A stretch of 64,000 nucleotides of DNA from Paenibacillus alginolyticus DSM 5050 = NBRC 15375 (GTDB lineage Bacteria > Bacillota > Bacilli > Paenibacillales > NBRC-103111): assembly GCF_000422905.1 (NCBI RefSeq), contig NZ_AUGY01000008.1, positions 108,783-172,782 of the forward strand. Direction: 5' to 3'. The translations under genes were made by a program, and so were the position numbers. The notes beneath the pieces were generated by a model. It had not been told where the DNA came from and did no database searches. It saw only the letters and a list, made by a program, of their open reading frames with translations. This document shows, piece by piece, positions 1 through 64,000 of this stretch (position 1 is its first letter; each line of letters begins with the position of its first letter).

Positions 1-544
1 CTACCCGCCCGCGGAAGCGGAGAACGTCATGACCATTGCTGAAATTATCAGCAAGGTAGAGACGTTCCGCTCCCGGCATATTTGCCTTACCGGCGGCGAG
101 CCGCTCCTGTACGGCGAGAAGTCGCTCGCGTTAATCGACGCGCTCGCTGAGCTGGAGCAGGTCGATGACCTGCATATCGAGACGAACGGCGCGATCGATC
201 TCGCTCTGTTCGTGGAGCGGGCCGCATCGCCGAAGGTGCGATACATTATGGACTTTAAGCTGCCCGACTCTGGCGAGATGGGGCAGATGATCATGAGCAA
301 TCTCGCCCTGCTGCGCGAGCAGGACGAGTTGAAGTTCGTCATCGGCAGCGAGCACGACTTCCGCACCGCGGTGGAAGTGCTGGAGCAGCACCCGACGAAG
401 GCGCTGCCGATGTTCAGCCCGGTGTGGGAGACTATGCCGCCGCGCAAGCTCGTCGAGCTGATGCTTGACGCAGGGTTGTCCAAGGTGAAGCTGAACATGC
501 AGCTGCATAAGATCATTTGGGATCCAGCAATGCGCGGCGTCTAA
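1..544 (+). CDS. queE: 7-carboxy-7-deazaguanine synthase, C-terminal part (cut by window edge)
   Basis: QueE is a radical SAM enzyme that converts carboxy-tetrahydropterin to 7-carboxy-7-deazaguanine in queuosine/preQ0 synthesis. The reading frame is open from base 2, so the N-terminus with the cysteine cluster lies outside the window. Visible family marks are the SAM-binding LTGGEPLL segment, the IETNG motif and the typical C-terminal end QLHKIIWDPAMRGV. queC follows 54 bp downstream on the same strand, which fits a que operon. Base composition is clearly GC-richer than in queC. The identification is strong from the ending and motifs; the true start is not visible. Confidence 0.9.
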   Translation, partial: YPPAEAENVMTIAEIISKVETFRSRHICLTGGEPLLYGEKSLALIDALAELEQVDDLHIETNGAIDLALFVERAASPKVRYIMDFKLPDSGEMGQMIMSNLALLREQDELKFVIGSEHDFRTAVEVLEQHPTKALPMFSPVWETMPPRKLVELMLDAGLSKVKLNMQLHKIIWDPAMRGV

Positions 545-598
545 GCGCGTAACTACTTATTTATCTATTTTTCACTAGAAGAAAAAGAGGTGTTTATA

Positions 599-1315
599 AT
601 GAGCGCAAGCAAAGATAATAAGAAAAGAGCCGTCATCATTCTAAGTGGCGGATTAGATAGTACAACATGCATGGGAATTGCCAAAGAAGAGGGATACGAG
701 CTATATCCGATTTCTTTTGACTATGGTCAGCGCCATAAGATCGAAATCGAGAATGCCAAGCAAGTCGCAGAGCATTATGGTGTAAGTGCTCGTCATAAGA
801 TCATCAAGCTGGATTTCTTGCGTGATTTCGGCGGCAGCGCATTAACGGATGATAACATTGATGTTCCGAATGTGGTGGATGGATTAACGGAAGGGTCAGA
901 GGAATCTGAAATTCCAGTAACGTATGTACCTGGACGCAATCTGCTATTCCTTTCCATTGCTACCTCTTATGCGGAAGTAACGGGATCAGAAGCCATTTAT
1001 ATCGGAGTAAATGCCCTCGATTACAGTGGATATCCGGATTGCCGTCCGGAATTCATTCATAAAGTGGAAGAAGTGATTGCCCTTGCGACTAAGGTCGGTG
1101 TTGAAGGGAAAGGGATCACGATTGAAACACCACTCATTGATTGGACCAAGGCACGAATTGTGCAAGAAGGCTTGAAGATCGGCGTTCCTTACGAGCTAAC
1201 CACGTCTTGTTACAATGGTAAAGCGGAAGCTTGCGGGGTTTGTGACAGCTGCCGGTTACGGTTGAAAGGTTTTGAAGAAGCGGGTTCAAAAGATCCGATA
1301 CCATATCTAGCTTAA
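599..1315 (+). CDS. queC: 7-cyano-7-deazaguanine synthase
   Basis: QueC uses ATP and ammonia to turn 7-carboxy-7-deazaguanine into preQ0. The protein has 238 residues, normal for the family. The PP-loop SGGLDSTTC lies near the N-terminus and the zinc-binding cysteines (C..C..C in CYNGKAEACGVCDSC) lie near the C-terminus. I chose the ATG at 599, 8 nt after an AGAGG ribosome binding site; an in-frame GTG at 590 overlaps that site. The upstream neighbour is queE; queD is not in the window. Cytosolic. Confidence 0.95.
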   Translation: MSASKDNKKRAVIILSGGLDSTTCMGIAKEEGYELYPISFDYGQRHKIEIENAKQVAEHYGVSARHKIIKLDFLRDFGGSALTDDNIDVPNVVDGLTEGSEESEIPVTYVPGRNLLFLSIATSYAEVTGSEAIYIGVNALDYSGYPDCRPEFIHKVEEVIALATKVGVEGKGITIETPLIDWTKARIVQEGLKIGVPYELTTSCYNGKAEACGVCDSCRLRLKGFEEAGSKDPIPYLA

Positions 1316-1343
1316 GTTTCACGCAAGAAAGGCGGAGCGTTTC

Positions 1344-2021
1344 GTGACCAGAATCATGGTGGTGGATGATGACGCAGATATCAGAGAGCTGATTCGCGTT
1401 TATTTGGCCAAAGAAGGCTTAGTGGTTATACAGGCAAGCAATGGACAAGAAGCGCTCAGCATGCTTGAAACAACTCCGGCGGATTTAGTCGTATTGGATG
1501 TCATGATGCCATTGATGGACGGCTGGGAACTTTGTCGCGAATTAAGGGCGCAATATGCGGACTTACCTCTTCTTATGGTGACAGCCAAAAGCGAGTCGGT
1601 CCACAAGGTGAAAGGTTTTCAGCTTGGCACGGATGACTATCTTGTGAAGCCTTTTGACCCCGTGGAGTTGGTTATGCGTGTCAAAGCTTTGCTGAAGCGC
1701 TATCGAATCAACACTTCTCAGACGATCACACTCGGAAATGTGATGATTGATCGCACGGCATTTGAGGTGCGGTTGCAGGATCAACGCTTGGCGCTTCCTT
1801 TAAAAGAGTTCGAGCTCCTCTATAAGCTTGCTAGTTATCCGGCACAAATCTTCACCCGTACGCAGCTTATTGAGCAGATCTGGGGTATGGATTATGAAGG
1901 TGATGACCGAACGGTTGATGTTCATATTAAACGTTTGCGTGAGCGGTTCGAACCACTGACGGAGGAGTTTCGGATTACGACCATTCGCGGACTTGGGTAC
2001 AGGCTCGAGGTAAATACATGA
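1344..2021 (+). CDS. OmpR/PhoB-family response regulator
   Basis: 225 residues. The receiver domain (about 1-120) has the acidic pair DDD at 8-10, phospho-acceptor D52 in LDVMMP, T and K in MVTAKSES and the KPF turn. The winged-helix DNA-binding domain (about 130-225) carries the family end TIRGLGYRLE. GTG start preceded by AAAGGCGG. The stop overlaps the start of the kinase gene downstream (ATGA), so the two are translationally coupled and form one two-component system. The target is unknown; the queuosine genes upstream give no functional hint. Confidence 0.93.
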   Translation: MTRIMVVDDDADIRELIRVYLAKEGLVVIQASNGQEALSMLETTPADLVVLDVMMPLMDGWELCRELRAQYADLPLLMVTAKSESVHKVKGFQLGTDDYLVKPFDPVELVMRVKALLKRYRINTSQTITLGNVMIDRTAFEVRLQDQRLALPLKEFELLYKLASYPAQIFTRTQLIEQIWGMDYEGDDRTVDVHIKRLRERFEPLTEEFRITTIRGLGYRLEVNT

Positions 2022-3418
2022 TTAAGATAAAATCGCTTTATCTGCGCGTTGTACTGACATTTCTGGCTATCGTTGTGGTTAGTTTGTCAGTCGCCTTTTG
2101 GCTGGCAACTTTCTTTTTCATGAATAGGATTGCGATGGATAATCAAACGGAGATGTTGGCGAAAAGCCGGCAAATTGTCAAACTGATAGAAGACGTACAG
2201 CCGAGTAATCTTGATTCTTTTGTGGCTGGGAGCAATCGCCTAAATGAGAACTACATTTTTACTTTATTTAACGCAAAAGGCGAGCCTGCTACAGAAATTT
2301 CTAAGGATAAAAAAGGGAAGCCTCGTATTTTAGCATCGGAAGTAGACTTTGTTTTACAAGGCAACATGTATAAAAGCCTAGACTATGGCATACCTAAAGA
2401 TCCCATAAACCAGATAAAGGTAGGGATACCGCTCCGTGTAGGAGATACGACATATGCTCTTTTCATTCATCAAAACATCTCCGAAGCAGCCCGGCGTCAA
2501 GGGCAGACAGCCATCATTACTGTACTCCTCATCGTACTCATTGTAGGCAGCTTGCTCATTCTCGTCGCCTCTCGCTATCTAGTAAATCCACTAAAGAAGT
2601 TGACGCTGGCTACGGAACGGTTAGCTCGAGGGAACTTCAATGTTCATGTTTCTGTTAAGCAAAAGGATGAACTAGGGCAGCTAGCTCAAAGTTTTAATCA
2701 TATGGCTGGAGAACTGAAACAGCTGGAACAGATGCGGCAAGACTTTGTTTCGAACGTTTCCCATGAAATCCAGTCCCCTCTTACGTCGATTCGAGGCTTT
2801 TCCAAGGCACTAAGGGGTTCAGAAATTGATGAGGCGGAGCGCGGACGTTACTTAGAAATCATTGAACGCGAGAGTGAGCGGTTAGCTCGCCTCAGTGATA
2901 ATTTATTGAAGCTGGCCTCTCTGGAATCGGAGCATCATCCTTTTCACCCAACCACTTACGATTTGGATGAACAGCTGCGTAGAATTGTTGTATTTTATGA
3001 ACCCCAGTGGTCCAGTAAGCAATTGGAGCTTGATTTGGAGCTCCCTCGAGTGAAAGTTACCGCGGATGCAGACCAATTAAGTCAGGTATGGATGAATCTT
3101 CTTGGGAACGCAATCAAGTTCACACCTGTAAAAGGGACGATACACATTCAGTTGGAACCTCTCAATGACCGGATTCGCATTCGCATTCAAGATAGTGGGA
3201 TAGGAATCGCTGCATCTGATCAAGAACGGATATTTGAACGATTTTATAAGGCGGATGCGTCTAGACATCGCGAGACAGGTGGAAGCGGTTTGGGACTTGC
3301 GATTGTACGGAAAATTGTTGAACTTCACCATGGTACTATTGAACTGCAGAGTGAGATTGATATAGGAACGTTGTTTACCGTTACGATACCGATTCTGATA
3401 TATCCAACTAAAAAATAA
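2018..3418 (+). CDS. Membrane sensor histidine kinase
   Basis: 466 residues. Transmembrane helix about 9-34, an extracytoplasmic sensor region about 35-163, second helix about 164-186, HAMP about 187-240, dimerisation domain with the phospho-accepting His249 in SHEIQSP, and an ATPase domain with N (NLLGNAIKF), D (DSGIGI), F (FERFYK) and GLGLAIV boxes. Complete and intact. It overlaps the response regulator gene by 4 nt and is followed by a strong terminator, so the pair ends the operon. The stimulus cannot be deduced. Confidence 0.93.
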   Translation: MIKIKSLYLRVVLTFLAIVVVSLSVAFWLATFFFMNRIAMDNQTEMLAKSRQIVKLIEDVQPSNLDSFVAGSNRLNENYIFTLFNAKGEPATEISKDKKGKPRILASEVDFVLQGNMYKSLDYGIPKDPINQIKVGIPLRVGDTTYALFIHQNISEAARRQGQTAIITVLLIVLIVGSLLILVASRYLVNPLKKLTLATERLARGNFNVHVSVKQKDELGQLAQSFNHMAGELKQLEQMRQDFVSNVSHEIQSPLTSIRGFSKALRGSEIDEAERGRYLEIIERESERLARLSDNLLKLASLESEHHPFHPTTYDLDEQLRRIVVFYEPQWSSKQLELDLELPRVKVTADADQLSQVWMNLLGNAIKFTPVKGTIHIQLEPLNDRIRIRIQDSGIGIAASDQERIFERFYKADASRHRETGGSGLGLAIVRKIVELHHGTIELQSEIDIGTLFTVTIPILIYPTKK

Positions 3419-3420
3419 GA

Positions 3421-3455
3421 GGACAGCATGCGTTTATGCTGTCCTTTTCCTTTTT
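3421..3455 (+). terminator. Rho-independent terminator after the two-component operon
   Basis: A 9-bp perfect stem, GGACAGCAT (3421-3429) with ATGCTGTCC (3436-3444), is followed by a T-rich tract. It starts 3 nt after the kinase stop codon. Confidence 0.9.
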
Positions 3456-3504
3456 AAGATGTAACCAAGCCAAGCTGTAACCCATATATTAGTTTAACTG
3501 CAAA

Positions 3505-4536
3505 TCATTTTTTTTGTAAAAATTGAGCATATTCTAATGGGCGTTTATAGACGCTATCGCGCTTATCTATCTCATCATACAGTTCTTTTTGTGGCTTTCC
3601 GTTCACTTCAATGATCCAAAGAAATCCGGCGCTGTCCAGCACAAGGTCAACACTAAGTTCACCTAAATGGCAGTGGGTACCCATTTCTATGATTTCCGCG
3701 GCTCTTAAGCTTATGTCGTAAATTGAGCGAATGATGGCATCAACTTTATCAGGAGGATATAATTGTTTAAGTGCTTTTTCGGATAGACAAACCTTCTCGC
3801 ACATGCTTGTGTTAAAGCAACCTTTATGAGCTAATCGACTGACAACATTCGTGGCTGACCATTGACCTCGCTTATTTTTTTGTGCGAGTACTCGGATATC
3901 GAAAACTTGTTCGTTCAGTGATTGAATATCGACACCTTTTTGGATAATGTAAGGAGTCGAACCCACAAGCTTATCGATACTTTCTTGAAGTTGTAGGGAG
4001 TCTTCTACTATGATTTTAGGAGAAAAATGATGCTCTCCAATGTGAATCGCCTTCGAATCTTTCACTTCTACTCGATAAACACTTTCCCCTTTATTTCCAT
4101 AGCAAGGTTTAACGTATATGACCTTATGAGTATCTAGTAAGCGCAAAACATTTTCCTTGTCGTACAGGATAGTTTCCGGTAAATATTGTGCGAGCCATTG
4201 GCTTAAATGAATATGAACCTCGTGTTTATTAAATTGGTTGATATGATTGAAGCATTTGTTACTGCCGATAATGGTACCTAAACGTTCGATAATTTGAGCA
4301 TTAAAACGGTAACAACGGTTGTAAACAACATCGGGGAAAGGAAATTTGCTTAGAAGCCATTTTCGGTTTATACGATGTATGCCGGTAATGCAATTCCGTT
4401 TCCAATCAATGTCAGCCGGGGTAAAACAGAATAATTTCAAATTAGTCGTATTACAATTCAGATATTTTTGCAGGGCATACTTTCTTTCATACTGGTTAGC
4501 AACCATGATACCGACTAAACCGCTTCCTTTGTCCAT
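3505..4536 (-). CDS. YheC/YheD-family spore-coat-associated ATP-grasp protein
   Basis: Members are ATP-grasp-fold proteins found on Bacillus spores; their substrate is not established. The protein (343 residues from the chosen start) has the family opening GLVGIMV, a domain with IHRINRKWLLSKFPFPDVVYNR, the ATP-grasp region (VKPCYGNKGESVYRV, then VDIRVLAQKNKRGQWSAT) and an end with VDLVLDSAGFLWIIEVNGKP. The start is the ATG at 4534-4536, 6 nt after AAGGAGG at 4543-4549; longer frames up to 4608 lack a site. It stands alone, convergent with the kinase gene, and supports a spore-forming host. Confidence 0.85.
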   Translation of the reverse strand: MDKGSGLVGIMVANQYERKYALQKYLNCNTTNLKLFCFTPADIDWKRNCITGIHRINRKWLLSKFPFPDVVYNRCYRFNAQIIERLGTIIGSNKCFNHINQFNKHEVHIHLSQWLAQYLPETILYDKENVLRLLDTHKVIYVKPCYGNKGESVYRVEVKDSKAIHIGEHHFSPKIIVEDSLQLQESIDKLVGSTPYIIQKGVDIQSLNEQVFDIRVLAQKNKRGQWSATNVVSRLAHKGCFNTSMCEKVCLSEKALKQLYPPDKVDAIIRSIYDISLRAAEIIEMGTHCHLGELSVDLVLDSAGFLWIIEVNGKPQKELYDEIDKRDSVYKRPLEYAQFLQKK

Positions 4537-4727
4537 CATTTTCCTCCTTATTGCTGTAAAGAAAGTCCAATACAGAATATGTTTAGGAAATTGGAAATGT
4601 ATGGACAAGAATACAATCGAATAGAAAATGTGCGTATTTGTTATTTTGAAAAATAAAATGGCCTTTAGGGTAAATTAGCCCAGCCAAAACGTTGTTAGGT
4701 GAATAACTTGATTTTGAAATCAAATAA

Positions 4728-5213
4728 GGAGTAGGACCACAAGGACCGCAAGGGCCAGCAGGAGGGATAGCTTCATTTGCTTTCCTTTGCAGCACAGTGG
4801 AACAAAACATTGCTGCTGCATCAGTCCCCGGCGGGCAAGGCGGAGCCGTCTCTTTCAATGATTCTCTTATCAACGGTACGGCCATTTCATTCACAGCTCC
4901 GCAAACGATCAACATCCTTGAGTCTGGCACCTATAATATAAGTTGGGAAGTATTCCCTACACAAGGTAATAATGCGTTTGGCTTGTTTTTTGATCCAGCT
5001 GGTCCTACTCCAGCTAACTTGGTACCTTGCAGCAATTATGGCACAAACGCAGGAAACCAACCTTACCAAGGTCAGGTCGTTGCTCAATTAACGGCAGGAG
5101 GTACATTGACTCTGAATCGGATTGATAATATGGGGAATTTGGTATTGCAAAACGCTATTGGTGGAGGCACACCTGTAGTAAGCGCATCCATTGTAATTGA
5201 AAAGTTAGCATAA
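4728..5213 (+). pseudogene. BclA-like collagen/exosporium surface protein, 5'-truncated
   Basis: The C-terminal part resembles the jelly-roll domain of exosporium glycoproteins such as BclA: GGAVSFNDSLINGTAISFTAP, FPTQGNNAFGLFF, and the end ASIVIEKLA. Upstream in frame is a short collagen-like stretch, GPQGPQGPAGG (about 4734-4766). An in-frame TAA at 4725-4727 cuts this off, and no ATG or usual start with a ribosome site precedes it; the first alternative start is a GTG at 4797 without a site. I read this as a remnant that has lost its leader and most collagen repeats. A truncated expressed protein from 4797 is possible. Confidence 0.55.
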
Positions 5214-5227
5214 TGTCAGATAAATAA

Positions 5228-5266
5228 GCATTAGACAACCACGATTAGCGATTGGTTGTCTAATGC
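5228..5266 (+). terminator. Strong hairpin after the exosporium-like remnant
   Basis: A perfect 14-bp stem, GCATTAGACAACCA (5228-5241) with its complement at 5253-5266, has an 11-nt loop. The T tract behind it is weak, so it may serve both directions. Confidence 0.75.
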
Positions 5267-5358
5267 GTTCCCTAGTTTTACCTCCCGAAATTTAGCGGAA
5301 AATACCATTTACATATGCCGATAATATACATAAGTAAGTCCAAGTATTTCTTATTGAG

Positions 5359-5415
5359 AGGTCTCCAATAGTCCCCGTGTTTTCAACGGAGATGATTGGT
5401 GACCTTCTTTTTTTT
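5359..5415 (+). promoter_or_regulatory. Terminator-like leader hairpin upstream of the RND pump
   Basis: AGGTCTCCAAT (5359-5369) pairs with ATTGGTGACCT (5395-5405) with one mismatch; an inner CCGT/ACGG pair closes the loop, and T8 follows at 5408-5415. It lies 70 nt before the pump start codon with no gene just upstream. It could terminate an upstream transcript or act as an attenuator. I recognise no riboswitch class. Confidence 0.5.
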
Positions 5416-5485
5416 GGTTTGTTCATATTGGGTTCATATTCAGAATGTATCTTTAACGTAATCAGTTGATGAGGGGAGTACAGGA

Positions 5486-8400
5486 ATGAATCGATTAACA
5501 CAGTTTTCCATGAAAAATGTCTCGGCATTATTCATTATCATGATCATGCTTTTTGTTGGCGGATTTTATTCATCTACGCAGCTTAAAGTAGAGAACATGC
5601 CCAACGTTTCTTTTCCAGTAGTTGCTGTAACAACTACATATACAGGAGCGCCTAAGGATGTCATGGATGAAATTACGGCTCCGATTGAAGAAAAGCTAGC
5701 GAATATTGAAGACTTGGATTCCATGTCTTCAACTTCGAGTGATAATTTCTCCACGATTATCATTATGTTCAAACAAAATGTAGATATTGACAAGAAAAAA
5801 CAGGCCGTTCAAGACATGCTGGCTCAAGTTTCACTTCCAGCAACGGCAGGTGCGCCTAAAGCCTCCACATTTGGTGCGGCATCTTTCCCTTCGAATTACT
5901 TAGTCGCTTATGCGAAGGACGGGGTAAGTCAAACAGAGCTCGACAAATCTTTTAAAGATAAAATCAAGCCAGGTCTTGAAGGAATTAAAGGGATCGACCA
6001 TATGAACGTTATTGGTTCCAGAAGCACATCGCTCGATATTGAGCTGGATGCTGCTGCGCTTGATGTTTATGGATTGTCACCGGCTCTAGTGAGTAATGCG
6101 ATTAATTCCGCCGCGACGAAGAGTCCGATCGGTAGTGTAGAAATTAGCGGCAACAATAAGATGACTCGTGTCACTGGCAATTTATCAAGCTTGTACGATT
6201 TGGAACAAGTCGAAATCACTACACCTAAAGGAGATATCGTAACACTAGCTCAAGTCTCCAAGGTAAAGGCGATAACGGAATCTAACTTCAATGGCAGACT
6301 GGATGGAAAACCTGCTATTGGTATGATTTTGTATAAAGCAGGCAGTGCTAATGCGGTTGATTTCTCAGGATCCATCGAGAAGCAGATTCATGAGTGGGAG
6401 ACGACCCTACCCAATATTACGTTCAAAAACACCTACGATAGTGCAGATCAAATTAAAACATCAATTGCAGGACTTGTACGTGAAGGCGTTGTAGGGGCAG
6501 TACTGGCTTCCTTGATGATTCTCATTTTCCTCCGGAACATTCGGATGACACTCATTGTTCTCGTCTCGATTCCACTTTCCATTTTGATCACCTTATTATT
6601 AATGTCGCAGTTAAATTTAACGCTTAATACGATGACACTCGGTGGTATCTTTATCGCAGTAGGTCGCGTAGTCGATGATTCCATCGTAGTTATCGAGAAC
6701 ATATATGCTTCACTGGAAAAAGCCCAGGAACGCAAAGAATCCGTCATCGCCTTAGCGACAAAGCAAGTTTCGATGGCTATTACGTCCTCAACATTGGCAA
6801 CTGTAGGGGTCTTTGCTCCACTAGCCTTGGTAACGGGTGTTGTAGGAGGGTTCTTTAGACCTTTTGCCTTAACAATTGCATGCGCACTTCTATCTTCCTT
6901 AATAGTAGCTTTAACGGTTATTCCGATGCTGGCTAAATTGCTCGTTCTTCGCAGCAAACCGGGTAAGGGTCATCATGACGAATCAAAGCCAACCAAATTA
7001 ACAGCTTTCTACGAAAAGGCTTTGACGTGGAGTTTGAAAAATCGCATAAAAACATTGCTAATTTCAGGACTTTTGCTTGTAGTCACCATTGCGGCGACAG
7101 TACCTTTCCTATCGGTTTCGTTCTTGCCTAGCTCGAAGCCTTCGACAACGATGTACTTCCAGTTAAAAATGCCGTATGCAACTTCTTTTGAGGCTACAGA
7201 TGCGAAAACGAAAGAAATTGAAGCTGTATTGCTAGATACGAAAGATTCCAATGGCGAACCTGTGTTCAAATTCGTTGAAGCTTTAGTGGGTTACGCAGGC
7301 AAAGATGATGAACGGACGCCTTATGCTTCACAGATTTTTGTCCAAGTGAATGATAAGGTCAATCCGAATCAAGTGAAAGACCAAATGAAAGCTTATATTC
7401 TCTCTGAACTGCCGAGCGGATCTGAAGTAGTGCCTAAATCCATGGAAGGTGATTTCGGTGTTTCGTCGACTGACTTTGCCTATACCCTGCAAGGGGAGGA
7501 TCAGCTTCAATTAGAGAAAGCGGCCGGTTTGGTTAAAGAGAAGCTAAATACTTTTACAGAGCTTAGTGAAATTGGTGATAACCTGAGTGATGCCAAAACA
7601 GAAATAGAAATTGCTGTGGATCAGAAAAAAGCGAGAGCATACGGATTAAGCTCATCGACTGTACGTGATATTGCACGTGCATGGATTCAAAAGCAAAAAC
7701 TAGGAGATATGAAATTCGATAATATCGTTTATACAACAACGGTATCGTTAGATAAGTCGGACAAAGATACACTAGAAAAACTAGGTAATATCCCTTTGAC
7801 CGGATCGAATGGTTCAAAGGTTTTATTGAAGGAAGTAGCTAAGGTCACTGAAACGAAAGGTGCTGCTTCACTTGCACGTGAGAAACAGCAGCAGCTTGTG
7901 AAAGTGACTGCAAAAATCAATTCAGCAGATAAAACAGGCGTCAGTGCCAAGCTTAGCGCGGCTTTGAAAGATATACAGCTGCCTGAAGGCGTTACACCCA
8001 AAATCAGTGGTGTTTCGGATGATGTGAATGATAGCTTCAAGCAGTTATTCATCGCGATGGCTGCCGCCATATTCGTGGTTTACTTGATTATGGTTTTGGC
8101 CTTTGGAAACGCAAGTGCACCATTCGCGATCTTGTTCTCTCTACCGCTTGCTGTTATTGGGGGGCTTCTCGGACTTGTTATAGCCAGAGAGCCGTTAACC
8201 GTAACCTCGATGATTGGTTTCCTCATGCTTATTGGGATCGTAGTGACGAATGCGATTGTATTAATCGATCGTGCACAACAGCTGCGCGAAGATGGATACA
8301 CGGTACGCCATGCTCTAATTGAAGCAGGGAAAGTAAGACTTCGTCCTATTATTATGACAGCTGGTGCTACGATTATGGCATTGGTACCTCTTGCGCTCGG

Positions 8401-8599
8401 TATTTCTGGCGAAGGCGGATTAATCGGTAAAGGGCTGGGTGTAGTCGTTATCGGCGGTTTGATTACCTCTACGCTATTGACACTAGTTGTCGTACCGATT
8501 GTATATGAGTTGATTGAAAGTATAAAGAACCGGATAGGTCGAATGTTCAATCGTAAAAAAGGAAATGAAAAAACAACAATAAGTACGTTAGAGGTATAA
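5486..8599 (+). CDS. RND-family efflux transporter, SwrC/AcrB-like
   Basis: 1037 residues, the normal size for an RND pump of the HAE1/SwrC group, which exports drugs, surfactin-like lipopeptides or metals using the proton gradient. The first helix is near 10-30. Two large outer loops (about 35-330 and 560-850) and two six-helix bundles are evident. The proton-relay pair lies in VGRVVDDSIVVIENIY (helix 4); the second-half counterpart is IGIVVTNAIVLIDRAQ. ATG start after GGGGAG. The downstream membrane-fusion protein completes the system; no outer-membrane factor is present, as expected for a Gram-positive. Confidence 0.9.
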   Translation: MNRLTQFSMKNVSALFIIMIMLFVGGFYSSTQLKVENMPNVSFPVVAVTTTYTGAPKDVMDEITAPIEEKLANIEDLDSMSSTSSDNFSTIIIMFKQNVDIDKKKQAVQDMLAQVSLPATAGAPKASTFGAASFPSNYLVAYAKDGVSQTELDKSFKDKIKPGLEGIKGIDHMNVIGSRSTSLDIELDAAALDVYGLSPALVSNAINSAATKSPIGSVEISGNNKMTRVTGNLSSLYDLEQVEITTPKGDIVTLAQVSKVKAITESNFNGRLDGKPAIGMILYKAGSANAVDFSGSIEKQIHEWETTLPNITFKNTYDSADQIKTSIAGLVREGVVGAVLASLMILIFLRNIRMTLIVLVSIPLSILITLLLMSQLNLTLNTMTLGGIFIAVGRVVDDSIVVIENIYASLEKAQERKESVIALATKQVSMAITSSTLATVGVFAPLALVTGVVGGFFRPFALTIACALLSSLIVALTVIPMLAKLLVLRSKPGKGHHDESKPTKLTAFYEKALTWSLKNRIKTLLISGLLLVVTIAATVPFLSVSFLPSSKPSTTMYFQLKMPYATSFEATDAKTKEIEAVLLDTKDSNGEPVFKFVEALVGYAGKDDERTPYASQIFVQVNDKVNPNQVKDQMKAYILSELPSGSEVVPKSMEGDFGVSSTDFAYTLQGEDQLQLEKAAGLVKEKLNTFTELSEIGDNLSDAKTEIEIAVDQKKARAYGLSSSTVRDIARAWIQKQKLGDMKFDNIVYTTTVSLDKSDKDTLEKLGNIPLTGSNGSKVLLKEVAKVTETKGAASLAREKQQQLVKVTAKINSADKTGVSAKLSAALKDIQLPEGVTPKISGVSDDVNDSFKQLFIAMAAAIFVVYLIMVLAFGNASAPFAILFSLPLAVIGGLLGLVIAREPLTVTSMIGFLMLIGIVVTNAIVLIDRAQQLREDGYTVRHALIEAGKVRLRPIIMTAGATIMALVPLALGISGEGGLIGKGLGVVVIGGLITSTLLTLVVVPIVYELIESIKNRIGRMFNRKKGNEKTTISTLEV

Positions 8600-8611
8600 G
8601 GAGGCACATCG

Positions 8612-9916
8612 ATGATTAACGATAGTTCGCGGAAACGAAAATTCAAATCCCGTTCGATGGGGGTGATTGTTTTATTGACCGCAGCGGCGGTCTTGGCATC
8701 AGCCTGTTCAGCTCCAGGCGCAAAAGGGGCTGCAACGGTACAGTTAGCACCAAAGGCAATTAAAACCGATGTCATAAAGAAGCAGAAAATTAGCAATCCA
8801 ATCGAACAAGTTGCTGATGTAGCGGCAGGAACGACACTTGATGTCGTATCGAAAGCGAATGGTGAAGTTACCGAGGTACTGAAAAAACGAGGAGAGTATG
8901 TTGAGAAAGGTGAAGTCCTCTTCGTTATTGATAATAAAGATGCCTTATCTTCCAAAAGGAAAAGTGAGCTTTCTGTCAGAAGTGCTCAAGAATCCTTGCA
9001 GCAAGCAAAAGATAATAAAGTTAATAACCGGAAGGATCTGGCGGACAATGTAACTAGATCGCAAACGGCACTCAAGAATGCTGAGCAAGAATACAACAAA
9101 GTTCGTAATGAATATGATGCAGGCATTGCCGTTCAGCATCAGGTAGATCAATCCAAACAAGCGTTGGATAGCGCTAAGATGAATCTAGATGCTGCACAGT
9201 CAAAGCTTTCAGCTTTTGATAACTCCGATTCGATATCGACTATTCAAACGCAGGCAGAGTCCGCAAGTCTAGCCTTAGAAGATGCGAATCGTTCTTTAGA
9301 GAACTATCAGGTTAAGGCTCCAGGCAACGGCATTCTTACCGATTTCAACGTAGTGGTTGGGCAAACCGTAGCTGCGGCGGCAGGCAAAGTCGGGCAAGTC
9401 CAACAGATTGATCCGATCAAAATCAAAACCGAGCTTACGGAAACAAATTTCCTGCTTGTAAAAGGAAAACAAGAACTTATTTACTATAATCCGGATTCGC
9501 CTGATAAAAAAGGAACAGCTAAAATTAGCTACTTGGCACCTATTATGAGTGCTGCGACAAAAACGTACACGTTAGAGCTGGAAGTTCCCAATAGCGATCA
9601 TCAACTGCAGCCAGGCAGCCGATTCATGGTTCAGCTAACGACTGAAACGGAAGAACAAGTGGTTGCTGTTCCTTCCTTAAGCGTCATTCGTGAAGAGTCC
9701 GATACCTTCGTCTTTGTTCAGCAAGGTGATCAATATCAGAAACGGAAAGTGAAATTGGGACGCATTAACGGAGAGTATCAGGAAGTGATTGATGGAGTCA
9801 AAGACGGCGAGAAATTAGTTACTGCCGGGCAGAACACTCTGAAAGACGGACAAAAAGTAGACACTGCAAGTGCTAGCGTACAACCTCAAGCGACAACAAC
9901 TCCAGCAGCCAAATAG
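8612..9916 (+). CDS. HlyD/MFP-family efflux adaptor lipoprotein
   Basis: 434 residues. A type II signal peptide with lipobox LASAC places the mature protein on the outer face of the membrane. Then come a biotinyl-lipoyl-like half motif (TTLDVVSKANGEVTEVLKKR), a long coiled coil (about 115-225, rich in Q, K, A, E), the second lipoyl half (YQVKAPGNGILTDFNVVVGQ), a beta barrel and a membrane-proximal domain. It starts 12 nt after the RND gene, with AAGGAGG placed for the ATG, so they are one operon. Role: periplasm-side partner of the pump. Confidence 0.9.
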   Translation: MINDSSRKRKFKSRSMGVIVLLTAAAVLASACSAPGAKGAATVQLAPKAIKTDVIKKQKISNPIEQVADVAAGTTLDVVSKANGEVTEVLKKRGEYVEKGEVLFVIDNKDALSSKRKSELSVRSAQESLQQAKDNKVNNRKDLADNVTRSQTALKNAEQEYNKVRNEYDAGIAVQHQVDQSKQALDSAKMNLDAAQSKLSAFDNSDSISTIQTQAESASLALEDANRSLENYQVKAPGNGILTDFNVVVGQTVAAAAGKVGQVQQIDPIKIKTELTETNFLLVKGKQELIYYNPDSPDKKGTAKISYLAPIMSAATKTYTLELEVPNSDHQLQPGSRFMVQLTTETEEQVVAVPSLSVIREESDTFVFVQQGDQYQKRKVKLGRINGEYQEVIDGVKDGEKLVTAGQNTLKDGQKVDTASASVQPQATTTPAAK

Positions 9917-9952
9917 ACATCAGCGAAACTTCACAATAAGGAGAGTACTTAC

Positions 9953-11665
9953 ATGAAAAACAAACCATGGAAATATAGTCTAACAGCTATCATGCTTGGA
10001 GCAATGATCGTTCAAGGAGGCACGGCCGTATGGGCGGCCGACCTGGCGGCGCCAAGTGTCTCTGCACCAACTGTCAATTATGGATTGACACCTGATATAC
10101 GTGCCGCGATTAAGAGTGCAGCCGTGACGCCAACCGCGTCAGGTTCACAACTTGCGGTTACGGTTCGCTTATATAACGGAGGTGCCGTGCAGAACAGAGT
10201 TCCCGAACACGAGCTTCGTGTTCAAACCGCTAGCGGCGTTTCATATACATTGAAACCAAGTGCGGGCAATAAAGAAGCTCTGCAGCCTAAAGAAATTGGC
10301 GAGCTCGTGTACATGACTTCCGTTGATAGCAAGGAAATTGGTCAAATTGAGCAATTATCCTTCGTCAATGTGGATATCTACTCCTATCCAAAGGTGGAAA
10401 CTACACTGCTCGCAATGCCAACGAAAACCGTGTGGTATGGCGGTACGGGAAACACTGCTCTGCAGAACCTCGAAAACTTAGCATGGGGTCAGGCATTCAC
10501 CATTCCTGGGGTTAACTCAGGGCTGACGTATTCACCCGTCGAAGTTTCTATGCAAAATACGGCGTCAGGCCGCGTGGCTGTTGTGACGGTATTAGCTAAT
10601 AATCCCGGAGCGGGGCGGGAAACCGTTCCTGCTTTCCGAATAGACGCACAGTCCGAGCTGAAGAGCTATGAAGGCAAACGTTCCGAAGTGGACCCGGTGA
10701 CCTTGGAAGCAGGCGAAAAGAAATACATTCATTTCGCGATTCCCGTGGAAAATGGTGTGAGTTTGTCTAATCTTCTCGTTTTATCGACGGATACGTTTGT
10801 ACCCAAAGGTGGAGGTCAAGCCACCACGGTAGCAACAGGCAAACTAGCTATTGCATGGCCGAAAGAGCAAGGGAATTCGGCTGCAGCGCCTTACACAATT
10901 GGTCAACCGATCGCATTTGATGCTTTGACCAAAGTTGTTGATAAGTCAACAGAAGTGTCGCTGATGGAGCTTCATCTGCATGAGAATCCAGGTGAAGGCT
11001 ATCAAACAGCGGTTGCTAAGTTCAAATTAACGAATACGAGTACAACGCCTACAGCTACTCCTGCTTTTCTATCGGAATTGGTCAACGCACAGGGTGTTAC
11101 TTATCAAGGTTCCCGTCAAACGAATGTAACGACGATGCTAAACCCTGGATTAAGTTACGTGGTTAGCTACTCATACATTGTGCCGCAAACCGAAGATAGC
11201 ACAAGCTTCTCGTTAAAGCTGCTTGATTCCGTTGCTGCAGCACCTTTCACAACAACGATTGCAGCTCTGCAAACGGATGTACAGAAGGGAGAAACAGATT
11301 CTACGATATCCTTGTATCCGTTTGATCTGAAGTTCAATGATGTGTCAGTGACCACTCAGACGACTGCTCAATTGATGTATACGTACAAGTTCCGACTTGA
11401 TCTCGACATTAAACAGAAAGAAAATGTCGTGGTTGATAACAATTTCTCGAAATTGAAATTTGAAATTGTGGATAGCGCCGGACGTGTTGTCGGTTCTAAG
11501 GACGCTTCTTTCACAGGTGTTAATAAACTAATCAGCGGGAAACAGATGCTGGACGCCACGAATATTACAACCGATCAATTCAGCTATCCTTTCACTGTTA
11601 ACGTGTATGAAACAATCGAAACGCCAAATGGAACGGCTAAGCGCTTGTTGAAAGTAATCAAATAA
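9953..11665 (+). CDS. Secreted protein of unknown function, third gene of the RND operon
   Basis: 570 residues with a Sec signal peptide (hydrophobic 13-28, cleavage about AVWA|AD). The rest is beta-rich with repeated blocks of strand-like sequence (for example VSVQLRVYNGG-type alternation and several LSNLLVLSTD-like segments) and no enzyme motif that I recognise. It follows the adaptor gene by 36 nt with an AAGGAGAG site and ends at a terminator, so it is co-transcribed with the pump. An accessory extracellular factor for the efflux system is an inference from position only. Confidence 0.7.
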   Translation: MKNKPWKYSLTAIMLGAMIVQGGTAVWAADLAAPSVSAPTVNYGLTPDIRAAIKSAAVTPTASGSQLAVTVRLYNGGAVQNRVPEHELRVQTASGVSYTLKPSAGNKEALQPKEIGELVYMTSVDSKEIGQIEQLSFVNVDIYSYPKVETTLLAMPTKTVWYGGTGNTALQNLENLAWGQAFTIPGVNSGLTYSPVEVSMQNTASGRVAVVTVLANNPGAGRETVPAFRIDAQSELKSYEGKRSEVDPVTLEAGEKKYIHFAIPVENGVSLSNLLVLSTDTFVPKGGGQATTVATGKLAIAWPKEQGNSAAAPYTIGQPIAFDALTKVVDKSTEVSLMELHLHENPGEGYQTAVAKFKLTNTSTTPTATPAFLSELVNAQGVTYQGSRQTNVTTMLNPGLSYVVSYSYIVPQTEDSTSFSLKLLDSVAAAPFTTTIAALQTDVQKGETDSTISLYPFDLKFNDVSVTTQTTAQLMYTYKFRLDLDIKQKENVVVDNNFSKLKFEIVDSAGRVVGSKDASFTGVNKLISGKQMLDATNITTDQFSYPFTVNVYETIETPNGTAKRLLKVIK

Positions 11666-11680
11666 GGGCCAGTTGAACGA

Positions 11681-11722
11681 AAAAAGAGAAGGCAAGGTTA
11701 TTCTTGCTTTCTCTTTTTTACG
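11681..11722. terminator. Terminator between the RND operon and the AraC gene
   Basis: AGAGAAGGCAAG pairs with CTTGCTTTCTCT around a short loop, followed by T6. A-rich sequence on the other side allows it to work for the convergent AraC gene as well. Confidence 0.8.
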
Positions 11723-11737
11723 TTTTCTTTCGAATCG

Positions 11738-12637
11738 CTAAAGACGAGCTTTAACGGACCTGGCATAGTCGGAAGGCGGCATGCCAACCGTTTTCTTGAA
11801 ATCTCTTGAGAAATAGTGAATGCTGGCGTACCCCAACATAGCTGCAATCTCTGTAAAATTATATCGGCCATCTCTAATATAAGTTTTGGCTTGTTCAATT
11901 TTGAGAGATTTGAAAGCTTCCAAAACGCCTGTCTGCATCTGGGATTGGAACAGCTCCTTCAATCGGCTTTTGCCCAAGTGAAACGTTTGGCATAAATGGT
12001 CTTGGGTAAAAGACTGTGAAAGATTGGCTTTCAAATAGTCCATGATTTGCTGAACAATTCGTTGTTCGGCTTTTTCTTTTTGAAGGGATGATTGTTTGTT
12101 TTTCATCGAATCTTGCGTGGAAGCTTGCGCTTGATTCCGAATGAGTGTGATTAACAAAAGCTCTAAGTAGGATTTGATCATTTGTTCGCTGGCAAAAGGC
12201 GCATGCGGATTTCTTTCCAAGTGATGAACGGTTGGTTTATCAAAAGGGGGCAGGAACGCCTGAAACCCTTCTTGGATAATGAGGGATAGGATATTTCTTT
12301 CCCGGTCTCCTAAAGACAGAATCTTTTTCTCGAAAATAGTCATAGCTGGAGACGTGCATTCGAAGCAGATGACGATAAGGTTTGGCGGTGTATGCTCGTG
12401 CTTCACGCTAACCGTATGGAATTCCTCGGGTTTGTGAAAGATCATATTTCCTTGATGAAGGGTATGAATGTGATCATCGGCTCGAACTTCAACTTCCCCT
12501 TTGTCCACGTAGAGGATTTCCCAGAAGTCATGCTGTTCTCCGTCAAATACAAATCCTTTGGCATACTCAAAATAATGAAAGGAATAGAGGGTTTGTATGG
12601 TAAGTGATTCCTGTAGTTGTATACTTGGGAAATCCAT
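11738..12637 (-). CDS. AraC-family transcriptional regulator
   Basis: 299 residues. An N-terminal cupin-like sensing part (about 15-110, with GEVEVRADDHIHTLHQGNMIF) is followed by two C-terminal helix-turn-helix units (about 200-295), the second with the signature YNFTEIAAMLGYASIHYFSRDFKKTVGMPP. It is divergent from the isomerase/oxidoreductase pair that begins 170 bp away, which makes it their probable sugar-responsive activator. The inducer is unknown. Confidence 0.88.
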   Translation of the reverse strand: MDFPSIQLQESLTIQTLYSFHYFEYAKGFVFDGEQHDFWEILYVDKGEVEVRADDHIHTLHQGNMIFHKPEEFHTVSVKHEHTPPNLIVICFECTSPAMTIFEKKILSLGDRERNILSLIIQEGFQAFLPPFDKPTVHHLERNPHAPFASEQMIKSYLELLLITLIRNQAQASTQDSMKNKQSSLQKEKAEQRIVQQIMDYLKANLSQSFTQDHLCQTFHLGKSRLKELFQSQMQTGVLEAFKSLKIEQAKTYIRDGRYNFTEIAAMLGYASIHYFSRDFKKTVGMPPSDYARSVKARL

Positions 12638-12809
12638 GCTGCTCGTCCTCTCTCAGGGTGGATCTTGTTCCAATCTCCAATTTAATTCTCCATTTTAATC
12701 TCATTTTACCATATCCGTTTTTGCAAAAGTGCAAATAAATCGGCTTTTTGGATAAATCTTATCGAACGTAGCTCTTTTATAATATAGGGAAGAGACGGAG
12801 GAGATAACA

Positions 12810-13652
12810 ATGAAAAAAGGGATCAATATTTGGTCATTCCCAGGCTCCATGAAGGTAGAACAATGCATATCTGTTGCCAAGAAAGCCGGATTCGACGGCA
12901 TTGAGCTGGTGCTAAATGAGACTGGCCAACTAAGCTTGGAGAGTCCTGAAAGCGAAATCAAGGAATACCGTAAGATTGCGGATGATCAGGGCATTGCGCT
13001 TTCGAGTTTAGCCAGTGGACTATACTGGACATATTCTTTAACAAGTGGACATGCACAAACGCGTCTAAAAGCGAAAGATATCGTCAAGAAACAATTGGAG
13101 AACGCTGCTATTTTAGGTGTAGATACGATATTGGTTGTGCCAGGTGCTGTTGGCGTTGATTTCATTCCGGATTCGGAAGTGGTTCCGTATGACCAAGCCT
13201 ATGACTACGCATTGGAAGCCTTTAATGAGCTTTCCGCTGTTGCCCAATCATTGAAGGTTTCCATTGGTATAGAAAATGTATGGAACAAATTTTTACTATC
13301 GCCGCTTGAAATGAGAGACTTTATCGATAAAATCAATTCGCCATATGTGGGCGCTTACTTTGACGTAGGGAATGTCTTATATGCCGGTTATCCAGAGCAT
13401 TGGATTTCCATTTTAAATAAACGAATCAAAAAAGTGCATTTCAAAGATTACCGCCGTGCCGCAGGAGGTTTGCATGGTTTTGTTGACCTGCTAGCCGGTG
13501 ATGTCAATTATCCAGAGGTTATGAAAGCCCTTCAAGCAATCGGGTATGACGATTATGTCATTGCCGAAATGATTCCAGGTTATACGCATCATGGCGAACA
13601 GATTATTTATAATACATCGGGTGCTATGGACGCCATCCTAGGGAGGAAGTAA
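12810..13652 (+). CDS. Sugar phosphate isomerase/epimerase family (xylose-isomerase-like TIM barrel)
   Basis: 280 residues. AP-endonuclease-2/IolE-type barrel: GINIWSFPGSM at the start, AGFDGIELVL, metal ligands within IGIENVWN (E), GAYFDVGNV (D), KKVHFKDYR (H) and the final YVIAEM (E). ATG after GGAGGAG. The next gene starts 5 nt after the stop codon, so the two form an operon, divergent from the AraC gene. Likely isomerises or epimerises a keto-sugar or inositol derivative; the exact substrate cannot be told. Confidence 0.85.
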   Translation: MKKGINIWSFPGSMKVEQCISVAKKAGFDGIELVLNETGQLSLESPESEIKEYRKIADDQGIALSSLASGLYWTYSLTSGHAQTRLKAKDIVKKQLENAAILGVDTILVVPGAVGVDFIPDSEVVPYDQAYDYALEAFNELSAVAQSLKVSIGIENVWNKFLLSPLEMRDFIDKINSPYVGAYFDVGNVLYAGYPEHWISILNKRIKKVHFKDYRRAAGGLHGFVDLLAGDVNYPEVMKALQAIGYDDYVIAEMIPGYTHHGEQIIYNTSGAMDAILGRK

Positions 13653-13657
13653 TCAAC

Positions 13658-14677
13658 ATGCTAAGAATCGGGTTAATTGGGTTAGGGTTTATGGGCAGGA
13701 CTCATCTGGAGAATTACGTTCGCTTGGAGTCCGAAGGAGTTCCTATTCAAGTTGTAGCTTTGTGCGATATTGACAATGAGAAGCTCGAAGGCCGCGCGGC
13801 TGCAGGCAACATCGATACGGGTTCATCCGGCATTGACTTCGGCCGCTACAATAAATATACAAGTGTGACCGAAATGCTTGAGAAGGAACAGCTTGATTAC
13901 GTGGATCTTGCACTTCCTACTTTTCTACACCGTGACATAGCGGTTCAATGTTTGAATCAAGGTCTTCATGTTTTGTGTGAAAAACCGATGGCGCTGAATG
14001 CTGCGGAATGCAATGATATGATTCAGGCAGCCGAGGCGAATGGCAAGCAGCTGATGATAGGTCAATGCTTGAGATTCTGGCCAGCTTATGTATACCTGAA
14101 GCAGGTTGTTGAGGAGAAAACGTTTGGAAATGCACTAGGTGGTTATTTCTACCGCGGGGGAGCAACTCCGACTTGGGGACCATGGCTTACACAGAAGGAG
14201 AAAAGCGGCGGAGCACTCCTAGATATGCACGTTCATGATATTGACATGATACATTGGTTGTTCGGGAAGCCTGAATCCGTATCATGTTTGGCACGGAATG
14301 TCGTTCCCGGCAGTGGATATGATGTGGTTTCTGCGAACTATCTGTATGAAGATGGCAAAGTCATCAATGCGCAAGCAGATTGGACGCTTGAAGGAGATTA
14401 CGGCTTCGATATGCAGTTCCGAGTTAATTTTGAAAAAGGCAATGTCGTTTTCAAAGATAATTCCCTACAAGTCAATGTGAACGATGGAAAAGGCTTCAGT
14501 CCTGAACTATCGGCGGAAATGGGCTACTATAACGAACTTAAATATTTTATTGAGACGCTGCTTTCAGGTGAAAATATTTCAATTGCGACTCCAACCAGTA
14601 CGATGGGCAGCATTGAAATTGCTGAGGCTGAAATCGAATCTGCGGACAACCGTGGAGCATGGGTTAAGGTGAAGTAG
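13658..14677 (+). CDS. Gfo/Idh/MocA-family NAD(P)-dependent oxidoreductase
   Basis: 339 residues. The Rossmann fold opens with IGLIGLGFMGRTH; the conserved CEKPMALN loop carries the catalytic-site lysine; GGALLDMHVHDIDMIHWLFG supplies the usual D..H segment of the C-terminal alpha/beta domain. Start ATG after GGGAGG. It sits behind the isomerase gene in one operon, a pairing typical for inositol or rare-sugar breakdown, where the dehydrogenase makes a keto intermediate for the isomerase. Ends before a strong bidirectional terminator. Confidence 0.88.
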   Translation: MLRIGLIGLGFMGRTHLENYVRLESEGVPIQVVALCDIDNEKLEGRAAAGNIDTGSSGIDFGRYNKYTSVTEMLEKEQLDYVDLALPTFLHRDIAVQCLNQGLHVLCEKPMALNAAECNDMIQAAEANGKQLMIGQCLRFWPAYVYLKQVVEEKTFGNALGGYFYRGGATPTWGPWLTQKEKSGGALLDMHVHDIDMIHWLFGKPESVSCLARNVVPGSGYDVVSANYLYEDGKVINAQADWTLEGDYGFDMQFRVNFEKGNVVFKDNSLQVNVNDGKGFSPELSAEMGYYNELKYFIETLLSGENISIATPTSTMGSIEIAEAEIESADNRGAWVKVK

Positions 14678-14690
14678 CTTGCAGTGTAGA

Positions 14691-14728
14691 AAAAACCTTG
14701 GAAATCGGAGCCGATTTCCAAGGTTTTT
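14691..14728. terminator. Bidirectional terminator
   Basis: An almost perfect stem of about 17 bp (AAAAACCTTGGAAATCGG at 14691-14708 with its complement at 14711-14728), flanked by A and T runs, serves the oxidoreductase gene and the small minus-strand gene facing it. Confidence 0.92.
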
Positions 14729-14737
14729 TTCTAGCTT

Positions 14738-14854
14738 TTATTTGCCAGCATGTTTATTTGCATCATCAATGCCGTTGTTACTGTTGTTTTTATTCTTGTT
14801 GCTGTTTTTACCTTTGTTTTGTGGATTGTTTTGACTTTTTTGTTGGTTCGACAT
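14738..14854 (-). CDS. Small Asn/Lys-rich protein, 38 residues
   Basis: A short frame with ATG at 14852-14854, 9 nt after AAAGGA, ending just before a strong terminator. The product is hydrophilic and very rich in Asn, Lys and Gln (begins MSNQQKSQNNPQNKGK, ends DDANKHAGK), with no hydrophobic segment. Small spore-core proteins of Bacillus have similar size and composition, but I cannot assign it to a named family. The ribosome site and the dedicated terminator support a real gene. Confidence 0.6.
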   Translation of the reverse strand: MSNQQKSQNNPQNKGKNSNKNKNNSNNGIDDANKHAGK

Positions 14855-15018
14855 TAGCCCACGTCCTTTGGTTGTATTTTAAAACCTTCATTATTGTGAG
14901 CAGTCCAACGCTTCTTATTCATTGATTTCAAGATGGGAGTAAGTAGCATTTGACTGCAATCGCTTACGTATCCTACACTAAAATCATTTGAAATGAGAAA
15001 GTGTAGGGATCGAAGGAC

Positions 15019-16386
15019 ATGGAATCGATAGCATCTTGGAAAAAGCTTGGACTATTCGCGGTCACATGGCCGATATTCGTTGACTCCGTGCTGCGGATGA
15101 TGCTGGGAACGGCAGATGTGTTTATGCTCAGTCTGATCTCGGATAAAGTGACTGGAGCCGTTGGCTTAGCCAATGAAATCATCGTTTTCTGCATTCTGAT
15201 GTTTGGCTTCGTTGGGATTGGAACGAGTGTTGCAGTCGCGCAAAATCTTGGCGCTGGCAGGGCGAATGAAGCGAGCCGCATTTCAGCTCTCGCGATTACG
15301 ATAAATTTGATTTTTGGAATTTTGATTAGTATTGTGTTAGTTGCCTTTGGTGAGCCGCTGATGCGGCTAATGAATTTGGCGCCCGAGCAGGTACTGATCG
15401 CCAAAAGATATTTAAATATCATTGGCGCTTTTATATGGATTGAGGCGTTATCCTATGCCATCTCATCTGTGCTTCGCTCCAATGGTCAGACTAGAGACGT
15501 CATGTTTGTTACGTTGGGTGTGAACCTGATCCATGTAGCAGGCAACAGCCTTCTTATCTTTGGAAACCTTGGTTTTCCCGAATGGGGAGTAACTGGTGCC
15601 GCGGTATCCACGGTATTAAGCCGCCTTATTGGGCTTATTGTTCTGATTGTCATCTTATATCGCCGTATTCCCGTACCGATTCGTTTGAAGGACTATGTCA
15701 CATTCGATAGACGTATTGTGAAGCAAATCTTGAGTATTGGCATCCCATCAGCCGGCGAGCACTTGTCATGGCAGTCTCAACATATGATGATTGTCAGTTT
15801 TATAAATATCATCGGTCAAGCGGCTTTGAGTACGCATATCTACTTGATGAATATCACCAACTATTTCATGGCGCTAGCTATGGCAATTGGAATGGGGACG
15901 GAAATCATTGTAGGTCATATGGTGGGTGCTGGGGCATTCAAGGCTGCCTATCATAAATTAATTCGAAGCTTGCGAATTAGTCTTCTAGTGACCTTTGTCG
16001 TTGTGGGAATTGCTTCTATTTTCCGCAAGGATCTGATAGGACTTTTCACCGACAATCCAGAAATTATTGCGATGGGTTCCAGCATTTTAATACTCTCTGT
16101 TATTTTAGAGCCTGGCCGGACATTCAATCTAGTTGTCATTAACTCCCTTCGGGCTGCTGGAGATGCTAGATTCCCCGTCTTAATGGGGATTCTATCCATG
16201 TGGGGGATCGCAGTGCCGCTTGCATATTGGCTTGGCATTGTCATGAAAATGGGTCTGCTAGGCGTTTGGGTAGCATTTGCGGCGGATGAATGGGTTAGAG
16301 GTCTACTCATGTATCTACGGTGGAAGAGCCGTGTATGGCAAAGTAAGGCCCTCGTGAAGCCAACTGTAGGAACAGTCGCCAAATAA
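15019..16386 (+). CDS. MATE-family multidrug/Na+ or H+ antiporter
   Basis: 455 residues with about 12 membrane helices in two homologous halves. The N-terminal half opens with IASWKKLGLFAVTWPIF and contains the family's MLGTADVFMLS segment; the second half opens with RIVKQILSIGIPSAGEH. ATG after GAAGGA. The TipAS-type regulator gene lies convergently just downstream, an arrangement compatible with drug-induced efflux, though control of this gene is not shown. Followed by its own terminator. Confidence 0.88.
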   Translation: MESIASWKKLGLFAVTWPIFVDSVLRMMLGTADVFMLSLISDKVTGAVGLANEIIVFCILMFGFVGIGTSVAVAQNLGAGRANEASRISALAITINLIFGILISIVLVAFGEPLMRLMNLAPEQVLIAKRYLNIIGAFIWIEALSYAISSVLRSNGQTRDVMFVTLGVNLIHVAGNSLLIFGNLGFPEWGVTGAAVSTVLSRLIGLIVLIVILYRRIPVPIRLKDYVTFDRRIVKQILSIGIPSAGEHLSWQSQHMMIVSFINIIGQAALSTHIYLMNITNYFMALAMAIGMGTEIIVGHMVGAGAFKAAYHKLIRSLRISLLVTFVVVGIASIFRKDLIGLFTDNPEIIAMGSSILILSVILEPGRTFNLVVINSLRAAGDARFPVLMGILSMWGIAVPLAYWLGIVMKMGLLGVWVAFAADEWVRGLLMYLRWKSRVWQSKALVKPTVGTVAK

Positions 16387-16402
16387 GAATGCAATAGAAT
16401 GC

Positions 16403-16440
16403 AAAGAAGCACAGGACCCTTAAGGGTTCTGTGCTTCTTT
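16403..16440. terminator. Terminator after the MATE gene
   Basis: AAAGAAGCACAG pairs with CTGTGCTTCTTT, with GACCC/GGGTT inside; the T run follows within the right arm. Confidence 0.85.
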
Positions 16441-16566
16441 AGATAGAGTAGTGACATGGGCGTAGCAGCTGGCGACTGGTACAATCCTAGTATATTCAGT
16501 TTCTTGTAAAAGAATTGGATGTTTAACTGATATAGTAGAAATAATGCTAGTGTCCCATTCCAAAGA

Positions 16567-17331
16567 TTATTTCTTGAAACCTGTATAAATGTAGATGGCA
16601 TCTCTCAGAAACTCGGCCGTACCGGGCTGTTTTTCATCATAGTAAGCCTTAAACCGTTCGTCATCCACATACATTTGGGCTAGACCAGCATGCGCTTCTT
16701 TACTATATTCGTTCCAATAATAGCTTAGCCACTGCTTATGCAAACCCGCGGCGGCTTGAGCCAGATCACTGGAAGGATCCCCATGTTTGAAAGCTTCCGC
16801 CAATGCAGCAATGACTTCACTCTCCAATCGTGTTACCTCGTCATGCTGTTTTTGTGTCATGTTTTTGATTTTTTGGTTGGACTTATCTACGGTATCATCG
16901 GCATACTTCTCGCGGACTTCTTTCCCGTATTTATCCTCGTTATCATCGATCATCTTTTGCTTGAAGCCTTCAAATTTCTCGCTATCTGTCATGGTTATTC
17001 TCCCTTCGGTAAAAGCAATTGTTTTTTCAACATTTGCAATCAGGACATCTAATTGTTTTCTTTTGTCAAGGAGTTGTTCATGGTGTTCTTTCAGGGCAAT
17101 GGCTCCATTAAAGGAAGGGGCAGTCACAATTTCTTTAATACTATCCAGACTGACGCCTAGTTCTCTGTAGAACAGAATTTGTTGTAATCTGTCCACTTCC
17201 GCTTGACCATAGATTCGGTATCCAGACGAATTGATTCTTGCCGGCTTAAGAAGGTCAATTTCATCATAATATCGAAGCGTTCTGGTGCTGACCCCGGCCA
17301 ATTTACCCAGATGCTGCACGGTGTATTCCAT
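16567..17331 (-). CDS. MerR-family regulator with TipAS antibiotic-binding domain (Mta/TipA-like)
   Basis: 254 residues. The N-terminal MerR winged helix (YTVQHLGKLAGVSTRTLRYYDEIDLL, then GYRIY and ELGVSLDSIKEI), a coiled coil at about 80-110, and a C-terminal TipAS domain (about 120-250, with GLAQMYVDDERFKAYYD). This matches Bacillus Mta and Streptomyces TipA, which sense thiopeptide-like drugs and activate efflux genes. The convergent MATE pump and the divergent LysE exporter are candidate targets by position. Confidence 0.88.
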   Translation of the reverse strand: MEYTVQHLGKLAGVSTRTLRYYDEIDLLKPARINSSGYRIYGQAEVDRLQQILFYRELGVSLDSIKEIVTAPSFNGAIALKEHHEQLLDKRKQLDVLIANVEKTIAFTEGRITMTDSEKFEGFKQKMIDDNEDKYGKEVREKYADDTVDKSNQKIKNMTQKQHDEVTRLESEVIAALAEAFKHGDPSSDLAQAAAGLHKQWLSYYWNEYSKEAHAGLAQMYVDDERFKAYYDEKQPGTAEFLRDAIYIYTGFKK

Positions 17332-17491
17332 CTGTTCACCTCCTGACTACATAACTGTACAGCTTTACGTAGCGTGAATGTCAAATGCTTTTTTGAAATT
17401 TATTTTTGCTGGTAATACAAGCCATATTCTAGGAATAGGATGATACAGGCCTTGAAGCATGTACATACAAACCAATGAATGGGTGAGGAAA

Positions 17492-18118
17492 ATGTATACG
17501 ATTCTTAGTTTTTTTCTCTTGGGATTATCGTTGTCGGCACCTATTGGTCCCATAAATGCAGCCATGCTCGACAAAGGGATTAAGCAAGGTTTTCTTCATG
17601 CTTGGGTAGTAGGAATTGGAGCGATGATTGCTGATGCGCTGTTAATGATTCTGATTTATTTTGGACTTGTTCATTTTCTGACAACACCTTTTATGAAAAC
17701 GTTCCTCTGGTTATTTGGTTGTTTCATTTTGCTCTACTCGGGTATCGAAAGTTTGATTGGTGCAAGGAAAATAAAGGGAGAGGGTTATAGGAACGTAGAG
17801 AAGCTAACGAAATCGGTTTTCTCCGGTTTTATCATGGCTATTACGAGTCCTTTATCCATCCTCTTTTGGCTTGGTATCTATGGGTCGGTTTTAGCAGAAA
17901 TGATCGCGGAATTCGATAGAAATCATGTATTATTATATACGGGGGCGATGTTCTCAGGGATTTGTTTGTGGGATGCTTTTATGGCGTCGTTAGCCAGTAC
18001 ATTTCGAAGATTTCTCACTTCACGCTCACTTATTATCATATCCATCGCATCAGGCTTATCCCTGATCGTCTTTGGGTTGCATTTTGGGATAAAAGCCTTC
18101 GAGGCCCTCTTTGGATAA
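17492..18118 (+). CDS. LysE-family amino-acid exporter/translocator
   Basis: 208 residues with six membrane helices. The start has the family pattern FFLLGLSLSAPIGPINAAML; MAITSPLSILFWLGIYG is the conserved middle segment. I chose the ATG at 17492, a few nt after GGTGAGG; an in-frame ATG at 17459 would add an unusual hydrophilic tail. Its stop is 2 nt from the stop of the convergent permease gene, with no terminator between them. Confidence 0.85.
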   Translation: MYTILSFFLLGLSLSAPIGPINAAMLDKGIKQGFLHAWVVGIGAMIADALLMILIYFGLVHFLTTPFMKTFLWLFGCFILLYSGIESLIGARKIKGEGYRNVEKLTKSVFSGFIMAITSPLSILFWLGIYGSVLAEMIAEFDRNHVLLYTGAMFSGICLWDAFMASLASTFRRFLTSRSLIIISIASGLSLIVFGLHFGIKAFEALFG

Positions 18119-18120
18119 CG

Positions 18121-19518
18121 TTAGGTCGCTCCTTCGCGATTATCAGGTTTGGGCTTTGGCAGCTTCATTGCTTTGTAAGATGCTTCGTGGTCATTCTTAT
18201 TCCATTTGATTCGCATGCCCAAAGTAAGCAAGCCTATGATCCCGACAAAGAGGAGACTAATCCAGAATCCGGGTCGGCTCGTTTCATGAAAGATTGTACC
18301 CGTGATAGCTGTAAGGATTAAAACCATGCCCAGATATCGTTTGATCCTTCCCCATTTGGTTAACTGTAATAAGCGACCAGATGATAGCAGGATGAAGAGC
18401 CAGTTCAAGAGCAGCATAATCCCGGCGGCTGTTGTTACATATTCAAAGAGCTCATCTGGCAGCAAGAGTGCCATCAGCACCGCTACAGTTATACCCCCAC
18501 TCGTAAAACCGATGGCGAATAGAGGTATCCGTCTTTTCCCTGTGGTTGTTCTGGCAAATATCGAGGGGGCATCGTGATCTTGGGCTAACGTAATAAGGAT
18601 CGTTGTCACCGCAAATAAAGAAGCAACCATGGTAGAAAATCCAGCAATAATGAGGATCGCATTAAACGCATGCGGGACAAAAGGGAGATTGTAACTTCCC
18701 AAAGCAACCTGAAACGGGCTTTCATTTCCCTGAATGGCATTTAAGGGGATTAAGGTTAAAGCAAGAATAAGAGAAGCGATATAAATCGTTGTTAAAAGAA
18801 GGAGCATGACATTTCCTGCTTTAGGCGCCTCTTCGGGTCGCTTCAATCTTGCAGCCATTAAGCCCATGATTTCAATACCGCCAAAGGCGTAAAATGCATA
18901 AATAAAAGAAGACCAAGCACCCATTAATCCAGCTGGCAAAAAGGTTTCTTTGGCCGCCCAGAATCTCGGTTGATGAGCTCCACCCGTGATGAATCCTAAG
19001 ACAGCAGCCCCTGCTATTAGGAGAAACATGACGATGGCGGATACTTTGATGATGGCAAAAATATGCTCTGTACGCTCGAATGCTTTCGTCCCAAGCAAGA
19101 TAACACCCAAGCCTATCAAGGCATAGACCGTTGCAAAAATCCACATGGGTATCGTTGGAAACCAGAATCGGGTAAAGAGGGACAAAGCTGTTAATTGACT
19201 GCCCATAATTAAGAGCTCAGAGCTCCAATAGACCCATCCGCTGCTGAAGCCTGCCCAGCGTCCAAATGCTTTTTTGGCATAGGCTCTAAAAGATCCTCGC
19301 TGCGGGTCCGCTTCCGTCATTCGGGCCAAAACATCAAAGACAATATAAGTGCCAAAGGCTGCGAGAATGAACATGATGATAACGGATCCACCGCCCATGC
19401 TGATAGCTATCCCGGAGCCTAAGAAGTAACCGGTACCAATCGTACAGGCAACGCCAAGCAAGGACAGCTGCCACCACTTCATTGTTCCTGACTTGTCACT
19501 CTTTGCTTTTGTGGACAT
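18121..19518 (-). CDS. APC-superfamily amino-acid permease
   Basis: 465 residues with about 12 helices. The first helix carries the substrate-binding GTGYFLGSG break; SFRAYAKKAFGRWAGFSSGWVYW is the usual loop before helix 3; the tail KLPKPKPDNREG is polar. Comparable to AnsP/YbxG-type importers for neutral or basic amino acids; the substrate is not deducible. ATG at 19518 preceded by AGGAGG. Convergent with the LysE exporter. Confidence 0.87.
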   Translation of the reverse strand: MSTKAKSDKSGTMKWWQLSLLGVACTIGTGYFLGSGIAISMGGGSVIIMFILAAFGTYIVFDVLARMTEADPQRGSFRAYAKKAFGRWAGFSSGWVYWSSELLIMGSQLTALSLFTRFWFPTIPMWIFATVYALIGLGVILLGTKAFERTEHIFAIIKVSAIVMFLLIAGAAVLGFITGGAHQPRFWAAKETFLPAGLMGAWSSFIYAFYAFGGIEIMGLMAARLKRPEEAPKAGNVMLLLLTTIYIASLILALTLIPLNAIQGNESPFQVALGSYNLPFVPHAFNAILIIAGFSTMVASLFAVTTILITLAQDHDAPSIFARTTTGKRRIPLFAIGFTSGGITVAVLMALLLPDELFEYVTTAAGIMLLLNWLFILLSSGRLLQLTKWGRIKRYLGMVLILTAITGTIFHETSRPGFWISLLFVGIIGLLTLGMRIKWNKNDHEASYKAMKLPKPKPDNREGAT

Positions 19519-19594
19519 ATAGCCTCCTAATGCCGTTCGTCTAGAAATAACAGCTGTTAGTATAGCTTGTCTATTGGTAAAATATACTTAGAGA

Positions 19595-19888
19595 TTAACC
19601 CATCTGAGCTACTAGAGTGCCGTCTCTTAATATGACCTCGTAGGAGTGAAGTTTAGCGCTCGGCACATTATGGCAACGCCCCGTATGTAATTCAAACGTC
19701 CATCCATGCAGCGGACACACAAGCTCTCCATCTTCAAGGTCAACCGTGTAGCCGGCATGAGGGCAAACACTGGACATTAGGGTGTATATCCCATCCATCT
19801 CCGTAAGGAAGTACAAGCTATCTTCAACTTGGACCTCTGCCGGAAATACTGTAAATTGTTCTTTTGTTCCAATTAGGATTTCTTTCAT
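19595..19888 (-). CDS. Rieske [2Fe-2S] ferredoxin-like protein (NirD-like)
   Basis: 97 residues. The two Rieske ligand pairs are present: CPHAGY and CPLHGW (C-x-H...C-x2-H), spaced by 16 residues as in nitrite-reductase small subunits and small ferredoxins. The start ATG at 19888 follows AAGGAGAATAACC; an upstream start at 19948 has no such site. It is not next to a large nitrite reductase subunit, so a general electron carrier or a dioxygenase ferredoxin is equally possible. Confidence 0.85.
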   Translation of the reverse strand: MKEILIGTKEQFTVFPAEVQVEDSLYFLTEMDGIYTLMSSVCPHAGYTVDLEDGELVCPLHGWTFELHTGRCHNVPSAKLHSYEVILRDGTLVAQMG

Positions 19889-19977
19889 GGTTATTCTCCT
19901 TTTCAAACAGGTTAGTTTGATTATAAGGCACGACTGTTGTTCCACCAAGTGAAAAATGACAAAGGAGGATGATATTA

Positions 19978-21084
19978 ATGAGCAAGAACAATCCCTTATT
20001 AGAAGCGTTTAATCAAACTATTTATCCAGTAGGCGGCCATAGTAAAAGAAACATTCAGGTTTTGAAAGAGGTATTGAATGAGATAGATGGGAATCTGGAC
20101 AGTGATATTTATGGTTCAGGGAAACTTATCGAAAATTTTCAAGAAGAAATGGCGACGTATCTAGGTAAAGAAACAGCCGTATTTTTCCCTAGTGGAACCA
20201 TGGCGCAGCAAATTGCTTTAAGAATTTGGTGTGATAGGAAGGGCATTAAGAAAGTGGCTTATCATCCTTTGAGTCATTTGGAAATTCATGAAGAAGACGG
20301 GTTAAAAGAATTGCATCATATTGAAACGATTTTGCTTGGAGATAAAGACAGACTCATTCGACTAGAAGATGTTCTCCACATGCAAGATGATATTGCTTGT
20401 TTATTAATAGAATTACCGCAACGTGAAATTGGCGGTCAGTTGCCGGACTACGAGGAGCTTGTTGCCATCTGTACTTATTGCCGTGAAAAAGGGATTAGAT
20501 TGCATCTAGACGGAGCCAGACTGTACGAGATTCTACCTTATTATCAAAAGACAGCAGCAGAAATTTGTGAGCTTTTTGATAGTGTGTATATTTCTTTTTA
20601 CAAAGGAATTGGCGGGATCGCTGGAGCCATACTAGCAGGGGATGAAGCTTTTACAAAAGAGTCCAAAGTGTGGAAAAGACGACACGGAGGCGATTTAATA
20701 AGCCTTTATCCGTATATCCTCAGCGCCAGCTATTATTTTAAACAGAGATTACCTAAAATGAATCAGTATTATGAAGAAGCCAAAATGCTTGCTGGTTTCT
20801 ATAATCAATGCCATGGCATTGTTACTAAACCAATAGAACCTGCGACTAACATGTTTCATGTACATGTTGATTTGCCAAAAGAGAAGCTTGAACCTATATT
20901 AATAGCCTTGTATGAGGAGACGGGGATTGGCTTAATTCACTATGTAAAAGAGAGCAGTGAGACAAGTTGTTGTTATGAAGTAAGTATCGGTGATCGCTTT
21001 GCCCATATACCCAAAGATGAGCTTAGGAAAGCATTCCAGCTGCTGGATGTGAAAATGAGAGAAGCAGCCGCTTTGAGCGAATAA
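19978..21084 (+). CDS. PLP-dependent beta-eliminating lyase, threonine-aldolase-like
   Basis: 368 residues of aminotransferase fold type I. Marks: FFPSGTMAQQIALR (phosphate/ring contact), LHLDGARLYE (Asp that binds the pyridine nitrogen) and the PLP lysine in SVYISFYKGIGG. This is the pattern of low-specificity threonine aldolases and related aromatic amino acid lyases. ATG at 19978 lies 9 nt after AAAGGAGG; the ATG at 19969 overlaps that site. Divergent from the Rieske gene with about 90 bp between them. Confidence 0.82.
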   Translation: MSKNNPLLEAFNQTIYPVGGHSKRNIQVLKEVLNEIDGNLDSDIYGSGKLIENFQEEMATYLGKETAVFFPSGTMAQQIALRIWCDRKGIKKVAYHPLSHLEIHEEDGLKELHHIETILLGDKDRLIRLEDVLHMQDDIACLLIELPQREIGGQLPDYEELVAICTYCREKGIRLHLDGARLYEILPYYQKTAAEICELFDSVYISFYKGIGGIAGAILAGDEAFTKESKVWKRRHGGDLISLYPYILSASYYFKQRLPKMNQYYEEAKMLAGFYNQCHGIVTKPIEPATNMFHVHVDLPKEKLEPILIALYEETGIGLIHYVKESSETSCCYEVSIGDRFAHIPKDELRKAFQLLDVKMREAAALSE

Positions 21085-21197
21085 TACAGGATAACGCAAC
21101 AAATTGATTAATTTTTACACCCCTGATAACTTCCTGCAATTATACATTGAATATGAAATCCCCTCCGTAGTATGGTGAGATACAAGGAGGGGATTTG

Positions 21198-21518
21198 ATG
21201 TTTCGAAAATGGTTGCTGTCCTATAAATGGAGAAAACTACGCCTTCGCGTTTGGGAAAAAAGATTGCACCAGCAATTACAACTTATTTCTCGCCGGCTAT
21301 CACTTACGATACACTGCTCGCTTCATGTTTCGTGGGGCCCCTTTTATGGCGGCTCGGTAATTATAGATCGGAAATATAAAAAAGCGAAGATTTTTATTCA
21401 AATTCCCTTTGATTACTCCGCTCAAAAGACAATGAACTATCAAAACCTTCATGTTGAACAATGTGCGGATGATTTCGCTTATCGGCATTATTTGGACTTA
21501 TGCGAAAAGGCCGGTTAA
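21198..21518 (+). CDS. Hypothetical protein, 106 residues
   Basis: A frame with an excellent ribosome site (AAGGAGG, 7 nt before ATG). The N-terminal third is basic and helical (many R, K and W), followed by strand-like segments (SLHVSWGPFYGGSVIID, KAKIFIQIPFDY) and a C-terminal CADDFAYRHYLDLCEK. No membrane segment. I do not recognise the family. Its stop overlaps the end of the convergent GMC oxidoreductase gene by 4 nt. Confidence 0.6.
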   Translation: MFRKWLLSYKWRKLRLRVWEKRLHQQLQLISRRLSLTIHCSLHVSWGPFYGGSVIIDRKYKKAKIFIQIPFDYSAQKTMNYQNLHVEQCADDFAYRHYLDLCEKAG

Positions 21519-23101
21519 ACCGACCTCGACAATTCAAGCTTTTTCGCTTTTTCCTTAATATAATCTGCTGTTCTCAACGCGAGCGACATGACCGTATTCG
21601 TAGGATTTCCGGCGCCAGACGTAACAAAGATACTCGCATCGCAAACAAAAAGGTTGGGGATATCGTGGGTTTGACCATACGAATTAACGACAGAGGACTC
21701 AGGATCATTCCCCATGCGGCAACCCCCCATCATATGCGCGGTGTCCGGAATGACGAATTCGACTTTCCCGCCCGCCGCTTCGAGTATTGCACTCATATTA
21801 CCTACCGCATGATCGATGAGTTTCCGATCATTGTCGCCATAGCTGAACGTGACTTTTGCACGCGGAAGGCCGTATTCATCTTTTTCGTCAGCCAGCGTTA
21901 CCCGGTTCGTTTCGCTTGGCAGAACCTCTCCAACCAAAGTGACTCTTCCATAATAATTGTAATCCAGCAAAGCCTCTCTTAAACGTTCGCCCCAAATCGG
22001 CCCTCCCTTCGCTTGCGAAATACCGTTGGCAAAACCGACCGGCCTGACCCCGTGTGAATGCAGGGTATAACCACGGACAAAATTGTTATTCGGATCGGTA
22101 CGGTAAAAATCCTGGGTAGTCGCTAATACGGGAGTCCCTTTGTACAACCTGATTTCATCATCGAATTTGGCATAGACGTCTTGGCTGCTGTGCACCATCA
22201 TTGATTTTCCGACCCAGCCGCTGCTATTGGCAAGTCCATTTGAAAATTGGGCATTTGCGGAATTGAGAAGCAACCGTGGCGTTTCTACTACATAAGCTGA
22301 CAGGATCACTAATTTCGCTTTCTGCTCATAGGTTTTTCCATCATGAACGAATGTGATTCCTTTTGCCCTTCCGTCCTGTCCCATTAACACTTGTGTCACC
22401 ATACAATCGGCTAATACCTCAGCTCCAGCTTTAATCGCTTTGGGAATATGAACGATCAAGGTGCTGAATTTAGCGTCGGGCATGCATCCTTGATTGCAGA
22501 AGCCTCGGTTAATACACGGAGGTCGGCCTTCGAAAGGTGCGGAAAGAATAGCAAGAGGAGCAACGGAAGAGCGTATGCCTAGCTTTTCGCAACCGTTCAT
22601 AAACATATATGCGTTCGGGCTAAGCGGCTCCCTTTCCGGATAAGGGTAAGGGCCATGGTAATTTCCCCAAGGAAAATGCTTTGGACCGGATACGGCAATT
22701 TCTTTCTCGATTTTTGAATAATAGGGTTCCAGATCTTCATAGCCAATCGGCCAATCGTCAGCAACGCCATCCATCGTTCTTGCTTTAAAATCCGCATCGT
22801 GGAATCGTAAGAAAACGGCCGTAAAGTGAACGGTTCCCCCGCCGATGCCCCGTCCAGAGTTGTTATGCCCCATTTGTAGCGGATCATTTCCGTCTACAAT
22901 CCGGGTGTCCTGCCACCCCAAATTTTTCATGGAAAGTTCGTCACTTGCAAAATCTTTTTGCGGATCGCGAAACGGGCCTGCATCCAAAACAACAACACTC
23001 ATACCAGCTTCGCTTAATTCTTTAGCCAATACGCCTCCTGCAGCCCCTGCTCCTACGATCACCGCATCCACTTCTTGATCTGCAAATCTTCGTTTTATCA
23101 T
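21515..23101 (-). CDS. GMC-family oxidoreductase (gluconate 2-dehydrogenase FAD-subunit type)
   Basis: 528 residues from the chosen start. FAD-binding GAGAAGGVLAKELSEAG near the N-terminus; GRGIGGGTVHFTAVFLRF around the flavin; cysteines in CINRGFCNQGC; the C-terminal active-site histidine region HMMGGCRMGNDPESSVVN, then FVTSGAGNPTNT. The ATG at 23099-23101 overlaps the stop codon of the upstream subunit-3 gene (ATGA), showing coupling; an ATG at 23122 would add seven residues. It should work as the catalytic part of a membrane-bound sugar-acid or alcohol dehydrogenase, with the genes upstream encoding partners. Confidence 0.85.
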   Translation of the reverse strand: MIKRRFADQEVDAVIVGAGAAGGVLAKELSEAGMSVVVLDAGPFRDPQKDFASDELSMKNLGWQDTRIVDGNDPLQMGHNNSGRGIGGGTVHFTAVFLRFHDADFKARTMDGVADDWPIGYEDLEPYYSKIEKEIAVSGPKHFPWGNYHGPYPYPEREPLSPNAYMFMNGCEKLGIRSSVAPLAILSAPFEGRPPCINRGFCNQGCMPDAKFSTLIVHIPKAIKAGAEVLADCMVTQVLMGQDGRAKGITFVHDGKTYEQKAKLVILSAYVVETPRLLLNSANAQFSNGLANSSGWVGKSMMVHSSQDVYAKFDDEIRLYKGTPVLATTQDFYRTDPNNNFVRGYTLHSHGVRPVGFANGISQAKGGPIWGERLREALLDYNYYGRVTLVGEVLPSETNRVTLADEKDEYGLPRAKVTFSYGDNDRKLIDHAVGNMSAILEAAGGKVEFVIPDTAHMMGGCRMGNDPESSVVNSYGQTHDIPNLFVCDASIFVTSGAGNPTNTVMSLALRTADYIKEKAKKLELSRSV

Positions 23102-23547
23102 TGTTCTGGCTGCGCCTCCCATGGATCCAATTGTCCTAACTCTGTACGTACGTATCCTCGCGGATAGGCCGGACCTGCATACCCGATTTCAGACCATACT
23201 TTCGGATGCGAGCAATATGATTCTGATGCTAACTTTAAAAGCTTCGTAAATAGCGCTTCTTGCGGTATATGAATCCATGAGGAACGTCAACTTTTCTCTG
23301 ACCCTCCCCAGGTGATTGGTGCAAGGTTTGATCGATGTGACCTAGTACGAAATTCAACACTTCCGTTGTTTGATCATTTACCAAGAGCGAACAGATCCGT
23401 CTTAGGATCTCCGCTTCAAAGGGTGCTAGAAATTGAAAGCTATTATTCGATTTCAACCGGGAAGTTTACAATCGTTTGAGTATGATCATCCCACTCATCC
23501 TGCTCGTTCATGACATCAAAAGACGGGTAGTGGCTTTCTTTTAGCAT
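23098..23547 (-). pseudogene. Gluconate 2-dehydrogenase subunit 3-like, frameshifted and internally deleted
   Basis: Three pieces of one protein lie in order on the minus strand. The start (MLKESHYPSFDVMNEQDEWDD, ATG at 23547) runs into a stop after FPVEIE near 23449. A second frame continues with SNNSFQFLAPFEAEILRRIC to SPGEGQRKVDVPH. A third gives IPQEALFTKLLKLASES to the end PWEAQPEQ at 23098. Between the second and third pieces about 70 residues usual for this family appear to be missing. So there is one frameshift plus one deletion of roughly 200 nt. The neighbouring GMC and membrane genes look intact. Confidence 0.75.
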
Positions 23548-23551
23548 GATA

Positions 23552-23950
23552 TCACCACGCCTTCCAGTAAATCGCTATCAATCCAAGAACACTAAGAGCG
23601 GAAAACATTAAAGGAAGTATAATCGGCGGACCGATAAGAAAGTTTCGCAAAGCCCATCCTCCAACCCGAATACCGACTCCCCGAAAGTGGAAATAAAAGC
23701 CGATCAAACCGGATACTACGCCGAACCACATAAGTGCCATAAACAAAGTGTGCAGCCAAGGAGCGTTATACCAAGTCAGGATCAAACCTGCTATTAGGAA
23801 AATGGGGGCGGAAATGACAGGTACCCACATCGCTTTATGGATAAAATTTTGCCTGTAATGAAACATCGTCACCTGAAGACCTATCATTAGAAACGCAAGG
23901 CTGACAAACAAAATCAGAATTCGATCAATCGACCACGCAGACCAATTCAT
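23552..23950 (-). CDS. Four-helix membrane protein of the GMC operon
   Basis: 132 residues, almost entirely hydrophobic, with four predicted membrane helices (about 11-30, 40-60, 65-87, 105-127). ATG at 23950 after AGAGGA; the frame extends further upstream without a site. The stop lies 5 nt before the subunit-3 start. It is the first gene of the GMC dehydrogenase operon and probably its membrane anchor or a quinone-side partner; this is inferred from position. A fragment of a second copy exists at 27235-27270. Confidence 0.7.
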   Translation of the reverse strand: MNWSAWSIDRILILFVSLAFLMIGLQVTMFHYRQNFIHKAMWVPVISAPIFLIAGLILTWYNAPWLHTLFMALMWFGVVSGLIGFYFHFRGVGIRVGGWALRNFLIGPPIILPLMFSALSVLGLIAIYWKAW

Positions 23951-24061
23951 AATGGGTCCTCTTTTCCACTCACAGTTTTGTAGATTCAAATTATTTCCTT
24001 TACAGTGAAGAAATATTCCAAATTAGAGACATACTACCTGTAAATGAAACAAGGGGGTGCA

Positions 24062-25598
24062 ATGATCTCGATGGTATACACGATGCATGAGAATGTTCCG
24101 AGTTTGTTACCTCAGAAACCTCAATTCAACACTGTAGCGCAGACGATTCTGGAGCAGCTTCGACTTTGGGGCGTTGAGCGGATTTATGGTGTCGTGGGTG
24201 ATGCCGTCTTCGGACTTATGGATGCAATTGCTAATCAGGAGGAGATTTCATTTATAGCGGTCAAACACGAATCCGTCGCCGCGATGATGGCTTCTGCAGA
24301 GGCGAAAATAACCGGCCGTCTAGGTGTCTGTATCGCTCAGATGGGACCCGGACTAGCCAACCTAATCAACGGATTAGGTGACGCTTTTATGGATAAAGCC
24401 CCGGTGCTTGCGATTACCGGTCAAGCGCCGCTAAATAAAATCGGCACGTTTTACAAGCAGTACATCAATCAACAGGAGTTGGCGCATGCCATTTCTCTGT
24501 ACAGTCAATTGGTCGTTCATCCGGATGCCGTGGTTGACTCGCTGAAACAGGCCATGTATACATCTGTTTTGCACCGAACCGTATCGCACTTGTCCATCCC
24601 TGCGGATGTATTTACCATGACAACGGCTGCGATGCCATATGAACAGCCAGAGTTATCCATCCCCGTGTCCGATTCGAAAGTATTGCATCAAGTCATGCAT
24701 CTCTTGCATTCCGCGAAACAACCCATGATTTTGGTAGGCAGCCAAGCTCGATCAGCCCGGGAGTCAATCCAGACATTGGCGGAAAAATGGGGCAGCGGTA
24801 TCTTGGTGGCCGGAAGGGTTTGTCCCTGCTTCAGTACGTGTTGTTCAAATCGCCAAACATCAGGCAGACCTCAGCATATCCGTTCCGGCGGATATCGGGT
24901 TCGTCGGAGATACCGTGAACATGATTCTGCAATTGATAGAGGGATTGAGAAATCACGAGCCCAACCAAGCTTGGGTCGATCAGATTCAGCAATGCAAACG
25001 GGCATGGTCGGCACAAAACGACATCGAGAGGAATCAAACTGCATCTCCGCTTCACCCCTCAAACATCATAAGAATAATAGAACATAACATTGCCGAAGAT
25101 GCCGTTATCGCTTTAGATGAGGGGGATTCAACCCTCTGGTTTCTAAGAAATTTTCGAGCAAAATCTCAGCAGACATTGATCTCAGGCAGGTGGCGGACAA
25201 TGGGATTCGGTTTGCCTGCTGCAATGTCTGCAAAACTATGCTCATCGGAGAAACAAGTGATTTGTGTGACAGGGGACGGCGGTTTAGGCATGGTTATGGC
25301 CGACTTGCTAACCGCCACGCGGTACAGCATACCGATAACGGTCATTATTTTTAATAACGGCGCTCTTCAAATGGAGCAAGACAAAATGTTGATGAAGGGG
25401 CTCCAGCCCGAAGGGACGGAACTGACAAACCCTGACTTCTCTAAGGTAGCGGAAGCTTGCGGCTGGAAGGCGTACCGAGTCGGAAATGCGGAGCAATTAA
25501 ATGAAGCTTTAAAACAATCGCGGTCCAGCGGTAAGCCGGTTTTGCTCGACGTTCTTACTGCCACAATTCCACACCCCGATTTTAGATCACGATCATAA
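24062..25598 (+). pseudogene. ThDP-dependent enzyme (pyruvate oxidase/acetolactate synthase type), internal deletion
   Basis: The N-terminal part (to about 24815) has the ThDP pyrimidine domain: WGVERIYGVVGDAVFGLMDA, the catalytic Glu in KHESVAAMMASAEAK and GPGLANLINGLGDA. It breaks after WGSGILVA. The continuation, in another frame from about 24828 (VPASVRVVQIAKHQADLSI), runs on to the ThDP pyrophosphate domain with GDGGLGMVMADLLTA...NNG and ends at 25598. About 50 residues of the middle domain, including the usual EGG/WW region, are absent. The single-polypeptide frame is destroyed. ATG at 24062 follows AAGGGGG. Confidence 0.8.
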
Positions 25599-25615
25599 AA
25601 GGAGAGGAGCTAAAC

Positions 25616-26500
25616 ATGGCATCGACGATAACGCCAAATCCGACTGGACTTCAACTGATACCACCGTATCCGGCCCAGCATCAGAATCAGCAACCGGGTA
25701 TCGAATTGCTTATGACCCCAAGACCCGTATTTGATAATCCGAACTACAAAGGCAGCGGAAAACTGAAAGATAAAGTGGCGCTCATTACAGGCGGGGACAG
25801 CGGTCAGGGGCGAGCCATTGCCGTCGCTTACGCGAAGGAAGGCGCAGATGTCGTGATCGTTTATTTGAACGAGCATGCCGATGCGGAAGACACCAAACAA
25901 TTTGTGGAACAAAAAGGCCGTCAGTGCCTATCTATCGCCGGAGATATCGGAAACGAGGCGTTTTGCAAGCAAGTGGTGGAACAAACGGTTAAGCAATTCG
26001 GCAAGCTGGATATTCTAGTTAATAATGCTGCGGAACAGCATGTTCAGAACAGCCTGGGCGATATCACTTCCGAACAAATGGAGCAAACGTTTCGAACGAA
26101 CTTTTTCTCCGTATTCTTTTTGTCCAAAGCAGCTTTAGCGCATATGAAACCGGGCAGCGCCATCATCAATGCGGCGTCGCTGACGGCATACGAAGGAAAC
26201 GAACAATTGATCGATTATTCAGCGACCAAAGGTGCGATTGTAGCTTTCACGCGTTCCCTGTCCAAGTCTCTCCACAGCAAAGGCATTCGCGTCAACGGAG
26301 TCGTCCCCGGAACGATATGGACGCCGCTCATTCCAGCTTCCTTTCCGGCGGATCAAGTCGCGAATTGGGGCGCCAAGACTCCGAAGAAACGCGCGGGGCA
26401 ACCTTATGAAATCGCCCCTGCCTATGTCTATTTTGCTTACTCCAACAATCCTAATTTCTCATATACCTTAATCGAAACAACACCATTCTGTGCCAAATGA
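25616..26500 (+). CDS. Short-chain dehydrogenase/reductase with altered C-terminus
   Basis: 294 residues, of the YhdF/YdaD-like SDR group. An N-terminal extension (TPRPVFDNPNYKGSGKLKDKVALITGG) precedes the NAD site GGDSGQGRAIAVAYAKEGADV, then NNAAEQ and the catalytic YSATKGAI. The family end (a segment like ASDDSSYVTGQ...VNGG) is missing: after RAGQPYEIAPAYVYFA an unrelated 20-residue tail follows. The 3' end has therefore been lost and the frame now runs into sequence next to the L,D-transpeptidase gene. 17 nt behind the ThDP pseudogene. Activity is doubtful because the C-terminus helps form the tetramer. Confidence 0.75.
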   Translation: MASTITPNPTGLQLIPPYPAQHQNQQPGIELLMTPRPVFDNPNYKGSGKLKDKVALITGGDSGQGRAIAVAYAKEGADVVIVYLNEHADAEDTKQFVEQKGRQCLSIAGDIGNEAFCKQVVEQTVKQFGKLDILVNNAAEQHVQNSLGDITSEQMEQTFRTNFFSVFFLSKAALAHMKPGSAIINAASLTAYEGNEQLIDYSATKGAIVAFTRSLSKSLHSKGIRVNGVVPGTIWTPLIPASFPADQVANWGAKTPKKRAGQPYEIAPAYVYFAYSNNPNFSYTLIETTPFCAK

Positions 26501-27141
26501 TGGTCACGTTGAAATTGTTTTACGGACGCGGTCGTATTTGAGCGAAACTTGCCGTTACATACCCCTTGGAAGTATCCGGCGCTCTTTAAACGAGATTGGA
26601 TCAGTTGCACGTCTCCTCCGGCGTCGCCTTCTGCCAAACTCCTCGGTTCATGACGCAGATCCCCAAGCACATGCCCATAAATCGTTACTTTTGTTCCGAT
26701 CGGAATTATTTCGAATAACTCCATGACGTCGCTGTTGCGCATGCGAATACAACCGTGACTTAGATGCTGCCCGATAGAATTCGGTTTGTTCGTACCGTGA
26801 ATGCCGTAGCTTCCCCAAGGGACGTTTAATCCAAGCCAACGAGGACCAAAGGAGGGCCCCCAATCTTTCCCTTTATAAATGACTTGGTACTCTCCAACAG
26901 GGGTGGGAGTGGATGAGTTTCCAACGGCAACGGTATAAGTCTTGAATTTCTGTCCTTTTACCCTTACAACAAGTTGGTGCCGTTGCGGATACACTTCGAT
27001 AGAATACGTTCCATGGTCAGCAACGATCGGCAGCGATGGATCAGCATAAGCCAGTTGTGAACAGATTTCTTCAGTCAAACTCAAAATGAGTAAAACCAAT
27101 ACGATAATTCGATAAGAAAGATAAGGTATTCTTCGATTCAT
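26437..27141 (-). CDS. L,D-transpeptidase (YkuD) with peptidoglycan-binding domain
   Basis: 234 residues. Signal/anchor helix about 10-28; YkuD catalytic domain about 45-165 with GIHGTNKPNSIGQHLSHGCIRM, including the catalytic Cys and His; then a PG_binding_1 repeat (GGDVQLIQSRLKSAGYFQG...VKQFQRDHHL). It makes 3-3 crosslinks or attaches proteins in peptidoglycan outside the membrane; in spore formers such enzymes also serve the spore wall. ATG at 27141 after GGAG. Its 3' end overlaps the altered end of the SDR gene on the other strand. Confidence 0.88.
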   Translation of the reverse strand: MNRRIPYLSYRIIVLVLLILSLTEEICSQLAYADPSLPIVADHGTYSIEVYPQRHQLVVRVKGQKFKTYTVAVGNSSTPTPVGEYQVIYKGKDWGPSFGPRWLGLNVPWGSYGIHGTNKPNSIGQHLSHGCIRMRNSDVMELFEIIPIGTKVTIYGHVLGDLRHEPRSLAEGDAGGDVQLIQSRLKSAGYFQGVCNGKFRSNTTASVKQFQRDHHLAQNGVVSIKVYEKLGLLE

Positions 27142-27234
27142 TATTTTCTCCAAAAAACAAGTACTCCAAGCTATGGATATAGTCTATCCTCTTGCCTGAT
27201 TTTCATTCTAAATGTAAACTGACGAACTGAATGA

Positions 27235-27270
27235 GGGAATCCAATCGATAGACCACATGGACCAATTCAT
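27235..27270 (-). pseudogene. 5' fragment of a paralogue of the 23552-23950 membrane gene
   Basis: On the minus strand from ATG 27270 the sequence reads MNWSMWSIDWIPS; the intact gene at 23950 begins MNWSAWSIDRI. DNA agreement covers about 35 nt (CCAATCGATAGACCACATGGACC here). The rest of the gene is absent. The remainder of the 27142-27499 gap shows no other coding sequence that I can support. Confidence 0.5.
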
Positions 27271-27499
27271 GCTTCTACCTCTTAATTGATTCTATCAATT
27301 CCTGAGTAATGAGAAACTATCCCTTATACAAGGCTTAATAATAGTACTCGTAAATGACATACTAATAAAAACGAACGAACGGATCCATACGTACCTAGCG
27401 CCGCTACAAATTCGCATCCTGTGCACATATGCATTTTGAACAAAATGATGAACAATTGACTTATTTAAGTGTGCAACAATTTTCGGGGGGTATCACTCT

Positions 27500-28618
27500 T
27501 TGCAGATAAGTAAAATTGAAACATTTCCACTCTTCTTTGTTCTTCCCAAACCGTATGGGGATGCCAATGGCATGAAAGCGTACAGAACCTGTTATCTGAT
27601 CCGGATAACGACCGATACCGGTGTGGAAGGTTGGGGCGAATGCATTGATTGGCTGCCAACCTTGCATAAAAGCTTTCAAGAGCGAATCATCCCTTTTTTG
27701 ATTGGTAAATCCGTATCTGATAGAATCAACCTAGTTCGGAATTTGAAAAAATGGCATTCCTGCTCGTCTGCGGCCGTAAGTATGGCATTGACAGAGATTA
27801 TGGCCAAAACATGCGGTGTATCCGTGTGTGACCTTTGGGGAGGCAAGTTTCGAGAAAAAGTACCCGTATATGCCTCGTTTCAGTCCTATTCAGAAGAAGC
27901 AAATTGGCAAAAGCATTCTCTAAGAGCAATTGAGCAGGCAATCAATAAAGGATATGATAAAATCAAAGTAAAAATTGGTGGGAAATCCATCTCCGAGGAC
28001 CAACAGCATATCGTTTTGGTTCAGTCTTTGTTACAAGGAAAGATTGATTTGGCGTTGGATGCTAATCAAAGTTATGACGTAACTGCTATTTTACGCTGGC
28101 AGTCTCTTATTGATACTTGGTCTAATCTTCTATGGTTGGAAGAGCCGCTGGAGATCAGACACATTGCCGAATACGCATTGCTGAGAAACCGCTTGTCTGT
28201 TCCATTGGCCGGCGGTGAGAATATTGAAAAAGCAGCAGATTTTATCCCTTTTTTAAGTCAGCATGCTTTGGATTTTATCACTCCGGACCCTCAGCATATA
28301 ACTGGGATAGATGGTTACAGGGAAACGTTAAATCTTGCCAGAAGTTTTGGCATTCGCGTAACGCCACATACCTATGACGGTGCGTTATCACGCCTATACG
28401 CCATTTTCGCTCATGCTAGCTTGGAACCTTGGGGCAAAATGGATAAAGATACAATCGAACCTCTGGAATGGGACGTAATGGATAATCCTTTTACTAAATT
28501 GATCCCGATTCATCCTTCGAACGGGGAAGTTGCCGTTCCATCTGGTCGTGGAATCGGGCTCGAAATTGATATGGAAATGCTTACCTTTTATCAATGGGAT
28601 GGGAACAATTATAGATAA
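27500..28618 (+). CDS. Enolase-superfamily enzyme (mandelate racemase/muconate lactonizing type)
   Basis: 372 residues. N-terminal capping domain, then a barrel with a KIKVKIGG lysine pair, metal ligands in LALDANQSYD (D), WLEEPLE (E) and AGGENI (E), and a late HTYDGALSR histidine. This set suggests the galactarate/mandelate racemase side of the family, acting on a sugar acid by proton abstraction. TTG start with a G-rich stretch 9 nt upstream. It stands alone; no sugar-acid operon surrounds it, so the substrate is open. Confidence 0.8.
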   Translation: MQISKIETFPLFFVLPKPYGDANGMKAYRTCYLIRITTDTGVEGWGECIDWLPTLHKSFQERIIPFLIGKSVSDRINLVRNLKKWHSCSSAAVSMALTEIMAKTCGVSVCDLWGGKFREKVPVYASFQSYSEEANWQKHSLRAIEQAINKGYDKIKVKIGGKSISEDQQHIVLVQSLLQGKIDLALDANQSYDVTAILRWQSLIDTWSNLLWLEEPLEIRHIAEYALLRNRLSVPLAGGENIEKAADFIPFLSQHALDFITPDPQHITGIDGYRETLNLARSFGIRVTPHTYDGALSRLYAIFAHASLEPWGKMDKDTIEPLEWDVMDNPFTKLIPIHPSNGEVAVPSGRGIGLEIDMEMLTFYQWDGNNYR

Positions 28619-28740
28619 ATCCAAATGTCCCTACTGGAATATGAGTGGTAAATGCCGTGTTGATTAGCAGCAGCTGATTTCCTCTTAGTGGTTTATATCT
28701 GTACTGAAAACCCCACAATGGTGTTAGGAGGGGATAAGTC

Positions 28741-29646
28741 ATGCTATTTACAGAGATAAAGCCAATGATCGTCAGTATCGGTAAAGAAGCTTTTGATGAC
28801 GAGAATTATATATTTGAACCCAAATGGGACGGATGGCGAATCCTCATACATAAGCAGGGGAGTCGAATTGAAGCTTTTACACGTAACGGCATGTTGGTTT
28901 CCAGCAAATTCCCGGAATTAAAGGAAGCAGCAGCGGCAATCAAGGCGCATACGGCGATTTTTGACTGTGAGGGGATCGTTTTACGCGGCGGCAGACCGGT
29001 ATTCGATGATTTTTCTTATCGCGGCCGGTTGAGTGTTTCCGCAAGGATTAATCGCGCTGTAAACACACATCCCATAACATTCGTAGTATTTGATGTTCTT
29101 TACACGAATAGAGATCACTTGGATGAATCGTTGATGCAGCGAAAACAGCGGCTAGGCGACATCGTCGATTCTACTTATGTTATCATGCCTACTATGTTCA
29201 TAGATGGACAAGGTAAGGCGCTATTTGAGTTAATGAAAGAACGGAATATGGAAGGTATTGTAGCGAAGCGGAAAGATTCCAAATATCAACTGGATACCAA
29301 GAGTAACGACTGGCTGAAAGTGAAATATTTTAAATCGATTGATGTAGTTATTTTGGGGTATAGAGCGAATCCCTTTGGTCTTGTAATCGGCTTGAATTTC
29401 AGAACGGTGAAGAATAAGCCGGTTGGTGTGGTTGAGTTTGGTTTTCTGCAAGAAGATAAGATCATGTTTTTAGCGTTAGCAAAGCAATTGAACACATTCA
29501 TGGAAGACAAAACGCAGTGGATCGAACCCCGCTTGTGCTGCCGGATTGACTATTTGGAGCGAACTGACACGCATCAACTAAGGACTACGGTGTTTCGTGG
29601 TTTCTTACCGGATAAGAAGCCTGAGGCTTGTAAATGGGAATCTTAA
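28741..29646 (+). CDS. ATP-dependent DNA ligase
   Basis: 301 residues. Nucleotidyltransferase domain with the adenylated lysine in EPKWDGWRI, FDCEGIVLRGG (motif III region), EGIVAKRKDSKY (motif IV), WLKVKYF (motif V), then an OB-fold. This is the short ligase/LigD-ligase-domain type used in bacterial end joining, often with Ku; no ku gene is visible in the window. ATG after AGGAGGGG. Followed by a strong terminator. Confidence 0.88.
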   Translation: MLFTEIKPMIVSIGKEAFDDENYIFEPKWDGWRILIHKQGSRIEAFTRNGMLVSSKFPELKEAAAAIKAHTAIFDCEGIVLRGGRPVFDDFSYRGRLSVSARINRAVNTHPITFVVFDVLYTNRDHLDESLMQRKQRLGDIVDSTYVIMPTMFIDGQGKALFELMKERNMEGIVAKRKDSKYQLDTKSNDWLKVKYFKSIDVVILGYRANPFGLVIGLNFRTVKNKPVGVVEFGFLQEDKIMFLALAKQLNTFMEDKTQWIEPRLCCRIDYLERTDTHQLRTTVFRGFLPDKKPEACKWES

Positions 29647-29650
29647 AGCT

Positions 29651-29678
29651 TAATGCCCGCTGACAGCAGCGGGCATTA
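29651..29678. terminator. Terminator after the DNA ligase gene
   Basis: TAATGCCCGCTG pairs perfectly with CAGCGGGCATTA (12 bp, 4-nt loop). It may serve both the ligase gene and the convergent spore-surface-like gene. Confidence 0.88.
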
Positions 29679-29728
29679 TATATATTTCCTTGTAAACTTA
29701 TCTCCTTCTTCATTTTCTAATAAATTTC

Positions 29729-30162
29729 TCACAATTCAGTTGTTGTACCTGCTGCAGCTATTCCACTAAAGTTTGCAGCTCCTAAAGTAGCATTACTTGT
29801 TGAATCAATAGTGGCCGTGTACCGTATTTGCCTTGTCCTGCTACAATTTCAGGTGGAAAATCAACTGCACTGAATCCAAATGTATATGTGGTTAGGTTAA
29901 CGTTTAGAAAACTAGTCACGAGTATGGATGTTGTTAAATCTCTAAAAACTCTAATTGTCAGAGTTTCACCGCCTTCTAAACCGGAAATTTTTGCGTATCC
30001 ATTTAGATTCACGCGGATGTCTCCTAAATTTTCTGGTAAAACTCCGGTAGTTTGAATTCCGATGTCTCCAAATAAAATTCCAGGAAAAGCAGGGATAACA
30101 GAAGTATTAGCATCATCTGCACTTTGACTTGAAATTCTCATATCTATAAATTGCATTGTCAA
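29729..30162 (-). pseudogene. Spore-surface-like beta-rich protein, one-base frameshift near the C-terminus
   Basis: Starts at a TTG (30162) 8 nt after AGAGG. The product has alternating Thr/Ile/Val strands (ETLTIRVFRD, VNLTTYTFGFSAVDFPPEIV), as in Bacillus exosporium and spore-surface jelly-roll proteins, with no signal peptide. After VAGQGKYG the frame leads to an early stop at 29782; shifting by one base near 29818 gives a sensible end, YTATIDSTSNATLGAANFSG, finishing at 29729. I infer a single-base indel, real or a sequencing error. Family assignment is tentative. Confidence 0.5.
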
Positions 30163-30307
30163 AAATATCACCTCTCTTACTACTAATCTAGTATATGCTT
30201 GGGAGTGATCAATGTTTGGATTTTTATAAAGTATGATAAAATAAGTTCAAGACCCAATTAAGAATTGTTAGGATATCACTTACAATTAACCAAAGAGGAG
30301 CGATTTT

Positions 30308-30997
30308 ATGAACATTATTTTTCATGGACAAAGCTGTGTTGAGATTCGATTAAAGGACCATACGCTCATCATTGATCCCTTCTTGAACCATAACCCTCTA
30401 GCCACTGCAAAACCGGAGGATATTAAGGCCGATTACATACTTGTCACACATGGTCATGCCGATCATTTAGGTGATTCACTAGAGATTGCTAAACGCAACG
30501 AAGCCACGATTATTGCACCCAATGATTTGGGAAGGTACTTGTCTTTCCAAGGGGCAAAAACCCACGGAATGGGGATCGGCGGAGAATATCAGTTTCCTTT
30601 TGGTAAAGTAAAAATGACACTGGCGCTGCACGATTCTTCCTATAACCCTCCGGGAAGTAAAGAAAATATTTATACAGGGATGGCTAGTGGATTCCTCATT
30701 ACAGTTGAGGGGAAAACGATTTACCATGCAGGGGACACGGGCCTTTTTGGAGATATGCAATTGCTGGGCAAATTAAATGCGATCGATCTTGCCTTCCTTC
30801 CAATTGGTGACAACTATACCATGGGCCCCCGCGACGCTGTTATCGCTGCTCAATTTTTACAAGCAAAAATGGTCGTTCCGATGCACTACAACACATTTCC
30901 TCTCATTAAGCAGGATCCGACGGCTTTTGTTGAGAGTTTGGCTGCTGAGGGAATTAAGGGTGTTGTCCTGGAACCTGGTCAAAGTCTATCATTCTAA
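30308..30997 (+). CDS. UPF0173 metal-dependent hydrolase (YtkL-like metallo-beta-lactamase fold)
   Basis: 229 residues. The metal-binding THGHADHLGD is preceded by LIIDPFLNHNP; further ligands lie in YHAGDTGLFGDM and MHYNTFP. This is the standard UPF0173 layout and length; the physiological substrate is not known. ATG after AGAGGAG. The Dabb-domain gene starts 30 nt downstream on the same strand, followed by the phosphoesterase, probably one operon. Confidence 0.9.
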   Translation: MNIIFHGQSCVEIRLKDHTLIIDPFLNHNPLATAKPEDIKADYILVTHGHADHLGDSLEIAKRNEATIIAPNDLGRYLSFQGAKTHGMGIGGEYQFPFGKVKMTLALHDSSYNPPGSKENIYTGMASGFLITVEGKTIYHAGDTGLFGDMQLLGKLNAIDLAFLPIGDNYTMGPRDAVIAAQFLQAKMVVPMHYNTFPLIKQDPTAFVESLAAEGIKGVVLEPGQSLSF

Positions 30998-31026
30998 ATT
31001 AATCTTAATAGGAGGCTTTTTTAGCC

Positions 31027-31335
31027 ATGATGTTCGAGCACCTGGTTTCGTTCAAATTTAAAGAGAATTTAGATCCACAGAAGGAAAAGGAATTGCTTGA
31101 AACCTTATGGTCTTTTAAAAATAAGATCCCAGGGATTGTCGATTTATCGGCCGGCGTCAATGTGACAGAAGAAACAGACAATGTGCAAGGATACACGTTA
31201 GGGCTTCGTGTGACTTTTGAAGATCAAGAATCTTTGCGACAATACGGACCTCATCCGTTGCACCAGCAATTCGTGAAATCATTAGAGGGAATTATAGAGA
31301 ATGTCATTGTAATTGACTTCCCAATCGTAAAGTGA
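31027..31335 (+). CDS. Dabb (stress-responsive alpha/beta-barrel) domain protein
   Basis: 102 residues, one complete ferredoxin-like dimeric barrel domain: starts MFEHLVSFKF, middle KIPGIVDLSAGVNVT, end YGPHPLHQQFVKSLEG. Such small proteins are common and mostly uncharacterised. AGGAGG lies upstream. The stop codon is within 25 nt of the next gene's start, so the two are co-transcribed. Confidence 0.85.
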   Translation: MMFEHLVSFKFKENLDPQKEKELLETLWSFKNKIPGIVDLSAGVNVTEETDNVQGYTLGLRVTFEDQESLRQYGPHPLHQQFVKSLEGIIENVIVIDFPIVK

Positions 31336-31358
31336 GTGATAAACTGGGGGGAAATCGA

Positions 31359-32081
31359 GTGAAATTAGCTTTTATTTCAGATATACATGGGAATTCAATC
31401 GCTCTGGAAGCTGTTCTGGAGGATATCAGGAAGAAACAGATTGACCGTGTTTATGTACTGGGTGATCTTTGTTATCGTGGACCGGATCCCAAACGATCTC
31501 TTGCATTGGTCCGTTCTTTAGACACACAGGTCATAAAAGGGAATGCAGATGAATGGGTTGTGCGCGGCGTAAATCAAGGGGAAGTCCCGGAACAGGCCGT
31601 TGAAATGATGAGGGCGGAACGGGAGTGGACGGTTGCGCAATTGGACGAGCAGGATATCGAATATTTGGCAAGTCTGCCGACTGAAATGAAACTTGAGATA
31701 GAAGGTATCTCTATTCATGCGTTCCATGCGACACCAAGCAGCTTGTTCGAAATCGTACTTCCCAGCGCTGGCGATGAGGTGCTGAAGTCTAAGCTTATGT
31801 CCGCGTCGGATGCTGATATCTTCATTTATGCTCATATCCACAAGCCATTCATCCGATATATGGAAGGTAAAATACTTCTAAACATCGGAAGTGTAGGTCT
31901 GCCATTTGACGGTATGCCTAAAGCTGCCTATGCCATTGTAGAAATCGAAAATGGACAAATTCGAACATCGATTGAACGTGTTCCATATCGGATTGAAGAC
32001 GTGGTCAAGCAATATGAAGAAGTCCAGTACCCGAACGCAGAAATGATGTCAAAAATTGTTCGAAACGGCCTTGTAAAATAA
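31359..32081 (+). CDS. Metallophosphoesterase (YfcE/calcineurin-like)
   Basis: 240 residues. Motifs of the family in order: FISDIHGNSIALEAVL (D, H), LGDLCYRGPDP (D), GNADEW (N), HAFHATP (H), and IFIYAHIHKPF (H..H). Cytosolic phosphodiesterase or phosphatase of unknown substrate. GTG start at 31359 with GGGGGGAA 8 nt before it; an earlier GTG at 31332 overlaps the previous stop. Ends 6 nt from the convergent Xre regulator. Confidence 0.85.
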   Translation: MKLAFISDIHGNSIALEAVLEDIRKKQIDRVYVLGDLCYRGPDPKRSLALVRSLDTQVIKGNADEWVVRGVNQGEVPEQAVEMMRAEREWTVAQLDEQDIEYLASLPTEMKLEIEGISIHAFHATPSSLFEIVLPSAGDEVLKSKLMSASDADIFIYAHIHKPFIRYMEGKILLNIGSVGLPFDGMPKAAYAIVEIENGQIRTSIERVPYRIEDVVKQYEEVQYPNAEMMSKIVRNGLVK

Positions 32082-32087
32082 GATGAA

Positions 32088-32477
32088 TCATTGACCGTCG
32101 GATTTATTCGTCTGACGGTCTTTCCAAAATAAGACGGTCAGCATACGCTCGACCCATTCTTTATCTTCGGCCGTAAGTACAAAACCATCAAACATGAGCT
32201 CATTCTCACGGAGAAATCGTCGCAAATTGACGGGATTGCTTTGAAATTGTTGATCCGAGGGAGAAGACTCCAGATAGCCAGCGATATCCATCAGTTCGGA
32301 ATAGGAAGTGTTAAGCCCTTCAGACAGCTTCATCAATACTTCCGGTGAAGGTATGCCGCGATTCCCGTTTTCTAGTTGGGAAATATAAGCTGCTGAGACT
32401 CCTGAACGGTCGGCCAGCTCACGGATGGTGAAGCCTTTTAATTTGCGCATATCTTTTAATTTATCGTAGAAATACAT
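32088..32477 (-). CDS. Xre-family (cro/cI-type) transcriptional regulator
   Basis: 129 residues from ATG 32477, which has GAGGGTGAG upstream. The N-terminal helix-turn-helix (LKDMRKLKGFTIRELADRSGVSAAYISQLENGNRGIPSPEVLMKLSE) is followed by a C-terminal part with YSELMDIAGYLE and VERMLTVLFW. Divergent from a second small Xre gene across a 180-bp region that contains an inverted-repeat operator, so autoregulation is likely. Confidence 0.85.
   Translation of the reverse strand: MYFYDKLKDMRKLKGFTIRELADRSGVSAAYISQLENGNRGIPSPEVLMKLSEGLNTSYSELMDIAGYLESSPSDQQFQSNPVNLRRFLRENELMFDGFVLTAEDKEWVERMLTVLFWKDRQTNKSDGQ
32093..32125 (+). terminator. Terminator hairpin after the phosphoesterase gene
   Basis: GACCGTC (32093-32099) pairs with GACGGTC (32114-32120), then TTTCC. 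It overlaps the last codons of the convergent regulator gene. Confidence 0.6.
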
Positions 32478-32512
32478 AGACCCGCACTCACCCTCGCTAA
32501 CAAAAGTAAACA

Positions 32513-32545
32513 TTAGTAAACGATATAATAGTAGCAGTTTACTAA
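32513..32545. promoter_or_regulatory. Inverted-repeat operator between the two Xre genes
   Basis: TTAGTAAAC (32513-32521) is mirrored by GTTTACTAA (32537-32545), with TATAAT-like sequence between the arms; a further AGTAAAC half-site lies just upstream (about 32505-32511) and a GTAAACA near 32598. Typical of cI-like regulator binding; probably the site of the flanking Xre protein. Confidence 0.65.
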
Positions 32546-32611
32546 AGTAATTACAATCAGAGAAACCGTAAAAATTGATCCGCATTAGGTTACTTATGTA
32601 AACAAAAATGG

Positions 32612-32639
32612 TTGCATAAGTAAAATTTAATGGTATAAT
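32612..32639 (+). promoter_or_regulatory. Sigma-A-type promoter of the plus-strand Xre gene
   Basis: TTGCAT (32612-32617), 16 nt, TATAAT (32634-32639), followed by the gene start at 32658. Confidence 0.7.
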
Positions 32640-32657
32640 GTTAGCAAGGGGAACAAA

Positions 32658-32897
32658 ATGAGAACGGGGGTCTATGGCAGAATGAATATAAAGATCTTGG
32701 CGAAGACCGATGTTTTTATTAAAGCGAGAGTCATTAAAGGTTACTCCCAGCGAGAGTTGGCGAAGCACTCGGGTTTAAGTCATGCTTATATTAGTCTGCT
32801 TGAACGATCCATTAAATCAGTGGGCCCATCCACGGCTAAGAAATTGAGTGATTTGCTAGAAAAGGATTTGGAAGAGTTATTTCTGATTGAGATGTAG
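32658..32897 (+). CDS. Small Xre-family DNA-binding protein
   Basis: 79 residues, essentially one helix-turn-helix domain: FIKARVIKGYSQRELAKHSGLSHAYISLLERSIKSVGPSTAKKLSDLLEKDLEELF. ATG after AAGGGGA; internal ATG at 32682 is possible. Divergent partner of the 32088 regulator; followed by a terminator. The length fits plasmid- or phage-type regulators. Confidence 0.8.
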   Translation: MRTGVYGRMNIKILAKTDVFIKARVIKGYSQRELAKHSGLSHAYISLLERSIKSVGPSTAKKLSDLLEKDLEELFLIEM

Positions 32898-32922
32898 TTT
32901 TTCAATGAAGGCAGTAACAAGT

Positions 32923-32964
32923 AACAGCCATCCATGATGCGTGAAGTGCATCCTAGATGGCTGT
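32923..32964 (+). terminator. Terminator after the small Xre gene
   Basis: AACAGCCATC pairs with GATGGCTGTT; ATGATGC/GTGCATC extends the stem with mismatches. A T-rich tract follows. Confidence 0.8.
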
Positions 32965-33008
32965 TTATTTTATTGACTACTAGTTCACCTAATATTTGCT
33001 GGGGAGAT

Positions 33009-34934
33009 CGGGGGACGTTGAAACTTCAGATTCAAAACGGGCAAATCCGCAACATGTTTGACGCGAGCGAAACGATCGGGGACGAATTGCTGCAGCAAGT
33101 GCTCGGCAAAGGTGCGGACTCGCAAATGAAGAGTATCGTGGCAACCATCCAGAAGGAACAAAACGCCATCATCCGCAATGACAAAAGCCGGATGCTTATC
33201 GTACAAGGGGCGGCCGGCAGCGGTAAGACTTCCGCAGCATTGCAGCGGGTGGCGTACTTGCTGTACAAACACCGCCTGACGATCAGGGCTGATCAAATCG
33301 TTCTTTTCTCACCGAATCCGATGTTTACCAGTTATATCTCCACCGTCCTTCCGGAGCTCGGTGAAGAGAATATGCAGCAGACGACTTTTCAAGAATATCT
33401 CGACTATTGGCTAGGTTCCTCGTTACAGCCGGAGGATCCCTTTGATCAGATCGAATATGTACTGACCGCACAGGGAGCGCCGGGGTATGAGGCTCGTCTT
33501 CAGGGGATCGAGTATAAAGCTTCCGAGGCTTTCCTGCAAGCTCTGCAGAACTATGGAATGTGGTTGGGACGGGAAGGCATGCGATTCAACGGTATTCGGA
33601 TTCGGGACCGCGATTTGATTACCGCGGAGCGAATGAGAGCGAAATTTTACAGTTATGACCGTTCCCTGCCGTTGTTCAATCGTGTCGTTCTCTTGCAGGA
33701 ATGGCTGCTGAATGAACTGGCTTCGCTGGAACGAATGGAACGGGAAGCTCCTTGGGTAGAGGAAGAGTTGAATTATCTCGACACCGAGCAGTACGTGGAA
33801 GTCTTCGGAATGCTGCATAAAGAGAAGGAATTATTAGACCTTGCGGAACATTTCGCCGTAGTTCGCGAGAAAATGAGCAACAAACGCCGGGAAGATGAAG
33901 GCGACTTTGACTTCGCCCAGAGGGAGGAAGATCTGCTCCGCCGAAGGATCGTGAAAGAAAGCTTTAAACCGTTAAGGAAAAGTGTGAAGAAATTCTCGTT
34001 TGTAGATGTCAAAGGCATATATGGCCAATTGTTTGAGGGCGGAGCCGCTTATCGGGAGAAAACGAATGGGGCCGTCATCCCCCCGCTATGGCCTGAAATA
34101 TGCAGGCAAACCAAGGAAAAGCTGTTCCGGAACGAGTTGTTCCACGAGGATGCGACTCCGTATTTGTATGTAAAAGAACTGATCGAAGGCGTCCGGACGA
34201 ACACGGAAATCCGGTATGTCTTCGTTGATGAGGGTCAGGATTATTCGTCGTTTCAATATGAATATCTAAAAAAACTTTTTCCCCGTGCCCGGATGACGGT
34301 GCTCGGCGATTTCGGGCAAGCGATCTTCATGCAGGCCACAAGTTTGGACGCATCGGATTCGCCGCTGCTCCGCCTTTTCGGCGAAGCCGAAACAAGCCTT
34401 GTCCGCCTGGTACGCAGTTATCGTTCAACCAGGGAGATTGTTGAATTTACGAAATCGATGCTTCCAGGCGGAGAAGAAATTGCACCGTTTGAAAGGGGAG
34501 GCCAAAAGCCCCTTCTGACGAGACTGGACGGCGGGGAGAAGCGCGATGCGCAAATTCTGGCAGACATCGCGGCGCTCAGGGCCGAGGGCTTCGATTCCAT
34601 CGCCGTCATTACGAAGACCGCAGCCGAAAGCCGGGAGGCCCATGAATCATTACGGATTCATGGAGGCGAAGCTCTGCAGCTCATTACGAAGGAGACGCTC
34701 AATTTTGAAAAAGGAATGATGGTCATTCCCGTGTATCTCGCCAAGGGTGTCGAGTTCGATGCAGTCTTGGTCTATGATTCTTCGCCCGAAGCTTACGGCC
34801 GGGACAACGAACGCAAGCTTCTTTATACGGCGTGTACGCGGGCCATGCACCGGCTTCATCTTTACACGACGGGCGATTGGTCGCCGTTCGTGCAGGCGTT
34901 GCCTGCGAATTTGTATGAGAAAGCAACCTATTGA
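33009..34934 (+). pseudogene. HelD-like UvrD-family ATPase lacking its N-terminal domain
   Basis: Homology begins abruptly at RGTLKLQIQNGQIRNMFD and runs through the rest of HelD: Walker A VQGAAGSGKTSAALQRVAYLL, the middle insertion (about 200-390), Walker B YVFVDEGQDYSSFQ, LVRSYRSTREIVEF, and the end YTACTRAMHRLHLY. Full HelD proteins are about 750-790 residues and begin with about 190 residues that enter the RNA polymerase secondary channel; these are absent. The 5' edge abuts the terminator of the Xre gene. A TTG at 33018 with G-rich sequence before it could still start a 639-residue ATPase core. GC-rich compared with its neighbours. Confidence 0.75.
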
Positions 34935-35062
34935 CGGATCGGGGTGCCGTCGGCCGCGATAAGCAGCGCTCATGATTCAGCAAATCTTCGGGCCATCCTG
35001 TAGCCCGACCTCGACCATTAATTTCATCCATACACAGCTCGATGAGCAGAAAGCAGGGATCT

Positions 35063-35845
35063 ATGTCAACTCCTCCGCAAACAAAAACAATGGCAGCCGG
35101 CGGGGACGACTTCTCGCTGAAAGCCATTCTGCCGCCGCTCATAGCGATTATTGTCGGCATGATCATGGTTATTCTGGACAGCACCGTCGTCAATAATGCC
35201 ATTCCGAAACTCGTGGAATACTTCGACACCGACCTAAAGACGATCCAATGGAACGTCACCGGCTATACGCTGGCCTTATCCGCCGTTATCCCCCTTGCAG
35301 GCTGGATGGCTGATAAATTCGGCTCCAAGCAAATTTTCATGATTACGATCGCCCTGTTCACGATCGGCTCCGTGCTGTGCGGCATCTCGCAAACGCCGGA
35401 ACAGCTGATTATTTACCGCATCATTCAAGGCTTGGGAGGCGGTATGGTAGGCCCGATCGGGATGGCCATGGTGTTCAAGCTCGCGCCTCCAGAGCGCCGC
35501 GGATCCATCATGGGCGTACTCGGCGTCCCAATGCTGATTGCACCGGCTTTCGGTCCGGTGCTATCCGGCTGGCTGGTCGATTCTGTCAGCTGGCACTGGA
35601 TTTTCATTATCAATCTGCCGATTGGCATTATCGCCTTTATTCTCGGGTATAAATATTTGCCGAAAGTAGACCGCCATGCGGCGCCGCATCTGGACGTCAT
35701 CGGCATGTGCCTCGCGCCAATCGCCTTCTCCATGCTGGCGTACGGGGTAAGCGAAGGCGGCACCAGCTGGTTCAGGGCTTCGACGATTACGGGCTTGACC
35801 GTCGGCAGGGACAATCCGGACCCGGCGATGATGATGGATCACTAA
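35063..35845 (+). pseudogene. DHA2-type MFS multidrug transporter, C-terminal half missing
   Basis: 260 residues with the first six to seven helices of a 14-helix EmrB/QacA-type pump: motif A GWMADKFGSKQIFM, the DHA2 motif LDSTVVNNAIPKL, and IIQGLGGGMVGPIGMAM. The family continues to about 480-530 residues. Here the frame ends soon after TITGLTVG with an unrelated tail (RDNPDPAMMMDH). ATG at 35063 after AGCAGGGA. A half-transporter is unlikely to work. A terminator lies 96 nt downstream. Confidence 0.75.
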
Positions 35846-35940
35846 AAGCGGATCGGCTCCGATTCGTATGTATGCAGATAGCCTTTTTGAAATCGCGACA
35901 GATCCACCGGGATTCGCATTTGGTGATATAAGAATTTAAT

Positions 35941-35985
35941 AAAAGGCCTTGAATTTCAACGTGAGCTGAGATTCAAGGCCTTTTT
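35941..35985 (+). terminator. Terminator after the truncated MFS gene
   Basis: AAAAGGCCTTGAAT pairs with ATTCAAGGCCTTTT, ending in T5. Confidence 0.88.
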
Positions 35986-36105
35986 GTGAACTCACTACTA
36001 TCCGTAGTCAAGGGATTGGTTAGCAATTGCTTAACCGCATATTTAGGAGCAGCCGCGAGAAAAATATAGATGAGGAAAGGTTGCAAATTAAAGGAGGTTA
36101 TTCCT

Positions 36106-36177
36106 ATTAAGAATCCCTTGTACATGTGGCTAGGCAAAAAACTTGGAGTCATCTCAGTTAAGAATAGACGTAATTAG
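36106..36177 (+). CDS. Possible 23-residue peptide gene with ATT start
   Basis: A perfect ribosome site AAAGGAGG ends 8 nt before ATT AAG AAT CCC..., and the frame runs 23 codons to TAG, coding a basic peptide (KNPLYMWLGKKLGVISVKNR). No ATG, GTG or TTG is at the proper distance; the first usual start, TTG at 36118, is too far. A hairpin terminator follows at 36197. Either an AUU-initiated small gene (known for infC) or a small gene whose start was lost. The rest of 35986-36240 shows only the hairpins. Confidence 0.35.
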   Translation: MKNPLYMWLGKKLGVISVKNRRN

Positions 36178-36196
36178 CGATGAACATACAAAGGAA

Positions 36197-36231
36197 CGCC
36201 TCTATCAGCATCGTTGTGCTTAAGAGGCGTT
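36197..36231. terminator. Hairpin between the small ORF and the DUF genes
   Basis: AACGCCTCT and AGAGGCGTT form a 9-bp stem with a 17-nt loop; the following CTCTTGTTGTT is moderately T-rich. It can serve both directions. Confidence 0.65.
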
Positions 36232-36240
36232 CTCTTGTTG

Positions 36241-36489
36241 TTACCGAATGCGAGGAAAGGTAATAAAACCAAGCAGATTGATCCGTGATTTCTTACCTTT
36301 TTCTCGAACCTGGCCTATAAATTCACCAAGAAATTTCTCCCATTTCAAGCCTACTTCTTTTTTTGTGCCATCGTTCTCAAGGACACTTCTTACACTTTGG
36401 TTTAATGCAGCTTCCAGATGAGATAAAGCTTCTCGCAAATGAAAATCTATACTTTGTTCCATGTTGCCAGTATTCACCTCATTGATCAT
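36241..36489 (-). CDS. Hypothetical helical protein, last gene of the P-type ATPase cluster
   Basis: 82 residues from ATG 36489, just after the stop of the gene upstream. Mostly helical and charged (HLREALSHLEAALNQSVRSV, KWEKFLGEFIGQVREKGKK), with no membrane segment. The frame is open to 36531, but that would overlap the upstream gene. I do not recognise a family. Spacing suggests translation coupled with the DUF5132-like gene. Confidence 0.5.
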   Translation of the reverse strand: MINEVNTGNMEQSIDFHLREALSHLEAALNQSVRSVLENDGTKKEVGLKWEKFLGEFIGQVREKGKKSRINLLGFITFPRIR

Positions 36490-36490
36490 G

Positions 36491-36754
36491 TCATTTCTCT
36501 TCATCGTTAAGCGATGCGATTTCTTTATCAAGCTGCTTTTTCATTCTTTCAAATTGAGCTTCAGCTACAATATCTTCCACTTCTTCCCGGGCCATTTGAA
36601 GCAGGGACCTGGCTCGTTGGATCAAACTATTACTACCCTGTACGCCTGCTGCGGCGATCGGCTGCATGGTGGATTTGGCAATCGGGAGTAAGGCAGAAGC
36701 AGCGACAGCAAGAGCGGAACCGATAATAATTTTGTCGATATTCTTTTGAATCAT
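36491..36754 (-). CDS. DUF5132-like small membrane-associated protein
   Basis: 87 residues: one N-terminal hydrophobic helix (IIIGSALAVAASALLPIA) and an amphipathic acidic tail with REEVEDIVAEAQFERMK. This resembles DUF5132 proteins that occur beside large CtpH/I-like P-type ATPases. It lies about 57 nt downstream of the ATPase gene on the same strand. Function unknown; an accessory subunit is an inference from association. Confidence 0.65.
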   Translation of the reverse strand: MIQKNIDKIIIGSALAVAASALLPIAKSTMQPIAAAGVQGSNSLIQRARSLLQMAREEVEDIVAEAQFERMKKQLDKEIASLNDEEK

Positions 36755-36810
36755 GCTTATACACCCTCAAAGTTTATTTGGGCATTCTCGAATTTCAAGT
36801 GCTTCGATTA

Positions 36811-39800
36811 TTAAACCGCAGCACTTGCGTATTCACCCATGGATCGCAAAGATTTGTTGTCTTGTATGTTCTTAATGAGGGAAAGCAGCGGTTTTGATAA
36901 AATCGATACAGATCCGGCTACCCCGATAATTGGAATCCAGTGTCGGAACGAGAGGGGGGCGGTATGGAAAAATCCGGCTAAAGGCGGTATATACAAGGCA
37001 GCAAGTAAAGTCATCCAAGATATGCCAAGAGCACCAATTAAAAATCGGTCCTTCGTCCAATCGCGAACCGTTTCCTCCGAACCTTCTTGACGCCACGAAA
37101 AAGTTTGGATCAATTGTCCCGCAACTAGCGTCGCGAATGCCATGCTTTGCGCAACCGGAATAGGTGCTCCAGCCGCAATGCTAGCCGCAAATAAGCCAAT
37201 TGAACCTAATCCTAGAAGGACTCCTCGGGCGATCACTTTTTGATACAATTCCTTATCAACGATATCATTTCGTTTCGTTTGTTTGGTCTTATTTCCGGGA
37301 TTGACAGCCAAAATCATCGCGGGCAAAGCATCCGTCAACAAATTCATCAGCAATATCTGAATAGGAACTAAAGGAATCGGCAGACCCACCATGACAGCGG
37401 CGCTAGTTACAATGATCTCAGCTAAATTACCTGTCAATAAGCATCCGAGTGCTTTACGGATATTGCCAATGATCGTACGGCCTTCTTTAACGCCATCAAC
37501 AATCGTTCCAAAATGATCTTCGGTTAAGACCATATCTGCCGTTTCTTTGGTCACTTCCGTTCCAGATCGTCCCATTGCAATCCCAACGTTGGCTTGTTTA
37601 ATGGCAGGGGTATCGTTAACACCGTCGCCAGTCATGGCAACAATATGCCCATGTTTTTGAAAGGCAGTTACGATTCGAAGTTTATGTTCCGGTGTAACCC
37701 TCGCAAAAATCGTTATTTGGTCAATAATCCGATCCAGTTCATCATCCGACAAACGTTCAAGCTCATATCCTGTAATCACGTTCTGAGAACCATTATAGAT
37801 GCCAAGCTGCTTTGCGATCGCAATCGCCGTAATGGGGTGATCTCCAGTGATCATAACAGGCTTCACACCTAGCTCTAAAGCTTCTTGGATATTGTCTGCC
37901 ACGTCTGTTTTTGGAGGGTCCATCATCCCAGCCATACCTACATAAATCAGTTCCTTCTCGTCTAATCCCTCTTCATTCGTATGTTCATCCATAGGACGGT
38001 AAGCGAAGGCAAGTACGCGTAAGGCATCCGATGAGAGTTTGTCATTTTGCTGTAAAATGAGTTGTTTTTGCTCTTCCGATAAGGGGTAAATTTCACCATT
38101 TTTTTGATATCGGTTGCAGTGGCGAACGATGGTTTCTACGGCTCCTTTTGAAAAGAGGAAACATTCTTGCTCAGTCATCGTGTCTTTACATACAACGCTC
38201 ATTTTGGCTGTGCCCGAGTCGAACGGTATTTCAAGTCCTCGATGCCAATGAGACATATTCTTTTCCCATAATCCGGTTTTGGCGGCTAGCGTTAGAAGTG
38301 CGCCTTCAGTTGGATCCCCTTTGGTTATCCATCTTCCTTCCTCCTGAATGAGTTTGCTGTTATTGCACAGCACACAGATTTGGAGAAGTCGCTTCAAGTC
38401 AGGATTGTGGTTATGATCTTGCGATTCCGATTGGACAGCTGCTGCGGATGTGGCTGCCACTTCGGGCATAACCTCTTCAAACTGACCTATCGGATCATAT
38501 CCGTCGCCTGTGATTGTCCATGCCCGATCAACCGTCGAAAGGGCTTTTACTGTCATTTCATTTTTAGTTAATGTGCCTGTCTTATCCGTGCAAATGATCG
38601 TTGTTCGACCTAATGTTTCCAGGGAAGAAAGCTTTCTAATCAACGCGTTTTTCTTAGCCATACGGAAAATTCCCGCACTTAAAGCGATGGTAATCGTAAC
38701 GGGCAGTCCTTCCGGAATAGCGGAAGCAGCCAACGTGATGGAAGTCGTAATCATTTGTGTAATGGGTATGCCGCGCAGCAGTCCGGTTATGAAGACAAGT
38801 CCCCCAGCTACAAGAGCGCCTTTGACAAACTTCTTGCTTATAGACGTTACCTTTTCCTGCAAAGGAGTGACTTCTTTTTCATGATTCTTCATAAGGGACA
38901 TTAAATGGCCCATCTCGGTTTGCATGCCGGTATGTACAACAACACCGATCCCTTTTCCCCCGCATACATCCGTCCCCATGAAAAGCATATTTCTCCGGTC
39001 AGACAGAGGACAATCTACGGTCACTGCAGACTCGTTTTTTTCAATGGGTAACGATTCCCCCGTTAGGGCGGCCTCATTGACACGCAAGCTGCTTGAGCTA
39101 ATCAAACGAATATCGGCTGGGACACGATCTCCCGCTTCAAAGCAAACGATATCGCCGGGTACCAATTCAGCTGCTGACATTTCTGCCTGCTGGCCCTCTC
39201 TTAAAGTTCGGCAGACCGGTGGTTGAAATTGGTTCAGCGTCTCGACTACCTTTTCTGCTTTTCGCTCCTGAATCGTCCCAATGGCAGCATTAGCGAGTAG
39301 GATAGTTCCCATAGCAATACCATCGAACACACCGCCTGTAAATAGGGCAAGAACAGAGGTGCCGAGCAGGATAAGGGTTGTAAATTCCTTGAATTGCCCC
39401 AAATAGGAGACGAGCCATGGGGTTGGTTGTTTGCTCTCAAGTTGGTTTGATCCATAGCGATTTCGGAGCGAAATGACCTGTTCCGTTGTCAGCCCCTGCT
39501 TGGGATCGACATGGAAATTTCCGGTGATTTGTTCACTGGAAAGGGCATGCCAAATAGGAGGAGCCTCCAGTGCAGCAGCTATTTCAGGATGATATGTGTT
39601 TGATGATGCAGCTGGAAATGATTCGCTTATTTTTTTCGATCGGGACATAAATACGAGAGATAAAGCATCCGAAGCTAAATTGACAATAGGGGCGCTTATC
39701 ATTCCGAACGTCGCTAAAGCGCTTCCTAGTAAATTCCATTTTTTTGAAACAGAAACATGCTGGTTTACGGTTTGATCAATGATCTCGGCGTACGTTGCAC

Positions 39801-41499
39801 TTTCCTGAATGCGTTTTAACTCATCGACGGAAATTGAGGCTAAGCCTGCTTCTTTGAAAAAGGTATTAATCACGTTTTCCTCTGTACTTGAGACAAATAG
39901 GACTTCCTCACCTTGCTGCTGCAAGACGGCGATTCTTTCAATCACTTCACCAGGCTCTAGTGCCAACCAGTCTACATCCATATGGTGCCGAGAGAGAATT
40001 TCATCGCTGATCTGCAAACGGTTATGAAGTAACTGGATACGCCAACCATTTTCTATAAAAGAAGCCGCTGTAATCCCTAGATGATTGATGGCGGTTTCTT
40101 GGTGTCTGACGAGTAGACCCAAACATTCACTGCTTTTGATTCCTTGTTTTCCTACAAACAGGACACTGCTGCCCTTTTTCATCAATCTTTTTGCCTTCAG
40201 CTCAAATGCTGAGCAATCAATGCCGTGTTCCTGAAAATACTTGAAACTTCCGAGCAAAATAAGGGAATCGTTGATTTTTCCTTTCATTCCTTGTTCATTT
40301 TCTTCCACATGAAATGCGGTGCGAATCGTACGACACGATTGCTTTGCCTTGTTCCATATCTCATCTTTCCAAGGATGGCTGCTTTTTGCCATCAATGACG
40401 CTGCATAACAAACTATTTTATCTGAATCTGCATCTGAATCATTCATGGTCAGACACTCGATTTCTTCAATTTCCGGAGGGTTGAATAGAAGCGATGAGTC
40501 TTCAATTAACATGGTTTTCGTTCGTGCAAGCTGAGACAGTGATCCTTTTGCAGGAACGACATAATGTCTTTCATCTGAAACAAGTTCAGCTTGATTCCAG
40601 GCACATGTAGTGGGTAAAGTCATGGACCGCGGATTTGCTGCTAGAAGAACAGCGATTGCACGCAGCGGATTTCGGGTAACCGCCCATGTGACTCCAGCGG
40701 CGATCATGCCCAATTTGCTGGCGTTTTCACTGTAAAGTTGAATATCAGGCGATAAATAATGATCTTGTTTCGTTTGTAAGACAGACTGGCTTTTCTTCCA
40801 GTTAACGAATTGTAACAGGCTTAAACCGGCTAACACGACTAAATTTTCACGGATAAGTGCGAGAGCTAGTGCACTTGTTCCTAAAATAAGATCAGAATTT
40901 ATTTGTTTCTTCTGTGAGAAGTTCTGAACTCCCCGCTTTAAGAACGGATAACCCGTTACGATAGAAACGAGAGCCGACAAGTAGAAAGGTGCCGGACTTC
41001 TTGCCAATGCCGAGCGTCCCATAAACAACTGCTTCGCTCCTAGAATAGCTAGCCCGCCCATAGACAAAGCCAGAGGAAGAGGGATTTTTCCTGAGTATTG
41101 ATTCGCAGTTGGGTTGTGCATATGTGGGAGAACTCTGATGTCTTCAGGTCGTTCAAGGTCAACATCTTGCGCTGCAGCAACCTCCTGCTTTACTTCTTCA
41201 TTCATAGAAGCAACTTGCTCAAGAGCGCGGCCTGGGGCATTAAGAAGGCTAACCTGCTCTTCTATATTTCGGATAATCCCGAAAATATCTTGCTTTGAAA
41301 TCTGCTTATCGTCGTAAAGAAGAAGTAATCTGCCTGTAAGTATGCAAGGCTCTGCTTTATGAATTCCTTTAATTGTTGAGAAGCATTTGATAAGTAGATC
41401 GGCAGTAAGCTTGCTTCCCTTCAGGCCGCAGATTTCCATGCGTATTCTCCCCGGCAAAACGTGGAGAAATCTATTCTTGTTGCTTTGCAATGAATACAT
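36811..41499 (-). CDS. Very large two-module P-type cation ATPase (CtpH/CtpI-like)
   Basis: 1562 residues, about twice a normal P-type ATPase. The N-terminal half has a heavy-metal-associated-like fold (RFLHVLPGRIRMEI), hydrophobic helices and a decayed ATPase core: where DKTGTLT is expected (about residue 328) it reads IEDSSLLF. The C-terminal half is a complete P2-type pump: TGESLPIEKN (about 813), ICTDKTGTLTKNE (about 970) and MTGDGVNDTPAIK (about 1290), with a C-terminal helix bundle. Mycobacterial CtpH/CtpI have the same size and plan. ATG at 41499 lies 9 nt after AAGGAG. Ion unknown, perhaps Ca2+, Mg2+ or Mn2+. Confidence 0.85.
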   Translation of the reverse strand: MYSLQSNKNRFLHVLPGRIRMEICGLKGSKLTADLLIKCFSTIKGIHKAEPCILTGRLLLLYDDKQISKQDIFGIIRNIEEQVSLLNAPGRALEQVASMNEEVKQEVAAAQDVDLERPEDIRVLPHMHNPTANQYSGKIPLPLALSMGGLAILGAKQLFMGRSALARSPAPFYLSALVSIVTGYPFLKRGVQNFSQKKQINSDLILGTSALALALIRENLVVLAGLSLLQFVNWKKSQSVLQTKQDHYLSPDIQLYSENASKLGMIAAGVTWAVTRNPLRAIAVLLAANPRSMTLPTTCAWNQAELVSDERHYVVPAKGSLSQLARTKTMLIEDSSLLFNPPEIEEIECLTMNDSDADSDKIVCYAASLMAKSSHPWKDEIWNKAKQSCRTIRTAFHVEENEQGMKGKINDSLILLGSFKYFQEHGIDCSAFELKAKRLMKKGSSVLFVGKQGIKSSECLGLLVRHQETAINHLGITAASFIENGWRIQLLHNRLQISDEILSRHHMDVDWLALEPGEVIERIAVLQQQGEEVLFVSSTEENVINTFFKEAGLASISVDELKRIQESATYAEIIDQTVNQHVSVSKKWNLLGSALATFGMISAPIVNLASDALSLVFMSRSKKISESFPAASSNTYHPEIAAALEAPPIWHALSSEQITGNFHVDPKQGLTTEQVISLRNRYGSNQLESKQPTPWLVSYLGQFKEFTTLILLGTSVLALFTGGVFDGIAMGTILLANAAIGTIQERKAEKVVETLNQFQPPVCRTLREGQQAEMSAAELVPGDIVCFEAGDRVPADIRLISSSSLRVNEAALTGESLPIEKNESAVTVDCPLSDRRNMLFMGTDVCGGKGIGVVVHTGMQTEMGHLMSLMKNHEKEVTPLQEKVTSISKKFVKGALVAGGLVFITGLLRGIPITQMITTSITLAASAIPEGLPVTITIALSAGIFRMAKKNALIRKLSSLETLGRTTIICTDKTGTLTKNEMTVKALSTVDRAWTITGDGYDPIGQFEEVMPEVAATSAAAVQSESQDHNHNPDLKRLLQICVLCNNSKLIQEEGRWITKGDPTEGALLTLAAKTGLWEKNMSHWHRGLEIPFDSGTAKMSVVCKDTMTEQECFLFSKGAVETIVRHCNRYQKNGEIYPLSEEQKQLILQQNDKLSSDALRVLAFAYRPMDEHTNEEGLDEKELIYVGMAGMMDPPKTDVADNIQEALELGVKPVMITGDHPITAIAIAKQLGIYNGSQNVITGYELERLSDDELDRIIDQITIFARVTPEHKLRIVTAFQKHGHIVAMTGDGVNDTPAIKQANVGIAMGRSGTEVTKETADMVLTEDHFGTIVDGVKEGRTIIGNIRKALGCLLTGNLAEIIVTSAAVMVGLPIPLVPIQILLMNLLTDALPAMILAVNPGNKTKQTKRNDIVDKELYQKVIARGVLLGLGSIGLFAASIAAGAPIPVAQSMAFATLVAGQLIQTFSWRQEGSEETVRDWTKDRFLIGALGISWMTLLAALYIPPLAGFFHTAPLSFRHWIPIIGVAGSVSILSKPLLSLIKNIQDNKSLRSMGEYASAAV

Positions 41500-41670
41500 C
41501 CCTTTACTCTCCTTACCCCATGTTGATATGACTTGGAAATTGATTTGGTTATTATTCACAGTCCATAATTCAAATATTCATTTGTTTATTTCAGGAAACT
41601 TAGAAATTCACTTCGTATAAAAATTCTCATTTTATGGAATTATTTAAATAAATTTCGAGGAGGTTCGCAT

Positions 41671-41889
41671 ATGAAAAGTAAATCACTATTCGGTATTATC
41701 TTAGGTGCAGCGGCACTAGTATTTGCTGTATCTCCAGAAAGCAGAAAAGCCGTACGCAAATTGGCGGTGAAAGGTACGGGAGCATGGCTCGAGATTAAGG
41801 ACCAGATCAAAGAAGCTGCTTCCGATTTTCCAACAGGTCAAATGGATAGTCAGAAGGTAATAGAAGAACCGATCCTGAAAGAAATGTAA
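41671..41889 (+). CDS. Small YtxH-like membrane-associated protein
   Basis: 72 residues: N-terminal hydrophobic helix (SLFGIILGAAALVFAVS), then PESRKAVRKLAVKGTGAWLEIKDQIKEA, an amphipathic helix as in small YtxH/DUF-type proteins. ATG after GAGGAGG. It is divergent from the giant ATPase gene and in line with the glycine-zipper gene; probably part of the same functional cluster. Confidence 0.65.
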   Translation: MKSKSLFGIILGAAALVFAVSPESRKAVRKLAVKGTGAWLEIKDQIKEAASDFPTGQMDSQKVIEEPILKEM

Positions 41890-41981
41890 GGAGAATGTTG
41901 GATATACCCGAATTGATGATTTTTCAAAGTAATGGGGCAGACTTGTTATTGTGAGAAATATGAATTGAAGGAGAGATCACT

Positions 41982-42338
41982 ATGTTACAAGGCGGTTCGT
42001 TATGGGCAGGACTTATCTCGGGAGGAATATCGGAAGCTCAAGATGTAAGGAATTTAACAAAGGGACAAATGGATAAAAAAGAATTTGCTGTGAAAACAAC
42101 GGGAAATGTAACAGGGGCAATCGGCGTCATGGCCGGTATTGAATATGGAGCAATGCTTGGAACTACGGTTCTTCCTGGGGTTGGGACAGTCGTCGGGTCC
42201 GTTATTGGTGGAATATTGGGGAACAGCTTAGGACAAAGGCTCGGCACACAAGCCGGAAATGCAATCGTCCAGAATCCTTTAGTGAACAACCTAACAAAGA
42301 CGGTATCGCAAACTGCCACTAATGTGACAGCAACGTAA
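41982..42338 (+). CDS. Glycine-zipper membrane protein
   Basis: 118 residues with long Gly/Ala-rich segments (GAIGVMAGIEYGAMLGTTVLPGVGTVVGSVIGGILGNSLGQRLG), typical of glycine-zipper membrane helices. ATG after AAGGAGAG. Followed by a terminator. Function unknown; located with the ATPase cluster. Confidence 0.7.
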   Translation: MLQGGSLWAGLISGGISEAQDVRNLTKGQMDKKEFAVKTTGNVTGAIGVMAGIEYGAMLGTTVLPGVGTVVGSVIGGILGNSLGQRLGTQAGNAIVQNPLVNNLTKTVSQTATNVTAT

Positions 42339-42378
42339 TTGGTGAATTATTCTTTTTAAATGGAAATGAAAATGACTA

Positions 42379-42410
42379 AAAACTCGCTATATATCAATGG
42401 AGCGAGTTTT
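42379..42410 (+). terminator. Terminator after the glycine-zipper gene
   Basis: AAAACTCGCT (42379-42388) pairs perfectly with AGCGAGTTTT (42401-42410). Confidence 0.88.
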
Positions 42411-42548
42411 CTTCATATTTTCATCTCGTTGGCCATTCATGCTCATTGCATAGTCATACATATAAGGATGGATGTACATATTAATACATAGGAATGCGGA
42501 AAGTTGATTAACTTTTCGTGAATATAAAGAAGTTCTGAGGTGTGACGA

Positions 42549-43172
42549 GTGCAGCAAGAAAATTGTGACATATCCCCGATGAAAGAACAGCTGAAGCAAC
42601 AATTGCGCCACATTTCCGCTGAAATAGAGTGCAGCTTGGACACCTTGGATAATGATGAAAATAACTGTCTTTTAAGTCGATTTGACGAAATTCGCGAAGC
42701 GTTCAAACAAGTCGAATCGATAGCTGCTTCCTTCTATCTACAATGTTATTTATCCTCATTCACATCCCATTATTTAGACTTGTCCATTTGTATTCAGCAT
42801 CTGTCGGAGCGCCGACATGGTGCTTTAATCGTGATCCAGAGGAACGATTTGCTGGATATGTTTATGCACTCTGGCATTAGGTTGGAAGCCACATTAACGT
42901 ACTCGTTATTGGAAGCCATTTTTTACCCTGGCAACCCGCTTCATGATGGAGCCTTATTGATTCAATCCGATCGAATAATTTCGGCAGCAAACGTTTTGCC
43001 CGTATCGAATATTACGGTTGAAAAGAAAATGGGGACACGACACCGTGCCGCGATAGGTTTGACAGAGCGAACCGATGCTCTTGTACTCGTCGTTTCAGAG
43101 GAAACCGGACAGGCATCCTTTGCCTATAAGGGAATCCTGCACCCCATTAATTCTTTGGATCCGATGATCTAG
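42549..43172 (+). CDS. cdaS: Sporulation-type diadenylate cyclase
   Basis: 207 residues, the same length as Bacillus subtilis CdaS, which makes c-di-AMP in the sporangium. An N-terminal two-helix autoinhibitory part (about 1-60) is followed by the DAC domain with the catalytic HDGALLI (about 137) and GTRHRAAIGLTERTDALVLVVSEETG. GTG start 8 nt after GAGGTG. Monocistronic by appearance. Together with the YheC/D gene it marks an endospore former. Confidence 0.88.
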   Translation: MQQENCDISPMKEQLKQQLRHISAEIECSLDTLDNDENNCLLSRFDEIREAFKQVESIAASFYLQCYLSSFTSHYLDLSICIQHLSERRHGALIVIQRNDLLDMFMHSGIRLEATLTYSLLEAIFYPGNPLHDGALLIQSDRIISAANVLPVSNITVEKKMGTRHRAAIGLTERTDALVLVVSEETGQASFAYKGILHPINSLDPMI

Positions 43173-43218
43173 CATTTGTAATAGCATAGCAGATTCAGAT
43201 AGGCATGTTTCAGAACAG

Positions 43219-43611
43219 TTGCACCTAGTAACGCAGGGGAATGCAAGGAGAACCTCAGCCCACACTTTCTCGTTTCAAAATATTGTCTTGCTTGAAGCGA
43301 AAGACGTACGGATGTATTTGGATAAGCAGCTGCAATTCAGTTCATTGGATGAACGCTTTTACCACGAGGCACTCGTTCACCCGGCAATGACGATGTCGCC
43401 TAGTCGCCGTAATGTCTTAATATTAGGCGGAGGCGATGGATTCGCAGCAAGAGAAGTGCTTAAATACAAGGATGTAAAATCCGTTGATCTGGTTGAGTTG
43501 GATCCCAAAATCAATAAAATAGCCAAAAGGAAAACCATATCTAGATTGAATGATCGATCATTATACTATGTTAAATATTATCATCTTGATCAGAAAGAAG
43601 CCGTAGGGTGA
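43219..43611 (+). pseudogene. Spermidine-synthase fragment
   Basis: The central part resembles the polyamine aminopropyltransferase/spermidine synthase core: FSFQNIVLLEAKDVRMYLDKQLQFSSLDERFYHEALVHPAMT, then the SAM-like site VLILGGGDGFAAREVLKY and VDLVELDPKI. The usual N-terminus is absent, and the frame ends in LNDRSLYYVKYYHLDQKEAVG instead of the family's catalytic C-terminal domain. No ribosome site precedes any start codon. I read it as a remnant truncated at both ends. Confidence 0.7.
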
Positions 43612-43660
43612 TAAGGAAATGAAAGGGAGCTATTTGGATAGTCCTCTTTGTTTTTTCCTA

Positions 43661-44557
43661 CTAGGGTTGGCCTGACGACCGTTTAAACTGATAGGGGCTC
43701 AATCCCACGTGTTTCTTGAACATTTGGCAAAAATAAGAGAAATTCCCCAGACCTACAGCCTGACCGATTCCTTGTATAGAGGTATCGCTTGTTTTAAGCA
43801 ATAAACATGCTTGACGAATGCGTCTAGCGGTCAAATATTCGGTAATGCTGCTGCCTACGATTTGTTTAAAGACCGCGGATATGTGATTTGGCGATAAATG
43901 AATGGCCTGTGCGAGTTGATTAAGCTCAAAAGGCTCCATGTAATGGATTTCGATCCATTCCATTACCTTCTCAGCAATGGATGAGGACTTTACTTTGGCA
44001 TTCCGTTCCGTGGTTAGGGGATAGCCGGTGCTTGGGTAGGAAGTTTTCAGATGATGCATCAGGCTGGTCAAGAAGAATAATTGCTCTTCGAGCAATTGTT
44101 CTGGTTTGGCATGCTCAATTGTTTGCAGATGAGCTTGAAGCAAGTTATGCAAAGCTTCCGTGTCTAGTCCGCTTATCATTTGAATAGATAGGGGGTCTTT
44201 CCAAAGCTTTTGGAAAAATTCACGTATCGAAGGGAAAGCCGCCAAACAGCCATCCAGCAGCGCGGGTTCGAATACGAAAAAAGATCGGATGTACGCTTGA
44301 TGGGCTTCCTCGTTCATCCGTATCCGATGAAGCTGGAAAGGTCTGAAGTAAAACAGCATGCCCGGAGCTAGGTCGAAAATTTGTTGTTCCACAATGACGG
44401 TACCCGTGCCTTCGTGGACGATCAGGATTTCCATCCCTTGATGTGCGTGATAGATTTCAGCGAATGCATTTGTCCGATTTCGATAAAATTGAAGATGTGC
44501 CGGGTGTTGATTCAAGTTTAAGTAATTCATTACCTTCATAGTCGGAAGGACTCCCAT
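43661..44557 (-). CDS. AraC-family regulator of the polysaccharide locus
   Basis: 298 residues: an N-terminal cupin (YHAHQGMEILIVHEGTGTVIVEQQIFDLAPGMLFYFRP) and a C-terminal double helix-turn-helix (ELNQLAQAIHLSPNHISAVFKQ; SIQGIGQAVGLGNFSYFCQMFKKHVGLSP). Divergent from the GH2 gene with about 115 bp between, so it most likely activates the degradation operon that follows. Confidence 0.88.
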   Translation of the reverse strand: MGVLPTMKVMNYLNLNQHPAHLQFYRNRTNAFAEIYHAHQGMEILIVHEGTGTVIVEQQIFDLAPGMLFYFRPFQLHRIRMNEEAHQAYIRSFFVFEPALLDGCLAAFPSIREFFQKLWKDPLSIQMISGLDTEALHNLLQAHLQTIEHAKPEQLLEEQLFFLTSLMHHLKTSYPSTGYPLTTERNAKVKSSSIAEKVMEWIEIHYMEPFELNQLAQAIHLSPNHISAVFKQIVGSSITEYLTARRIRQACLLLKTSDTSIQGIGQAVGLGNFSYFCQMFKKHVGLSPYQFKRSSGQP

Positions 44558-44671
44558 CTTCGCTAAACTGTTAAATCATAATATAACGACATTTTATCAT
44601 AAGAGCACTACACTCTGTTCGATTGATTTTTGCTATACTGAGGGCAAGAATTTCGGTGGGAGTGAGAGACA

Positions 44672-47182
44672 TTGTTTGGTCAACGGTTGATTCAGAATTG
44701 GGAGCATTACTGTGGGAGTCTAGGAGGCGTGTGGGAGGTATGGCGGGGTGATAAGCTCCAAAATCACTATAATGTGCCATGGAGGCAAATAGCGCTTCCG
44801 CATTCTTACAATGCTTTGGATACAATGGACCCAGACAGTAAGTACTATCAAGGACAGGGCTGGTATCGTACTAAGCTTGCCGTAAACAATCCGTATCCGA
44901 ACGGTAGAACACTTCTTCATTTCGAAGGAGCGGGACAGCGTTCTAAGGTATTCGTTTATACCGAGCAGGTAGGAGAACACCTTGGAGGGTACGATGAATT
45001 CACGGTAGATATAACGGAAGCCGCCGAACGAGCGCAGGAAATGGAACGCTATGAGGGGAAAGTTCCCGTAGCCGTCATGTGCGATAACAGCCGTGAACTT
45101 GAGACGATTCCGTCAGATGCTAGTGATTTTCACCTATATGGAGGTGTGTACCGCTATCTGAATCTGGTCTATGTGCCAGCGGTATCGCTGGAGAAAGTAC
45201 ATATCGAGACGGACATCCCAGATTTGAAAAAGTCGATCGCTTCCGGCTCCGATTCGCTTTCTTCCTGTACGGTGAAAGTTCGCGCAACATTATATAATCC
45301 GAAGGGTTTGAACGAAAACCTGCAGCTGACGATCCAATTAACGGACCCAACGGGTTGTGTGATAGCGGTTTCAAATGTGAGTGCATCGCCGTGGGAAGGG
45401 GATAAGGAGCTAGCCATATTCGAGCTTGATACACCTAATCTCTGGTCGACGGTACAACCTGACTTGTACAGCTGTAATGTGACCCTTTCGAGCGTTCATG
45501 GAGAGACAACGGTTAACGAGAAATTCGGGGTTCGTTTCTTTGAGTTTATGAAACAAGGTCCTTTCAAGCTTAACGGTGAGCGGTTACTGCTTCGCGGTAC
45601 TCATCGTCATGAGGATCATGCCGGTGTTGGACCTGCGATGACAGAAGAGATGATTCGTGAAGAAATGCAATTGATTAAGAGCATGGGTGCTAACTTTATA
45701 CGGCTCGGTCATTACCAGCAATCGAGAATTGTTCTGAATCTTTGCGATGAGCTCGGCATATTGGTTTGGGAGGAAATTCCTTGGTGCCGTGGTGGGTTAG
45801 GGGGCGAAGCTTACCGACAGCAGTGTCGCGATATGCTTAAGGCGATGATCTCGCAGCATTACAATCATCCGTCCGTGATTCTTTGGGGGCTCGGCAATGA
45901 AAATGATTGGGAATGCGATTTTGATTATTTTGACCAAGAAGAAATCCGTGGCTTTATGAAAGAACTTCATGACCTGTCACACCAGTTGGATGCAGGGCGT
46001 CTGACCGCGATACGGCGATGTGAGTTTTGCAAAGATATTATTGATGTTTACTCCCCTTCGATTTGGGCAGGGTGGTATCGAGGCATATACACAGATTACG
46101 AGAAAAGCTGCAGGATGGCCTTTGAGCAGGTAGACTCCTTTTTCCATATGGAATGGGGGGCAGATAATTTGCCAACTCGGCATGTGGAGAAAACGTACAC
46201 GGGTTTTGAGTTTATTCCTAACGGAGATGGAGCAACAGAGGAGCGAGATGGGGATTATTTGCTGACTGGAGGCGAAACGCGTGTCTCTCGGGATGGAGAC
46301 TGGTCGGAGACGTACTTCTGTGAAATGATCGATTGGTATTTAAAATGCCAAGAGGGGATGGATTGGCTAACTGGCGCGGCACAATGGTCCTTCAAGGATT
46401 TCGCCACGCCAGTCCGTCCGGATTCACCGATTCCGTATCTGAATATGAAGGGAATCGTTGAACGTGATTTGACGAAGAAAGAAGCCTTTTATGTCTTTCA
46501 ATCCTATTGGTCTAAGGAACCTATGGTTCGCATTTACGGTCACACGATGCCAGTCCGTTGGGGTGCTAAGGATGAGCAGAAGTGCCTAAAGGTTTATTCC
46601 AACTGCTCTAAGGCGGAGCTATTTCTTAACGGGGTTAGTTTGGGCGTGAAACATCGAGATTCCAAAGACTTTCCATCTGCGGGTCTGCGTTGGAATACAG
46701 TTTTCAATCCTGGCATGAACCATGTGCAGGTCATCGCTGAGAAGGATGGCATCATTGTGAAGGATGAGCTGACCATTGGCTACCAGACCGAGTCATGGGG
46801 GGAGCCGACGGAGCTTCGGCTTACGTCAGTGAAGCAGGATGATGGCCGTATCTTTGTGGAAGCGCGTATGTTTGATGCGAAGGGAGTTTTTTGCCCTGAT
46901 GCTTCTCATTTCATTCGTTTTGGACTTAGCGGTGATGGCAAGCTGCTTGATGGTCTTGGCACGATCCATGGCTCGAGGCTAGTACAGCTGGCGACTGGAC
47001 GTGCAGGGATTTATATCGATCCGCTGGGTGGATGTGCTGCTGTCATCGGTGAGACCGCATTCGTATCTGCGGGGGGACCTGCCATGGCTGCGGTCAAAGC
47101 GGGCAAGGCAACTCATCAACCGGTCTCGGTAGTCAGCGCGAAGTGTGAAGGATTGGCTACTGCTTTTATCACGTTACATTAA
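44672..47182 (+). CDS. Glycoside hydrolase family 2 (beta-galactosidase/beta-glucuronidase type)
   Basis: 836 residues. Jelly-roll domain about 1-180, immunoglobulin-like domain about 185-290, TIM barrel about 295-600 with the acid/base Glu in SVILWGLGNENDW and the nucleophile Glu in FFHMEWGADN, then C-terminal beta domains. No signal peptide, so it acts inside on imported oligosaccharides. TTG start 8-10 nt after GGTGGGAG. It leads an operon with GH88, lyase and PL6-like genes, which suggests beta-linked galactosyl or glucuronosyl units of an acidic polysaccharide. Confidence 0.88.
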   Translation: MFGQRLIQNWEHYCGSLGGVWEVWRGDKLQNHYNVPWRQIALPHSYNALDTMDPDSKYYQGQGWYRTKLAVNNPYPNGRTLLHFEGAGQRSKVFVYTEQVGEHLGGYDEFTVDITEAAERAQEMERYEGKVPVAVMCDNSRELETIPSDASDFHLYGGVYRYLNLVYVPAVSLEKVHIETDIPDLKKSIASGSDSLSSCTVKVRATLYNPKGLNENLQLTIQLTDPTGCVIAVSNVSASPWEGDKELAIFELDTPNLWSTVQPDLYSCNVTLSSVHGETTVNEKFGVRFFEFMKQGPFKLNGERLLLRGTHRHEDHAGVGPAMTEEMIREEMQLIKSMGANFIRLGHYQQSRIVLNLCDELGILVWEEIPWCRGGLGGEAYRQQCRDMLKAMISQHYNHPSVILWGLGNENDWECDFDYFDQEEIRGFMKELHDLSHQLDAGRLTAIRRCEFCKDIIDVYSPSIWAGWYRGIYTDYEKSCRMAFEQVDSFFHMEWGADNLPTRHVEKTYTGFEFIPNGDGATEERDGDYLLTGGETRVSRDGDWSETYFCEMIDWYLKCQEGMDWLTGAAQWSFKDFATPVRPDSPIPYLNMKGIVERDLTKKEAFYVFQSYWSKEPMVRIYGHTMPVRWGAKDEQKCLKVYSNCSKAELFLNGVSLGVKHRDSKDFPSAGLRWNTVFNPGMNHVQVIAEKDGIIVKDELTIGYQTESWGEPTELRLTSVKQDDGRIFVEARMFDAKGVFCPDASHFIRFGLSGDGKLLDGLGTIHGSRLVQLATGRAGIYIDPLGGCAAVIGETAFVSAGGPAMAAVKAGKATHQPVSVVSAKCEGLATAFITLH

Positions 47183-47201
47183 AATCAAAGGAGCGAATCG
47201 A

Positions 47202-48362
47202 ATGGAGAACAAGACAACGATTCAAGCGGACAAGTGGAAGAACGCCGCAAGCATGAAGGAAGCACTGTCCCACGTTTGGGAGGCTCTGCAGGTTAAAGTT
47301 GATCGAATGATTGAACAGCTCGGGGATAAATCTCCGCATGTGGCTAAGGAAGACGGTATCTACGATGACATGCGGCACGATTGGTGGACTTCCGGTTTCT
47401 GGCCAGGCATCCTGTGGATTATGCACGAAATGACCGGCAAGGAGCATTACAAAAAAGCGGCGTGGAGCTGGGACGAGAAGTTTGAAAAGAAGATGATCGA
47501 GGCTAACAACTATCACCACGATGTAGGCTTTCAATTCCTGCCGACTGCGGTTATCAAATACAAGCTGACAGGCGATCAGGACGGTAAGCGCCGGGGGCTG
47601 TTTGCAGCTAACTTCTTAACTGGACGCTTCAATCTGGCTGGTCAATTCCTGAGAGCGTGGAATCAAGAAAAAATCGGTTGGTCCATCGTAGATTCGTCTA
47701 TGAATTTGTCTATTTTGTTTTGGGCTGCTCAAGAGTCGGCTGATCCGCGGTTTGAACATGTAGGCAAGGCGCATGCGGATACGGTGGTGGAGCATTTTAT
47801 CCGAGAAGACGGATCTGTGAATCACATTCTGAGCTTTGATCCTAGGTCGGGCGAGCTTATCGAGTCTCTTGGCGGGCAAGGGGCAGGACCTCATTCTTCC
47901 TGGAGCCGTGGGCAAGCATGGGCGCTGCATGGTATGGCCAACACTTACCGCTACACTGGGGATGCCAAATATCTCCATGCAGCTAGACGCGTAGCGCACT
48001 ATTTTCTAGCTTGCTTACCGGAGGATTATGTAGCGCATTGGGATTTCCGCGCAAATGAATCCTTGGAAGGCCTTCCGCGCGACACGTCTGCGGCAACCTG
48101 CGCAGCGTCTGGTTTGCTTGAACTGGCTGATGCACTTCCAGCCGTTGAGGGTGCACTTTATCGACGGGCAGCGGAACGGATTTTGCTTTCCTTGACCCAG
48201 AACTATGCAACATGGGATCAACCGGAGCATGAGGCAATCCTGCTTGGCGGAACAGGCAATTTCCCCGCTGGGCAGAACGTTGACGTTTCCTTGATCTATG
48301 GTGACTATTATTACGTTGAAGCCATTGCGAAGCTGTTGGGCTGGAAAAATCGTATTTTCTAG
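47202..48362 (+). CDS. Glycoside hydrolase family 88/105 (unsaturated uronyl hydrolase)
   Basis: 386 residues, an (alpha/alpha)6 barrel. MRHDWWTSGFWPGILWI contains the first conserved Asp; SSMNLSILFWA the second; WSRGQAWALHGMANTYRYTG is the signature segment. These enzymes remove the 4,5-unsaturated uronic acid left by polysaccharide lyases, using a hydration mechanism. ATG at 47202 after AAAGGAG. Cytosolic. It follows the GH2 gene by 19 nt, in line with lyases further down. Confidence 0.85.
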   Translation: MENKTTIQADKWKNAASMKEALSHVWEALQVKVDRMIEQLGDKSPHVAKEDGIYDDMRHDWWTSGFWPGILWIMHEMTGKEHYKKAAWSWDEKFEKKMIEANNYHHDVGFQFLPTAVIKYKLTGDQDGKRRGLFAANFLTGRFNLAGQFLRAWNQEKIGWSIVDSSMNLSILFWAAQESADPRFEHVGKAHADTVVEHFIREDGSVNHILSFDPRSGELIESLGGQGAGPHSSWSRGQAWALHGMANTYRYTGDAKYLHAARRVAHYFLACLPEDYVAHWDFRANESLEGLPRDTSAATCAASGLLELADALPAVEGALYRRAAERILLSLTQNYATWDQPEHEAILLGGTGNFPAGQNVDVSLIYGDYYYVEAIAKLLGWKNRIF

Positions 48363-48474
48363 CAATACTGGCCTGGACCTGCTATTTCATTATGGAATTA
48401 GCAGGTCACAGGTCAATTTCTTTTACTTGAATTGCCGGTGGAAGATTAGTAATTGGCAGGGGAGGAGCATGAGG

Positions 48475-49593
48475 ATGGGAATCATGAAGTTACACAAGGA
48501 ACAATGGAAAGATTACTTTGATATGGACAGAATTATCCATGATGCGGAGGAATCGCTTCACGCCCCGATGATACATATAACAGATCATATGGCTCATGGA
48601 AGCCCTGGGGGCTTGTATGATTATTATTCGAATGGAGACTACTGGTGGCCGAATCCGGATACAGAGGATGGACTGCCGTATATTCGTCGCGATGGGGAAA
48701 GTAACCCCGGCAATTTCGATCATCACCGGAGCACGCTGCGGCTTATGAGGACGCATGTGGTCAGGTTGGCTTCAGCCTATCGGATCACGGAGGACGAACG
48801 ATATGCGGCAAAAGCGATGCAGCTTTTGAAGGCGTTTTTCTTGGATGAACAGACCCGAATGAATCCGCATCTGTTGTATGCCCAAGCGATTCCTGGCGTA
48901 TGTGAGGGAAGGGGAATCGGGATTATCGATACGCTTCACTTGATAGACGTTACGGTCGCCTTTGAAGCTTTGCAAAAGGCATTGCGTAAGGAGGAAACTT
49001 CAAGGCAGGGCCTCGTGGAGTGGTTCTCCAGTTATTTGAATTGGATGAGTACACACCCCCAAGGCATTGAGGAAAGGGACGCGACCAATAATCATGGGAT
49101 CTGCTGGTTCGTGCAAGCAGCTGCATTTGGACGGATGACCGGAAATGAACAAATGCTTGCCTATTGCCGGGAACAATTCAAGACCCGTTTGCTGGCTGAG
49201 CAAATGGATCAGAACGGCAGCTTGCCGAGGGAATTAGCGCGAACTAAGCCTTACGCCTATTCCATCTTCGCTTTGGATAATCTGGTCACCCTCTGCCATA
49301 TCCTATCCACTCCGAACGATAATCTATGGGATTATCAATTACCCGATGGAAGAGGAATCCGGAAGGGAATTGATTTTCTGACACCTTATTTGATGAATAA
49401 AGCTGCATGGCCTTACAGGCATGATGTAGAGTGCTTTGAAGATTGGCCTGTCGGGATATCGTTGCTACTATTCGCGGGGCTTGCTTACGAATCTGATGAT
49501 TTGTTGAAGCTGTGGCACGAGCTGGATAAAAGCCCATCAAGTTCAGAGGTGCGTCGAAATATGGCTATCCGACAGCCGCTTCTTTGGTTGTGA
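48475..49593 (+). CDS. Alginate-lyase-family (PF05426-like) protein
   Basis: 372 residues from ATG 48475, 9 nt after GGAGG; an ATG at 48469 is too close to the site. Alpha/alpha toroid with the family segments YYSNGDYWWPNPDTEDGLPYIRRDGE, NPGNFDHHRSTL and the active-site-like TNNHGICWFVQAA. No signal peptide. Members cleave or bind uronate polymers. It shares the operon with the GH88 gene, whose product would take over the unsaturated ends. Confidence 0.8.
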   Translation: MGIMKLHKEQWKDYFDMDRIIHDAEESLHAPMIHITDHMAHGSPGGLYDYYSNGDYWWPNPDTEDGLPYIRRDGESNPGNFDHHRSTLRLMRTHVVRLASAYRITEDERYAAKAMQLLKAFFLDEQTRMNPHLLYAQAIPGVCEGRGIGIIDTLHLIDVTVAFEALQKALRKEETSRQGLVEWFSSYLNWMSTHPQGIEERDATNNHGICWFVQAAAFGRMTGNEQMLAYCREQFKTRLLAEQMDQNGSLPRELARTKPYAYSIFALDNLVTLCHILSTPNDNLWDYQLPDGRGIRKGIDFLTPYLMNKAAWPYRHDVECFEDWPVGISLLLFAGLAYESDDLLKLWHELDKSPSSSEVRRNMAIRQPLLWL

Positions 49594-49616
49594 AAATGTG
49601 AAAAGCAACGCCCTGA

Positions 49617-49651
49617 AGGGATGTCTGGTAACTCTGACACTCCCTTTTTTA
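49617..49651 (+). terminator. Terminator after the lyase gene
   Basis: AGGGATGTC pairs with GACACTCCCT with one bulge, followed by T6. It separates the cytosolic enzymes from the secreted PL6-like gene. The 49652-49862 gap holds its promoter region; I see no gene there. Confidence 0.75.
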
Positions 49652-49862
49652 CGTTTACATCCATATTTGAATAGCTAGATTAGCTAATGAGGGTGTGTAG
49701 TTTCGATTTTAAAGATCAATTTACGATTATGAAGATTTATTATCTTGATGATTTATTTAAAATTGAGGGAGAGTGCGCACTCGACGACTATGAAAGGAGT
49801 TCAAAAGTTAGAAAGGATTGGTTGATTTGAAAATGAAATCAAGATTAGAGGAGGATTTCTTA

Positions 49863-52151
49863 ATGGGAAAAGGAAAAAAAGCAGGCATTGTTCTGTTACT
49901 CGTTAGTTTGTTTCTTGCCATGATCCCTTTTTCAGGTTATGCAGCCGACGCTAAATTGTCGATCGCGCCATCTGGTGTGACGGCAAGTGCGGATGATGGG
50001 AACGTACCTGCAAATACCGTCGATGGTAGCTTAACGACCCGTTGGTCTGCTAGTGGTGACGGGCAATGGATCAAGTTCGATTTGGGTACCGTTAAAAAAG
50101 TATCTTTCATTAAAATTGCATTTTTAAACGGGGATACGCGAACATCGAATTTTGATATACAAATATCTACGGATAATGTAAATTTTACGACGGTTCAGGC
50201 TAACGTGACGAGCAGTTTGAATACAAGCCTGCAGATTTTTGATTTTCCGGATGTAGATCCCGTCCGTTATGTGCGGATTGTTGGACATGGCAACTCCGTG
50301 AACGCATGGAACAGTTACACCGAGGCGGAAATTTACGGAGACACTTCTGCAAGCGCTTCCGCGGACTCCAAGTTCTCCGTCCCAGGTGCTTCTGTGACTG
50401 CTAGCGCTGATGATGGGAATGTGCCTGCTAATACGGTGGATGGAAGCTTAACTACTCGCTGGTCTGCTAACGGCAATGGGCAATGGATCAAGTACGATTT
50501 GGGATCGAATGTCAAAGTTTCCTTTATTAAGATTGCATTTTTAAGCGGGGATACAAGAACCTCCAGTTGCGATATTCAAACCTCCACGGATAACGTGAAT
50601 TTTACAACGGTTCAGGCCAACGTAACGAGCAGTTTGAATACAAGCTTGCAGACTTTTGACTTCCCTGATGTAACGTCTGTCCGTTATGTGCGAATTGTTG
50701 GACATGGCAACTCCCTGAACACATGGAACAGCTATACGGAGGTAGAAATTTATGGGGTTGTTCCAGTTACTCCTGGTGTACCTGTCTCCACATCCGCTGA
50801 GCTAACAACGGCTTTGAGCAATGCCAGTGCCGGTACCACAATCGTACTCGCGAATGGGAGTTACACACAAACAGGCCCTTTCGTCTTGAGTAACAAAAAC
50901 GGCACAGCGAGCAGCCCCATTACGATCAAGGCGGCTAATCAAGGACAAGCGATTATTTCTGGCGGAGCGTCCTTACAAATTCAAAACTCGTCCAATGTCG
51001 TTATCGAGGGACTTAAATTTACAAACTTAGGAAATACTGCCCTACTCCTAGATGGGTCTAATAACATTAGAGTTACTCGAAATCTATTCGCGCTGCAAGC
51101 GACCGGAAGCACTCTAATCTGGCTTCAGGTTAGTGGAGTCAATAGTCATCATAATCGAATCGATCATAATGACTTCGGTAACAAGAGCGACACGGATCCT
51201 CTAATTGCCTATCAAGGAGATGGTAACGGGAACATCTCTCAGTATGACGTCATCGAATATAATTACTTTCATGATGTAGGGCCATGGGTAGCTAATGGCA
51301 AAGAAACAATACGCCTTGGATTATCGGGAATCTCCTTGTCCAATGGGTTTAATACCATTCAGTACAATTTATTTGAGAACTGCGATGGCGAACCCGAAAT
51401 CGTGTCTGTGAAGAGCAGTAATAACACGGTTCGCTACAATACCTTCAAGACCTCCAAAGGAGGGCTCACCTCAAGGCATGGTCATTTCAACTCATTTTAC
51501 GGCAACTTTTTCCTTGGCGATGGGGTAGAAACGGAAGAAGCGGGAATCCGTATTTATGGCAACGACCATAAGATATACAACAATTACATGGAGAATCTTA
51601 CGGCTAACGCCATTATTCTTGACAATGGCAATTATGATGGAGGTACAAGTGGGTATCCTTCCAATCCAACGGCTGATGACTCGAGAGCGCAGTGGAAAAT
51701 TTACAGAGCGCAAGTTGTCAACAATACGATTGTTAACAGCACGACGGGAATTATTGTTGGTTCCAGTAAAGCGTTTGCCACTCAGGACAGCAGAATAGCT
51801 AATAATATCGTGAGAAATTCCACGGGTACTCTTTATGATGAAGTTGTGACTACCAACAACGTATTCGAAGGGAATATGGGGTTCGGCAGTACAGTAAGCA
51901 ATAATAGTTCGAGAACGACTGCCCAAATTTGGGGAGTAAATCCGCTGCTTACAACTGTAAACGGCTTGCAGAAATTGTCTTCCGGCAGTCCGGCGATCAA
52001 CGCTGCATTGGGAACCTACACCTTTGTGACAGAGGATATGGATGGAGAAACACGCGCCACCACGGATATTGGAGCTGATGAACGATCTTCAAGCACATCC
52101 TTTGGGAAACATCCATTGGTGGTAACTGAGGTAGGACCGAACGCGCCTTAA
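49863..52151 (+). CDS. Secreted polysaccharide lyase 6-like beta-helix enzyme with two F5/8-C (CBM32-like) domains
   Basis: 762 residues. Sec signal peptide (hydrophobic about 8-25, cleavage about GYA|AD). Two tandem discoidin/CBM32-like domains (about 30-155 and 165-295) are nearly identical. Then a right-handed beta-helix with chondroitinase-B/alginate-lyase marks: SVKSSNNTVRYNTFKTSKGG and the catalytic LTSRHGHFN. ATG at 49863 is 8 nt after GAGGAGG. It would cut uronate-containing glycans outside the cell, feeding GH88 and GH2. Followed by a terminator. Confidence 0.85.
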   Translation: MGKGKKAGIVLLLVSLFLAMIPFSGYAADAKLSIAPSGVTASADDGNVPANTVDGSLTTRWSASGDGQWIKFDLGTVKKVSFIKIAFLNGDTRTSNFDIQISTDNVNFTTVQANVTSSLNTSLQIFDFPDVDPVRYVRIVGHGNSVNAWNSYTEAEIYGDTSASASADSKFSVPGASVTASADDGNVPANTVDGSLTTRWSANGNGQWIKYDLGSNVKVSFIKIAFLSGDTRTSSCDIQTSTDNVNFTTVQANVTSSLNTSLQTFDFPDVTSVRYVRIVGHGNSLNTWNSYTEVEIYGVVPVTPGVPVSTSAELTTALSNASAGTTIVLANGSYTQTGPFVLSNKNGTASSPITIKAANQGQAIISGGASLQIQNSSNVVIEGLKFTNLGNTALLLDGSNNIRVTRNLFALQATGSTLIWLQVSGVNSHHNRIDHNDFGNKSDTDPLIAYQGDGNGNISQYDVIEYNYFHDVGPWVANGKETIRLGLSGISLSNGFNTIQYNLFENCDGEPEIVSVKSSNNTVRYNTFKTSKGGLTSRHGHFNSFYGNFFLGDGVETEEAGIRIYGNDHKIYNNYMENLTANAIILDNGNYDGGTSGYPSNPTADDSRAQWKIYRAQVVNNTIVNSTTGIIVGSSKAFATQDSRIANNIVRNSTGTLYDEVVTTNNVFEGNMGFGSTVSNNSSRTTAQIWGVNPLLTTVNGLQKLSSGSPAINAALGTYTFVTEDMDGETRATTDIGADERSSSTSFGKHPLVVTEVGPNAP
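50338..50760 (+). repeat. Tandem duplication of the F5/8-C domain coding segment
   Basis: The DNA at about 49963-50340 recurs at about 50383-50757 with high identity over the whole domain (for example GATGATGGGAA...GTCTGCT in both). Most differences are silent, so duplication is recent in evolutionary terms. Confidence 0.8.
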
Positions 52152-52186
52152 GTAAGGAGTAGATGGTTTACGGATATGGTTTAAAA

Positions 52187-52217
52187 GAAGATCGCAACAG
52201 CTTTGGCTGTGCGGTCT
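52187..52217 (+). terminator. Terminator after the PL6-like gene
   Basis: AGATCGCAACAGC pairs with GCTGTGCGGTCT, followed by T8. No gene that I can support lies in 52218-52500. Confidence 0.88.
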
Positions 52218-52507
52218 TTTTTTTGCATAAAAAAGTATAAGTTATCGGTTCGCGAAAACCGGATTCTTATGTGGTCACTCACCACCGAACCCATCCCCTA
52301 ACCGTAAGCCGCTCAACCGTCCAATTCGTGTCGATGCTCCCATATAGCCGCTCCTTTGCAAGCGAAACAATTCATGTTCACCCCCCTGTTAACATATTCT
52401 TGATTATCTTCCTGCTCTATGCACTCAACTATCTTATGAAACTTGATAATGTTGGAAAATCCAAGTAGAGTTTAGGGGTAGGAGATGAAAGTAGGGGGTT
52501 GTTAGAT

Positions 52508-52758
52508 TTGAAAAAACTGGGTATTGCGCTGCTGATCGTCTCTGGGATTGCACTTTTATCGGCATTTACCATTCCATTCTTCGTTCAACTGGAAGTGAGA
52601 TCGCTGGTTGGATCGCTGGTCTTCTTATCGTTAGCGAGATTGCGTTCTGGACAGGCGGCATCATTCTTGGTAAAGAAGTGGCGAGAAAATATAGACGGTA
52701 CTTAAATCCTAGAAACTGGTCGCGAAAACAGAATAGGTCGAGTAACGATGGAGAATAA
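52508..52758 (+). pseudogene. Small two-helix membrane protein, frameshifted
   Basis: TTG at 52508 lies 8 nt after GGGGG. The first frame gives a good membrane helix (KKLGIALLIVSGIALLSAFTIPFF) but degenerates after about 52590. Another frame takes over with IAGWIAGLLIVSEIAFWTGG and IILGKEVARKYRRYLNPRNW, a sensible second helix and basic tail, to the stop at 52758. One indel near 52590 is inferred. Family not recognised with certainty. Confidence 0.55.
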
Positions 52759-52841
52759 ATGAAAAGATACATTCCCGAAAGTTTAGCTTTTTTCGTATTT
52801 TCAGGTATACTATAACCTGCAGATGAAAAAGGGGTGGTTCA

Positions 52842-53138
52842 ATGTTTACAATGACAAGTTACACCGTGGAATTAGTGAAAGATCCATTTGGGATTTTGAC
52901 GGGGCAGCGATATGAATTTCTCATTGATATTGAGGTTGAGGAAGATGACGAATTATACTCGGAAAGCGGCTTATATATCAGAGCGATCTATAGCGTGGAA
53001 GAGGAAAAGTCTGGAATTATGAAATACGAGCTTTACGAGAAAACGACGCAGCTCTATTTGGATTTTGATTTAGAGGATGATGAAGTTGCCGCAGTTGAAG
53101 CGTTTTGTAAAGAGCATTTTCATGAAGGAAATGAATAA
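52842..53138 (+). CDS. DUF6509-like small acidic protein
   Basis: 98 residues, acidic and beta-rich: starts TSYTVELVKDPFGILTGQRYEF, middle DIEVEEDDELYSESGLYIRAIY, end EVAAVEAFCKEHF. This pattern recurs in Bacillaceae and Paenibacillaceae as a protein of unknown function. ATG after AAGGGGTGG. Followed by a terminator. Confidence 0.65.
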   Translation: MFTMTSYTVELVKDPFGILTGQRYEFLIDIEVEEDDELYSESGLYIRAIYSVEEEKSGIMKYELYEKTTQLYLDFDLEDDEVAAVEAFCKEHFHEGNE

Positions 53139-53151
53139 GTAAGTGAACAGC

Positions 53152-53188
53152 CATTCGAGATGCGTTCATCCTGGATGGCTTTTTTTCA
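53152..53188 (+). terminator. Terminator after the DUF6509-like gene
   Basis: CAGCCATTC pairs with GGATGGCT around AGATGCGTTCATC, followed by T7. Confidence 0.8.
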
Positions 53189-53367
53189 ACCCAACGAATC
53201 TAGTATCCTCGCTATGTATTTATTCAAATCAAACGGATGCCGAAGCAGTAAACTCATCCTGAGACCTGCCCCAAGTGCGGTTAGCCCAATAAAATATTCA
53301 TATTCCCCTAATTAACAAGCTATTTACTCGTTCTCTACACCTAATAAGTCATTATAAATACTATAAG

Positions 53368-53459
53368 CTGACACGCAATACTTATCATGTATACTTTATT
53401 CGAATGAATAATCCGAAAGCATCGGGACTGTCACTCCATTGGGAGGGCTGTCCTTTTTT
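53368..53459 (+). ncRNA. Possible short RNA: promoter plus terminator upstream of the recombinase
   Basis: A sigma-A-like promoter, CTGACA (53368-53373), 16 nt, TATACT (53390-53395), is followed about 30 nt later by a terminator whose outer arms GGAC (53425) and GTCC (53450-53453) and inner CTCC/GGGAG pair, with T6 at 53454-53459. A transcript of about 58 nt would start near 53402. It may also be a leader attenuator of the recombinase gene at 53584. The rest of 53190-53580 shows nothing else I can support. Confidence 0.4.
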
Positions 53460-53583
53460 GTTTGGATCTAAGAACGACGAACGTCTCTTTAAGTTTTCAC
53501 ATCTAATTTAATTGAGCACAAAGTGCGGAAGAATGCAGGGATATTTTGGGATTTATTGAATTGAATAAAGGGGCGGTCCACTA

Positions 53584-54623
53584 TTGATTTATATTACTCA
53601 AATTAATAATCTCTTCATTATTAAATCAAATGGTTACCAAGCAGATGTTGTTTTAAAAATCCGCAAGATTCCTTGTCGCGTATGGGTTATAGCGAAGTTA
53701 GAATGGACAGTCCCAGATAATGAAGCAACGGTCCAGCTACTACATGAATTATTTGAGGGAGAGCATGTTCATTTCGAAACTTCGTTGCGATTGGAAGAAC
53801 ATCTTATTCAAAAATGGTTTCCTTACGACGCTGCAACAGCTAAGGCCATACGTGAATATTCGGTTAAGTTTACAAATCTGATGACTCTTAAAGGATTCAG
53901 CCCTAAAACGAAAAAAGCATACGAAGGTCATATCCGAAGATTTTGCCTAACTCATTCAGAAGTGTTTTTACAATTAAATGTCAAGAATGTACATTCTTAT
54001 ATACTGGGCATATTTGGGCAAGAACGCTCACATTCTTATATTAATCAGGCCATGAGTGCGTTAAAGCTTTTTTTTGGAAAGGTATTTGGACGTCCCGAAT
54101 TCATTATGAATCTCCCACGCTTACCTATTCTTCCGGTTTGCGAGTTGGAGAAGTTGTCCGTCTTAAGCTACATGACCTTGATAATGAGCGTTTCGTAGTT
54201 CATATACGGCAAGGCAAAGGCAGAAAAGAGCGATTAACCTTATTGTCGCGATCGGCTTATGAAATGATTTGTATCTATTTGGAGAAGGAAAGTCCTCATA
54301 CTTGGCTTTTTCCTGGAGTTGACCGTGATCGCCCAATCACAGAAAGGAGTATTCAACGAGTATTTGATCGTGCACGTGATGTAGCAGGAATCCGAAAACC
54401 GGCAACCATTCATACGCTCCGTCATTCCTTCGCAACGCATTTGCTTGAAGGTGGCACCGATTTACGCTACATTCAAGAACTTCTCGGTCATGAAAATATC
54501 AAAACTACGCAAATTTATACCCATGTAAGTGTGAAAGACGCACGCCGCGTAATGAGCCCTTTAGATCGAATATTTCCGAGTAGTGGAAATATAATTAACA
54601 CAGATTCCTCTCATGAAGGATGA
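53584..54623 (+). pseudogene. Tyrosine recombinase of the cassette array (non-IntI type), internal deletion
   Basis: TTG start after GGGGCGG. N-terminal extra domain (about 1-75, with KIRKIPCRVWVIAKLEWTVPD), core-binding SAM-like domain (about 85-175, TLKGFSPKTKKAYEGHIRRF), then a break at NLPR near 54120. The catalytic domain resumes one frame over with LTYSSGLRVGEVV (Arg I), GKGRKER (Lys), HTLRHSF (H-x-x-R), LLGHENIKTTQIYTH (His and Tyr) and ends SPLDRIF. About 33-36 codons between the domains are missing. The extra segment between box motifs that defines IntI integron integrases is absent. Same direction as the cassettes; stop 28 nt before the first cassette border. Confidence 0.85.
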
Positions 54624-54658
54624 TAAAACGACATATGTCGCAGATTTTACGTTACACG
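54624..54658 (+). other. attI-like primary site with palindrome
   Basis: Between the recombinase stop and the first cassette lies CGACATATGTCG (54629-54640), a perfect 12-bp palindrome, then CAGATTTTAC and the border G|TTACACG (54651-54658). This is the position of an attI site. The dyad could bind the recombinase or a regulator. Confidence 0.55.
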
Positions 54659-55145
54659 ACAGGCGAAGGAAAATACGGGGAACGATCTGGAAAGTCAGTG
54701 ATAGCATTCTATTGATACGTATGAGGAATCAGTAAGAGCATGCCACGGAAGATGATTCAATGAAGATAGTGCCGATGGCACTAAGGAACAAGACCACCAA
54801 CAAGATCGAAAGGAATAAATATCCAATTACTTTCGAGTGATCAAGGCGTGTTCTTGATATTGTAGCGAATTGAGCAAGTGCATGCCACGGAAGGAAGTTC
54901 AGGGAAGCAATCGCCGATGGCACTAGAGATAGAAGAAGAGCAAGAGAAACAACCATGAAAGACAGGCAGATCTGAAACCCAGATGAATGCAATTTCGGAG
55001 AAGAATGTGGGTAACTCAAATACCAGTCGTGTAACAACGTTTTCCCACTGCGGGGCGTACGCCCCTTGGTCCGACCGAAGGATTTCGGGGATGAAGTTTC
55101 AGTCGGACACATCCACCTTCGGTGGACATCGGGAACACAAACACG
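54652..55145 (+). mobile_element. Cassette 1: ORF-less repeated cassette, copy 1
   Basis: No conserved reading frame. Contains two units with the hairpin TGCCACGG...CCGATGGCA, each exactly 40 nt (54741-54780 and 54883-54922); the stem has 8 bp with one bulged A. Strongly similar to cassettes 6 and 7 throughout. Possible structured RNA or single-strand DNA element. Confidence 0.8.
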
Positions 55146-55152
55146 TTATAAG
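55028..55152 (+). repeat. attC-like site 1 (cassette 1)
   Basis: R'' CGTGTAAC (55028-55035) is the exact complement of cassette 1's start GTTACACG. The short 125-nt form, shared with sites 6 and 7; R' GTTATAAG at 55145. Confidence 0.85.
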
Positions 55153-55251
55153 AAATCAGCGCAAACCGAAAAAAACAATGACAATTTCTTTTTAGACTAT
55201 AAAGAACGGGCAAATTACTTCAAATAGGTACGAAGAAAGGACAATACTAAC

Positions 55252-55617
55252 ATGGAAAACGTATCAAATTTAGATAAGTGGGAATCAATAAAATCTTTGC
55301 AATCGACAATTAGTAAGCTTCAGAATGCCTTATCCCAAATGACACATAATGGCGCAAATACTACTCTAGTAAAGAAAAGACTCAAAGCTGTTTACATAGG
55401 CTTAGCTATACTAGAAAACGTTTGGAATCAAAGCCCCCATCATTATACCCTGGAAGATTTAACAGAAGCTCGAAATGTTATTACTGGTTTATTACCATCA
55501 ATTGAGAACAGTTATGCTAAGTCAAAGACTGGTAGTCCCCAAAGAACACTTTTAGAAAGAAGAATTAAAGCGCTGGAACTATCTATTCAAGCGATTGACG
55601 AACTTTCCACTAAATAA
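55252..55617 (+). CDS. Cassette 2 gene: unknown helical protein
   Basis: 121 residues, entirely helical and soluble, with leucine-rich heptads (ESIKSLQSTISKLQNALSQM; LLERRIKALELSIQAIDEL) and a middle segment YTLEDLTEARNVITGLLPSIE. ATG after GAAAGGA. No family recognised. The only gene in its cassette (55146-55866), AT-rich; 107 nt of untranslated sequence precede it. Confidence 0.7.
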   Translation: MENVSNLDKWESIKSLQSTISKLQNALSQMTHNGANTTLVKKRLKAVYIGLAILENVWNQSPHHYTLEDLTEARNVITGLLPSIENSYAKSKTGSPQRTLLERRIKALELSIQAIDELSTK

Positions 55618-55703
55618 CTCGTAATGTAAACGAAGAACCACTTAACTAACGAACAGGATACGATAATTGATATGTGTAGGTATTTCGAAGAAGGCGCTGA
55701 CAT

Positions 55704-55873
55704 CTTATAACACCGCATTCACGCTGCGGGTCGCTATCGCGCCCCTTGGTCCGCCAGAGGAATTCCGAGGAAGTTGAACCAGGCGGACAACCCTACACTG
55801 CCAAACCGCATCGCGGCCGTTCCCTTCGGTCACTTAAGGCAGTGAGGGTTCGTGAATGCCTGAACGTTATGCG
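55704..55873 (+). repeat. attC-like site 2 (cassette 2)
   Basis: R'' CTTATAAC at 55704 matches cassette 2's start GTTATAAG. Inner boxes GCATTCACG and CGTGAATGC pair, a compensated change from GTATTCACG/CGTGAATAC elsewhere. R' GTTATGCG at 55866. The right 120 nt are identical to site 9. Confidence 0.88.
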
Positions 55874-55903
55874 TAATTACTGGAAACCAATTTTATAAAG
55901 TAG

Positions 55904-56596
55904 GTGTCAACTGTGGGGGCTTTTCAGGCAATCTTAGCATTATTACTTTTGTTATTATTAATGTTCATTTTCTATAAATTGGAATCCTTAATCTCAGCAA
56001 AGGCTTTAGTTTTTACCCCTATAACAATTCCAATATTATTTTATTTAGCTAACCTTGCTAGCTTTGGCTCAGTAATGGACATATTTGGAGATAATAAAAC
56101 TGAAATCTTTATTTGTCTATTTCTTTTCAGTTTCATGATTAAAGGATTTTATATTTTATACATTTTTGAAAGAATCGCTCAATCCTCAGTAGATAACAAT
56201 ATAACAGGAGCACTATTTAGGATCGGATATGCCGCTATATCATCCTGTATATATTTTGCCCTAATTTATACAACAGTATATCGAGTATCAGGAAACACCG
56301 CTTTTCAAGGTAATGTGGGGGAAGGAATAGTTAGTCAATTCATTTCATTTTTGTATTTAAGCACTATTATCTTTACTGTAGGCTTCAGTGATATCAGCCC
56401 AGTAGGGAACTTTCCACGATTAATAGTTTTATTGGAAGTTGTGCTCGGATTTATAACTGTTATTTACGCTATATCTTCGTTCACATATTTTAAAGATAAA
56501 TTCAAGGTGAAATCTTCATTTTTAATTAATAAACATAGGCGAAAGTTAAAACAAAGAATAATAAGGAAACGAGGGCATACTCGAAGAAGCCAGTAA
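55904..56596 (+). CDS. Cassette 3 gene: potassium-channel-like membrane protein
   Basis: 230 residues. About five hydrophobic helices (9-26, 36-56, 66-88, 106-127, 175-196). The pore-type segment YLSTIIFTVGFSDISPVGNF, with TVGFSD at 158-163 in place of TVGYGD, lies before the last helix, as in two-helix K+ channel modules. A basic C-terminal tail (NKHRRKLKQRIIRKRGHTRR) points into the cytosol. GTG start. Ion selectivity of the altered filter is uncertain. Channel-like effectors occur in defence systems, but nothing here proves that role. Confidence 0.7.
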   Translation: MSTVGAFQAILALLLLLLLMFIFYKLESLISAKALVFTPITIPILFYLANLASFGSVMDIFGDNKTEIFICLFLFSFMIKGFYILYIFERIAQSSVDNNITGALFRIGYAAISSCIYFALIYTTVYRVSGNTAFQGNVGEGIVSQFISFLYLSTIIFTVGFSDISPVGNFPRLIVLLEVVLGFITVIYAISSFTYFKDKFKVKSSFLINKHRRKLKQRIIRKRGHTRRSQ

Positions 56597-56599
56597 CTA

Positions 56600-56759
56600 C
56601 GCAAAACACCGTATTCACGCGGCGGGCCTTACGGCCCTTGGTCTGCAGAGATTTTCGAGGAAGCGGATTCAACAGACAACCCTGCACCGACTAAGCGCAT
56701 CGCGCCCGGCCTAACGGCCTTAAGTCAGTGAGGGTTCGTGAATACCAGAACGTTAAGCG
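56600..56759 (+). repeat. attC-like site 3 (cassette 3)
   Basis: R'' CGCAAAAC at 56600 matches the complement of its own cassette start GTTATGCG at 7 of 8 bases. Inner GTATTCACG pairs with CGTGAATAC. R' GTTAAGCG at 56752 fits the classical GTTRRRY. Confidence 0.85.
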
Positions 56760-56793
56760 AAATGACCGGAATGATTAGAAAGAAGGTGAAACA

Positions 56794-57462
56794 TTGAAAT
56801 ATCTAGTGAAATTTATTCTACCTGCAATATGTATCATTGTGGTTGTAACGGCTTTCTGGATTTATCCAAATTTCGGTCCAGGGGAAAAAGAATATTCAAC
56901 CATTATATTGCAACAAGATGAATTATCGAAGATAACCACTAATTTGCAAACTGAACTTAATAATCTAAGAAGTGAAAATCAAAACCAAAGGGATACAATA
57001 ACAGAATTAACAGTAAAACTACGCACATTTGATACAGTATTTATGACGCAATCTGATAACGAAAAGAGTATACAAATATTAAATCGTGTTATTGAAAGAT
57101 TGCCTGGGATTAAAAAGAAGTTGGCATTTATCAAAGAACTCAAGAAAGAAAAAGACAAATATTATTTGATACTAGACTATGTCGACTGGTTCTCAGGAGA
57201 TGAAGCAATAATGGCAGCTAAAGAGGATCATAATCCAAGTGATACTCCCAATGGTTTTTATATAAGGAATAAACAAATAGATTATGACAAGGTGTTACTA
57301 GAGGAGAATACGTTAATATATGTTTTGGAGGGAGCTCTAACTAAAAACATAGAATTTAATAAGTTTATATCCGAGGTATCTAATCAAAATCAAGAACGAT
57401 TATTTAATATCTTGATAACTGATGGAAACGTAACATTACTTGAAGAACAATATAGACCCTAG
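56794..57462 (+). CDS. Cassette 4 gene: membrane-anchored coiled-coil protein
   Basis: 222 residues. One N-terminal membrane helix (FILPAICIIVVVTAFWIY), a coiled coil (about 45-95: LSKITTNLQTELNNLRSENQNQRDTITEL), then a soluble domain with YYLILDYVDWFSGDEAIMAAKED and NGFYIRNKQIDYDKVLL, similar to a domain of unknown function in Bacillus lipoproteins and regulators. TTG start after AGAAGGTG. It occupies cassette 56753-57643 alone. Confidence 0.7.
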   Translation: MKYLVKFILPAICIIVVVTAFWIYPNFGPGEKEYSTIILQQDELSKITTNLQTELNNLRSENQNQRDTITELTVKLRTFDTVFMTQSDNEKSIQILNRVIERLPGIKKKLAFIKELKKEKDKYYLILDYVDWFSGDEAIMAAKEDHNPSDTPNGFYIRNKQIDYDKVLLEENTLIYVLEGALTKNIEFNKFISEVSNQNQERLFNILITDGNVTLLEEQYRP

Positions 57463-57488
57463 TAGGTTATTCAGGATGCCAGTCACTT

Positions 57489-57650
57489 CGCTTAACACCG
57501 TATTCACGCTGCGGGGCTGTCGCCCCTTGGTCTGCCAGAGGGGATTTCGAAGAAGCGGATGCATGCAGACAACCCTGCGAGGCTAAGTCTTCGATCCGGC
57601 GCTACCGCGCCTTAAGCCTCTCGGGTTCGTGAATACAACAACGTTATGTG
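57489..57650 (+). repeat. attC-like site 4 (cassette 4)
   Basis: R'' CGCTTAAC at 57489 is the exact complement of its cassette start GTTAAGCG. Inner GTATTCACG pairs with CGTGAATAC. R' GTTATGTG at 57643. Confidence 0.88.
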
Positions 57651-57686
57651 AAAGAAAAGCAAATATATAAAAAAAGGAGATAAATT

Positions 57687-58142
57687 ATGACTATCAAAGC
57701 ATCTAGTAGATATGATTTTTTAATTAATTCATTAACAAATCTAGCACAAAAGGCTTTTATGGATGAGAAGAAATATAAGAAAAGAATGGATAGCTTAAAG
57801 ATCATTAATATCATATTATCATTTTCCGTGACAGTATTATTGGGATTAAAACTAGGTTGGTTCTCTAATATGGCATTAGTATTAAGCGCAGCTCTTACTG
57901 CCTTTAATACATGGGAAGGATATGCAAATTACAAAGAATTATGGATAAGGAAAACTGAATTAAGAATAAAACTAACTCAATTAATGGGAGATCTTATGAT
58001 GCACTTAACTAAACCAGAAAATCACGAAGATATGGAGAAATATAAGGAATTCTATAGGAGATATGAAGAGTTAACAGAGTATCATTCTAAAGATGTCATA
58101 GCCATTTATCAGAGGGAGAATGAAAGCCATATTAATTCGTAA
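57687..58142 (+). CDS. Cassette 5 gene: SLATT-like two-helix membrane protein
   Basis: 151 residues: a short N-terminal helix, two membrane helices (about 38-55 and 60-75), then a long amphipathic helix with WEGYANYKELWIRKTELRIKLTQLMGDL. This is the plan of SLATT/DUF4231 proteins, predicted pore-forming effectors in nucleotide-signal immune systems. Here it stands alone, without a SMODS-type synthase in the same cassette. ATG after AAAAGGAG. Assignment by pattern, not by search. Confidence 0.6.
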   Translation: MTIKASSRYDFLINSLTNLAQKAFMDEKKYKKRMDSLKIINIILSFSVTVLLGLKLGWFSNMALVLSAALTAFNTWEGYANYKELWIRKTELRIKLTQLMGDLMMHLTKPENHEDMEKYKEFYRRYEELTEYHSKDVIAIYQRENESHINS

Positions 58143-58210
58143 AGATCGTATTAAAGACCGCCCCCTTTTTAAAACTTAATTTGCTAGCAATTCAAAGAAG
58201 GCGCTTCCAT

Positions 58211-58376
58211 CACATAACACCGTATTCAAGCTGCGGTCGCTACGCTCCCTTGGTCTGCCGGAAGGATTTCGGGGAAGAAGAATCGGGCAGACAACCCTGC
58301 GAGGCTAAGTGGCGGAGCCACCCGGCGATACGCGCCTTAAGCCTCGCAGGGTTCGTGAATACAACAACGTTACACG
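58211..58376 (+). repeat. attC-like site 5 (cassette 5)
   Basis: R'' CACATAAC at 58211 is the exact complement of its cassette start GTTATGTG. R' GTTACACG at 58369. Centre folds GCTTAAGCC-type arms around GTGGCGGAGCCAC. Confidence 0.87.
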
Positions 58377-58868
58377 ACAGGCGAAGGAAAATACGGTGAA
58401 CAACCTGGAAAAACAGTGATAGCATTCTAATGATATGTATGAGGAATCAGTAAGAGCATGCCACGGAAGAAGATTCAATGAAGATATCGCCGATGGCACT
58501 AAAGAATTAGATCAACAGCAAGATCGAAAGAGATAAATATCCAGTTACTTTCGAGTGATCAGCCATAGGCGTGTTCTTGATAATGTAGCGAATTGAGCAA
58601 GTGCATGCCACGGAAGGAAGTTCAGGGAAGCAATCGCCGATGGCACTAGAGATAGAAGAAGACCAAGAGAAATAACCCATGAAAGACAGGCAGATCAGAA
58701 ACCCAAATGAATGCAATTTCGGAGAAGAATGTGGGTAACTCAAAGACCAGTCGATTAACAACGTTTTCCCACAGCGGGGCATACGCCCATTGGTCCGTCC
58801 GAGGGATCTTGAGGAAGATAATTCAGACGGACACATCCACCTTCGGCGGACGTCGGGAACATAAAACG
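58370..58868 (+). mobile_element. Cassette 6: ORF-less repeated cassette, copy 2
   Basis: Second copy of cassette 1, with scattered substitutions and small indels that break every reading frame. The two 40-nt hairpin units are kept (58459-58498 and 58606-58645). Its R'' box has drifted. Confidence 0.8.
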
Positions 58869-58875
58869 TTACACG
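58752..58875 (+). repeat. attC-like site 6 (cassette 6)
   Basis: R'' CGATTAAC at 58752 matches its cassette start GTTACACG at only 6 of 8 bases, the poorest of the array. Short form. R' GTTACACG at 58868. Confidence 0.8.
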
Positions 58876-59362
58876 ACAGGCGAAGGAAAATACGGGGAAC
58901 AACCTGAAAAGTCAGAGATAGCATTTTAATGATAAGTATGAGGAATCAGTAAGAGCATGCCACGGAAGAAGATTCAATGAAGATATCGCCGATGGCACTA
59001 AGGAACACGACCAAAAGCAAGATCGGAAAAATAAATTTCCAATTACTTTCGAGTGATTAACCATAGGCGTGCTCTTGATACTGTTGCTAATTGAGCAAGA
59101 GCATGCCACGGAAGGATGTTCAGGGAAGCAATCGCCGATGGCACTATTTGAAGCAGACAAGAGAAACAGCTATGAAAGACAGGCAGATCAGAAACCCAAA
59201 TGAATGCAATTTCGGAGAAGAATGTGGGTATCTCAAAGACCCGTCGTGTAACAACGTTTTCCCACTGCGGGGCTTGCGCCCCTTGGTCCGACCGAAGGAA
59301 TTCGAGGAAGATTATTCAGTCGGACACATCCACCTACGGTGGACGTCGGGAACACAAGAACG
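58869..59362 (+). mobile_element. Cassette 7: ORF-less repeated cassette, copy 3
   Basis: Third copy, directly next to copy 2. Hairpin units at 58958-58997 and 59104-59143, again 40 nt each. Confidence 0.8.
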
Positions 59363-59369
59363 TTATAAG
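59245..59369 (+). repeat. attC-like site 7 (cassette 7)
   Basis: R'' CGTGTAAC at 59245 is the exact complement of its cassette start GTTACACG. Short form. R' GTTATAAG at 59362. Confidence 0.85.
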
Positions 59370-59460
59370 AAAGCTGGGCAAATCTATTAAAAACTATAAA
59401 AAATGAACCCCTAATATAGAAGAACACAGCTCGAAAAAATATTGAGATGAGAGTGATGTT

Positions 59461-59794
59461 TTGTTGAATCGAGTGCGAAGTGATTTAAAATATTATCTTA
59501 CAGAACATCAGAACAAGTACAATAGAATATTACATTATTTTGCTTTTTTGTCCGCTTTCATTGCATGGATATATTTGTTTATTGATCTCAGAGTGACAAT
59601 AACTTGCAATGATACATTATTTGTTATCCTGGATCGGGCACTTTTATTTTGAAGGAAATAAACCAGCCTCCTTCCGTTATCCACTTGTGGGATTTTACGC
59701 CGGATTCACTTGGTTTTTTATAAAGACGATTGAAATATTAACAAATAAAGAAATATTGAATAAATGGATAAACAAAGATAACAAGGAAATCTAA
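59461..59794 (+). pseudogene. Cassette 8 gene: Mpo1/DUF962-like membrane protein, frameshifted
   Basis: The first frame (TTG 59461) gives HQNKYNRILHYFAFLSAFIAWIYLF, the second (from about 59606) IHYLLSWIGHFYFEGNKPASFRYPLVGFYAGFTWFFIKT, ending at 59794. Together they match the DUF962/Mpo1 plan: an early HY, then WIGHF-E-N-PA-F-YPL. A one-base loss near 59600 separates them. Yeast Mpo1 is a 2-hydroxy fatty acid dioxygenase; bacterial members are little studied. Could be a sequencing error or true decay. Confidence 0.7.
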
Positions 59795-59857
59795 TTAAAG
59801 AAAACTTTAGAATAGAGTAGAAATTATTTTGTAAGTATCTCAAGAAGGCCCAGCCAT

Positions 59858-60024
59858 CTTATAACACCGTATTCACGTTGCGGGGCTGACGCCCCTTGGT
59901 CAGCCCGAAGGATTTCGGGGAAGTGATTTCAGGCAGACAACCCTGCAAGGCTAAGTGGCGGAGCCACCTAGTCGCTGACGCTCCTTTAAGCCTTTCGGGT
60001 TCGTGAATACAACAACGTTATAAG
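59858..60024 (+). repeat. attC-like site 8 (cassette 8)
   Basis: R'' CTTATAAC at 59858 is the exact complement of its cassette start GTTATAAG. Inner GTATTCACG pairs with CGTGAATAC. R' GTTATAAG at 60017. Confidence 0.88.
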
Positions 60025-60079
60025 AAATGTCCGAAATACTATAAAATCAAAAAAACATTTAAAAAAGAAGAGGAAAATA

Positions 60080-60528
60080 ATGAATACTTCTTATGATGAG
60101 CAAGCAAAGAAGATATTGGATTCGAATGAAATAAGCAATTCAGAAATTAAAGAGCTTCTAATTCTATCTGCTCATTCATCGAAGAAAGCAGAAGAGTATT
60201 TTAAAGCGAATATCCAGTTAAACAACAAAAATTATTAAATTCTTTAATTGAGATCTCAGGTGATTTTGATGATTTTGGTGACTCTGCTCTCGAAGCTTCA
60301 TACGTTATTAAAGAATTTTCAAATAATTTATTAAAAGACCATGAAGACTCTTTGATAAATATATTTTTAAACGATGAAAGAGGTGCCAGGACATTTCTTG
60401 CAATGGCATTAGGGAAGATCAAGAGTAAGAATATTAAAGACTATATTTATGAATTAAGTAAAGATAAAGAACTACAAGGAAATTGGATTATACAGAAAGC
60501 TATTGAATATTATGAAGACACAAATTAA
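60080..60528 (+). pseudogene. Cassette 9 gene: HEAT-like helical protein, frameshifted
   Basis: ATG 60080 after AAGAGGA gives 52 residues (NTSYDEQAKKILDSNEISNS...KKAEEYF) to a stop at 60238. An overlapping frame from about 60208 continues with KQQKLLNSLIEISGDFDDFG and NDERGARTFLAMALGKIKSK to 60528. Joined, the protein would have about 150 residues of paired helices, like HEAT-repeat immunity-type proteins. A one-base indel near 60205 is inferred. No firm family. Confidence 0.6.
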
Positions 60529-60567
60529 AGAACAATTGTGAATGTAATTCAAAGAAGGCGGCCACAT

Positions 60568-60733
60568 CTTATAACACCGTTTTCCCGCTGCGGGGCTTAC
60601 GTCCCTTGGTCCGCCAGAGGAATTCCGAGGAAGTTGAACCAGGCGGACAACCCTACACTGCCAAACCGCATCGCGGCCGTTCCCTTCGGTCACTTAAGGC
60701 AGTGAGGGTTCGTGAATGCCTGAACGTTAGACG
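60568..60733 (+). repeat. attC-like site 9 (cassette 9)
   Basis: R'' CTTATAAC at 60568 is the exact complement of its cassette start GTTATAAG. R' GTTAGACG at 60726 fits GTTRRRY. The right 120 nt equal site 2, while the left inner box is GTTTTCCCG and no longer pairs fully. Confidence 0.87.
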
Positions 60734-60794
60734 AAACTCTTGATAATACAATTAGACCAGCTACAACCATTTTCGTATTTTCAGGAGGGTAAAC

Positions 60795-61346
60795 TTGAAA
60801 ACACCTTTTGTTATAGCAATCTCAGCGGTTTCAGGTGGTGGAAAGACTACAGCAATACAACTTTTAAACAAGCGATTGACTAATTCTACTGCATTATTTT
60901 TCGATGAATATGATTTTGAAGGACCAGAAAATTTAATAGAGTGGGTTAGACGTGGAGGGAACTATAATGAATGGAAATTACAACCTCTGATAAATGATTT
61001 AACTACGATATTGGATAACAAAGACCATTGTAATGAATATATATTGCTAGATTACCCATTTGCTTACTTGAATCACGAAATGAAAGAATATGTAGATTTA
61101 GCAATATTTATTGATACCCCATTAGATGTGGCAATGGCAAGACGAATATTGAGAAATCAAATAACAACTAAAGAGATTAGAATTGACATGGAATCATATT
61201 TGTCTGGTGCGAGAGAAGCATACGTCACTATGTTAAATACTGTAAAACCAAACTTAGATATAGTTATTGATGGACTTGTAGGCAAGGATATTTTGGTAGA
61301 AGAGATTATTAAGACCGTAAAGAAGCATTTGAAAATTATTCGATGA
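60795..61346 (+). CDS. Cassette 10 gene: P-loop kinase (uridine-kinase-like)
   Basis: 183 residues. Walker A SAVSGGGKTTAIQLL at 10-24; FFDEYDFEGPENLIEWVRRGG as in small-molecule kinases of the uridine kinase group; Walker B-like EYILLDYPFAY; DLAIFIDTPLDVAMARRILR, the lid region with arginines. Likely phosphorylates a nucleoside, sugar or antibiotic. TTG start after AGGAGGG. Intact and alone in its cassette. Confidence 0.75.
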   Translation: MKTPFVIAISAVSGGGKTTAIQLLNKRLTNSTALFFDEYDFEGPENLIEWVRRGGNYNEWKLQPLINDLTTILDNKDHCNEYILLDYPFAYLNHEMKEYVDLAIFIDTPLDVAMARRILRNQITTKEIRIDMESYLSGAREAYVTMLNTVKPNLDIVIDGLVGKDILVEEIIKTVKKHLKIIR

Positions 61347-61358
61347 GGTCAAGAGCTT

Positions 61359-61524
61359 CGTCTAACACCGTTTTCCCGCGGCGGGGCTGCGCCCCTTGGT
61401 CTGCGAGAGACATTTCGAGGAAGCTGAGTCAAGCAGACAACCCTGCAAGGCTAAGTGGCGGAGCCACCCAGTCGCTAACGCTCCTTTAAGCCTTTCGGGT
61501 TCGTGAATACAACAACGTTAAGTG
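61359..61524 (+). repeat. attC-like site 10 (cassette 10)
   Basis: R'' CGTCTAAC at 61359 is the exact complement of its cassette start GTTAGACG. R' GTTAAGTG at 61517 fits GTTRRRY. The right half is shared with sites 8 and 11. Confidence 0.88.
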
Positions 61525-61584
61525 AAAGTCAGGTAAACCCGGATAAAACCATATTTTAAATCATTATATTTGGGGGATTTCAAG

Positions 61585-62001
61585 ATGTATGAAATAAGAG
61601 AAATGACTATTAATGATTATGAGATGTCAATAGAATTATGGCAACGTACAGAGGGCATGGCGTTAAGTGAAGCTGATTCTAAAGAATCAATTAATTACTA
61701 TTTAAACAGAAACAATGGTATGAGTTGTGTATGTGTAGATAAGGAGCGCGTAATAGGGACGATATTGTGTGGACATGATGGTAGGCGGGGATATATTTAC
61801 CATGTAGCAGTTGATCCAGAATATCGAGGCAAAGCACTGGGCAAGAAATTAGTGGTAAGTAGTTTAAAGAAATTAAAATTAGAAGGTATATGTAAGTGTC
61901 ATATCATGGTGATTGCAGTTAATGAAATTGGAAATAAATTTTGGGGAAGAACAGGTTGGATTCGAAGAGACGGGATATTACTATATTCAAGCAATACATA
62001 A
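61585..62001 (+). CDS. Cassette 11 gene: GNAT-family N-acetyltransferase
   Basis: 138 residues from ATG 61585, 8 nt after GGGGG. Acetyl-CoA site IYHVAVDPEYRGKALGKKLVVSSL (V/A-V-x-P-x-x-R-G-x-G/A), preceded by VIGTILCGHDGRRG, and the final NKFWGRTGWIRRDGILLYS. Similar to the YpeA/PA4534-like branch; the substrate may be a protein or small molecule. Such genes are common integron cargo. Confidence 0.85.
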   Translation: MYEIREMTINDYEMSIELWQRTEGMALSEADSKESINYYLNRNNGMSCVCVDKERVIGTILCGHDGRRGYIYHVAVDPEYRGKALGKKLVVSSLKKLKLEGICKCHIMVIAVNEIGNKFWGRTGWIRRDGILLYSSNT

Positions 62002-62078
62002 CAAGAAACTATAAATAATGAAATTTAACACCATATAGAAGAGCATTTTGCAAGTAATATCGAAGATGACCTGACCAT

Positions 62079-62246
62079 CACCTAACACCGTATTCCCGCT
62101 GCGGGGCTGTCGCCCCTTGATCTGCCCGAGGAGATTTCGAAGAAGCGGACTCAGGCAGACAACCCTGCAAGGCTAAGTGGCGGAGCCACCCAGTCGCTGA
62201 CGCTCCCTTAAGCCTTTCGAGTTCGTGAATACAACAACGTTATCGG
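62079..62246 (+). repeat. attC-like site 11 (cassette 11)
   Basis: R'' CACCTAAC at 62079 matches the complement of its cassette start GTTAAGTG at 7 of 8 bases. R' GTTATCGG at 62239. Confidence 0.86.
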
Positions 62247-62285
62247 AAATTGAAGGCAAATATTAATATTACAGGATGCGATTCA

Positions 62286-63263
62286 ATGAAGAAGATAAAA
62301 ATAGAAAAATCACCAATACCTATTATCTGGCTAGACACCCTTGCAATAATTGAGATATATAAGACAAAAATAGGAAAATCATCCGATAATAGAGTTCAGA
62401 AACTATACGATTTGATTAAAATGAAAGTCGTGGAGAGAAAGCTAATTTGTCCATTAGGTGATCATGAAGAAGAAATAGAGGAAGATCTAAAGGACGTAAT
62501 TAACAATATATTGGGTTTGACACTTGGTATCAGGTTTAAGGCTAACGAAGATATACAACAGACGCAAGTATTTAAAGCAATCAAATTGTATGAAACGAAC
62601 GAGATACCTATACTCACATATAAAGATGCTATTTATAAGGATCCGTTAGAAGAGATTAAAACTACTAGTCCATTTATCATATCCGTTGTTGTTAATTCAA
62701 CCTCAGAAGAGATTAGTAGAAGAAAACACACAAAAAAACTAAATTTGGATGAATTACAAAGTGCTAAAGAAAACTATTATATAGATAAAGATTTTCACAA
62801 GCAGTTAGAGGATGAGTTGATGGGCCACTATAGCGCAACTAGATATGTATATGAAACACTAATGTATAAATCAAGAAATAAGGTGCCATTTACTGAAAGA
62901 GAATTTAATCAAATCAATAATATGCTCGCACTTCCCCTAACTTATTGGAAGAGGTATAAATCAAATGGGTTAACTGGTTATCTTGAGTTTCTTAAATCAG
63001 TTGAATATAAGAATCTTCCATTTGTAGATATTAATGCAAGGATGACCGCTGATTTATTTATTTCAAAAAGGAAATTGATTGATAGTGGAGATCCGACTGA
63101 TATATCTAATATTTCAACATTGCTGCCATTTTGTAATTATGTTTTAACTGATAAAGACCAAATGAACAGAATTAAACGGCTAAATATAGATAAGAAGTAC
63201 GATACTTATGTTTATTCTATGTCCAATATTGATGAGTTATTTGATAAGTTAGAAACCCTTTAA
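62286..63263 (+). CDS. Cassette 12 gene: PIN-like nuclease-fold protein
   Basis: 325 residues from ATG 62286 with AGGA 9 nt upstream; an in-frame TTG at 62250 is also open. The N-terminus PIPIIWLDTLAIIEIYK has the first PIN aspartate. The C-terminal GDPTDISNISTLLPFCNYVLTDKDQMNRI supplies the later acidic residues, in the style of larger PIN-like proteins. No partner antitoxin is in the cassette. RNase activity is inferred from the fold only. Confidence 0.65.
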   Translation: MKKIKIEKSPIPIIWLDTLAIIEIYKTKIGKSSDNRVQKLYDLIKMKVVERKLICPLGDHEEEIEEDLKDVINNILGLTLGIRFKANEDIQQTQVFKAIKLYETNEIPILTYKDAIYKDPLEEIKTTSPFIISVVVNSTSEEISRRKHTKKLNLDELQSAKENYYIDKDFHKQLEDELMGHYSATRYVYETLMYKSRNKVPFTEREFNQINNMLALPLTYWKRYKSNGLTGYLEFLKSVEYKNLPFVDINARMTADLFISKRKLIDSGDPTDISNISTLLPFCNYVLTDKDQMNRIKRLNIDKKYDTYVYSMSNIDELFDKLETL

Positions 63264-63304
63264 TTCAAATGATTTTGAAAGTAACTCATAGTAGGCCTCA
63301 ACAT

Positions 63305-63469
63305 CCGATAACACCGTTTTCCCGCTACGGGGCTACGCCACTTGGTCTGCCCGAGGCATTTCGAGGAAGTGGAATCGGGCAGACAACCCTGCACCACCTA
63401 ACCGCATCGCGGCCAGTCGCTACGCTCCTTTAAGGTGGTGAGGGTTCGGGAACACAACAACGTTATACG
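63305..63469 (+). repeat. attC-like site 12 (cassette 12)
   Basis: R'' CCGATAAC at 63305 is the exact complement of its cassette start GTTATCGG. Inner GTTTTCCCG pairs with CGGGAACAC at 8 of 9 bases. R' GTTATACG at 63462. Confidence 0.87.
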
Positions 63470-63654
63470 CAATTTCTGCATAATCAAAAACAAAGCTCTG
63501 AAGCCCCCTAATTAGATTGGAGTCATCAATATGCAATAAGGTACAATATTGGTGAGGGGGAATGAGACGTATGAAAAGCAATATCCTATATGATGAGCAA
63601 CGAATCAAGGTAGCTCAAGAGGCACTTAGTGGAACGAAGTTATCTTATGTGTTT
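63463..63654 (+). mobile_element. Cassette 13, interrupted by an IS
   Basis: Starts with G|TTATACG. A ribosome site (GAGGGGG) and ATG at 63562 or 63571 open a frame (MKSNILYDEQRIKVAQEAL) that runs into the IS sequence at about 63655 and stops at 63702. No attC-like end is seen before the IS. Confidence 0.6.
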
Positions 63655-63666
63655 TGTCAAGTGAAA

Positions 63667-63766
63667 TTCCCTGGTTTTATCAACAGCTTTTCCCTGGTAT
63701 AATCATCGGTTTTTCCCTGGTTTTATCATCAGGAATTCCCTGGTTTTATCATGAAATTCCCTGTGG
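63667..63766. repeat. 23-bp-period terminal repeats of the IS21-like element
   Basis: TTCCCTGGTTTTATCA-type units begin at 63667, 63690, 63713 and 63736, exactly 23 bp apart, plus a partial unit at 63757. IS21-family ends carry such multiple transposase-binding repeats. Confidence 0.85.
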
Positions 63767-63783
63767 AATTTCCAGTTAATCGG

Positions 63784-64000
63784 TCACTTTTGACGCATTA
63801 ATGCGTGCTTAAGGCGGTAACTTTCTCCTTCAAAAACAATGAGCTGTCCGTGATGAGCAAGACGGTCAATCATCGCCGCAGCCATCTGGTCGTCGGTGAA
63901 GATGCCTCCCCACTTGGAGAATTCGAGATTGGTCGTAATGATGAGGCTTCGTCGTTCGTAACTTGCAGCAATCACTTGAAAGAGCAGTTGGGCTTCTTCT
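63784..64000 (-). CDS. istB: IS21 helper ATPase IstB, C-terminal part
   Basis: The frame is open to the window edge. The end reads EAQLLFQVIAASYERRSLII, TTNLEFSKWGGIFTDDQMAA and AMIDRLAHHGQLIVFEGESY, then RLKHALMRQK, the standard IstB finish with sensor-type Thr/Asn. IstB is the AAA+ helper that supports the IstA transposase in strand transfer. The Walker motifs lie outside the window. Confidence 0.9.
   Translation of the reverse strand, partial: EEAQLLFQVIAASYERRSLIITTNLEFSKWGGIFTDDQMAAAMIDRLAHHGQLIVFEGESYRLKHALMRQK

What the first reader, a model, noticed from the sequence alone, without database searches (positions are those of the whole stretch)
53584..63654. Integron-like gene cassette array in a spore-forming Bacillota
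Seen: a tyrosine recombinase gene followed at 28 nt by 12 complete cassettes, each with at most one plus-strand gene and a terminal 124-170 nt imperfect inverted repeat with attC-like boxes. Known: chromosomal integrons of this shape are described mainly in Proteobacteria and several other phyla; I do not know of an established sedentary integron in Paenibacillus-type bacteria. Inference: this is either an integron in a new host or a related, separately evolved cassette-capture system.
Basis: partly seen in the sequence, partly recalled or inferred. Interest (0 to 1): 0.95.

Follow-up and report, generated by a model that had tools for sequence, protein, structure and literature searches.

The report
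Integrons without the integron integrase
This Paenibacillus-type genome carries twelve cassettes in a row behind the broken gene of a recombinase that lacks the insert defining integron integrases; relatives of that recombinase head such arrays in many bacteria and apparently some archaea, and likely capture genes by recombining folded single-stranded sites, so integron-like gene capture probably does not depend on that insert.

Summary
The array is real: twelve cassettes, each starting GTTANNNG, with a start imperfectly complementary over ~18 nt to its own tail (0 of 100,000 permutations). Matching sites occur in 17 of 30 same-genus genomes, several with long arrays, and 11 homologous cassette pairs sit beside different neighbours. 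The window's recombinase gene is broken. Its relatives keep the catalytic residues but lack the IntI-specific insert (41 columns filled in 24 of 24 IntI, 0-2 in 63 of 63 relatives) and group with IntI apart from Xer (100/99). A first cassette starts 40-420 nt behind the recombinase in 42 of 58 loci, from Bacillota to Bacteroidota, spirochaetes and archaeal bins (control 44 of 1280), and in 9 of 13 further Bacillota loci. Paenibacillaceae sites fold as a covarying cloverleaf, bottom strand favoured; a conserved mismatch (A.C top, G.T bottom) may mark the strand. Best reading: a sister class of integrons without the insert held necessary for integron recombination, probably using an N-terminal structure-specific DNA-binding domain instead. 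Sister versus nested is unresolved; activity is untested.

The parts
53584..54198 (+). N-terminal remnant of the array recombinase (N-terminal extension plus SAM-like core-binding domain)
   Evidence: Pfam Phage_int_SAM_4, E 1.5e-7; 32% identity to the G017 relative over residues 26-195 of this ORF
54138..54623 (+). C-terminal catalytic remnant, in another frame; no IntI insert
   Evidence: Pfam Phage_integrase, E 2e-37; 63-64% identity to the G008 and G017 relatives; TIGR02249 aligns only at profile 123-178 and 237-315
54624..54651 (+). attI-like site: inverted repeat ACGACATATGTCG followed by the GTTA crossover box
   Evidence: read directly; in related loci an inverted repeat of 5 or more precedes the first head in 19 of 42, control windows 58 of 420
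54652..55145 (+). cassette 1, no clear gene; site core 55033-55145
   Evidence: head/own-tail complementarity
55146..55866 (+). cassette 2, gene 55252-55617 (unknown); site core 55709-55866
55867..56752 (+). cassette 3, gene 55904-56596 (ion-channel-like); site core 56605-56752
   Evidence: Pfam Ion_trans_2
56753..57643 (+). cassette 4, gene 56794-57462 (unknown); site core 57494-57643
57644..58369 (+). cassette 5, gene 57687-58142 (DUF4231); site core 58216-58369
58370..58868 (+). cassette 6, no clear gene, near-copy of cassettes 1 and 7; site core 58757-58868
58869..59362 (+). cassette 7, no clear gene; site core 59250-59362
59363..60017 (+). cassette 8, Mpo1-like gene, apparently frame-broken (59461-59794); site core 59863-60017
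60018..60726 (+). cassette 9, no plus-strand ORF of 60 aa or more listed; site core 60573-60726
60727..61517 (+). cassette 10, P-loop kinase-like gene 60795-61346; site core 61364-61517; homologue in the Cohnella lupini array
   Evidence: 74% identity to L103:11992-12815
61518..62239 (+). cassette 11, GNAT acetyltransferase gene 61570-62001; site core 62084-62239
62240..63462 (+). cassette 12, gene 62250-63263 (unknown, 337 aa); site core 63310-63462

Best explanation
This is a cassette array with an integron's layout whose recombinase lacks the IntI-specific insert; it likely inserted circular gene cassettes at an attI-like site next to the recombinase gene by recombining the folded bottom strand of each cassette's end site. 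Shown: cassette units, matched ends, adjacency to the recombinase, homologous cassettes in different arrays, absence of the insert, folding potential and covariation. Inferred: recombination itself, bottom-strand use, crossover between G and TT, and the role of the N-terminal domain. Proposed mechanism: in the excised circle the cassette's own head and tail form an ~18-bp outer arm (9 bp, a 2-nt mismatch, 7 bp) that is mostly broken up in the array, so circles would fold well and be captured while resident sites would stay mostly silent. Strand choice would come from conserved G.T (bottom) versus A.C (top) pairs and a 3-nt bulge in the spacer. An N-terminal domain resembling UvsW/XPB/HARP structure-specific DNA-binding domains likely does the recognition work that IntI's insert (I2) does. 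In the window strain the recombinase is broken, so this array is probably frozen unless another copy acts in trans.
For: Own-end complementarity: 12 cassettes and 90 cassettes, 12.09 of 17 versus 6.94, 0 of 20,000 permutations. Sites in 17 of 30 same-genus genomes. End pairs: 191 in 401 kb downstream of relatives' recombinases, 15 in 653 kb upstream. First cassette behind the recombinase in 42 of 58 loci, control 44 of 1280, and in 9 of 13 further loci. Chains of two or more cassettes in 33 of 58 loci, upstream control 7 of 64. Eleven homologous cassette pairs with differing neighbours. Insert absent in 63 of 63. Outer arm folds in 124 of 138 circles and 21 of 138 arrayed sites; bottom strand more stable than top in 125 of 138 circles. 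Covarying cloverleaf from 69 sites. Position 11 is A/G in 129 of 138 cassettes and in 18 of 22 first cassettes of other lineages. Top fold match by E-value IntI4 2a3v. Family plus IntI clade 100/99.
Confidence: 0.86

Rival explanations
1. An ordinary integron lineage whose integrase secondarily lost the IntI insert; nothing about it predates IntI.
For: The tree does not settle whether the family is IntI's sister or contains it: family as one side of a branch 74/82, 76% of bootstrap trees; an earlier quick tree with poorer outgroups nested IntI inside it.
Against: 0-2 of 41 insert residues in 63 of 63 members from several phyla. IntI forms one clade on a long stem (100/100, 1.01 changes per column), as would be expected if the insert was gained there. 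The family's second arm is not seen in the 8 classical cassettes examined.
Confidence: 0.09
2. The cassettes are moved by some other recombinase (host XerCD or another integrase); the adjacent recombinase is a bystander.
For: The window's recombinase is broken while its array persists, and G000 has other tyrosine recombinases (17 matches including this one).
Against: Adjacency with fixed direction and a short distance recurs in 42 of 58 loci from many phyla (control 44 of 1280) and in 9 of 13 further loci. attI-like regions share the L-box/GTTA layout with the sites in several loci.
Confidence: 0.04
3. The sites are interspersed repeats or MITE-like elements that happen to lie between unrelated genes, without site-specific capture.
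For: Sites are repeated and structured, and IS-like sequence lies nearby.
Against: Heads match their own tails far better than others; ORFs point one way (in 114 of 138 cassettes the longest plus-strand ORF exceeds the longest minus one); homologous cassettes share ends in different contexts.
Confidence: 0.01

Closest known systems
Integrons with IntI (class 1 and sedentary chromosomal integrons)
   Same: Recombinase plus attI plus an array of mostly one-gene cassettes in one direction; cassette ends complementary to each other; folded end sites; top fold match by E-value is IntI4 2a3v.
   Different: No IntI insert; GTTANNNG rather than the classical GTTRRRY box (recalled); a second 7-nt arm (2-4 of 7 in 8 cassettes of two classical integrons); in Paenibacillaceae a cloverleaf site; an extra N-terminal domain of about 95 residues (IntI of about 320 aa have no room for it; the longer IntI met here were not examined for it).
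Archaeal integrons (PMC9668308, passages read)
   Same: Cassette arrays in archaea.
   Different: Those IntI carry the IntI-specific domain and were found with tools that require it; the archaeal family members here lack it.
Integron-like subgroup of tyrosine recombinases (PMC8138268, passages read)
   Different: The passages read do not describe cassette arrays for insert-less members and call the insertion essential for integron function. Whether its members include this family was not tested.
Xer recombinases (XerC/D, archaeal XerA, XerH)
   Same: Same catalytic core; XerA 5hxy and 4a8e are close in sequence and fold.
   Different: The 14 references form a separate clade (100/99) and are 293-317 aa, without the N-terminal extension; they act on duplex dif sites (recalled).
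CTXphi integration by host XerCD (PMC4792948, passages read)
   Same: Folded single-strand site used by recombinases without I2.
   Different: No recombinase of its own and no array; [quoted passage not shown]

Membership tests
Integron (IntI-defined) | IntI-specific insert around patch III (I2) | tested here: not met
   41 insert columns: 24 of 24 IntI full; 63 of 63 family members 0-2 residues; the window's C-half skips profile 179-236 of TIGR02249 and scores 138.9 bits against a cut-off of 265 for the whole protein
Integron (IntI-defined) | Tyrosine recombinase with complete active site | tested here: met
   R, K, H, R, H and Y invariant in the 15 aligned relatives; the window copy is broken
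Integron (works like) | attI site next to the recombinase where the first cassette begins | tested here: met
   first cassette 40-420 nt downstream in 42 of 58 loci, control 44 of 1280; 9 of 13 further loci
Integron (works like) | Tandem cassettes, mostly one ORF each, same direction | tested here: met
   114 of 138 cassettes have a plus-strand ORF of 60 aa or more; 100 aa or more on plus in 103, on minus in 8
Integron (works like) | Imperfect palindromic end sites that fold, bottom strand favoured | tested here: met
   Paenibacillaceae-type sites only:
Integron (IntI-defined) | Core box GTTRRRY (recalled) | tested here: not met
   GTTA (87 of 90), then mostly T at position 5 (55 of 90), G at 8 (87 of 90)
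Integron (works like) | Cassettes exchanged or shuffled between genomes | tested here: met
   11 homologous pairs among 143 cassettes, different neighbours
Integron (works like) | Integrase-catalysed attI x attC recombination and excised circles | not testable with these tools
   needs bench work
Integron (IntI-defined) | LexA/SOS control of the integrase | tested here: inconclusive
   one consensus only: GAAC-N4-GTTC within about 300 nt upstream in 1 of 73 loci
Chromosomal Xer/dif | Groups with XerC/XerD/XerA | tested here: not met
   14 Xer references form a separate clade; family plus IntI 100/99

The most novel reading that the evidence does not exclude
Cassette capture is older than the integron integrase. 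A widespread sister or ancestral class of integrons, in bacteria and archaea, uses insert-less recombinases that read folded DNA with a UvsW/XPB/HARP-type N-terminal domain and a bipartite cassette-specific stem that works only in the free circle; IntI is the branch that later gained I2. Detection tools that demand I2 cannot see it.
Probability: 0.55. Interest if true: 0.95.

Novelty: new variant of a known kind. Interest (0 to 1): 0.88.

Why it matters
Integrons are defined, and searched for, by IntI's insert, which two of the papers read here call necessary or essential for integron function (passages of PMC9668308 and PMC8138268). IntegronFinder 2.0 reports one complete integron among the Firmicutes genomes it examined, plus a few integrase-less clusters, some of which could be such arrays (passages of PMC9024848). 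A family that heads cassette arrays without the insert makes the origin of integrons testable: PMC4792948 (passages) proposes that gaining an I2-like domain permitted recognition of single-stranded sites, and these recombinases would be the missing comparison. It also opens a reservoir of mobile genes in Bacillota and beyond (among 104 cassette proteins: acetyltransferases, NUDIX, kinase-like proteins and a few matches to anti-phage models).

Tried and rejected

Rows dropped before counts: one search used 90 adjacent pairs with both ends readable, from 162 site matches. Searches used 138 of 143 cassettes; one search used 69 of those 138 after removing near-copies; one search found the L box in 114 and 100 of 138. 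Searches used the 58 of 80 loci with at least 1200 nt downstream. One search used proteins of 340 aa or more from the 76 loci where one was read, plus 7 seeds, 63 in all. One search used 48 of those 63, 12 of 24 IntI and 14 Xer rows. Of the 32 matches listed, 20 were fetched (14 full-length or closely similar, 6 shorter). The cassette-protein scan took 104 ORFs: 103 of 90 aa or more picked by script plus the ORF of window cassette 2. Searches chose pairs by complementarity; position 11 was not part of the choice.
Full report
Observation. The window (G000:C5:108783-172782) holds a broken tyrosine recombinase gene (53584-54623) and, 28 nt after its last ORF, twelve complete cassettes in one direction. 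Each cassette starts at a GTTANNNG box and ends with a structured site whose first box is AAC. The start of each cassette is imperfectly complementary, over about 18 nt, to the stretch just before its own site: 12.1 of 17 positions on average, against 6.4 for the tails of other cassettes, 0 of 100,000 permutations. This is what units that circularise would show, and it sets the cassette ends.

Relatives of the array. One site used as a DNA query found matches in 17 of 30 same-genus genomes, the window's own included; several have only one or two matches. A profile of the sites found 162 matches in 31 loci and later 301, partial ones included, in 51 locus-strands. About 30 sites lie in 22 kb of G016. 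Over 90 complete cassettes the own-end match is 12.09 of 17 against 6.94 (0 of 20,000 permutations). The profile is bipartite: positions 1-9 match in 0.92-1.0 of cassettes and 12-18 in 0.67-0.90, positions 10-11 mostly mismatch (0.39 and 0.06), and agreement falls to the level expected from composition from position 19. In 8 cassettes of two classical integrons the first arm runs 8-12 nt and the second arm matches only 2-4 of 7.

Mobility. Among 143 cassettes there are 11 homologous pairs (70-96% identity) whose next neighbours differ: the 30 nt after the site's GTTA agree at only 8-15 positions. In the two clearest pairs similarity starts at the GTTA box (L110/L114: 21 of 25 inside, 7 of 25 outside; L044/L114: 23 and 6). 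In other pairs the upstream flank is itself a conserved site, so it says less, and in the two pairs with the 1106-nt L055 cassette the heads do not correspond. Window cassette 10 has a 74% homologue in the Cohnella lupini array. In G016 one cassette occurs twice at 96% (all).

Recombinase. The window's copy lacks part of the middle and changes frame. The active-site residues are invariant in 15 relatives. The IntI-specific insert fills 41 alignment columns in 24 of 24 IntI and 0-2 in 63 of 63 family members. A careful tree puts the family with IntI apart from 14 Xer sequences (100/99), IntI as one clade (100/100), and the family itself as one side of a branch with 74/82; a quick tree with poorer outgroups had IntI nested within the family. 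Sister versus nested is therefore open.

Arrays behind the recombinase. End pairs (11 or more of 13 arm positions) number 191 in 401 kb downstream and 15 in 653 kb upstream. In loci with at least 1200 nt downstream, a first cassette begins 40-420 nt after the recombinase match in 42 of 58, against 44 of 1280 anchors in upstream DNA: 20 of 21 Paenibacillaceae and 22 of 37 others; three of the 22 do not start with GTT and are probably chance. Two or more chained cassettes (10 or more of 13) occur in 20 of 21 and 13 of 37, upstream control 7 of 64. As a test on other loci, a search of 299 Bacillota genomes found the recombinase at E 1e-50 or better in 26. Of 14 full-length or closely similar loci fetched, 10 had the first cassette. 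Of 6 shorter or less similar relatives, 1 did.

Sites. In Paenibacillaceae, joining each cassette's own head to its site gives an outer stem with 10 or more of 18 pairs on the bottom strand in 124 of 138 circles, but in only 21 of 138 arrayed sites; the circle is on average 8.4 kcal/mol more stable, and the bottom strand beats the top in 125 of 138 circles. A consensus of 69 diverse sites is a cloverleaf, an outer stem plus three hairpins, with several pair types at many pairs; consensus energy is -66.6 bottom and -59.9 top for circles, -46.9 and -41.3 for arrays. The circle form carries own-end pairs by construction of the test, so the hairpins and L box, which also appear in the array form, are the independent part. 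Between L box and crossover there are 9 nt on one side (102 of 114) and 6 on the other (99 of 100). Position 11 reads A in the head and G in the complement of the tail in 129 of 138 cassettes, and in 18 of 22 first cassettes of other lineages, a position not used to select them: an A.C mismatch on top, a G.T pair on the bottom. Sites of other phyla were not folded.

attI. The DNA before the first head contains an inverted repeat of 5 or more in 19 of 42 loci (58 of 420 control windows). In G005, G008 and Saccharibacillus sacchari it reads TTCGTGAA-6 nt-GTTA, the spacing of the attC bottom strand. In G017 the base before TTA in attI is T and not G, which fits a crossover 3' of that G; this is one case.

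Literature. Passages read: IntegronFinder 2.0 (PMC9024848), natural history (PMC8618304), archaeal integrons (PMC9668308), recombinase classification (PMC8138268), ancestral activity (PMC4792948). Searches covered the held library for Paenibacillus or Bacillota integrons and insert-less arrays; the papers listed show none on this system by title or abstract start, and I read only the five named, in passages. The library lacks most subscription papers and all preprints, so prior description elsewhere is possible.

Verdict. What it works like: an integron. Membership: it fails the feature that defines IntI, so it is not filed as an IntI integron but as a sister class. Activity remains to be shown.

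Noticed in passing
window 54651-55145, 58369-58868, 58868-59362: Three gene-less cassettes 89-91% alike, each with what look by eye like two copies of a ~50-nt hairpin-like element (GCATGCCACGG...GATGGCACT); possibly a small RNA or a nested structure.
   Followed up: partly
window 63640-64000: Short direct repeats (ttccctggttttatcat) and an ORF resembling an IS21-type helper gene (by eye, not searched) interrupt cassette 13 at the contig end.
   Followed up: no
L019 (G000:C9) 2602-3062: A two-gene unit beside array sites with a ParE-family toxin behind a small ORF, like the toxin-antitoxin cassettes known from large integrons.
   Followed up: partly
alignment A5 (104 cassette proteins): A few matches to anti-phage models (GajA/OLD-like, SAVED-HNH-like, SduA-like) among Paenibacillaceae cassettes.
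   Followed up: partly
plasmid hits H7-H25: Mostly Acinetobacter recombinases (one annotated TnpF), about 46% identical to the family over residues 119-367 only; not checked for arrays.
   Followed up: no
L043 (G016), L049 (G005), L071, L076, window: Several array recombinases are broken, as if activity is often lost while arrays persist.
   Followed up: partly
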